Assembly: GCA_030706785.1 (NCBI GenBank)
Contig: JAUZNW010000022.1
Coordinates: 1 to 32,892 of the forward strand
Direction of reading: 5' to 3'
Origin: Bacteroidota bacterium
GTDB lineage: Bacteria > Bacteroidota > Bacteroidia > Bacteroidales > VadinHA17
Length of the DNA stretch: 32,892 bases
Part shown: positions 1 to 32,892 of the stretch, piece by piece
Position numbering within the stretch: the first letter of the stretch is position 1
How the letters are laid out: each line of letters begins with the position of its first letter
Translations under genes and position numbers: made by a program
Notes under the pieces: model-generated
Told to the model about the DNA's origin: nothing
What the model saw: the letters and a program-made list of their open reading frames with translations, nothing else
The model's database searches: none

Positions 1-30
1 CGGAAAGATATAACTATTGAATAGACATTC

Positions 31-2157
31 TTAAATCCTCACCTGCACTTCGAGCCATTGTTTTACTCTTTCATGCTCAGCCTGGTATTTGGATTCCATG
101 ATTTGCAGGATCTTTTGAAAGCGTCCTTCTTTGCGGATACTTGTAAAAAGGAGATCATTTTTTGCGAGAGTCACCATCCATAACTGAAAAGTTTTCTTTT
201 TGGCTAATTCATCAAGATATTTGTAGGAGTTCACTTTATCACCTAAAAAAGCATAAGTGCTGGCAAGATCATAATAGACATATTTTGACTGTGCATATAA
301 CCGACCTAACTTAATACTCTCTTCTCCGTATTTGATTTGCTGGCTAAAATAGTATTCTGCCTCCTTTTTTCTGCCGGCCTGCAAAAAAGCATATCCTATG
401 CGATGGGAATTCTGAAGATTTAATTGACCTGATTCCCTACTGTTCTCGACAAATTCTTTGGTGTCTGAATACCTTTCATCATTATAACCTGGAATTACAC
501 TGTAGTACAGAACACTTGATGTAGTTTTATTTATTTCTTTTTGCTGCTTTTTATATTCTAAAGCAGTTTCAAAATTTCCCTGGCAGAATTCTATCCATGC
601 CAGATAACCCAGATAAGCTGATTTATTACTATCAAGGGCAAATGCCTCATGATAATAATATTTTGAACTATCTATGAATCCGGTGCACAGATAATCATAA
701 CCAAGGTCCGTCAACAAAGTCTTGCGGCCCTCCCCGTGGACCATCTTAAGTCCCTTATGATAGCTGTCAAGGGCATTAACGTAATCACCATATGATAAGG
801 CAAAAAGCTGTCCTCTTTTGGAGTATAATAAATAATTGAATGGATTTGTTTCCAATCCTTTATCATAGTTTTCAAGAGCTTCTTCAGGGCGTCCATGCAC
901 CCTGTAATATTCTCCTTTTATATAGTATGCTTCATCAAGTTTATTATCAATGGACAGTGCATAATTTGCCAGCAAAAGACAGGAATCCAGAAAATTCTCA
1001 TCAAAAAATGTTTGATAGTAATACCTGGTAAAATAGGCTTTTGCCAGACCAGTATAAGATCTGGTAAATGTTTTATCAATTTCAAGGGCTTCGTTATACA
1101 AATTGACAGCTGTCTGATAAGAGCTCTCATTCCGGGATTTACTATAATCCGCTATAAGACCATTTGCTTTGAGATATAATTGTAAAACTACTGTATTTGC
1201 AGTAGGTACCTTATCTATGAGGTACTTTTCATCAGGTGTTATTGTTGTCTTTAATTCCGAAGCAATGTCTTGTGCAATCCGGCTTTGCAATTTGAAGAAT
1301 TTTTTAGCACTTTTTATCCGCTGCTCATAGCTTTTTGCCCAGATATGCCTGTCAGTGGAAGCCTCTATCAATTTAACCCTCAGACGAAAAATTCTACCGG
1401 ATTTCTGCCCGCTGCCTTCGACGATATAATTCACATTCAGCTCTTTGCCGATTTCGGAAATGAATTTGGTCTTATTCCTGTACTGTTCAACTGAAGTCCG
1501 TGAAATAGTACTGAGTTCATGTATTTTGGTGAGACTGTTATTGACTTCTTCCAGAATCCCGTCATAAATATATTGGTCGGTGCTATCGTTGCTGAGGTTA
1601 ATAAAAGGAAGGACAGCTATTGATTTTCCCTTGTTTATTTCAGGGAATTCTGCATCTTTAACAGATCGATTCTTTAGGAAGACAATATAAAACAGCGAAA
1701 ATAATACTAACAGGGACAATATGGCGGATGAAAGTAGTACAACAGTCCGCTGCGAAATTTTTCTACCGTCCTGTTTTGAAGAATCCAAGATAGTTTTGTT
1801 TTCTTCATGATTCTCTGTTCCTGACCTGCTGACTTTACCGGGCGCGTAACCAAAAAACTCATGAAAGCATGATGTAAAGTAAGATGGACTGCTGAATCCC
1901 GTTTTATATGCAACTTCAGAGACTGTCAGTGAACCTCCTCGAAGCATCTCCAAAGCCTTGTACAAACGTATCTCCCGGATAAACTGACTTGTTGTTTTTT
2001 TATTAATTGAATGAAGTCTCCGGTTTAAGCGGTAGAGGCTCATGGCTGATTCATGAGCAAGTTCATTTGCGCCAAACTTTTCGTTCCCCAGGTTTGCCAG
2101 GATTATATCAGTCAGTTTCCTGATAAAAACCTGATCGCCTGAAAAAGTCTCGTCCAT
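31..2157 (-). CDS. Transmembrane AraC-type HTH regulator with TolB-like and TPR sensor region
   Basis: A 708-residue one-component regulator. Residues ~10-110 form an AraC-type double helix-turn-helix, with the typical second-helix pattern SEVAYKTGFSSPSYFTSCFH near 80-99. One hydrophobic segment (~138-161) follows, so the rest should lie outside the cytoplasm. Residues ~178-310 resemble the TolB-like N-terminal region found before TPRs in CadC/adenylate-cyclase-like regulators (SIAVLPFINLSND). From ~330 to the end there are repeated TPR-like helices (for example ALEIDKTFTRSYTGLAKAYF). The likely role is to sense an envelope or periplasmic condition and control nearby genes from the membrane. 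It lies on the same strand as, and downstream of, two secreted proteins. The ATG at 2157 begins just before the HTH. The ligand and target genes cannot be read from sequence. Confidence 0.85.
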   Translation of the reverse strand: MDETFSGDQVFIRKLTDIILANLGNEKFGANELAHESAMSLYRLNRRLHSINKKTTSQFIREIRLYKALEMLRGGSLTVSEVAYKTGFSSPSYFTSCFHEFFGYAPGKVSRSGTENHEENKTILDSSKQDGRKISQRTVVLLSSAILSLLVLFSLFYIVFLKNRSVKDAEFPEINKGKSIAVLPFINLSNDSTDQYIYDGILEEVNNSLTKIHELSTISRTSVEQYRNKTKFISEIGKELNVNYIVEGSGQKSGRIFRLRVKLIEASTDRHIWAKSYEQRIKSAKKFFKLQSRIAQDIASELKTTITPDEKYLIDKVPTANTVVLQLYLKANGLIADYSKSRNESSYQTAVNLYNEALEIDKTFTRSYTGLAKAYFTRYYYQTFFDENFLDSCLLLANYALSIDNKLDEAYYIKGEYYRVHGRPEEALENYDKGLETNPFNYLLYSKRGQLFALSYGDYVNALDSYHKGLKMVHGEGRKTLLTDLGYDYLCTGFIDSSKYYYHEAFALDSNKSAYLGYLAWIEFCQGNFETALEYKKQQKEINKTTSSVLYYSVIPGYNDERYSDTKEFVENSRESGQLNLQNSHRIGYAFLQAGRKKEAEYYFSQQIKYGEESIKLGRLYAQSKYVYYDLASTYAFLGDKVNSYKYLDELAKKKTFQLWMVTLAKNDLLFTSIRKEGRFQKILQIMESKYQAEHERVKQWLEVQVRI

Positions 2158-2301
2158 AGTAACTCTTACTAAAGAATCACAAGCTCCAGTTATCTGATTA
2201 CGAAGTTCCTAAACTTTCTTTACTTCTGAAAATTTATTTGATTACTGCCGCCTTCTGAAGGTTCCTCTCCTTCAATCCGGGTAATCTGTGTGAACAATGA
2301 G

Positions 2302-2328
2302 AAAGCTATAATACGGTTTATAGCCTTT
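2302..2328 (-). terminator. Possible terminator after the secreted protein gene
   Basis: AAAGCTATAA (2302-2311) pairs with TTATAGCCTTT (2318-2328) with one bulged base. The stem begins right at the stop codon of the upstream minus-strand gene. Read on the minus strand it is followed by TTTCTCATTGTT, a weak U-rich tail. It may separate that gene from the AraC/TPR regulator 145 bases further on. Confidence 0.4.
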
Positions 2329-3212
2329 TAATTGTTTCCCACAGAAAGGTTCAGTATGCGTCCGACCACAGCCAGCCTGATAAGCTCATTCCGGTTTTGA
2401 GCGGTAAGATCCCTGTTGATAAGCATATATGGTTGTATCCTGTATTTTTTAGCTATACCAAGGGAATTAATATCCATCTGCAGCATGCCGCCTAGCATGT
2501 CTCCGGAATAAATCCATAGTTTCCGCCTGGTACCGTCGCCTATTTGCACAAAGTTTTTTCCATGAATTGTGCCAATAATTCCAAAATCAATTCCGGGTGA
2601 TGGTTTCCAGGATACGGAAATCCTGAATTTTTTCTTGCCGGTTGTATCGCGATGAGTGAACACTTCATCAGGAAAAGATTTGAAAAATTCATTTTCCCGA
2701 GGATTCAGAACAATTGAAAAGAACCCGATGGTATCATTGTTTTCGATTAAGACACCGTTTGCATCCTTGTCCCAGTAAAACTCATTGAACACATTATGTT
2801 CCACTGACCAGCTGCCATCATCATTTTTGACTCTTTCCCTCTCCTTCCGCACATTTCCCGGACAAAAAAGGTTCAGGGTCCAGTCCGGCAGTGAATCATT
2901 ACATTCAATTGTTCCAGAAATTTTCCAGTTTACATCCGTCGAAGTAGTAAAACCGAATCCTGTAATTGCAGTTAATATTCCGTTGCCTGCATCCCGCCAC
3001 CTGGGATTTGATTTATAATTTACTAACTCCGTCTTTGCATCCCGGTACTGTATTTTCATATTCCCGTTATCGAAGAACTGATATGACACTCTATTGATCC
3101 CGGGCAGACTGAATGCGACTGAATCAAATCCGGAGAGAACCACCTGTCCATCGGAATTACCGGCACAGAATACTATTGTGAGCAGAATCAGACAGTACTT
3201 AGCAGTTTTCAT
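2328..3212 (-). CDS. Secreted protein of unknown function
   Basis: A 294-residue protein that I do not recognise. It starts with a clear Sec signal peptide (MKTAKYCLILLTIVFCAGNSDG), so it should be exported to the periplasm or surface. The mature part is rich in beta-type sequence, with many aromatic and charged residues and no long hydrophobic segment. It contains stretches such as GSWSVEHNVFNEFYWDKDANG and an acidic/aromatic middle, but I see no catalytic motif. It starts 19 bases after the end of the serine hydrolase gene on the same strand, so the two are probably co-transcribed and may act together. The AraC/TPR regulator lies downstream. A signal peptide at the annotated ATG supports this start. 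Confidence 0.8.
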   Translation of the reverse strand: MKTAKYCLILLTIVFCAGNSDGQVVLSGFDSVAFSLPGINRVSYQFFDNGNMKIQYRDAKTELVNYKSNPRWRDAGNGILTAITGFGFTTSTDVNWKISGTIECNDSLPDWTLNLFCPGNVRKERERVKNDDGSWSVEHNVFNEFYWDKDANGVLIENNDTIGFFSIVLNPRENEFFKSFPDEVFTHRDTTGKKKFRISVSWKPSPGIDFGIIGTIHGKNFVQIGDGTRRKLWIYSGDMLGGMLQMDINSLGIAKKYRIQPYMLINRDLTAQNRNELIRLAVVGRILNLSVGNN

Positions 3213-3231
3213 GGGTTATTATTTTTCAGGT

Positions 3232-4815
3232 TCATTTTGCTCTGCTGAAATCCAGGTCCTGGAAATCATAACTGAAGTCGGTCAATGGCGAAATGGCTTC
3301 CATTTTAATTCCGGAAGCTTTGCCGGTTTTGTCGAGGCAAAACATCACATAGGCATCAGCATCCATGCTCCTGTCATTCCATTTTACAATAAATGTGGTC
3401 CCCTTATATGCAAACATCTCTCCTGTCAGCTTCATAGATCTTTTCGAGTCGAACCAAAGGTTCCCGTTCTTCACGGATATAATGGCATCACCAAACCAGT
3501 TATCTGAATAGGTTCCTGTAAAAAGTGTATCATTAACACTTATAGATGCGTTTTTTTGCTGAGCCCCGATGTTTTTCCAGATCTCATCCGTGACTTTTTT
3601 TGCATTGTTCTGCGCTCCCGTTTCGCTTTCCCTGTACTGCTTTACCCTGTCGATCCCTTTAATACCAAAATATCTGTCCTTGATAGTATTTGAAATAGCA
3701 TTGAAAGCAGCGCCGGATTGCTGATTTGTAAACACGATAATTCCAAGCTTCAGTTCAGGAATAAGTGTCACCTGTGTCACGATTCCTGCCAGCCCTCCAG
3801 TATGGCCAACCTGCTTATATCCCTTTACATCGCTCAGGAACCATCCCAGACCATAACTTGAAAAATGAGTATTATAAGCTGTCGGATTGGTGACTTTTAT
3901 TATAGTCTGGGGCGACCACATTTCCCTGTGGACCTCCTCGCTGAAAAGTCTGTTCTTTAATCCTTCACCGTACCTGCCATCGTTCATCTGCATTATGATC
4001 CACTTACACATGTCGGTTATGTTGCTGTATATTCCGCCTGCGGCATTTCCCACTTCATTGAAATTAAAATCACGATCGATTACCTGCACAACTCCATTGA
4101 CAGGTGCATGCGGATCGATAACATTGCTTTTGTCTTTCAGCCTGCTGTAGGCTGCAGCGCTGGCTGTCATGTTCAGGGGTTTCATGATCCGTGTTTCAAC
4201 AAAATCCTCCCATCTCATTCCGGAAGCCCTTGCAACCACCTCCCCTGCAACGATGAACATGAGATTATCATAGTCATATTTTGTCCTGAAGCTTGAAACT
4301 GGTTTTAAATAGCGCAGGTTATGAATAATATCCTTTAGTGTAAAATCATTCAGTCCGGGCCAGATCATAAGATCGCCCGCACCCAGGCCAAGTCCGCTTC
4401 TGTGGGTAAGCAGATCCCTGATCCTGAACTCCTCTGTGACATATGGGCTGTACAGCCTGAATTCGGGGATATAATCGATCACCTTATCGTCCCATGATAA
4501 TTTTTTCTCATCGACAAGAATTCCCAGTGCTGCCGAGGTAAAAGCCTTGCTGTTGGATGCGATTGCGAACAGGGTGTTTTCATCGACTTTCAACTTAGTG
4601 TTCAGTGATCTGACACCATAACCTCTGGAATGAATGACCTTGTCGTCTTTTACCACTGCGACTGCGATTCCCGGAACATCGAATGTCTTCATTGTCTTTT
4701 CGACGAGACTGTCTATCTCTCCGGAGGAAATAGTCTGGGCAACAATAGATATGAATCCAGCAAGTAAGAGTGTGGTAAAAAGTAAACGACTGATGACGCG
4801 ATTGGTTTTTTTCAT
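3232..4815 (-). CDS. Secreted serine hydrolase, class C beta-lactamase/PBP4* family
   Basis: A 527-residue protein with a Sec signal peptide (~1-27) and the penicillin-binding-protein/class C beta-lactamase fold. The catalytic SxxK is S87-N-S-K90, the YxN motif is Y182-D-N184, and the third motif is H338-T-G340, the form usual in the esterase/peptidase branch (KTG in true beta-lactamases). The flanking VGHTGGLAGI and YGLGW stretches fit this family. Residues ~400-520 form a separate C-terminal beta domain of the DUF3471 kind, common in Bacteroidota members. Such proteins cleave D-amino-acid peptides, esters or beta-lactams, so the substrate cannot be assigned. It is the first gene of a probable operon with the unknown secreted protein, behind a good promoter at 4891-4922. 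Confidence 0.9.
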   Translation of the reverse strand: MKKTNRVISRLLFTTLLLAGFISIVAQTISSGEIDSLVEKTMKTFDVPGIAVAVVKDDKVIHSRGYGVRSLNTKLKVDENTLFAIASNSKAFTSAALGILVDEKKLSWDDKVIDYIPEFRLYSPYVTEEFRIRDLLTHRSGLGLGAGDLMIWPGLNDFTLKDIIHNLRYLKPVSSFRTKYDYDNLMFIVAGEVVARASGMRWEDFVETRIMKPLNMTASAAAYSRLKDKSNVIDPHAPVNGVVQVIDRDFNFNEVGNAAGGIYSNITDMCKWIIMQMNDGRYGEGLKNRLFSEEVHREMWSPQTIIKVTNPTAYNTHFSSYGLGWFLSDVKGYKQVGHTGGLAGIVTQVTLIPELKLGIIVFTNQQSGAAFNAISNTIKDRYFGIKGIDRVKQYRESETGAQNNAKKVTDEIWKNIGAQQKNASISVNDTLFTGTYSDNWFGDAIISVKNGNLWFDSKRSMKLTGEMFAYKGTTFIVKWNDRSMDADAYVMFCLDKTGKASGIKMEAISPLTDFSYDFQDLDFSRAK

Positions 4816-4890
4816 ATTAATAGCTTTACGTTGTTCCGTGACTTATTACTGGTTCCCAGACCGATAATTTAAGTGCGGCTGGCATTAATT

Positions 4891-4922
4891 CAAAGTTACA
4901 TCCTGTTCAATCCAAAACCAAA
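4891..4922 (-). promoter_or_regulatory. Bacteroidota-type promoter for the serine hydrolase operon
   Basis: On the minus strand a -33 TTTG (4922-4919) is followed by 20 bases and the -7 box TAACTTTG (4898-4891), an exact match to TAnnTTTG. This is the primary sigma-factor promoter form described in Bacteroides. It would start transcription near 4885 and leave a leader of about 70 bases before the ATG at 4815. Confidence 0.6.
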
Positions 4923-4948
4923 TTTAGTTGAAAAGGACCCTTTTGTAT

Positions 4949-4965
4949 ACCCCATCTGGTGGGGT
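4949..4965. other. Short perfect hairpin in a divergent intergenic region
   Basis: ACCCCA (4949-4954) and TGGGGT (4960-4965) form a 6-bp GC-rich stem with loop TCTGG. It lies between the divergent serine hydrolase and serine palmitoyltransferase genes. It is not followed by a T run in either direction, so an operator or a leader structure is as likely as a terminator. Confidence 0.35.
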
Positions 4966-5020
4966 GTGGGTGTTTCCTCCTCCATCTGAGATTTATTTTC
5001 TTACCAGGATTAAAGGACTC

Positions 5021-5028
5021 TATTTTTG
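5021..5028 (+). promoter_or_regulatory. Possible -7 box upstream of serine palmitoyltransferase
   Basis: TATTTTTG matches TAnnTTTG and lies 59 bases before the GTG start. Twenty bases upstream the sequence is TTTC (4997-5000), one base off the -33 TTTG. The placement is reasonable but the evidence is weaker than for the promoters at 4891 and 30683. Confidence 0.35.
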
Positions 5029-5087
5029 GAACTTTAGATCATTGTTTAGTTTTTTATTTATATTAGCCCCACATTTTTTTCCTAATC

Positions 5088-6278
5088 GTGAGAAAGCTAC
5101 AATCAACTCTCTCTAAGTATGATGCCCCTCAGAAAGCCATGCAGGCAGGCATCTATCCCTATTTCAGGGAGATAGAATCTGATCAGGATACTGTGGTCAC
5201 AATCAGTGGGAAAAAAGTCCTGATGTTTGGATCCAACAGCTATCTTGGGCTTACCAATCATCCAAAGATCAAGGAAGCAGCTAAGAAAGCCATCGATAAA
5301 TACGGCACCGGTTGCGCCGGATCTAGATTCCTGAACGGCACGCTTGATATCCACATCAGGCTGGAGGAAAGACTTGCTGACCTTGTCGGAAAGGATGGCG
5401 CTCTTTGCTACAGCACCGGATTCCAGGTTAATCTCGGTGTAGTTTCAGTCCTCACCGGAAGGAGGGATTTTGTCCTTCTTGATGAACTTGATCATGCCTC
5501 AATAATAGAAGGGAGCCGGCTTTCCTTTTCCAAAGTGCTTAAGTATGCTCATAACAACATGGACGCTCTGGAAGCCAAGCTGAAGAAATGTCCTGCGGAA
5601 CGTCTGAAACTTATCGTCGTTGACGGCATCTTTTCGATGGAAGGTGACATTGTAAAGCTACCTGAACTGGTTGCTCTTGCGGACAAGTACGATGCTACGA
5701 TAATGGTTGACGACGCTCATGCAATAGGCGTACTCGGGAAGAACGGCTCAGGTACCTCCAATCATTTCGGCCTGACTCCGAAGGTCGATCTGATAATGGG
5801 AACTTTTTCAAAATCACTTGCTTCCCTTGGCGGGTTTATAGCCTCTGATAAGGAAACGATAAACTATATAAAACATAATTCACGCACGCTTATTTTCAGC
5901 GCAAGCATGACTCCGGCATCTGCAGCTTCAGTCCTTGCAGCAATTGATATCATGGTCAGCGAACCTGAAAGGATCAGCCATCTCTGGGATATCACCCACT
6001 ATGCTCTAAAAGGATTCAAAGATGCCGGATTCGATACCGGAAAGTCTGAGACTCCGATTATACCTTTGTTTATCAGAGATGATGTCAAAGCCCTGCGGCT
6101 GACCCAGGATCTCCTCGGGGATGGCATTTTTGTAAATCCGGTCGTTTCACCCGCGGTTCCAAAAGAGGACTGCCTGATCAGGTACTCACTCATGGCAACG
6201 CACACGAAAGAACAGATTGAAATTTCGATTGATAGGATTACGAAAGCAGCTAAAAAGCTGGGAATTCTCAGGAAGTAG
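5088..6278 (+). CDS. spt: Serine palmitoyltransferase (3-ketodihydrosphingosine synthase)
   Basis: A PLP-dependent alpha-oxoamine synthase of 396 residues. It condenses L-serine with a long-chain acyl-CoA to 3-ketodihydrosphingosine, the committed step of sphingolipid synthesis; it acts in the cytosol. The sequence closely follows the Bacteroides SPT pattern: N-terminal YDxPQKxxxxGxYPYFR, FGSNSYLGLT, GTGCAGSRFLNGTLDIH and LDHASI, with the cofactor-stacking His at H136. It also has VDDAHAIGVLG (D208, H211) and GTFSKSLAS with the Schiff-base lysine K242. The start is a GTG, which aligns well with the known N-terminus of the family; no ATG fits. It ends in TAG at the normal family C-terminus. 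An SDR follows 79 bases later and could do the next reduction. 8-amino-7-oxononanoate synthase or glycine C-acetyltransferase is less likely given the motif match. Confidence 0.93.
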   Translation: MRKLQSTLSKYDAPQKAMQAGIYPYFREIESDQDTVVTISGKKVLMFGSNSYLGLTNHPKIKEAAKKAIDKYGTGCAGSRFLNGTLDIHIRLEERLADLVGKDGALCYSTGFQVNLGVVSVLTGRRDFVLLDELDHASIIEGSRLSFSKVLKYAHNNMDALEAKLKKCPAERLKLIVVDGIFSMEGDIVKLPELVALADKYDATIMVDDAHAIGVLGKNGSGTSNHFGLTPKVDLIMGTFSKSLASLGGFIASDKETINYIKHNSRTLIFSASMTPASAASVLAAIDIMVSEPERISHLWDITHYALKGFKDAGFDTGKSETPIIPLFIRDDVKALRLTQDLLGDGIFVNPVVSPAVPKEDCLIRYSLMATHTKEQIEISIDRITKAAKKLGILRK

Positions 6279-6290
6279 TTGCTGGCTTTG

Positions 6291-6324
6291 CCCGCCGAAT
6301 CCGCCAGATGGCGGAGAAGGTGGG
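6291..6324 (+). other. GC-rich hairpin with a symmetric GAA/GAA internal loop
   Basis: Outer stem CCCGCC (6291-6296) pairs with GGTGGG (6319-6324, one G-U). Inner stem TCCGCC (6300-6305) pairs with GGCGGA (6310-6315) over loop AGAT. Between them GAA faces GAA. It lies between the serine palmitoyltransferase stop codon and the SDR. No T run follows, so attenuation, mRNA stabilisation or a dispersed repeat are all possible. Confidence 0.5.
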
Positions 6325-6346
6325 TTACTGGTTGCATGTTGCTGGT
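6323..6346 (+). repeat. TGCTGG-type dispersed repeat fragment
   Basis: GGTTACTGG TTGCATG TTGCTGGT resembles the repeat arms found at 25613-25668 and 32483-32555, here without the second arm of the hairpin. It ends 11 bases before the SDR start codon. Confidence 0.45.
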
Positions 6347-6357
6347 AGTATATTACT

Positions 6358-7188
6358 ATGAATAAAGTTATTCTGATAACAGGAATCTCATCGGGCTTTG
6401 GTAAAGAAACTGCAAAGCTTCTTGCAGCTCGAGGACATACAGTCTATGGCACTTTAAGGAAAGAGGCTGAAAAAATCGATAAAGTCAATGTCCTCCAGCT
6501 CGATCTTACCAATTATGATTCGATCAAAAAGGCAGTAAAATCCGTTTTAGTGAAAGAAGGACGGATTGATGTTTTGATTAATAATGCCGGAGCCCATACC
6601 GGTGGTCCGGTTGAAACAGCACCTGACGAACATATCAGGCTACAAATGGAAACGAATTTCCTTGGAATGGTCCGCCTGACGAAGGAAGTGCTTCCGATTA
6701 TGCGTGAACAGGGCCAGGGCAGAATTATTAACTTCAGTTCGATAGGCGGATTAATGGGCCTTCCGTTTCAGGGATTCTATTCCGCCAGTAAGTTTGCGAT
6801 TGAAGGCTTCTCTGAGGCTCTCAGAATGGAGATAGCAAGATTCAAAATCAAAGTTGTTGTTATTAATCCGGGAGATTTTCACACAAGCAATTCTGCGAAC
6901 AGAAGGAACTTCCTGGCTCCTTCAACCCCGGGAGATCCATGGCACGATCACTTCAGGAAGTCACTTTCAATTATTGAACATGATGAATCCCACGGATGGG
7001 ATCCATCAGTTCTGGCAAAAAAGATAGCGAGGATAGTTGAGACAAGGTACCCAAAACAACGCTATATTATTGCTTCATTTGAGCAAAAACTTGCTGTACT
7101 CCTGAAGTACATTCTGCCTGCTAAATGGTTCATGAAGATCCTTGCCAGCCATTACGGATTAATCCTCAATCCCCCAATGAAGGCCTGA
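6358..7188 (+). CDS. Short-chain dehydrogenase/reductase, candidate 3-ketodihydrosphingosine reductase
   Basis: A classical SDR of 276 residues. The NAD(P)-binding motif TGISSGFG is at 8-15, NNAG at 75-78, catalytic Ser in NFSS (S127/S128), and the YxxxK pair at Y141 and K145 (FYSASK). These features prove an NAD(P)H oxidoreductase of the SDR family. The specific substrate is inferred from position: it directly follows serine palmitoyltransferase on the same strand, and the next step in that pathway is reduction of the 3-keto group by an SDR (KDSR/TSC10 in eukaryotes). A hydrophobic C-terminal segment (LAVLLKYILPAKWFMKILA, ~245-263) would suit membrane association with a lipid substrate. A general retinol-dehydrogenase-like SDR of another pathway remains possible. 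The gene ends 7 bases before the end of the convergent lipoprotein gene. Confidence 0.9.
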   Translation: MNKVILITGISSGFGKETAKLLAARGHTVYGTLRKEAEKIDKVNVLQLDLTNYDSIKKAVKSVLVKEGRIDVLINNAGAHTGGPVETAPDEHIRLQMETNFLGMVRLTKEVLPIMREQGQGRIINFSSIGGLMGLPFQGFYSASKFAIEGFSEALRMEIARFKIKVVVINPGDFHTSNSANRRNFLAPSTPGDPWHDHFRKSLSIIEHDESHGWDPSVLAKKIARIVETRYPKQRYIIASFEQKLAVLLKYILPAKWFMKILASHYGLILNPPMKA

Positions 7189-7195
7189 GGTGAGA

Positions 7196-7675
7196 TCAAT
7201 GCCTTCTGGCGATTCCACTGCTGCGATATCCTCCGTGATAACCGTCATACCCATGGCGGACAATTATTGTCGGACCGAATCCCCAGCCCCAGTAATATGG
7301 ATATCCATAATTAAAGCCCCAATATGGATACCCGTACCCTCCGGGGTAGCCGTAATAAAAGTCACTCATCCGTTCATCACGCCTGATAGCATCCATGTGA
7401 GTTTTTTCCATATAATTGATGACTGAATCCTGAACTCCTTCATCCCTCAGTGCAGCCAGGTCAGCTGCGCGCAGGGTGTAAACTGAATGAGATCTTCTTA
7501 TATCGGTGATTATGTCTTTTGAAGATACGCCCTCCTTGCTCATCTTGACAATCTCATCCACAGGCAGGGAAGCCTGGTATGTCGGACTGTAAACAGCACA
7601 GCCATTAAGCAGTGCAGCTCCAAGAACAATGATTGTCAAATAACCTGATTTGCCTATTTTCCCACTAATTTTCAT
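7196..7675 (-). CDS. Small lipoprotein with a Gly/Tyr-rich C-terminus
   Basis: About 159 residues with a lipoprotein signal ending in the lipobox LNGC. Residues ~35-95 are a helical, charged domain (VDEIVKMSKEGVSSKDIITDIRRS...LAALRDEGVQDSVINYME) that looks like a pair of short helical repeats. The last ~55 residues are dominated by Gly, Tyr, Trp and Pro (GYPGGYGYPYWGFNYGYPYYWG), a low-complexity surface-type tail. The ATG at 7675 is chosen because an AGGAGGG Shine-Dalgarno lies 6 bases upstream; an in-frame TTG at 7681 is an alternative. The protein should be anchored in the outer membrane or inner-membrane outer leaflet. I cannot name a function. Confidence 0.85.
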   Translation of the reverse strand: MKISGKIGKSGYLTIIVLGAALLNGCAVYSPTYQASLPVDEIVKMSKEGVSSKDIITDIRRSHSVYTLRAADLAALRDEGVQDSVINYMEKTHMDAIRRDERMSDFYYGYPGGYGYPYWGFNYGYPYYWGWGFGPTIIVRHGYDGYHGGYRSSGIARRH

Positions 7676-7872
7676 TTCCAACCCTCCTTTATTCCTTCTT
7701 TAAAAATTAGTAATTAAATTGCTTACTGGAAAACCAGTATCCAAAAGATGCAGCAATTTTGATGCCAGCAGGGGTTAAAATAATGTTAAAATCCACGTGA
7801 CAATGCATGCATAAATAAGGCCATGCTGGTCCCAGCCTGAACTTTTGTGATGACCAGTATGTTATAGAAAAG

Positions 7873-9684
7873 ATGGGAACAAACCTGAACTATGGCATAA
7901 TCGGTAATTGTAGGAGCAATGCTTTGGTTTCGGAACAGGGATCAATAGACTGGTGCTGTCTTCCTGATCCTGATGCACCATCGGTATTTGCACGAATCCT
8001 CGACAATGAAAAAGGCGGGCACTTCAGTATCAGGGTTCAGGGAGACTATGTTACTTCCCAGAGATATGAGGGGAACACAAATATTCTGGTCACATCTTTC
8101 AAAAGCGAACTAAACATTTTTGAAATCATTGATTTCATGCCCAGGTACAAAACCGAGGATGGCGGTTATTATACCTCACCTGAACTGTACAGAATAATAC
8201 GATTGATAACAGGGAAGCCGGTAATACAGGTTGAATATGATCCAAGGCTTAACTATGCCATGCATGTAACTGCTCACGATATCCAGAGCAGCTACCTGAA
8301 GAGCTTTACAACTGATGGACGGTATGAATCAGTATATCTTTACTCAAACCTTCCATATAAACAAATACTTGAGAAACAATGGTTTGAGCTGTCAGAAGAT
8401 ATTTACCTCCTCCTTTGCTATAATCAGAAACTGATTGAAACCAGCATCAGCCGGGCCTGGCTTGAGTATAACCGGACCCTTGTTTACTGGCTTAACTGGT
8501 CGAACCGGAATACCAGATTCAGATTGTACCAGCCGGAGATTCTCAGGAGCGCTCTCGTACTGAAGCTGTTGACATATCAGAAGACAGGTGCCATAATCGC
8601 ATCAGTTACAACCTCAATCCCCGAAACTATTGGTGAAAAGCGCAACTGGGACTATCGTTACTGCTGGATCCGCGATTCCTCGATGATAATCAAGGCGCTT
8701 ATTGATACTGGTCATGTTGCATCAGCTGAACGCTTTCTGAGGTTCCTTCTTAATGTGAATGAGGGGAAGCATGAGGATATACAGATAATGTACGGAATAA
8801 GAGGAGAGAAAAAACTGGAGGAAAAAGTATTAAGGCATCTCGCGGGTTACCATGGCTCAGGACCTGTACGCGTCGGTAATTCAGCTTATATCCAGAAGCA
8901 AAATGATATTTACGGGATCCTTATTGATGCAATTTATCTCTCAATCACAAAATTCCCGTCAACCCTCGATACTACTGAGGAACTATGGACCTTTGTAAGG
9001 GGTATGATAGAAATGGTCAGCAGAAACTGGCAAAAGCCTGACCGCGGCATATGGGAGATCAGGGGTGAAAACAGGCATTTTGTATTTTCAAAAATGCTTT
9101 CATGGGTGGCAGCTGACAGGGGCTGCAGGATCGCACGGATGCTGAACAAAAATTCGTACGTCAATGCCTGGTCGGAGCTTCAGGAAATAATAAGGGCTGA
9201 TATACTGAATAAAGGCTGGGATCCCGGGATCAAGTCATTCACGCAATCATACGGAGGCAAGGACCTTGACGCATCCATTTTACTGATGGAAGATTATGGA
9301 TTTATAGAAGCGTCAGATCCGATGTATATAAGTACAGTACTGAAAATCAAGGAACAATTAACGGCTAATGGGATGATGTTCCGATACATTAACAGGGATG
9401 ATTTCGGTGTTCCCCGCAATTCAATGGTTATCTGTACATTCTGGCTGATAAACAGTCTGTATAAAATCGGATTTAAGGAAGAAGCAGTTACCCTTTTCGA
9501 AAATATGCTTAAGTGTTCGAATCACCTCGGGCTGTTCAGTGAACATATTGAGATTTCCACCTGTCAGCTTCTTGGCAATTTCCCCCACGGCTACTCCCAT
9601 ATCGGAGTGATCCGCTCTGCACTGCTGCTGAACGGATTTGAACCAAAAATTGAAGAAGACAGGTTAACCTTCAGGAAACCCTGA
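7873..9684 (+). CDS. Glycoside hydrolase family 15 (trehalase/glucoamylase-like)
   Basis: A 603-residue cytosolic enzyme with no signal peptide. The N-terminus (YGIIGNCRSNALVSEQGSIDWCCLPDPDAPSVF) is the typical beta-domain of bacterial GH15 proteins. The (alpha/alpha)6 barrel shows RNWDYRYCWIRDSS (W259-D268) and the HLAGY..SGPVRVGNSAYIQKQNDIYG region. The C-terminal GLFSEHIE...LGNFPHGYSHIG holds the probable catalytic base E557. GH15 enzymes release glucose from alpha-glucans or, in some bacteria, hydrolyse trehalose. Because it is four bases from trehalose-phosphate phosphatase and is followed by trehalose-phosphate synthase, a role in trehalose turnover is the best inference; glucoamylase is the alternative. 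Confidence 0.88.
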   Translation: MGTNLNYGIIGNCRSNALVSEQGSIDWCCLPDPDAPSVFARILDNEKGGHFSIRVQGDYVTSQRYEGNTNILVTSFKSELNIFEIIDFMPRYKTEDGGYYTSPELYRIIRLITGKPVIQVEYDPRLNYAMHVTAHDIQSSYLKSFTTDGRYESVYLYSNLPYKQILEKQWFELSEDIYLLLCYNQKLIETSISRAWLEYNRTLVYWLNWSNRNTRFRLYQPEILRSALVLKLLTYQKTGAIIASVTTSIPETIGEKRNWDYRYCWIRDSSMIIKALIDTGHVASAERFLRFLLNVNEGKHEDIQIMYGIRGEKKLEEKVLRHLAGYHGSGPVRVGNSAYIQKQNDIYGILIDAIYLSITKFPSTLDTTEELWTFVRGMIEMVSRNWQKPDRGIWEIRGENRHFVFSKMLSWVAADRGCRIARMLNKNSYVNAWSELQEIIRADILNKGWDPGIKSFTQSYGGKDLDASILLMEDYGFIEASDPMYISTVLKIKEQLTANGMMFRYINRDDFGVPRNSMVICTFWLINSLYKIGFKEEAVTLFENMLKCSNHLGLFSEHIEISTCQLLGNFPHGYSHIGVIRSALLLNGFEPKIEEDRLTFRKP

Positions 9685-9688
9685 TAAT

Positions 9689-10468
9689 ATGGATGGTTCA
9701 GCAATTGATAAACAGATCGAGGAACTTACAGAACATGCCATAAAGGCAGGTTCCAGATTGATCCTGCTCGATTTCGACGGTACCCTGGTGGATTTTACAA
9801 CCGATCCTGTAACCACGAGACCATCAAAGGAGCTGCTTGAACTTCTAGAAAAGCTTGCCTCCGGTCCGCAGAATCAATTAATAATTATTTCCGGGAGAAA
9901 ACAGGATGAGATTGACAGGCTGGTCGGTCATCTGCCGATCGATATTTTAGCTGAACACGGGGCTTTCATAAGAGAAAACAGTCACTGGAAGACTCTCCTA
10001 AACTGCAGTACAGATTGGAAGGATGAAGTGCAATCTGTTATGGAAAAGTATAAGGAGATAACCTCTGGTTCATTCATCGAGGAAAAGATATATTCCCTTG
10101 CATGGCATTACAGGAAATCTCAACCGGGTACAGGTGAGGCCAACGCAAAGGCCATGATCAGAGAGCTCGATAAGATCGTATCTGAGCAACACATTAAAAT
10201 TCTCCGGGGCAAAAAAGTTGTGGAAATCATCGGGGAAAATATAAACAAAGGTGTGGCAACACAATACCTGATCAATCGTAATAAATACGATTTTATCCTT
10301 GCCATTGGTGACGATATAACAGATGAAGACATGTTCAGGATCCTGATCAATAACAGTCATGCCTTTACAGTAAAAATAGGAAAAGGAGATACTTTTGCCA
10401 GATACAGGCTTAACAACAATCAGCAGGTAATGCATCTATTGAAAAGACTGCAGATCGCTTTGAACTGA
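9689..10468 (+). CDS. otsB: Trehalose-6-phosphate phosphatase
   Basis: A 259-residue HAD-superfamily phosphatase. The nucleophile motif is D28-F-D30-G-T, followed by IISGR near 68-72, AEHGAFIRE in the cap entry region, and GDDITDEDMF as the Mg-binding motif near 209-218. These are the standard OtsB signatures and the length is normal for the family. It removes phosphate from trehalose 6-phosphate to give trehalose in the cytosol. It starts four bases after the GH15 stop and is followed 35 bases later by the synthase, so all three genes are very likely one transcript. Confidence 0.94.
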   Translation: MDGSAIDKQIEELTEHAIKAGSRLILLDFDGTLVDFTTDPVTTRPSKELLELLEKLASGPQNQLIIISGRKQDEIDRLVGHLPIDILAEHGAFIRENSHWKTLLNCSTDWKDEVQSVMEKYKEITSGSFIEEKIYSLAWHYRKSQPGTGEANAKAMIRELDKIVSEQHIKILRGKKVVEIIGENINKGVATQYLINRNKYDFILAIGDDITDEDMFRILINNSHAFTVKIGKGDTFARYRLNNNQQVMHLLKRLQIALN

Positions 10469-10503
10469 ACTTATCTCGATAAAATCGTATAAAGACAAAA
10501 GAG

Positions 10504-12732
10504 ATGAAAATAAACTTTGCTTTCATATTTTCAGTGCTTCTGGCAGTAGGTCTGGTTTCGCTCGGATTCACCTTTTTTGAGGTTTCAAAGGAACGAAACC
10601 GCCTTAAGGCTGAGCTTGAAAACAGAAGCTCACTTATTTCTCAGGAATTCAACAACTTATTGCCAAAAGGTCCTGATTTAAAAGATCAGACATATGATAC
10701 CAGGATTTCCGACAGCCTGAGTACGAAGTACAATCTGCTGGGTGTGGCAATATATTATGGTCAATTCCAGCTGGTCGCAATGAACTCTGAGGTTCGGCCT
10801 TTTCTTAAGGAAACAAGGGATTATGTTGCACAATCTATCAGTACAGGTACTCCGTTTGGAAATTTTTTCACTATTGCGGGAAGAACTGTTTATCAATATA
10901 TAAAACCTTCTGTGGGTGACCAATATGAAAAATATGCCGTGATTATTTATTCCGACGCTGAATATATCAGCAACATCACTGAAAAAATATTCATTGGAAA
11001 TTTTATAAGATTATTTATCCAGGTGCTGCTTCTGGTCATTGCTACCACATTCCTTATCCGATGGGGAATTTTCAGGCCGATAAACAAGATAGTAAACTGG
11101 CTGAGAGCTGTAAAGGATGGTAAAATTGAAACTCTGGATGAAAAGCCTCCTGTTAAATTCCTTGAACCTCTTCATAAGGAGATCACCAACCTTGCCTACG
11201 CCATGCAGGAGGCACGTGCCACAGCTGAAGAGGAAGCAAAGCTGCGGTCAACGGGGGAGGCTATCTGGACACCCGACCGGCTGAAGGAAGAGGTGAAAAA
11301 GATTTTACCTGATAAAATGCTGATTGTTGTTTCAAACCGTGAACCATATATGCATGTCCATCAGGGGAAAGAGATAAAATGTATAGTCCCTGCGAGTGGC
11401 ATGGTAACTGCAGTGGAGCCTATCCTGAAAGCCTGCGGCGGATTGTGGATAGCTTCCGGAACGGGTGACGCTGACAGGGAAACTGTCGACAAACAAAATA
11501 AGATACTTGTCCCTCCGGATGAAGAAAAATATACGTTGAAACGGATCTGGGTATCAAAAGAGGAGGAGGATCATTTTTATTACGGTTTTTCCAACGAAGG
11601 AATCTGGCCTTTATGCCATCTTGCACACACCCGCCCTATTTTCAGGGAGGAAGACTGGAATTATTACAAAAAAGTGAACAGCAGGTTTGCCCGGGCAGTA
11701 CTCGAGGAAGTTACCAATATCAGAAATCCTTACGTGCTGGTCCAGGATTATCATTTTGCCCTTCTTCCGGAAATGATAAAAAAGGAACGGCCCGATGCAA
11801 TCGTTGCCATCTTCTGGCATATTCCCTGGCCCAATCCGGAATTTTTCAGCATCTGCCCCTGGCAGTCGGAAATTCTCCGTGGCATGCTGGGATCGGACCT
11901 GATAGGATTCCATACACAGTACCACTGCCACAATTTCCTTGAAACTGTAAATAATTCAATTGATTCGAGGGTGATAAAAGAGAACCTTTCCGTGAAGATA
12001 GGTGACCAGACCACCTATGTAAAGTCTTTCCCGATTAGCATAGCCTTCACTCTGAGGGACTATGACCGTAAGGATGAAAATCTGCAAACCTCCCGGGAGA
12101 TCCTGTCAAAGTACAATCTAGAAGCCCAATTAATGGGTATAGGAGTTGAAAGGATCGATTATACAAAAGGCATTATTGAAAGATTCCTTGCAATTGAAAA
12201 GTTCTTCGATAAATATCCGTCATACCAGGGTAAATTCACGTTTGTACAGATTGGAGCACCAAGCAGGACTGAAATAAAAAGCTATTCTGATATAATCATC
12301 AGGGTTGAGGCCGAGGCTGCAAGGATCAATGCCAGATACAGGATAAAGGACTGGAAGCCTATCCTGCTGCTGATGAAGCACCACAGCCACGAGGAAATAA
12401 TGCCTTTCTATAAGGCAGCCAATCTCTGCATGGTGACATCGCTTCATGACGGGATGAATCTTGTAGCAAAGGAATTTGTAGCTTCACGGAATAATAATGA
12501 CGGAGTTCTTATCCTGAGCAGGTTCGCCGGGGCAAGCCACGAACTTCAGGGTTCTATAATTGTTAATCCCTACAATACCGTTGAGATGTGCGATGCGATA
12601 AAGGCTGCTCTGGAAATGCCAAGGAAGACCCAGCAGAAACGGATGAAGCAGATGAGGCAGGTGATTGTAGAGCACAATATCTACTCGTGGGCTGCCAGCC
12701 TTCTGAGAACAATGGTATCAATCCAGGGCTGA
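10504..12732 (+). CDS. otsA: Membrane-anchored trehalose-6-phosphate synthase with sensor-like N-terminus
   Basis: A 742-residue protein. Residues ~272-740 are a GT20 glycosyltransferase: SNRE (R279), GGLW, VQDYHF, HIPWPNPEFF (H439), GFHTQYH, GVERIDYTKG (R550, K555) and DGMNLVAKEF (D649). Residues known to bind UDP-glucose and glucose 6-phosphate in E. coli OtsA appear present. The family's usual RDGMNL reads HDGMNL here (H648). About 270 residues precede the enzyme: TM1 ~4-25, an extracytoplasmic segment ~27-163, TM2 ~164-187 and a HAMP-like linker (RPINKIVNWL...) ~188-245. Ordinary OtsA (~470 residues) lacks this module. The likely reaction makes trehalose 6-phosphate at the inner face of the membrane, perhaps gated by an envelope signal. 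Glucosylglycerol-phosphate synthase is a less likely alternative because OtsB is adjacent. Confidence 0.88.
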   Translation: MKINFAFIFSVLLAVGLVSLGFTFFEVSKERNRLKAELENRSSLISQEFNNLLPKGPDLKDQTYDTRISDSLSTKYNLLGVAIYYGQFQLVAMNSEVRPFLKETRDYVAQSISTGTPFGNFFTIAGRTVYQYIKPSVGDQYEKYAVIIYSDAEYISNITEKIFIGNFIRLFIQVLLLVIATTFLIRWGIFRPINKIVNWLRAVKDGKIETLDEKPPVKFLEPLHKEITNLAYAMQEARATAEEEAKLRSTGEAIWTPDRLKEEVKKILPDKMLIVVSNREPYMHVHQGKEIKCIVPASGMVTAVEPILKACGGLWIASGTGDADRETVDKQNKILVPPDEEKYTLKRIWVSKEEEDHFYYGFSNEGIWPLCHLAHTRPIFREEDWNYYKKVNSRFARAVLEEVTNIRNPYVLVQDYHFALLPEMIKKERPDAIVAIFWHIPWPNPEFFSICPWQSEILRGMLGSDLIGFHTQYHCHNFLETVNNSIDSRVIKENLSVKIGDQTTYVKSFPISIAFTLRDYDRKDENLQTSREILSKYNLEAQLMGIGVERIDYTKGIIERFLAIEKFFDKYPSYQGKFTFVQIGAPSRTEIKSYSDIIIRVEAEAARINARYRIKDWKPILLLMKHHSHEEIMPFYKAANLCMVTSLHDGMNLVAKEFVASRNNNDGVLILSRFAGASHELQGSIIVNPYNTVEMCDAIKAALEMPRKTQQKRMKQMRQVIVEHNIYSWAASLLRTMVSIQG

Positions 12733-12750
12733 TTTCTCAAAATGAGAAAT
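12732..12750. promoter_or_regulatory. 19-bp palindrome, possible activator site or weak terminator
   Basis: ATTTCTCA (12732-12739) and TGAGAAAT (12743-12750) are perfect inverted repeats around AAA, starting at the otsA stop codon. The stem is AT-rich and followed by TTGTTTT, so a weak terminator for the trehalose operon is possible. Alternatively it lies about 110 bp upstream of a possible sigma-54 promoter, the usual distance for an NtrC-type enhancer site. A 14/17 match occurs at 17299-17315. Confidence 0.45.
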
Positions 12751-12847
12751 TGTTTTAAGTTCTGAATTTTAATAAGAGATTTACAGTGTAACTTAACGAT
12801 CTAAATGTGAACCGGATACAGTACAGTAAAATGACAGGCTGATCAAT

Positions 12848-12863
12848 TGGCACATTGTTGGAT
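12848..12863 (+). promoter_or_regulatory. Possible sigma-54 promoter of the two-component operon
   Basis: TGGCAC at 12848-12853 matches the -24 element exactly. At the right distance TGGAT stands where TTGCW is expected, so the -12 GC is degenerate. The predicted start would be near 12874, 22 bases before the receiver gene. The presence of a sigma-54 activator gene in this operon makes autoregulation plausible, but the -12 mismatch keeps confidence low. Confidence 0.3.
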
Positions 12864-12895
12864 AGCTGGTCACAGGTATAAAGGTTGACAGCGAA

Positions 12896-13327
12896 ATGAA
12901 AAAGCCAATTAACGTAATCGTGATCGATGATAATGAATATTATAACAAACTTCTGTCGGATGCCATTCTGCAAAGTGCTGCCTCAGCCCTGCATGATAAA
13001 AAGTATAAGCTGGTTCTGCGTTCATTTACCGATGCAGGTGAGTATATAAGGCAAATAAAATCTGGTGAGCTCAGGTGTGATGAGAGTATTATGTTTGTGG
13101 ACTACTATCTCGGGAAGGGAATTAACGGGGCTCACATCATAAAAATGATGAAGGAGAGCAGTTGCGATACCGTTATAGTGCTTCTTTCACAATCAAATGC
13201 AGTAAAAGGTAAAAACAACCTTATCAATTATGACTATTTTGTCGTTAAAGATAACCTGGCTCCGGCGCTTTGCTGCCTTTACCTTAAACAGTTTATTGAA
13301 AACAAGTATTCTGTCACTCTGGATTAA
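12896..13327 (+). CDS. Stand-alone response regulator receiver domain
   Basis: A 143-residue single-domain receiver with no output domain. The acidic pair is D11-D12, the phospho-acceptor is D69 in MFVDYYLG, the switch Ser lies in LLSQS, and the conserved Lys is K118 (FVVKDN). Between the acidic pocket and D69 there is an extra stretch (SAASALHDKKYKLVL) that makes the domain longer than usual. Its DNEYYNKLL segment closely matches DNEWYNKLL in the sigma-54 regulator of the same operon, so both may dock on the same kinase. Its stop codon directly abuts the ATG of the kinase gene. It may be a phosphate sink or an intermediate in a phosphorelay. Confidence 0.88.
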   Translation: MKKPINVIVIDDNEYYNKLLSDAILQSAASALHDKKYKLVLRSFTDAGEYIRQIKSGELRCDESIMFVDYYLGKGINGAHIIKMMKESSCDTVIVLLSQSNAVKGKNNLINYDYFVVKDNLAPALCCLYLKQFIENKYSVTLD

Positions 13328-15748
13328 ATGGCTGAATCCCTGGAAAAATCCCTGAACCGGAATTCTGTCCGGTTCAAGATCGGATTGCTGATGATGCTTG
13401 CAGTATTGCTTTTGTCAGCAACTTGTTACCTTTCATACCGCACTCTCTCCTCCGTGATTTCATCCATGAGGATCGATGTCAATCCGGAACTCAGACTTCT
13501 TAGCCTGAGGGAAATAGCAATGGACCTGCAGAAAGCTGAAAATTGCGTAAGGATATATACTGTTTCAAAAGATCCGCGTGACCTCAAGCCTTACTATCCG
13601 CTGATTTCCACTGTTGATGATAAGGCAACAGAATTAAGGACTGAATGCGGCAACGATACTGTTCTGCTGCAACAGACCGACACTCTCAGCAAGCTAATTG
13701 AAGAAAATATTGTTATCTGGAATCAGCTCCTTTCACTTAACAGGGATGACAAGATAGCTGCCTATCTGAAGGAATTGTCGGTCAAGCTTGACTCTGCCTC
13801 CCTCATCAACCAGAAGAAGGATAAGGGTATCCTGAAACGCGTTTTCAGCCGCAGTCCCAAAAGTCCGCTTAATGAACAGGAGGAAGCGGTCAATCTTGAC
13901 AAGGTTGTTCAGCAAAACATGACAACAAAGGAAGAGCTTATGTCCCGGGAGTCACAGCTTGCGACAACAAGCAGTGAGATCAAGGAAAAGTTTTATGACA
14001 TCATCACAAAAATGGAGACTGAGGTTTCCGACATCATTAAAGCCAGGGCTCTTGCTGCTGACCAGCTTGCGGGAAAAACTTACAAATGGCTTATAATGAT
14101 CTCAATTACCGGAGGGCTGCTGTCTATCCTTGTTCTCTTCGTAATCTTCAGGTATATCCGGAATGCCTATTCATACCAGATTGCACTGGAAAATTCCAAG
14201 GAAGAAGCTGAAAAGCTGTCAAGAACCAAGGAGCTATTCATGGCTAATATGAGCCATGAAATCAGAACACCTGTGACAGCGATTTCCGGCTTTACAGGGC
14301 AGCTTCTGCATGAATCATTCGACGAAAACACATCCCAATCTCTGAGAATAATCAAATCCTCCTCCGATCATCTTCTGAAAATAATCGATGATATTCTCGA
14401 TTTTTCCAAGCTGCAAAACGATAAGCTGAAGCTTGAAAAGGTGCATTTCAGTATTAGCCGCCTGGTTGAGGATGTGTACCTTATGTTTGAAAACCAGGCC
14501 CTGAAGAACAATACAACATTGACCTGTTCCCTTGACCCTGAGACTCCCCCCGTACTGCTGGGCGATCCTTACAGGCTGAAACAGATAATGATAAACCTTG
14601 TCAGCAATTCAGTCAAGTTCACCCGGAACGGAAATGTAAGTTTCTCTGTAAAAGGGATCCCAAAGAAAGACGGCGGGATTGAGCTTATTATGGAATTCAC
14701 TGATAACGGAATAGGAATTGATGAATCCAAGCTTAATCTCGTTTTTGAGGATTTCACCCAGGCCGAGATGAGTACGACCCGCAAATACGGTGGTTCAGGG
14801 CTCGGGCTGTCGATCGTGAAGAAACTGGTAGACCTGCACAAGGGAACAATCGACCTGAAAAGCAGGAAGAATCTTGGAACGAAGATTACAGTAACGATGC
14901 CTTATTTAACGGGTGATGAGAAGCAGGTCAGACCGGAAGCAGGTCCTCCTGTTTCAATACCGGAAAGTATAGCCGGGATGAAAGCTCTGATTGTTGACGA
15001 CGAAGAATACAACCGCATGCTGTTGAAGAAAATGCTTGAAAGGTGGAACATAAACTGCCAGGAAGCGGTAAACGGGATGGAAGCTCTTGAGCTACTTAAG
15101 GAAGACAGGTTTGATATTCTTTTCATGGATATGAGGATGCCGGGGATTGACGGACTGAAGACTACAAGGTTCATCCGTGATGAAATGAAAATTCCAGAAA
15201 CGCAGATGCCTGTCATTCTGATTTCTGCAGCTACGCCCCCTGACGATAAAGAAAAATACAGAAAAGCCGGCATGAGCGCATTCCTGAATAAGCCATTTAC
15301 CGAAGAATCGGTGATGACGGCAATCGTTGAGGTGACTCATAGCGCTTCATTGACGCCGTCCCCGCAGACTGAAGTCAGGGTTTCCGACCAACCGGATTCA
15401 AACGGCAAGATCAATCTTGATAACCTTATCCATATTTCCGGCGGTGATCAGCAATTTGTGAAACAGATGCTGGCCTCATTCATAAGCACCACTGATAAAG
15501 GCCTTAAAGAAATGCAGGATGCAGTGACATCACATCAATGGGATTCAGTTGCCGATCTTGCCCATAAGATCCTGCCGCCATGCCGTCATATCGGGGCAAT
15601 GGGCCTTTATAGCATCCTGAACAGAATTGAAAAGAGCATAAGGGATAACAACGACACCGGATCTGTTGAAGCCTTGACAGACAAATCCCTCAATGAATTC
15701 AGGGTGGTCAGCAATCTCCTTAACGAACAGATATCAAAACTGAACTAA
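13328..15748 (+). CDS. Hybrid sensor histidine kinase with receiver and HPt domains
   Basis: An 806-residue kinase in the inner membrane. TM1 is ~17-38 and TM2 ~253-275, bracketing a ~215-residue, mostly helical extracytoplasmic sensor. HisKA follows with NMSHEIRTP (phospho-His H310), then HATPase_c with N box (NLVSNSVKF), DNGIGI, and GGSGLGLSIVKKLV. A receiver domain (~540-660) has phospho-acceptor D601 in LFMDMRMP. A C-terminal HPt domain (~690-800) has H746 in LAHKILPPCRHIGA. This gives a complete His-Asp-His phosphorelay that could pass phosphate to the stand-alone receiver or the sigma-54 regulator next door. The gene begins without any gap after the receiver gene. The signal is unknown. 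Confidence 0.93.
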   Translation: MAESLEKSLNRNSVRFKIGLLMMLAVLLLSATCYLSYRTLSSVISSMRIDVNPELRLLSLREIAMDLQKAENCVRIYTVSKDPRDLKPYYPLISTVDDKATELRTECGNDTVLLQQTDTLSKLIEENIVIWNQLLSLNRDDKIAAYLKELSVKLDSASLINQKKDKGILKRVFSRSPKSPLNEQEEAVNLDKVVQQNMTTKEELMSRESQLATTSSEIKEKFYDIITKMETEVSDIIKARALAADQLAGKTYKWLIMISITGGLLSILVLFVIFRYIRNAYSYQIALENSKEEAEKLSRTKELFMANMSHEIRTPVTAISGFTGQLLHESFDENTSQSLRIIKSSSDHLLKIIDDILDFSKLQNDKLKLEKVHFSISRLVEDVYLMFENQALKNNTTLTCSLDPETPPVLLGDPYRLKQIMINLVSNSVKFTRNGNVSFSVKGIPKKDGGIELIMEFTDNGIGIDESKLNLVFEDFTQAEMSTTRKYGGSGLGLSIVKKLVDLHKGTIDLKSRKNLGTKITVTMPYLTGDEKQVRPEAGPPVSIPESIAGMKALIVDDEEYNRMLLKKMLERWNINCQEAVNGMEALELLKEDRFDILFMDMRMPGIDGLKTTRFIRDEMKIPETQMPVILISAATPPDDKEKYRKAGMSAFLNKPFTEESVMTAIVEVTHSASLTPSPQTEVRVSDQPDSNGKINLDNLIHISGGDQQFVKQMLASFISTTDKGLKEMQDAVTSHQWDSVADLAHKILPPCRHIGAMGLYSILNRIEKSIRDNNDTGSVEALTDKSLNEFRVVSNLLNEQISKLN

Positions 15749-15823
15749 AATACCGGGAAATCCGTTCACATTTTGCTAATTTGCAGCCTGAAGTGTTTGG
15801 CTATAACCGGTAAGTAATCCCGT

Positions 15824-17182
15824 ATGACAGAAATGTCCGTTAAAATCTTTGTGGTAGAGGACAACGAATGGTATAATAAACTTCTGGTCCATACTCTTTC
15901 CCTGAATCCCGATTATGAGATAAAGAGCTTCTTTACAGGAAGGGATTTTCTTAATTGTCTGAATGAAGCGCCTGATATAGTGACTCTTGATTACAGACTG
16001 CCTGATATCTCAGGTCTTGATGTGCTGAAAAGGATCAGGCAGGAAAACAGTGATATCCAGGTGATACTGATATCTGAACAGGAGGATATCAATATGGTGG
16101 TAACCCTGTTGAAGCTTGGTGCCTATGATTACATAACCAAATCGGAGGATATCAGGGATCGCCTTCTGAATACTGTTCAGAACATACGGAATGATATCGG
16201 GCTCAAAAATGAGATCTCAACCCTCCGCAGGGAAGTTCAGAAAAAATACAGCTTCAGTCAGACCATTCTTGGTGAAAGCAAGGCAATTAAGAATGTTTAC
16301 GAGCTTATAAGGAAAGCCGTCGACACGAACATCACGGTAATTATATCCGGCGAGACCGGAACCGGGAAAGAGCTGGTTGCAAAGGCTATACACTACAATT
16401 CAAAAAGGAAGGATAAATCGTTTGTAGCCGTAAATGTACCTGCAATACCTTCTGAACTGATTGAGAGTGAGCTATTCGGTCATGAAAAGGGAGCATTCAC
16501 AGGCGCCTCTGCACGTCGCATCGGGCGGTTCGAAGAGGCCGATGGAGGTACGCTCTTTCTTGATGAGATCGGAGAAATGGAGCCCAATCTGCAGACAAAG
16601 CTTCTGCGGGTCCTGCAGGAGAAGGAGATCGTTAGGGTAGGGAGCAATAAACCTGTGAAAACCGATTGCCGTATCATAGCTGCAACAAATAAGAATCTTA
16701 AAAAGGAAGTCAGGGAAGGAAGATTCAGGGATGATCTGTACTACAGGCTATTAGGACTACCTATCGATCTGCCTCCCCTGCGGGAAAGGGGTAATGATAT
16801 ACTGGTACTTGCACGGCACTTCATCGATGAATTCAGCCACGAGAATAAAATTCCTGTCAAGAGGCTTTCCCCACAGGCACAGAAAATGCTTCTGAGCTAC
16901 TCTTTTCCCGGAAATGTAAGGGAGCTTAAATCAATGGTTGAGCTAGCGGTTACATTATCGGTTAATGAGGAGATCGAACTGTCAGATCTTGCAATTGACA
17001 CCGTCCAGATCCTGCCGGTCAAAGGTGGCGATATGACCCTCAGGGAATATGAGCTGATGATCATCAAATCAACACTGAATAAGTTCAACAATGATATCAG
17101 CCTAACTGCCAAAAAGCTGGATATAGGTGTTTCGACCATCTACCGGTTGCTTAAGGAGGAACGGGAAGGTGAAAATCTATAA
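15824..17182 (+). CDS. Sigma-54-dependent response regulator, NtrC family
   Basis: A 452-residue activator. Receiver domain ~5-125 with phospho-acceptor D56 (TLDYRLP) and conserved K106. AAA+ domain ~145-390 with Walker A GETGTGKE (176-183), the sigma-54 contact loop GAFTGA (223-228), Walker B GGTLFLDEIGE, and R-finger region RFRDDLYYRL. A Fis-type HTH ends the protein (LTAKKLDIGVSTIYRLLKEE). It should oligomerise on phosphorylation and drive open-complex formation at -24/-12 promoters. It follows the kinase by 75 bases in the same orientation and is the probable final output of the phosphorelay. Candidate binding sites are the palindrome at 12732-12750 and related sites at 17284-17315. Confidence 0.94.
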   Translation: MTEMSVKIFVVEDNEWYNKLLVHTLSLNPDYEIKSFFTGRDFLNCLNEAPDIVTLDYRLPDISGLDVLKRIRQENSDIQVILISEQEDINMVVTLLKLGAYDYITKSEDIRDRLLNTVQNIRNDIGLKNEISTLRREVQKKYSFSQTILGESKAIKNVYELIRKAVDTNITVIISGETGTGKELVAKAIHYNSKRKDKSFVAVNVPAIPSELIESELFGHEKGAFTGASARRIGRFEEADGGTLFLDEIGEMEPNLQTKLLRVLQEKEIVRVGSNKPVKTDCRIIAATNKNLKKEVREGRFRDDLYYRLLGLPIDLPPLRERGNDILVLARHFIDEFSHENKIPVKRLSPQAQKMLLSYSFPGNVRELKSMVELAVTLSVNEEIELSDLAIDTVQILPVKGGDMTLREYELMIIKSTLNKFNNDISLTAKKLDIGVSTIYRLLKEEREGENL

Positions 17183-17283
17183 TAAATTACCTCTCTTATC
17201 TGTATACCATGTGTGTAGCCCCTTGTATTCTATCTGTGTAGTCCAAACATCCGGGAGAGGGGGATTGAGAGGGTGAAGTTTCC

Positions 17284-17315
17284 CAATTTGAGAATCCCTT
17301 TTTCATTTTGAACAA
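17284..17315. promoter_or_regulatory. Possible activator sites related to the 12732 palindrome
   Basis: CAATTTGAGAAT (17284-17295) and TTTTTCATTTTGAACAA (17299-17315) resemble the palindrome TTTCTCATTTTGAGAAA; the second matches 14 of 17 positions. They lie about 110-130 bp upstream of the outer-membrane protein gene and just after the sigma-54 regulator gene. I found no -24/-12 promoter with correct spacing downstream of them. Confidence 0.3.
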
Positions 17316-17343
17316 TTCATGGCATTGCTTGTATATAAATAAT

Positions 17344-17362
17344 GTGCTCATATATAGAGCAC
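17344..17362. promoter_or_regulatory. Perfect inverted repeat in the leader of the beta-barrel gene
   Basis: GTGCTC (17344-17349) and GAGCAC (17357-17362) flank ATATATA. It could be an operator or a short leader hairpin; it is not followed by a T run. It lies 56 bases before the chosen ATG. Confidence 0.35.
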
Positions 17363-17417
17363 TATGAATAAAAACTGTGCACGGCCCGGCATTTGTAATT
17401 GCATCACGCTAAAGAAT

Positions 17418-17924
17418 ATGTCTATGAATACTCTTAAAAAGACATTTATAATTCTGTTGTTCCTCTCAATAACAGGTGTTGCTTCAGAGGGACAATCGCT
17501 GACCGGTAATTACCGTGCTGCAATAGGCGTAAGGGCTGGTGAGACTTCAGGCGTCACATTCAAAATCAGAGGGAGGAATAGTGGAGGAGTTGAATTGCTG
17601 GCTGGATTATGGAGTGACTGGCTGAACCTCACTGCCCTTTATGAAAGGAATGTGCCTGCTTTCGGAGTTAACGGAATGAACTGGTACTATGGCGGTGGCG
17701 GACATGTTGCTTTCTCAACCGGAACATATTACAACGGAGGGAGGCGTTATTCCAGGGGCAGTGATTATGCTCTTGGAGTTGACGGGATCGTGGGACTTGA
17801 ATACAAGATCCCACCAATACCATTCGCAGTAAGCCTCGACCTCAAGCCACTCGTGGAAGTATATCGGAACGGCGATCTGTTTTTTGGTCTTGATCCCGGT
17901 ATAGGAGTGAAATTTACTTTCTGA
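17418..17924 (+). CDS. Secreted or outer-membrane beta-barrel-like protein
   Basis: About 168 residues with a Sec signal peptide (MNTLKKTFIILLFLSITGVAS). The mature part is rich in Gly and aromatics with alternating strands (GVTFKIRGRNSGGVELLAG, WYYGGGGHVAFSTGTYY) and ends in KFTF. A terminal aromatic after short amphipathic strands is typical of small outer-membrane barrels. The start is placed at ATG 17418 (ATG 17424 is equally good). An in-frame ATG at 17364 would put 18 polar residues before the signal peptide and is unlikely. The coiled-coil gene follows by 55 bases, and the sigma-54 regulator precedes it, so it may be a target of that system. Exact function unknown. Confidence 0.8.
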   Translation: MSMNTLKKTFIILLFLSITGVASEGQSLTGNYRAAIGVRAGETSGVTFKIRGRNSGGVELLAGLWSDWLNLTALYERNVPAFGVNGMNWYYGGGGHVAFSTGTYYNGGRRYSRGSDYALGVDGIVGLEYKIPPIPFAVSLDLKPLVEVYRNGDLFFGLDPGIGVKFTF

Positions 17925-17979
17925 GGAAATTCAATAAAATCTATTTAAATTATCAAACTAAAATCAAGGAGGACTTAAA

Positions 17980-18954
17980 ATGGACAACAAAGAAAACTTA
18001 AGGAATGAAAATCTGGCTGATACCGGCAGATTAGAAGCTGCCCGGAAGGAGGGCCGCTCAAAAGGGGTTCTGCTGACCGCAATCATCAGCCTGATAATTC
18101 TGCTGGCTCTTGGTATACTGGGCTATGCCCTATACAACCGCGATCACAACAATCAGGTTGCATTGATGGAAAGCCAGAAGAACTCATATATGGAGCAGCT
18201 CACAGCCCGTGATTCAATGATCAATGACTGGCTGACGACTTTTGACCAGATTGAGAAGAATCTGAACCTAATCAAGGAAAAGGAGAAAATCCTTACCGTG
18301 AAGTCATCAACAAACACTGAAGTCTCCAAAGACAGGAAAGCACAGATCATGGAAGACATCAAGGACATCAACACATTGATCGATGAAAACAAGAAAAAAA
18401 TTGCCAACCTGAACGCTCAGCTGAAAAAATCAGGAGCAACCATTAAAGGCCTGGAGACAAGGATCGCCAGCCTTGAGGAATCGATGAAGCAGTATGAAGC
18501 CCAGATTACAGATCTGAAGACCACAATCGACAGCAAAAACACCGAGATCGGACAACTTAACAATAATGTTGTTGCTCTCAAGGATACCGTCTCGCAGCAG
18601 GGTCAGACGATCAGAACCCAGACCAGCAAGCTGAATCAGGCATTCTACGTCTCAGGTACTTATAAGGATCTGAAAGAAAAGGGTATACTTACGAAAACAG
18701 GAGGATTTATTGGTCTTGGCAGGAAAGAGTTATTTATGAGTGATGTGCCGGCCAATCTGTTTAATGAGATTGACTTGACCCAAACCAAAACAATCCCAGT
18801 GAATGCAAAAGATGTAAAGCTCATTACAGAACATCCTTCAAGCTCGTATGAACTTGTACGCGAAAATCCTAATGAAGTGGCCTATATTTCGATAAAGAAT
18901 CCGGAAGAGTTCTGGAAGCTGTCAAAATATGCGGTTGTTGAGCTGAAGAAGTAA
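17980..18954 (+). CDS. Membrane-anchored coiled-coil protein of unknown function
   Basis: A 324-residue protein. After a ~30-residue charged N-terminus there is one TM helix (~30-50, GVLLTAIISLIILLALGILGYAL). A long periplasmic coiled coil follows (~60-215, heptads such as KKIANLNAQLKKSGATIKGLETRIASLEESMKQYEAQITDL). A compact C-terminal domain (~218-324: FYVSGTYKDLKEKGILTKTGGFIGLGRKELF...) ends it. I recognise this as a type common in Bacteroidota but not its function. A strong AAGGAGG lies 8 bases before the ATG, unusual for this phylum and suggesting high expression. It sits behind the beta-barrel gene and ends at the terminator at 18990, so the two probably form one unit bridging the envelope. 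Confidence 0.85.
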   Translation: MDNKENLRNENLADTGRLEAARKEGRSKGVLLTAIISLIILLALGILGYALYNRDHNNQVALMESQKNSYMEQLTARDSMINDWLTTFDQIEKNLNLIKEKEKILTVKSSTNTEVSKDRKAQIMEDIKDINTLIDENKKKIANLNAQLKKSGATIKGLETRIASLEESMKQYEAQITDLKTTIDSKNTEIGQLNNNVVALKDTVSQQGQTIRTQTSKLNQAFYVSGTYKDLKEKGILTKTGGFIGLGRKELFMSDVPANLFNEIDLTQTKTIPVNAKDVKLITEHPSSSYELVRENPNEVAYISIKNPEEFWKLSKYAVVELKK

Positions 18955-18989
18955 ATTCAGGATCAGGATTTTATTACGATTATTTCTGG

Positions 18990-19055
18990 TTTCAGTGCAG
19001 GGTATCATCGGCAAAGGGTCCGTGCCAGATGATCCTGCACTGAAACTTTTTTTTA
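18990..19055 (+). terminator. Strong rho-independent terminator
   Basis: TTTCAGTGCAGG (18990-19001) pairs perfectly over 12 bp with CCTGCACTGAAA (19034-19045), followed by a long T run. An inner hairpin (GGCA 19010-19013 with TGCC 19023-19026) lies in the 32-base loop. It ends the coiled-coil protein transcript. Confidence 0.88.
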
Positions 19056-19133
19056 TCTTTTTTTGTTAATAAAATCACTGCTAATGTTATTTATTTCCAA
19101 AACATTACACCCTCTTTCTTCTTACCTTCTTCT

Positions 19134-19234
19134 TAACTTTGTGTCAGGCCGGCATCCATTCGCCTTTCCTATTCTGGAATTAGCACAATAAAATACTGAC
19201 TAACAACTTAAACAAAACGGAGGCCGGCCATTTT
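19134..19234 (+). ncRNA. Candidate structured small RNA, copy 1
   Basis: A TAACTTTG box (19134-19141) is followed by 5 bases and then by GGCCGGCATCCATT (19147-19160). This pairs with AACGGAGGCCGGCC (19216-19229) in 12 of 14 positions, so the RNA's 5' and 3' ends form one long stem. Inside, TTCC/GGAA (19166-19169/19176-19179) closes the loop TATTCT. The whole element is homologous to copy 2 at 19746, including the promoter box. It lies upstream of the 62-codon ORF, so a leader function for that ORF is an alternative. The rest of the 18955-19357 gap holds a terminator and one palindrome. Confidence 0.55.
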
Positions 19235-19262
19235 AAAGAGGGAGCTGTTCTGATATTTTTTA

Positions 19263-19278
19263 CGGATTAAATAATCCG
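19263..19278. other. 16-bp palindrome upstream of small ORF
   Basis: CGGATTA (19263-19269) and TAATCCG (19272-19278) form perfect inverted repeats separated by AA. With such a short centre it is more likely a protein-binding site than an RNA hairpin. It lies between small RNA copy 1 and the small ORF. Confidence 0.35.
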
Positions 19279-19357
19279 GTACTGATCTAGAATATTTTAA
19301 GAATCTAAACGTTATTCTGATGTATCTGTAGGTAAGTTTTAATCTTTTAAAGGAGAA

Positions 19358-19546
19358 ATGATAACTATGGAACAGGAAGAAGCATGCAGTTCAATCCATG
19401 TAAGCGCTTATAAAATGAGCCTTGCAAAACAGCTGGAAGAAAATTCCAGGAAGCTGATGGAGCATTACCGGAAGCTACAGGACCAGCAGAAAGAAACAGA
19501 AGGCCAGAAGCAGGAAATCCTGAGTTTTGTCTGTGACTGGCAGTAA
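19358..19546 (+). CDS. Small charged coiled-coil protein (about 60 residues)
   Basis: A 62-codon ORF with 59 residues if started at the second ATG (19367). AGGAG at 19351-19355 is two bases from the first ATG and 11 from the second, so the real start is uncertain. The product is mostly one charged amphipathic helix (SLAKQLEENSRKLMEHYRKL, then a QDQQKETEGQKQE stretch), with Cys near each end and no TM segment or signal peptide. I do not recognise it. It lies between the two structured RNA elements and behind a strong terminator, so it is a separate unit. Real coding status rests on the Shine-Dalgarno, codon-like composition and coherent helix. Confidence 0.55.
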   Translation: MITMEQEEACSSIHVSAYKMSLAKQLEENSRKLMEHYRKLQDQQKETEGQKQEILSFVCDWQ

Positions 19547-19745
19547 TCAGATAGTCCGGAATCGGCGTTCCATACCGGAACCGAACAATTATACATCATA
19601 AGCATACCAGGAACGGACAGGTACAAATCCGCCAAAAGTCTTTTTAATCCTTTTAATTCCTGTTTTGAACTTTAGAGGGTTATCAGTTGTTAATAACTTT
19701 ACTGATATGTTATTTAGTTATAGAAAATTCTAATACTGCTATATA

Positions 19746-19850
19746 TAACTTTGGTGACGGCCAGCATCCATTCTCATTTTCCTACTCTGGAAATTGTATT
19801 GGACCAAAATAATTGATTAATGCTAATAAAACGGATGCTGGCTTTCTTTA
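19746..19850 (+). ncRNA. Candidate structured small RNA, copy 2
   Basis: TAACTTTG (19746-19753), 5 bases, then GGCCAGCATCCATT (19759-19772). This pairs with AACGGATGCTGGCT (19830-19843): an unbroken stem of 10 pairs plus a G-U at the base, one A-C mismatch, then 2 more pairs. The 3' side runs into TTTCTTTATT, a terminator-like tail. Inner hairpin TTTCC (19778-19782)/GGAAA (19789-19793) closes loop TACTCT. Compared with copy 1, pair G-C has become A-U at stem position 5 (19151-19225 versus 19763-19839), a compensatory change, and the A-C mismatch near the stem end is shared. No gene follows on this strand, which argues for an independent small RNA. The remaining 19547-20118 gap holds only repeats. 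Confidence 0.6.
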
Positions 19851-19900
19851 TTACCCCTTCCGGATACTCATCTGAGGCTGAAATACGACTTCCTTAAATT

Positions 19901-20060
19901 GCACAGAAGTACGATGAGAGTACACTAAGTTTCACAGAGTTATTAGTTTAAACCTCCGTGGAACCCTGTACCCCGATAGTTATCGGGACACTGTGCTCTC
20001 CGTGTAAGTTCTTAAAGGTTTTAACCGTTTGTTAAGTAATTCACAAAGACATACAAAGGT
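19901..20060. repeat. Dispersed CACAGAG/CTCCGTGG repeat with CCCGATAG palindrome
   Basis: The stretch carries TTTCACAGAG, CCTCCGTGGAA, a perfect 16-bp palindrome CCCGATAGTTATCGGG (19972-19987) and CTCTCCGTGTAAG. Related sequences occur at 24877-24970 and 26865-26968. No ORF or coding signal is visible here. Confidence 0.55.
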
Positions 20061-20074
20061 GAATCTAAAACAAA

Positions 20075-20095
20075 CCCCCTTCAGGGGGAAGGGGG
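20075..20095. repeat. C/G-run hairpin repeat
   Basis: CCCCC (20075-20079), TTCA, GGGGG (20084-20088), then AAGGGGG gives two alternative partners for the C run. It lies just downstream of the outer-membrane protein gene's stop on the opposite strand and may help end its transcript. Confidence 0.4.
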
Positions 20096-20118
20096 TAATG
20101 ATATTTTGTTAACCAGTA

Positions 20119-20673
20119 TTATAATTTCAGTGCTATACCAATATTAAAGTAGGTGATACCATAACCCAGCTCAGCCATAACACCGAATTTCTCTTTGAAA
20201 TAATACCTTGCTCCGATATAACCTGCCAGTCTTATACCGGAGGAAGTTGCAGAATAATCGTATCCTAATGGAGTACCAAATTCATTGGCACTGACAATAT
20301 TATATCCAAGCAATATCCCCACATACGTATCCAGCTTGTTTGCGAGCGGATAATGGAAATTACCTCTGGCTCCAATAACAATGTTCGTGTATTTATAACC
20401 CCAATCGGAATATTCCCATTTATAGGATGAGAATCCGACGTAAGGTCCGACACCTATCGATCCCTTCTCAAGAACATTATCAACCACACCGAACTCAAGG
20501 GAAGCGGAAATAGGCGGTATCTGAGCATGATAATATGTTCCTGAATACCATGTGGATCCGAAACCAATACCAACGTTCAACACTTTTGTGCCCTTGCCAA
20601 AGGTTGATTCCTGTGCTGCCAGATGTGAAAGGGCAAAACAAACCAGTACCATAGATAGTAAAAATTTCTTCAT
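20119..20673 (-). CDS. Outer-membrane beta-barrel protein
   Basis: A 184-residue protein with a Sec signal peptide (MKKFLLSMVLVCFALSHLAAQ). The mature part is a run of amphipathic beta strands separated by short turns (LNVGIGFGSTWYSG, SIGVGPYVGFSSYKW, NIVIGARGNFHYPL, TYVGILLGYNIVS, IRLAGYIGARYYF, FGVMAELGYGITYFNIGIAL). This fits an eight-stranded barrel of the OmpW/Opr general type found in Bacteroidota. The ATG at 20673 is chosen because it begins the signal peptide; the longer reading frame adds 20 residues that do not fit. It stands alone; the glycerol operon ends 193 bases upstream. The substrate or role is unknown. Confidence 0.87.
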   Translation of the reverse strand: MKKFLLSMVLVCFALSHLAAQESTFGKGTKVLNVGIGFGSTWYSGTYYHAQIPPISASLEFGVVDNVLEKGSIGVGPYVGFSSYKWEYSDWGYKYTNIVIGARGNFHYPLANKLDTYVGILLGYNIVSANEFGTPLGYDYSATSSGIRLAGYIGARYYFKEKFGVMAELGYGITYFNIGIALKL

Positions 20674-20866
20674 AGTTTTTGGATTTACATTTCGACAATA
20701 GAGATTTAATACTTTGATTTCAAATAAGAACAATGGACAGGCGAATTTTGTTTAATTTTTCTTAAAAATCAAACATTTTTTCTAGACATCCGGATAAATC
20801 GGGGATGCTTCCCTGAGACCAGTTGTTTCTGGTATTGATCCAAAGTAATTTCTAGAATGTTCTCTG

Positions 20867-21580
20867 TCAGGCGCCTTTAAGAATCAGGAACATTGCCGCT
20901 GCCAGCGCTGCACCTATTGCCGGGCCCAAAATTGGTACCCAGGAATATCCCCAGTCGCTGTCACGTTTCCCCTGAATGGGCAGTAAGAAGTGCATAATGC
21001 GGGGACCTAAGTCACGGGCTGGATTAATAGCATAACCTGTCGGCCCTCCGAGCGATAACCCGATACCAAGAACCACAAGGGCAACCGGAAGTGCATTCAG
21101 TGCACCAAGCCCAACTTCAGGCTGAGCCATGTAAAGAACTGCCAATGCCAGGACGTATGTTCCGATAATCTCAGTAATGACATTGTACAGGTAGCTTCGG
21201 ATATTTGGCATTGTACTGAATACTGCCAGTTTTGAATCCCTGTCATCAGTGGCATCAAAATGCTTTTTATATGCAAGCCATACCAGGCATGCTCCGAACA
21301 TTGCCCCAAGAAGCTGGGCGGCGACATAAACAGGAACTAGCCTCCATGAAAACTTGTTTGCAATTGCAAGTGCAAGGCTGACAGCAGGATTAAGATGGGC
21401 CCCGCTGAACGGAGCTGAAATAAGAACTCCAGTGAACACCCCGACTGCCCACCCGAAGGTTATTACAATCCAGCCGCTGTTGTTTCCCTTTGTCTTGTTT
21501 AATAGTACGTTTGATACCACACCTCCTCCGAAAACAATAATGATGGCTGTTCCGAAAAATTCTGCAAAAAATGGACTCAT
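20867..21580 (-). CDS. glpF: Glycerol uptake facilitator (aquaglyceroporin)
   Basis: A 237-residue MIP-family channel with six TM helices and two half-helices. Both NPA boxes are intact: HLNPAVSLAL near 63-72 and YAINPARDLGP near 186-196. The Asp after the second NPA box (NPARD) is the usual glycerol-facilitator signature. It lets glycerol cross the inner membrane passively. It is the last gene after glpD and glpK on the same strand, separated from glpK by 102 bases that hold a tandem repeat. The length is a little shorter than E. coli GlpF (281), mainly in loops. Confidence 0.94.
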   Translation of the reverse strand: MSPFFAEFFGTAIIIVFGGGVVSNVLLNKTKGNNSGWIVITFGWAVGVFTGVLISAPFSGAHLNPAVSLALAIANKFSWRLVPVYVAAQLLGAMFGACLVWLAYKKHFDATDDRDSKLAVFSTMPNIRSYLYNVITEIIGTYVLALAVLYMAQPEVGLGALNALPVALVVLGIGLSLGGPTGYAINPARDLGPRIMHFLLPIQGKRDSDWGYSWVPILGPAIGAALAAAMFLILKGA

Positions 21581-21581
21581 A

Positions 21582-21667
21582 GGTTATTGGTGATTAGTGA
21601 TTGGTTATCGGTGATTGGTTATTGGTGATTGAATGTTGCAGGTTGCAGGATGCAGGTTGGTTGTTGA
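21582..21667. repeat. Imperfect tandem repeat between glpK and glpF
   Basis: Repeats of the form TTATTGGTGATTG occur four times at 21584-21631, followed by three TTGCAGG/ATGCAGG units at 21635-21657. The sequence resembles the TGCTGG repeats elsewhere in the window. It may lower or separate glpF expression from glpK. Confidence 0.6.
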
Positions 21668-21682
21668 TTAATTAACAATAAG

Positions 21683-23173
21683 TCAGGACGCTGCCCAGGC
21701 CTCTGCAGCTTTTACTGCACGGTGCCAGCCTTTGACAAGTGATTTCATTTTATCCTCTGGCAGTGCAGGTGAGAACCTCCTGTCAAGCTGCCACTGTTCC
21801 CTGATCTCCTCCATACTTGCCCAGTATTTAACTGCAAGCCCTGCAAGGTAAGCGGCTCCAAGTGCAGTTGTTTCAGTGATTTTCGGCCTTACAACATCTG
21901 CCCGGAGTAGGTCTGCCTGGAACTGCATAAGGTTTTCGTTTACCGTAGCTCCGCCATCCACACGTAATTCCCTGATTTTAATTCCGGAATCCTTCTCCAT
22001 AGCCTTGAGAACCTCCAGAGCCTGGAAAGCTATGCTGTCGAGGGCTGCTCTTGCAATATGTGCAGAAGTCGTCCCACGGGTTATGCCGACAATGGTTCCC
22101 CTGGCATGTTGGTTCCAGTGCGGAGCTCCAAGTCCTGCAAACGCGGGTACAAAGTAAACACCTTCACTGTCATTTACTTTTGCAGCAAGCTTTTCGACAT
22201 CAGCTGATCTGGTAATAATCCCCAAACCATCCCTAAGCCATTGAACTACTGCTCCGGCAATAAAGATACTACCTTCAAGTGCATACTGTGTCTGATTGCC
22301 TGTTTTCCATGCAATTGTTGTGAGCAGCCTGCTTTTCGATTCAATCGGTTTGCTCCCAATGTTCATCATCATGAAACAACCGGTCCCATATGTGTTCTTA
22401 ACCATTCCGGGTTCAGTACACATCTGGCCGAAAAGAGCTGCCTGCTGATCCCCGGCGATACCTGCAACCGGTATTTTAGTTGCAAATTGTCCTGATGTAT
22501 AACCATAGATTTCGCTTGAAGATCTTACATCAGGCAGCAGGCTTGCCGGAATTCTGAAAATATCCAGTAGTTCCCTGTCCCATTCAAGTGTGTGGATGTT
22601 GAAAAGCATTGTGCGGGATGCATTTGAAACATCAGTAACATGAAGCCCTCCTCCGGTAAGATTCCAGATGAGCCATGAATCAACAGTTCCGAAAGCAAGC
22701 TCACCCTTTTCAGCAAGCTTTCTCGCATCTTTCACATTTTCCAGGATCCACCTTACCTTTGTTGCCGAAAAATAGGCATCTATAATCAATCCCGTCTTTT
22801 TAAGAATTATTTCGCTCTTTCCTTCGTTTTTAAGCCTGTCACAAAATTCGGCAGTCCGTCTGTCCTGCCATACAATCGCATTATAGACCGGCTTCCCCGT
22901 TTTTCTGTTCCAGACTATTGTTGTTTCGCGCTGATTGGTTATGCCGATCCCTGCAATATCGGTGCTCCCAAGTCCTGCTTTTGCCATAGCCTCGGTGGCT
23001 ACTCCGATCTGGGACGACCATATCTCATCAGGATTATGTTCCACCCACCCCGGTTTCGGGAATATCTGTGTAAATTCTTTCTGGGCTGCAGCTATGGAAA
23101 GCCCTCTTCGGTCAAAGACAATTGCGCGGGAGCTGGTCGTTCCCTGGTCAAATGAAAGGATAAATTCGTTCAT
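21683..23173 (-). CDS. glpK: Glycerol kinase
   Basis: A 496-residue FGGY-family kinase. It phosphorylates glycerol to sn-glycerol 3-phosphate with ATP. The N-terminal phosphate-1 motif is FDQGTTSSR (8-16), the glycerol-binding residues R82-E83 lie in NQRETT, W102-Q-D104 in AIVWQDRR, and the second-domain [11 protein letters not shown] holds the catalytic Asp. The adenosine-binding [22 protein letters not shown] is intact. Length equals that of typical GlpK. It begins 22 bases after the glpD stop, so co-transcription is almost certain. Confidence 0.97.
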
Positions 23174-23195
23174 ATCGGAAAATTCTAAACTGGAA

Positions 23196-24761
23196 CTACT
23201 TCCACAAGTAATTAGTTGTTAACTTATTATAATCGTTTATCTGCTTTCCCTCCCATGCTTTGTCGAAACCTAGCTCCTCAGCCATAAGGCTTGCTACTTC
23301 CTTTCCGGCAGCAGCGCTTGCCCTTGTATCCAGGAAGAGGGACCTGGTTCTCCTTGCCAGGATATCCTCCAGGTTACGGGGCATTTCATTCCTGCATATC
23401 CACACTATCTCGGCCCTCGTGTATGGGAGTCCGGGATGAACCTTTTCCCCGAGCGATGGCTGATCATCGATCATTTTCTCAATTTCCAGTGCACTGTCGC
23501 CATAGATCTTCAGGTGTTCGGATTTCAACTGCACATGATTTGTTGAGAAACTGTAATTCCTTGTAACACATTTCTTCTTTTCAAGGATCCCTGCTTTTAT
23601 AGCCTTGTCAAGTGTTTCCTCAGCCATCCTTCGGTACGACGTCCACTTCCCTCCAATGATCGAAAGAAGGCCTGAAGGAGAAAGGGTGATCTTATGCCGT
23701 CTTGAAACCTCCCTGGTCGCTTCGGGATTATCAGGATCTGCAGCAAGGGGACGCAAACCTGCAAAAACACAAAGTATGTCTTCCTTCTTCGGTGGTTTTG
23801 TAAGATACCTGCCTGCAGTATTAAGGATAAAATTGACTTCAGATTCCAGCGCAGTGGGCTCGAGGGAAATTTTATCGAGGGGTGTGTCGGTTGTCCCCAC
23901 CACAACTTTTCCATACCATGGAATTGCAAAAAGGACGCGTCCATCGTCAGTCTTTGGGATCATAATGGCTGATCTGCTTCCAAGGAATGAACTATCGATG
24001 ACAATATGTACTCCCTGGCTTGGACGTATTGTCGGTCTTGATGAAGGATTATCCATCCTGTGTATCTCATCAGCAAATACGCCTGAAGCATTTATTACCA
24101 GCTTGGCAGAAATATTGTATTCCTCCCCGGATTCTGTATCCTTTGCCTGAACACCTGTAATCCGGTTACTCCCATCCTTAATCAGGCCAGTGACCCTGAA
24201 ATAATTAAGGACTGTCCCGCCATTTGCGACACATGCCCTTGCAAGCGTAATTCCCATACGCGAATCATCAAACTGGCCGTCATGGTACACAATTCCACCC
24301 CTAAGTCCATCTGTTTTTATCAGCGGCAATCTCTCGATAGCCTTCTTCCTGTTAATGAAATAGGATTTCCCCATGCTAAGCCGGCCTGCAAGGAGATCGT
24401 AGAACTTCAGGCCAGCAGTGTACAGAATGACATCCCAGAGTGTATAAACCGGAATTACAAACTCCTGGTTGGCAGTAAGATGTGGAGCATTTTTAAGCAT
24501 CAGGCCCCTTTCGTGCAATGCTTCGGTCACCAGGAGGATATCCCCCTGGGCAAGATATCGAACACCACCGTGCACCAGTTTTGTGCTCCTTGATGAGGTT
24601 CCCTTTGTGAAATCTGATTGTTCGAGCAGAAGTGTTTTATATCCTCTTGTTGTGGCGTCAAATGCCACCCCGAGGCCTGTCGCTCCGCCGCCGATAACAA
24701 TGACATCCCATTGCCGTGAGAGATTGTTCTGCAAATTGCGGATCATGCTGTTTCGATCCAT
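23196..24761 (-). CDS. glpD: FAD-dependent glycerol-3-phosphate dehydrogenase
   Basis: A 521-residue flavoprotein of the GlpD/GlpA family that oxidises glycerol 3-phosphate to dihydroxyacetone phosphate and passes electrons to quinone. The FAD-binding GGGATG is at 24-29, followed by the LVHGGVRYL signature and the [13 protein letters not shown] region near the C-terminal part of the FAD domain; a C-terminal helical DAO_C domain ends the protein. The ATG at 24761 has GGAGG 5 bases upstream; a longer in-frame extension to 24911 lacks any such support and is not part of the enzyme. It is the first gene of glpD-glpK-glpF. Confidence 0.96.
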
Positions 24762-24876
24762 AGTATCCTCCGTATCAGGTATTAATGTTACAAAGAATTT
24801 CCGGAAGTATGATAAAAACAGGGTGTAAAAAACTATTGAAATCCTGTCTATAACGGAGGTGTCATGAAGATAAGTC

Positions 24877-24970
24877 TTACAGAGACTCACTGAAAAGACA
24901 CAGATTTCCACAGAGTTAAAAAATATTACCTCCCTGGATCTCTATGCTACCCGGTGTTCTCTGTGTAAGT
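24877..24970. repeat. Dispersed CACAGAG-type repeat
   Basis: TTACAGAGACTCACTG, TTTCCACAGAGTTAAA and TTCTCTGTGTAAG form an imperfect inverted arrangement like those at 19901-20060 and 26865-26968. It separates the divergent glycerol operon and the isochorismatase-like gene. Confidence 0.5.
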
Positions 24971-24976
24971 TTTTAA

Positions 24977-24984
24977 TACATTTG
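24977..24984 (+). promoter_or_regulatory. Likely -7 box of the isochorismatase-like gene
   Basis: TACATTTG matches TAnnTTTG and ends 20 bases before the ATG at 25005, a suitable distance for a short leader. No TTTG is seen 20 bases upstream, so the -33 element is poor. Confidence 0.45.
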
Positions 24985-25004
24985 TTAATTTAAAAATTGG
25001 AAAA

Positions 25005-25586
25005 ATGAAAAAGATTCTCAGCCTGTTTCTTATAACATTTTCAATAGTGCTTTATTCAGCAGCGCAGAATAAAAGTACTGCACTGCTGCTGATTGACATC
25101 CAGAATTTTTATTTCCCCGGTGGAAAGGCGGCGCTCGTTGAGCCCGAAAAAGCTGCGGAAAACGCTGCCAGGCTTCTTGCGGAATTCCGGAAGGAAAACC
25201 TGCCTGTCATTCATGTAAAACATAATTCAGAGCCTGGTGGGGAAATAAACAAAATGGTTTCACCCGTTTCCGGAGAAAAGATCTTTTCAAAGAATGCTGT
25301 CAATTGTTTTGTCGGGACAGATCTCCTTGATTATCTGAAATCCATGAAGATTGACACCCTGGTTATCTGCGGGATGCAGACCCATATGTGCGTCGAGGCA
25401 GCAGTAAGAGCCGGAACCGATCTGGGATTTAAATGCATCCTCATAGGTGATGCCTGTGCAACACGTGATCTTAAGTATGGGGATAAGGTCATCAAAGCGG
25501 AGGATGTTCATTACTCTACCCTGAGCACGTTTAAGAGTTACGCAACTGTAGAAACTACGGAAGAGTTTCTTGCGAAGTGGAAGTGA
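25005..25586 (+). CDS. Secreted cysteine hydrolase, isochorismatase/nicotinamidase superfamily
   Basis: A 193-residue protein with a Sec signal peptide (~1-20, MKKILSLFLITFSIVLYSAA). The catalytic triad of the superfamily is present: D31 in LLIDIQN, K96 in FSKNAVNCF, and nucleophile C129 in GMQTHMCVEAA. The order and spacing match nicotinamidase-like and carbamoylase-like members. Export to the periplasm is unusual, since nicotinamidase and isochorismatase are normally cytosolic; the substrate is probably an amide or carbamate met outside the cytoplasm. It is a single-gene unit convergent with the lactonase-like gene, with a terminator-like hairpin between them. Confidence 0.9.
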   Translation: MKKILSLFLITFSIVLYSAAQNKSTALLLIDIQNFYFPGGKAALVEPEKAAENAARLLAEFRKENLPVIHVKHNSEPGGEINKMVSPVSGEKIFSKNAVNCFVGTDLLDYLKSMKIDTLVICGMQTHMCVEAAVRAGTDLGFKCILIGDACATRDLKYGDKVIKAEDVHYSTLSTFKSYATVETTEEFLAKWK

Positions 25587-25612
25587 TTAATTCAGGCAAT
25601 AGTAATGTAATG

Positions 25613-25668
25613 TTGCTGGTTGCTGGATGCTGGTAAGACTTAACTAACCAGCAACAAGCACCCAGCAA
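25613..25668. terminator. Long hairpin between convergent genes, TGCTGG-type repeat
   Basis: A 22-base arm (25613-25634) pairs with 25647-25668 in 19 of 22 positions around a 12-base loop. On the plus strand AAAATTAATAG follows; on the minus strand the stem is also near the gene end. It can act as a terminator in both directions. The arms consist of repeated TTGCTGG units also seen at 6323, 21635 and 32483. Confidence 0.6.
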
Positions 25669-25671
25669 AAA

Positions 25672-26787
25672 TTAATAGAATTTCAGACATTCCGGAGCCT
25701 TCACCGGAAATTTCTTTGGAGGCTCTTCAGGTAATCCCGTTTTCCTGCTTATCCTGAAAACTGCAATTGAGTCGGATTTCTGGTTACCGACCAGGAGATT
25801 CTTTCCGGAGGGATCAATTGTAAAGTTTCTGGGCCAGTCCCCGCCGCAGGATGTATGTCCTGCAAGGGTCAGCAATCCATCACTCCCTATCATGAATGTT
25901 ACAATACTGTTTTCGCCCCGATTTGAACCGTAGAGGTATTTCCCATCCTTTCCGATATGAATGTCGGCACAATAGTTGTTGCCGGTGAATCCTTTTCTTA
26001 CTGTTGGTAATGTCTGTACAGCCTTTAATCCCTGGTCAGTGATATTAAATACAATCAATATTGAACCGAGCTCATTTATAAGGTATAGTTTAGAACCGTC
26101 AGGATTGAAAACAAAATGCCTTGGTCCTGATTTCAGGGGAACAGAAGCTATTCCACTGTCAAGCTGGATCAGCTTTCCATATAAAGGATCAAAGTTATAG
26201 GCCACGACCCGGTCAAGGCCAAGATCGCTTACATAAACATGTTTTCCGGCAGGATCGTGAAGGATCATATGCGCATGCGAGGCATCAGGTACCGCTTTAT
26301 TATACAGTATTGTATCCGTTACCGCTTCAGGAATACCATTGTCGTCCAGCCTTACGACAGCAACAGATCCGTTCGGATAATTGGCCGTATAAAGATATCC
26401 GCTGTCGGCTGACATCGAAATGAAGCATGGTCCTCCATAAGGTATTCGTAATTCATTCAGCTTTTTAAACTCATTTGTTTTATCATTGAATTTCAATGTT
26501 GTAAGTCCTCCTCCGAATTCACCTTTGAACTCCATGACCTCATTTAAAACGTAAAACATGTTGTTCTTCTTTGAAAAACAGAAATAGGATGGATTGGGTC
26601 CGACGTCTGATTCAGAAAGAAGTTTCAGCTTTCCGGTATTGCTGTTGAAGCTGAAAACCGATAATCCCTTGTCGCCATCCTTCTTAGTAAATCCTCCAAC
26701 AATTAGTGTGTAGTCCTTCTTGCAGGAAGAAGCAGTCAGACTTATTAAAATAGCTGCTATTGTTATAAGGTTAAATTTCTTTCTCAT
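25672..26787 (-). CDS. Lactonase-like seven-bladed beta-propeller lipoprotein
   Basis: A 371-residue protein of the 6-phosphogluconolactonase (YbhE/Pgl) propeller family. Typical stretches are VGGFTKKDGDKGLSVFSFNSNTGKL, NPSYFCFSKKNNMFYVLNE, HAHMILHDPAGKHVYVSDLGLDRVVAYNFD, GPRHFVFNPDGSKLYLINE and WPRNFTIDPSGKNLLVGNQKSDSIAVF. The signal sequence ends in ASSC (C22), a likely lipoprotein cleavage site, so the mature protein is probably anchored outside the cytoplasm. That is at odds with a cytosolic pentose-phosphate role, and a different lactone or sugar substrate in the envelope is likely. Whether the catalytic residues of the enzyme are kept cannot be settled by eye. Confidence 0.87.
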   Translation of the reverse strand: MRKKFNLITIAAILISLTASSCKKDYTLIVGGFTKKDGDKGLSVFSFNSNTGKLKLLSESDVGPNPSYFCFSKKNNMFYVLNEVMEFKGEFGGGLTTLKFNDKTNEFKKLNELRIPYGGPCFISMSADSGYLYTANYPNGSVAVVRLDDNGIPEAVTDTILYNKAVPDASHAHMILHDPAGKHVYVSDLGLDRVVAYNFDPLYGKLIQLDSGIASVPLKSGPRHFVFNPDGSKLYLINELGSILIVFNITDQGLKAVQTLPTVRKGFTGNNYCADIHIGKDGKYLYGSNRGENSIVTFMIGSDGLLTLAGHTSCGGDWPRNFTIDPSGKNLLVGNQKSDSIAVFRISRKTGLPEEPPKKFPVKAPECLKFY

Positions 26788-26864
26788 AATGAGTTAATCT
26801 TAATGGCTGATATACGTCGAATTAAATGGAAATATATTGAAATTAAATGTGATCCGAACAGTTT

Positions 26865-26968
26865 TTAACCACAGAGGACACGGTGGACACAGCCCTGCTT
26901 AACCACAAATTCTTCCGTGAATCTCCATGTCCCGATAGCTATCGCGACTCTGCGAACTCCGTGGTAAA
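26865..26968. repeat. Dispersed CACAGAG/CTCCGTGG repeat with CCCGATAG palindrome
   Basis: TTAACCACAGAG (26865-26876) and CTCCGTGGTAAA (26957-26968) are near-perfect inverted repeats. Between them lie CCGTGAATCTCC and a palindrome CCCGATAGCTATCGCG (26931-26946), close to the one at 19972-19987. It ends 10 bases before the sialidase-like gene's stop codon and may terminate that operon. Confidence 0.55.
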
Positions 26969-26978
26969 TGGATTTTTT

Positions 26979-28244
26979 TTATTTCTTTCCTTTAACTTTT
27001 TTATATTTCGCGTCCAGCTCGTTCATTTTGAACCTCACGCTCAGGATATACGGCTCCTTATCCTTTTCCCAATGTCCGTAGGTTGTGACGATAAATGTCC
27101 CGTCAGGAAGAAGCTCCACTCCCGGATAACAGCAATCCCAGCTGTGGATATTGTCCTTAAATCTTATCCTGTACTGTCCGGGATTGCCCTGTACAAGGTC
27201 ATTCCATGTCCCGACCCATCCAACCCAGTCACCTTCAGTGGGACTGCCCTGCCCGGTCTCTTTTGCGACAACACTAAGGTTCGCCTCATTCCGTTCCTTT
27301 GCAAGACTGTCGAGATCTTTTCTGACGCTTAAAGGGCTGATATCCCTGAATACAACAAGGAGTCTCCCGTCAGGTGTATATTTCAATACATGCCTGTCTC
27401 CATTCAGCTCATTCGGAACCGGCCGGGGATTACTCCAGGTCTTTCCCTCATCTTTTGAAAAAATGATCTGTGAATTTGTTTTTCGCGCATTTTCCCTCAG
27501 AAGAACAGCAAGAGTTTTGTCGTCGGGAGATCTGACAAGTCCCGGCTCGCAGAGGTTCATATCCCTCCTGCTGAGAATTGACCCGGGTTTTGACCAGGTA
27601 AGTCCGCCATCTTGAGAAAAAGTCTTGTAAAGAGTAAACAGTATCTGATCGTTTACCTTTCTGTCCTCCTTATACATCTCCTGACCGTTGGACGTCATGA
27701 ACCTGAGATCATCATGAAATAAGGCTATATAATGACCTTTTCCGGTTTTAAGGGGTTCCAGAGAAGCCATGACGACTACTCCTCCCCAGTCACCAACTTT
27801 TTCAAGTTCGCTCCAGGTAACTCCGTCATCCTCTGAATGTGCCAGGCGGGCAGGATAAAGGCCTGAGAAGAGTATCAGGTGCTTCATCCCCTGAGGATCT
27901 ACAGTCCTGAATATTGTCGGAACTTCAAGGGATGTTTTCCAGCTTTCGGGAGTCGGTATCCTGCCGCTCCACGTAAGTCCCCCGTCAGTGCTTCTTTTAT
28001 AAACTATAGCTCCCCTGCCGTGCCCTTTGGGATAGACTGCCAAAATCGTTTTTCCGTCTTCCAGCAATACGGTTGTTGGATGACCAAGGTATTGATCCTC
28101 TTCCCTGTCAACAACAACCTGGCGTGATGTTTCCTTGTCGAGATCAATAACCGGGATTGAGAGGTAGGGTTTAGCAGGCTGAGTCTGGGTAAAACAAATA
28201 ATTGAGGAGAAGATCAGCACTGAAAAAGTGACTAGCTTTTTCAT
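26979..28244 (-). CDS. Secreted BNR/Asp-box sialidase-like protein
   Basis: A 421-residue protein with a Sec signal peptide (~1-20). Four Asp boxes of the form SxDxGxTW are seen at residues 85-92, 137-144, 210-217 and 263-270, the mark of the six-bladed sialidase-type propeller. The FRIP-like arginine motif of true sialidases is not obvious, although several arginines and acidic residues occupy comparable places; so the substrate could be another sugar, and exo-alpha-sialidase is only a family label. Its ATG overlaps the stop of the preceding isomerase-like gene by 4 bases (ATGA), indicating translational coupling. It is the last gene of the operon. Confidence 0.85.
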   Translation of the reverse strand: MKKLVTFSVLIFSSIICFTQTQPAKPYLSIPVIDLDKETSRQVVVDREEDQYLGHPTTVLLEDGKTILAVYPKGHGRGAIVYKRSTDGGLTWSGRIPTPESWKTSLEVPTIFRTVDPQGMKHLILFSGLYPARLAHSEDDGVTWSELEKVGDWGGVVVMASLEPLKTGKGHYIALFHDDLRFMTSNGQEMYKEDRKVNDQILFTLYKTFSQDGGLTWSKPGSILSRRDMNLCEPGLVRSPDDKTLAVLLRENARKTNSQIIFSKDEGKTWSNPRPVPNELNGDRHVLKYTPDGRLLVVFRDISPLSVRKDLDSLAKERNEANLSVVAKETGQGSPTEGDWVGWVGTWNDLVQGNPGQYRIRFKDNIHSWDCCYPGVELLPDGTFIVTTYGHWEKDKEPYILSVRFKMNELDAKYKKVKGKK

Positions 28245-29185
28245 ACCTCAAAACTATCGCACTCCCTGTAAGCCTCGATCACGCGGTCTTCACCTTCAAT
28301 TGTGCCCCTGTTGCTTACACCGTGCTCCATGCAGAGAGTTCCGTCATAACCTTTCTTATAAAGGTATTTAAAGATATTCTTATAGTTGATCTCTCCTGTA
28401 GTAGGCTCATTTCTGCCAGGCGAGTCTCCAAGATGGAAGGCAGCAATCTCACTGTAGGCAGCTTCAATATTCGGGATAAGATTGCCCTCCGATATCTGCT
28501 GATGATAGAGGTCATCCACAATCTTGCATGAGGGCCTGTTAACAGCCCTGCAGATAGCATATGCCTGAGGGATTCCCGTAAGGAAAAGTCCCGGGTGGTT
28601 GATGTAATTGTTCAATGGTTCAAGTACCATTGTGACACCCGCCGGTTCAAGGATATCGCAGCAATATCTAAGGTTATCTACCGCGTTTGCAGTCTGGTAA
28701 TCCCTGTGAAGCTTCATATCATACCTTCCCAGCACTACAAGGGCAAGTTTTGCACTGGTCCGTTTTGCCACCTCAACACCCTCTTTCATACTTGCGATCA
28801 GCATATCGCGGACTTCCTGCGTGTTAAGCACAAAATCCTGCTTACCCGAATCAGCACGCAATACAAAGGGTCCGAAATCCATACCCAGGCGTTTCAATTC
28901 AGCGGCAATTTTTTCCTGTACCTCTGGCTCCCTTCTCATCAGTCCATTGTCAAACACAGCCCTGAAACCCTGGTCGTGACAGAATTTAATATTGTCGATG
29001 GGATCCTGGCCGGCATGCTGCCTGAACATACCCAGACCAGGAGCATACTTCAGTTTAAAAGGAGTAACAGCATCTCCCGGCTTCTGCCGGGCGAATGCTC
29101 CGGGTGAGCTTAAAAAGGCAGGTGCTGCCATAATAGCAGCACCTGTTGTCACTTTTTTTATAAAATCCCTTCTTGACCTGTTCAT
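28241..29185 (-). CDS. Tat-exported TIM-barrel isomerase/epimerase, hydroxypyruvate isomerase-like
   Basis: A 314-residue protein starting with a twin-arginine signal (SRRDFIKK, then a hydrophobic stretch to about 30). The rest is an AP endonuclease 2-type TIM barrel. Metal-ligand-type motifs are VLEPLNNY, KIVDDLYHQQ, AAFHLGDSPGRNEPTTGEINY and CMEHG. The GD.PGR.EP.TGEINY stretch is typical of hydroxypyruvate isomerase and related sugar isomerases. The ATG at 29185 is chosen because it begins the Tat signal; the longer reading frame to 29359 overlaps the upstream gene and adds 58 residues unlike the family. It lies 19 bases after the Gfo/Idh gene. Confidence 0.9.
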   Translation of the reverse strand: MNRSRRDFIKKVTTGAAIMAAPAFLSSPGAFARQKPGDAVTPFKLKYAPGLGMFRQHAGQDPIDNIKFCHDQGFRAVFDNGLMRREPEVQEKIAAELKRLGMDFGPFVLRADSGKQDFVLNTQEVRDMLIASMKEGVEVAKRTSAKLALVVLGRYDMKLHRDYQTANAVDNLRYCCDILEPAGVTMVLEPLNNYINHPGLFLTGIPQAYAICRAVNRPSCKIVDDLYHQQISEGNLIPNIEAAYSEIAAFHLGDSPGRNEPTTGEINYKNIFKYLYKKGYDGTLCMEHGVSNRGTIEGEDRVIEAYRECDSFEV

Positions 29186-29204
29186 AAGAGAAGATTTTAA
29201 AACC

Positions 29205-30620
29205 TTATTTTTTGGCAGCCTGTCTCTGGGCCTGCCTCTCAGCCCTTCTCTTTGCTGCTGCTGCTTCCTCTTCGGGTGTCGGAGGGACGTATGCAAGGCC
29301 GGCAATGGGAACTTCCTTAGGTATGTCAACAGGACCGAATGCGAAAACGGTCGGACCAAGCTTAAGATCCGAGTTCATCATTTCCTCATATGTAGTTTCC
29401 TTGCCTGTATAAGCTGAGATACGTCCCATTATGCCAACCATTGTTGAGATAGCTGTATTTTCAAGTTCATTGAAAGGCTTTCCGGTCCGGATCGCTGTTA
29501 CAAAATCGATGTGCTCCTGGAGATAAGGATCAACGCTTACACGGTTTGTAGGCTTGCCGTCCTTGTCAAGAGGATATTGGTATTTCCATAATTCAGTTCC
29601 GGCCAGGTCAAGTATCGTGTTCTGGCAATTGGTGGAACCTTTGGATCCCTGCAGTCTTTCGGAAACATTGTTTGCACAGCCGTTTATCTGGCGGCACATG
29701 CTGTGAACATGTCTTCCATCTTCAAATGTATAGTCAACGCTGAAATTATCGTATTGATCACCAGTAACGCGCCTCAGTCTCGATCCCATACCAACTGCCT
29801 TCACCGGATGTACTCCGAAAAACCAGTTCATTACGTCGAGGTTGTGAACATGCTGCTCAACTATATGGTCTCCCGACAGCCAGCACCAGTTAACCCAGTT
29901 GCGGATCATCCATTCCATTTCCGTCCATGACGGATTATTGTCGCGATGCCACAGCTTGCCTCCATTCCACCATACATTACCCCCTACCAGCTGACCGACA
30001 AGTCCCTGCTGAACCTGCTGCCAGTTGGCGACATAATCACGCTGGTGACGGCGCTGAGTTCCGGTAACTATTGTTAATCCAAGTCCTTCTGCTTTTTTGG
30101 CTGTAGCCATTACTGACCTGGCACCCGTCGGATCGACTGCAACCGGCTTCTCTGCAAAGACGTGTTTCTTGGCAGCTACTGCGGCAGCCAGATGCTCAGG
30201 ACGGAAAAATGGCGGTGTAGCCATCAGAACAACATCAACTCCCGAATCAATTACCTTCTGGTATGCATCAAAGCCTACGAAACAGTTTTCCGCGGGGACT
30301 TCCTGCCCATGCTTTTCCTTAATGCTTGCCTTGCATGCATCAACTCTGTCCTGGAATGTATCGCCCAAAGCTATTACCTGCAGGTTTGGACCTGCACTTA
30401 AAAACTGGTCAATGGCACCAGTGCCGCGACCACCACATCCGATAAGACCGGCTTTGAGTACAGGGCCATCAGGTGCCTTATCGAGAAAAGTTGGAATGGC
30501 AACTACTTTCTTTGCCTCACGTGAACAGCTCGTAATTATTGTTGGTGCGACAACTCCGGCTACTCCCACGGTTGCTGCCCTGCCAATAAAATTACGTCTT
30601 GAAATGCTAGATTTTTTCAT
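29205..30620 (-). CDS. Tat-exported Gfo/Idh/MocA-family oxidoreductase
   Basis: A 471-residue NAD(P)-dependent sugar oxidoreductase with a twin-arginine signal (SRRNFIGRAAT). The Rossmann motif is GLIGCGGRGTG (59-68) and the family's EKP motif is E157-K-P159, followed by the substrate domain with GDHIVEQHVHNLDVMNWFFG. A lipobox-like TSC (~30-32) follows the Tat stretch, so membrane anchoring is possible. The C-terminus ends in a ~20-residue Ala/Glu/Arg/Gln helix (EEEAAAAKRRAERQAQRQAA) not needed for catalysis. It is the first gene of an operon with the isomerase-like and sialidase-like genes, suggesting extracytoplasmic processing of a sugar or glycoside. The substrate is unknown. Confidence 0.92.
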   Translation of the reverse strand: MKKSSISRRNFIGRAATVGVAGVVAPTIITSCSREAKKVVAIPTFLDKAPDGPVLKAGLIGCGGRGTGAIDQFLSAGPNLQVIALGDTFQDRVDACKASIKEKHGQEVPAENCFVGFDAYQKVIDSGVDVVLMATPPFFRPEHLAAAVAAKKHVFAEKPVAVDPTGARSVMATAKKAEGLGLTIVTGTQRRHQRDYVANWQQVQQGLVGQLVGGNVWWNGGKLWHRDNNPSWTEMEWMIRNWVNWCWLSGDHIVEQHVHNLDVMNWFFGVHPVKAVGMGSRLRRVTGDQYDNFSVDYTFEDGRHVHSMCRQINGCANNVSERLQGSKGSTNCQNTILDLAGTELWKYQYPLDKDGKPTNRVSVDPYLQEHIDFVTAIRTGKPFNELENTAISTMVGIMGRISAYTGKETTYEEMMNSDLKLGPTVFAFGPVDIPKEVPIAGLAYVPPTPEEEAAAAKRRAERQAQRQAAKK

Positions 30621-30682
30621 AGAAGATCAGATTAGATTGTTTTGAATATAAATACCCGGTTTCTAAAGGTAATGAGTGCTAT

Positions 30683-30714
30683 CAAATGTAAATATAGAGT
30701 TTTTAATTACCAAA
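30683..30714 (-). promoter_or_regulatory. Bacteroidota-type promoter of the Gfo/Idh operon
   Basis: On the minus strand TTTG (30714-30711), a 20-base spacer, then TACATTTG (30690-30683) match the -33 and -7 consensus exactly. Transcription would begin near 30677 with a leader of about 57 bases before the ATG at 30620. Confidence 0.65.
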
Positions 30715-30784
30715 GATCCAGGGGGATTTAAAGTTTTTTAACACCGCTCCCATCCTTGCCTCCGCTCAGGATTTATTATTAACA

Positions 30785-30895
30785 GGAAACCCCCTCCTCA
30801 ATCCTCCCCTTAATAAATAAGGGTAGAATGTATGTGATTGTATTAAAGACTGTTACGCCCTTCCCCTTTGACTTAAGGGGAAGGGTTGAGGATAG
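30785..30895. repeat. CT/GA-rich inverted repeats
   Basis: CCCTTCCCCTT (30858-30868) and AAGGGGAAGGG (30875-30885) form a perfect 11-bp stem with loop TGACTT. Upstream, CCTCAATCCTCCCCTTA near 30793-30810 is roughly the inverse of AAGGGGAAGGGTTGAGG. A similar GAGGGGGATTGAGAGGG stretch is at 17256-17273. The 30621-30968 gap otherwise holds the promoter at 30683 and no gene. Confidence 0.5.
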
Positions 30896-30998
30896 GGTTC
30901 AGGAATCTAAATGACCTTTCAACTGTCTCGCTGTAAGGAGGTGAGGTAAAAAATATTTAATTACATTTGTGTACCTGACTGGTCTCAAAAAGTATCCC

Positions 30999-32477
30999 GT
31001 GAAATTGTTATTATTTATCAGACCATTTTTACTTCTGCTGATTGCTTCGCTTTTCGGATGCAATTCAGGGCCGCAGGGTTCTGTTTCAGAAACCGGTACA
31101 CTCCCTGCCATCGATCCGGATTACTCAGATGTCACTATACCATATAATATCGCTCCGCTGAATTTTAAAATCAATGATAAAGCATCCTCCTATTTTGTAA
31201 CGATATCCGCCGGATCAGCAAAAGTGATCGGGATCAGAACCAAGAACGGAGTAGTCAGGATCCCTGAAAAGAAATGGAAGAAACTGCTTGAAGGAAACAA
31301 GGGACAGGACCTCAATATTAAGGTATTTTCAAAGGATCCAAAAAGTACCTGGAAAAGCTATAAAACCATCACTGACAGGATTGCCACAGAACCGATAGAT
31401 CCATACATAACATACCGCCTGCTCTATCCGGGCTATGAAAGCTGGAAAGAAATACTGATCAAGCGAAGAGAACTCGGAAGCTTTCGTGAAAGATCGATCA
31501 TCGAGAACAGTGTTGTTGACGAGAATTGCATCAATTGCCATTCATATAACAACAATGACGATTCCAAAGGCTTCCTGTTTCATATCAGGGGAAGCCTGGG
31601 AGGAACCTATTTTTCAATCGGGAATGATCTGAAAAAATTTAATCTGAAAACTAAGGGGATGAAAAACGGGGCAGTTTATCCGCGGTGGCACCCCTCCGGA
31701 AGATTTGTGGCATTCTCTTCAAATAAGATAGTCCAGCAGTTTCATTCGGCGCTGCTCAAGAAGGTCGAAGTTAGCGACCTCGAATCATCGCTTGTTCTTT
31801 ACGACATTGACAGGAATGAAATGATGGATGTGAAACTTGCCGGCAGTGAGAAATATATGGATACATATCCGGAATGGTCTCCCGACGGAAAATAGCTCTA
31901 CTTTTGCAGGGCGCCTGAACCCGGACAGGTATTTGAATACGATTCGGTCCGCTATGACCTGTACCGCGTCCCATTCGATCCGTCGAACCGGAAATTCGGT
32001 GAGGCAGAAATGGTGTTCAATGCTTCAGCAATCAAAAAAAGTGTTTCATTTCCGAGAATTTCACCTGACGGGAATTATATTGTGATCACATTGCATAATT
32101 ACGGATGCTTTCCGATTTGGCATAAGGAAGCTGACCTCTGGTCGATTGACCTTAAGACAATGCTGGCCACACAAATGGGACTGAACAGTGACTGCACCGA
32201 CAGTTATCATTCATGGTCATCAAACAGCAGGTGGCTCGTTTTCAGCAGCAAGAGGATCGATGGCCTTACTGCTAGATTTTTTATCTCGTATATCTCCGGG
32301 GACGGTACATCAGCAAAACCTTTCATCCTTCCGCAAAAGGACCCGGGATTTTACCAGAGGTACCTGAAGAGTTTCAATCTGCCTGAATTATCCAGACTGA
32401 AGGTTGATATTGATCCCGGTAAAATAAGAAGGGTGGCGAAAGGCAGTGCCATCCAGGCAAAATGGGCGGAGAATTGA
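30999..32477 (+). pseudogene. CxxCH-containing WD40-like (PD40/TolB-type) lipoprotein, interrupted by TAG
   Basis: One reading frame runs from a GTG at 30999 (an earlier GTG at 30969 is possible) to TGA at 32477, broken only by TAG at 31893-31895. The N-terminus (KLLLFIRPFLLLLIASLFGC) is a lipoprotein signal. A heme-c type motif C177-I-N-C-H181 follows. PD40-like repeats occur on both sides of the stop: PRWHPSGRFVAFSSNK and PEWSPDGK before it, PRISPDGNYIVITLH and SWSSNSRWLVFSSKR after it. The stop falls exactly where a Tyr is common (SPDGKYLYF), one base from TAT or TAC. A recent nonsense mutation or a sequence error is most likely. The TACATTTG at 30962 may be its promoter. A polytopic membrane protein gene follows. 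Confidence 0.75.
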
Positions 32478-32482
32478 TATAT

Positions 32483-32555
32483 AGTTGCTGGTTGCACGTT
32501 GCTTGTTGCTGGTTGTTTGATTTAACAAGCGACCAGTAACCAGAAACAAGCTACA
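32483..32555. terminator. TGCTGG-type hairpin after the interrupted gene
   Basis: GCTTGTTGCTGGTT (32501-32514) pairs with AACCAGAAACAAGC (32538-32551) with one mismatch. Further TTGCTGG/TTGCACG units precede it. It belongs to the same repeat family as 25613-25668 and separates the interrupted gene from the next membrane protein. Confidence 0.5.
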
Positions 32556-32576
32556 GTAGTAAACATTGAAAAGAGA

Positions 32577-32892
32577 ATGACTCTGAACCAAAGCATAATA
32601 AAAAGATACCTCCCTTATCTGATATTCTTCGCTGGTACTGTTCTATTCTTCTCCTGGACGGGTGATTATACAGGATTTTACCAGGAAAAGTCATCGCTCT
32701 TTGTCTTATCCCATGACTTCCTGATTGAAAATTTAAGCAGGCCCGGATCCTTACTGATTTACCTGGGCAAACTCCTTACTTCCTTCTTTTATTATCCCCT
32801 TGCAGGTGCCTTAATTGTCTCAGTGATAATCTGCCTGATCATCTTCCTTTTATCAAAAATCATCAGTTTTCTGTCAGGAAAAGATTCGATCC
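32577..32892 (+). CDS. Polytopic membrane protein, 5' part only (DUF6057-like)
   Basis: An open frame of 105 codons from the ATG at 32577 to the end of the window, with no stop. It shows a TM segment at ~12-26 (LPYLIFFAGTVLFFSW), an aromatic loop (GDYTGFYQEKSSLFVLSHDF), then a second strongly hydrophobic stretch at ~62-97 (LLTSFFYYPLAGALIVSVI ICLIIFLL). The order of short TM, YQEQ-like loop and long hydrophobic block resembles the large Bacteroidota membrane proteins grouped as DUF6057, whose function is unknown to me. It follows the CxxCH lipoprotein by 99 bases and may work with it. Identification is tentative because the gene is cut by the window end. Confidence 0.65.
   Translation, partial: MTLNQSIIKRYLPYLIFFAGTVLFFSWTGDYTGFYQEKSSLFVLSHDFLIENLSRPGSLLIYLGKLLTSFFYYPLAGALIVSVIICLIIFLLSKIISFLSGKDSI

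Follow-up and report, generated by a model that had tools for sequence, protein, structure and literature searches.

The window, that is, the whole 32,892-bp stretch of DNA analyzed, is the entire contig G000:C135 of a 3.65-Mb assembly of 299 contigs. On its plus strand, alignment identified two copies of a putative TAnnTTTG-type promoter box (TAACTTTG) at positions 19134 to 19141 and 19746 to 19753, a spacing of 612 bp that agrees with the ∼610 bases of the original prediction. We take TAnnTTTG to be the −7 box of Bacteroidota. Each box precedes a putative small RNA gene, and a small open reading frame (ORF) of 59 amino acids, coiled-coil-like by eye and ending in FVCDWQ, lies between the two on the same strand (19367 to 19546). 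The next gene beyond copy 2 (20119 to 20733, minus strand) is convergent and encodes a barrel-like outer-membrane protein, its match to OMP_b-brl of Pfam (24.1 bits) falling below the cut-off of 28.7. Just upstream of copy 1, the protein encoded at 17980 to 18954 matches Cbp1 of NCBIfam (204.3 bits; cut-off, 90), and a glycerol cluster at 20867 to 24911 holds aquaporin (MIP), FGGY kinase, and FAD-dependent glycerol-phosphate oxidase-like genes.

Each copy can be drawn as an RNA of ∼85 nt with an 11-position closing stem and an inner hairpin. Copy 1, hereafter type 1, is predicted to span 19147 to 19234, with the closing stem at 19147 to 19157 and 19219 to 19229, the hairpin at 19166 to 19179, the motif UGACUAACA at 19197 to 19205, and a weak U tract (ATTTTAAA) at 19231 to 19234 that reads UUCUUU in its four type 1 orthologs. 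Copy 2, or type 2, is predicted to span 19759 to 19853, with the closing stem at 19759 to 19769 and 19833 to 19843, the hairpin at 19778 to 19793, the motif UUGAUUAAUG at 19813 to 19822, and the tail UUUCUUUAUUA at 19843 to 19853. The features first described from the letters were all recovered: a box, a 5-base gap of differing bases, and then the stem at both copies; inner loops of the form TAYTCT (UAUUCU and UACUCU); an A-C mismatch adjoining the stem in both; and a U-rich tail on copy 2 with no same-strand gene nearby downstream. The exchange of G-C for A-U at one stem pair is also real, and copy 1 carries in addition an A-G mismatch within its stem. When flanks were removed, both copies folded better than 200 of 200 shuffled sequences (z of −3.62 for copy 1 and −4.18 for copy 2). 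Adding flanks of 5 nt on the 5′ side and 14 nt on the 3′ side gave z values of −4.81 for copy 2 and −1.35 for copy 1, for which 21 of 200 shuffles were equally good. BLAST within the genome did not link the two copies at an E value of ≤10; their homology is accepted because of the alignment, the single model built from both, and the relatives described below. No third copy was found in this genome by BLAST or by covariance model.

Distribution and conservation of the RNA family

An initial DNA search of 40 relatives and the genome itself returned three clear homologs in two genomes, and a first covariance model was built from these and the two copies. This model identified 15 places in 10 of the 62 genomes of the genus. 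A second model identified 16 places in 10 of 117 genomes of the family, all in 1 of its 15 genera, with no match in the other 55 family genomes; 52 of the 62 genus genomes had no model match. The covariance-model search proposed in the original prediction yielded family members at 16 places, the two window copies included, with the closing stem kept, at one or two model matches per member genome and at orthologous places. From 26 initial match rows, six repeats (overlapping loci) and five antisense matches (15 to 17.5 bits) had been dropped before counting, and alignment A5 used 12 of the 15 remaining loci to give 15 rows; an additional RNA-like element of genome G042 is left out of the count of 16. 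Among 393 genomes of the order, the second model matched only the two window copies and two weak candidates, in G115 (35.4 bits) and G151 (32.0 bits), which were rejected as their folds had no closing stem. The G042:C60 member, with the same 35.4 bits as G115, was accepted for its stem, motif, and tail. Filtering was stricter in these scans and the candidates scored in each genome were few (64 for the genus, 34 for the family, and 10 for the order), so that they may overlook distant members. When genome contigs were scanned with a pattern, 97 stretches were retrieved, of which 8 were true members by model and 89 were rejected (best, 24.7 bits), as were all 40 viral stretches (best, 25.6 bits). 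One lookalike from the pattern scan (locus L079, 1610 to 1703) is a Bacteroidales small SRP RNA.

Across the 16 members, the box is exact in 14, with G001 and G042:C60 deviating at one base; 13 have a gap of 5 nt between box and stem and 3 have one of 4 nt; and the RNAs measure about 67 to 86 nt from stem end to stem end. Judged by eye, most have a U-rich tail, those of copy 1 and G055 being weak. Of the 228 cells of the 16-row alignment, 97.8% are paired, and five pairs have changed on both sides. One shuffle in 500 reached this number, and slid controls gave 31 to 54% pairing and zero to three double-changed pairs. The 15-row alignment gave 98.6% pairing and four double-changed pairs; fitting to a model, as was done for both alignments, favors the structure. 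One of five covariation measures, that of further pair types, was no better than shuffles (234/500). With the outermost pair excluded, the stem holds 12 G-U, no A-C, and 5 other nonstandard cells. Together, the covariation and the 12 G-U against no A-C cells argue that the stem has been selected as RNA on the plus strand.

The RNAs are far better conserved than the bulk of their surroundings. Identity is 0.88 to 1.00 for type 2 (15 pairs from six sequences) and 0.76 to 0.92 for type 1 (10 pairs from five sequences), against 0.40 to 0.54 for upstream DNA in 19 of 20 measured pairs. Upstream of type 2 it is 0.42 to 0.54 in 9 of 10 pairs, the close pair G061/G044 standing at 0.97, and downstream it is 0.43 to 0.78. 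Type 1 flanks share 0.40 to 0.50 upstream and 0.50 to 0.95 downstream; in the close pair, downstream DNA (0.95) exceeds the type 1 RNA itself (0.91). In G001 the inner hairpin has become one with a GGCAAC loop, and in both G042 members it is not kept; there, by eye, CAGAG and CUCUG could form pairs enclosing the motif, an arrangement that differs from the computed fold. The motif UGAYWAAYR occurs in all members except that of G011 (15/16), at nt 51 in six and at both nt 43 and nt 56 in five type 2 sequences. Its mean unpaired probability ranges from 0.40 to 0.84 across members and in the window copies is not above that of the whole molecule (0.60 versus 0.60 in copy 1; 0.40 versus 0.47 in copy 2). 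In 16 of 16 folds, the closing stem occupies the 5′ end.

The family had not been recognized in the original prediction, and the window held no gathering-score match to any of 4227 Rfam 15 families; relaxing the E value to 5 brought no Rfam match for either window copy or for any of four distant members. Two known RNAs are similar in outline. The 6S-Flavo RNA (RF01685) is likewise a stand-alone RNA of Bacteroidota, with 108 model positions, and gave no covariance-model match at the elements. Bacteroidales_small_SRP (RF04183) shares the box, the gap, a GGYCRGC-type closing stem, and the U tail; even at an E value of ≤5, neither the window copies nor four distant members matched SRP. A survey of 104 motifs includes Bacteroidetes motifs, several but not all of them in Rfam, according to the portions of PMC2864571 consulted. 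In a literature search that excluded preprints and most subscription papers, no description of this RNA was found. The elements thus form a real, conserved, structured RNA family of at least two ortholog types that is absent from Rfam 15 and whose function we infer below.

Upstream motif and neighboring genes

Upstream of the RNAs lies a bipartite motif, TGTTNATAACTT followed by TTAYTTA, which in copy 2 reads TTGTTAATAACTT ... TGTTATTTAGT (19687 to 19718, plus strand) and may be an activator site. In copy 1, a degenerate version was recognized by eye (TGTTAATAAAATC ... TGTTATTTATT; 19064 to 19095, plus strand), ∼10 bp farther from the box and without a match to the strict pattern. The strict pattern of motif plus box had eight matches in 62 genomes, all eight at these RNAs, and a reversed control had none; it misses 8 of the 16 members (copy 1, type 1 of G007 and G044, G055, G001, G011, and both of G042). 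As the pattern was written from members, this result shows restriction to these genes rather than an independent discovery.

The small ORF has relatives ending in VCDWQ or ICDWQ in 10 of the 62 genus genomes, the G008 relative being a weak match with a stop, and no curated family matched its lineage-specific protein above the cut-off. All five type 1 elements and the G055 element, which is type 1-like, end 121 to 129 positions before the small ORF match (6 of 6 genomes). This fixed arrangement, together with a stem and U tract that could be a terminator, raises the possibility that type 1 acts in cis, as an attenuator or riboswitch-like leader of the small ORF, with type 2 a detached copy serving as a decoy or separate unit. 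We consider it doubtful: no small ORF lies beside the members of G001, G011, and G066 or both of G042, a TATTTTG-like box seen by eye between RNA and small ORF suggests a separate promoter, and in G021, G060, and G042:C12 the small ORF has no adjoining model match, with nothing above 10 bits even when filters were off. At the G060 locus (L149), a TAAATTTG box lies upstream of the small ORF, and behind it is a short hairpin (ACGTGA/TCACGT) that includes TTAGCAATAATATCAG; by eye, this could be a shortened type 1 relative, although the model did not match it.

Type 2 stands tail-to-tail with a barrel-like gene in five of six genomes (the window, G022, G061, G007, and G066; likeness by eye); in G044, none was seen within the 0.76 kb examined. 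The elements of G011 and G042:C71 adjoin a convergent mnmE-like gene (by eye). The additional RNA-like element of G042 (L215; G042:C60, minus strand near 3791) carries TTTTGACTAACATCC inside its inner helix and lies upstream of a TlpA-like gene, with a protein resembling that of window positions 17980 to 18954 nearby (by eye); model R2 gave no match to it.

Possible functions and candidate targets

From their sequences, copies 1 and 2 are best read, with modest confidence, as paralogous, separately transcribed genes for base-pairing small RNAs with a dedicated upstream promoter motif. With help from the bipartite site, the TAnnTTTG promoter would start transcription at the closing stem or directly beside it, and the stem with the U tract would terminate it. 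The folded RNA would present an A/U-rich internal stretch containing UGAYWAAYR, and this stretch might, on the basis of one candidate target, pair with the translation-start regions of surface-protein mRNAs and so block translation. Proteins with an RRM_1 domain, possible partners of small RNAs, were found in 8 of 10 member genomes, with no match in the window's own assembly or G044.

The same RRM_1 proteins, the highly conserved internal core, and a closed-ends fold reminiscent of 6S RNA would also suit RNAs that use the internal motif to bind a protein (RRM_1, or RNA polymerase in the manner of 6S RNA) instead of mRNA. We regard this as unlikely; 6S-Flavo had no match in 9 of the 10 genomes at an E value of ≤0.01, and the match in G001 (40.8 bits; cut-off, 85) sits elsewhere.

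For base-pairing small RNAs, targets were sought from the motif outward. The 11-mer ATGTTAGTCAA, the exact complement of UUGACUAACAU, had 10 matches in 8 genomes: 8 at model-matched RNAs, 1 at the extra G042 RNA-like element, and 1 in the leader of a lipoprotein gene of G061. With 30 matches for the reversed control, a single extra match is no excess, and it is only its place and a second site that speak for this candidate target, leaving chance as a competing explanation. The 131-nt leader precedes a lipoprotein gene followed by a PorP/SprF-like gene (names by eye; the two G061 lipoproteins had no Pfam match). Within it, AATTATGTTAGTCAAA is the complement of 16 nt of type 2, and TGTTAGTCAGTAT, a near-copy that touches the ATG, is that of 13 nt of type 1 when one G-U is allowed. 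By duplex energy, this start region ranked 1st of 977 for type 2, the runner-up only 0.1 kcal/mol behind, and 2nd of 977 for type 1, the 977 being ATG starts of mechanical ORFs of ≥100 amino acids from mixed organisms. Shuffled leaders reached the G061 duplex energy in 2 of 1,000 cases for type 2 and 34 of 1,000 for type 1; the target was found in one genome only and with the RNA's own motif, which makes the comparison circular for type 2. For copy 2 of the window, the G061 leader was outside the best five start regions.

Within the window's own genome, the start of an ACT-domain gene (L004; G000:C297 near 4913 to 4931) is complementary to copy 1 at 17 of 19 bases, with a duplex of −32.4 kcal/mol that none of 200 shuffles equaled. 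The corresponding values in the four other type 1 genomes were −13.8 to −21.9 kcal/mol, which 20 to 78 of 200 shuffles matched, so that it was rejected as a shared target and could, as judged from this pairing, be a species-specific one of copy 1. When 25 window genes were paired with each of the two copies, none stood out (lowest shuffle fractions, 0.08 and 0.10).

The two sites in the G061 leader would also suit a more elaborate scheme, in which two co-inherited paralogous RNAs under a shared dedicated activator bind one lipoprotein/PorP-SprF mRNA leader as a two-RNA combinatorial switch, type 1 adjoining the start codon and type 2 acting together with it from ∼60 nt upstream; we hold this to be quite improbable. 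That the copies are a MITE or other palindromic DNA element, as two copies with complementary ends might suggest, hardly deserves credence, given one or two model matches per genome at orthologous places, a conserved upstream motif outside the palindrome, G-U bias on one strand, and the lack of a copy 2 match in phages and a copy 1 match in plasmids; the gap, closing stem, and exact box (14/16) kept in 10 of 62 genus genomes, along with compensatory changes, uphold the initial preference for two transcription units.

Read as base-pairing small RNA genes, the elements have parallels among the Bacteroidales small RNAs FopS and GibS, both of which act on mRNAs through pairing, in the parts of PMC11697453 and PMC7366714 consulted. 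FopS, of ∼65 to 70 nt, is likewise a paralog family with canonical promoters and pairs with the start regions of SusC-like outer-membrane protein mRNAs, whereas GibS is ∼145 nt with an unstructured 5′ part (same portions of PMC11697453 and PMC7366714). Both FopS and GibS have the seed at the 5′ end, as described there; in the present family, the closing stem takes up the 5′ end, and the candidate seed lies farther inside the molecule. The Bacteroidota small RNAs covered in those parts of PMC11697453 and PMC7366714 are from Bacteroides. A covarying, strongly conserved family with its own upstream motif is a new case in uncultured Bacteroidales, and both its candidate seed and its candidate target can be tested.
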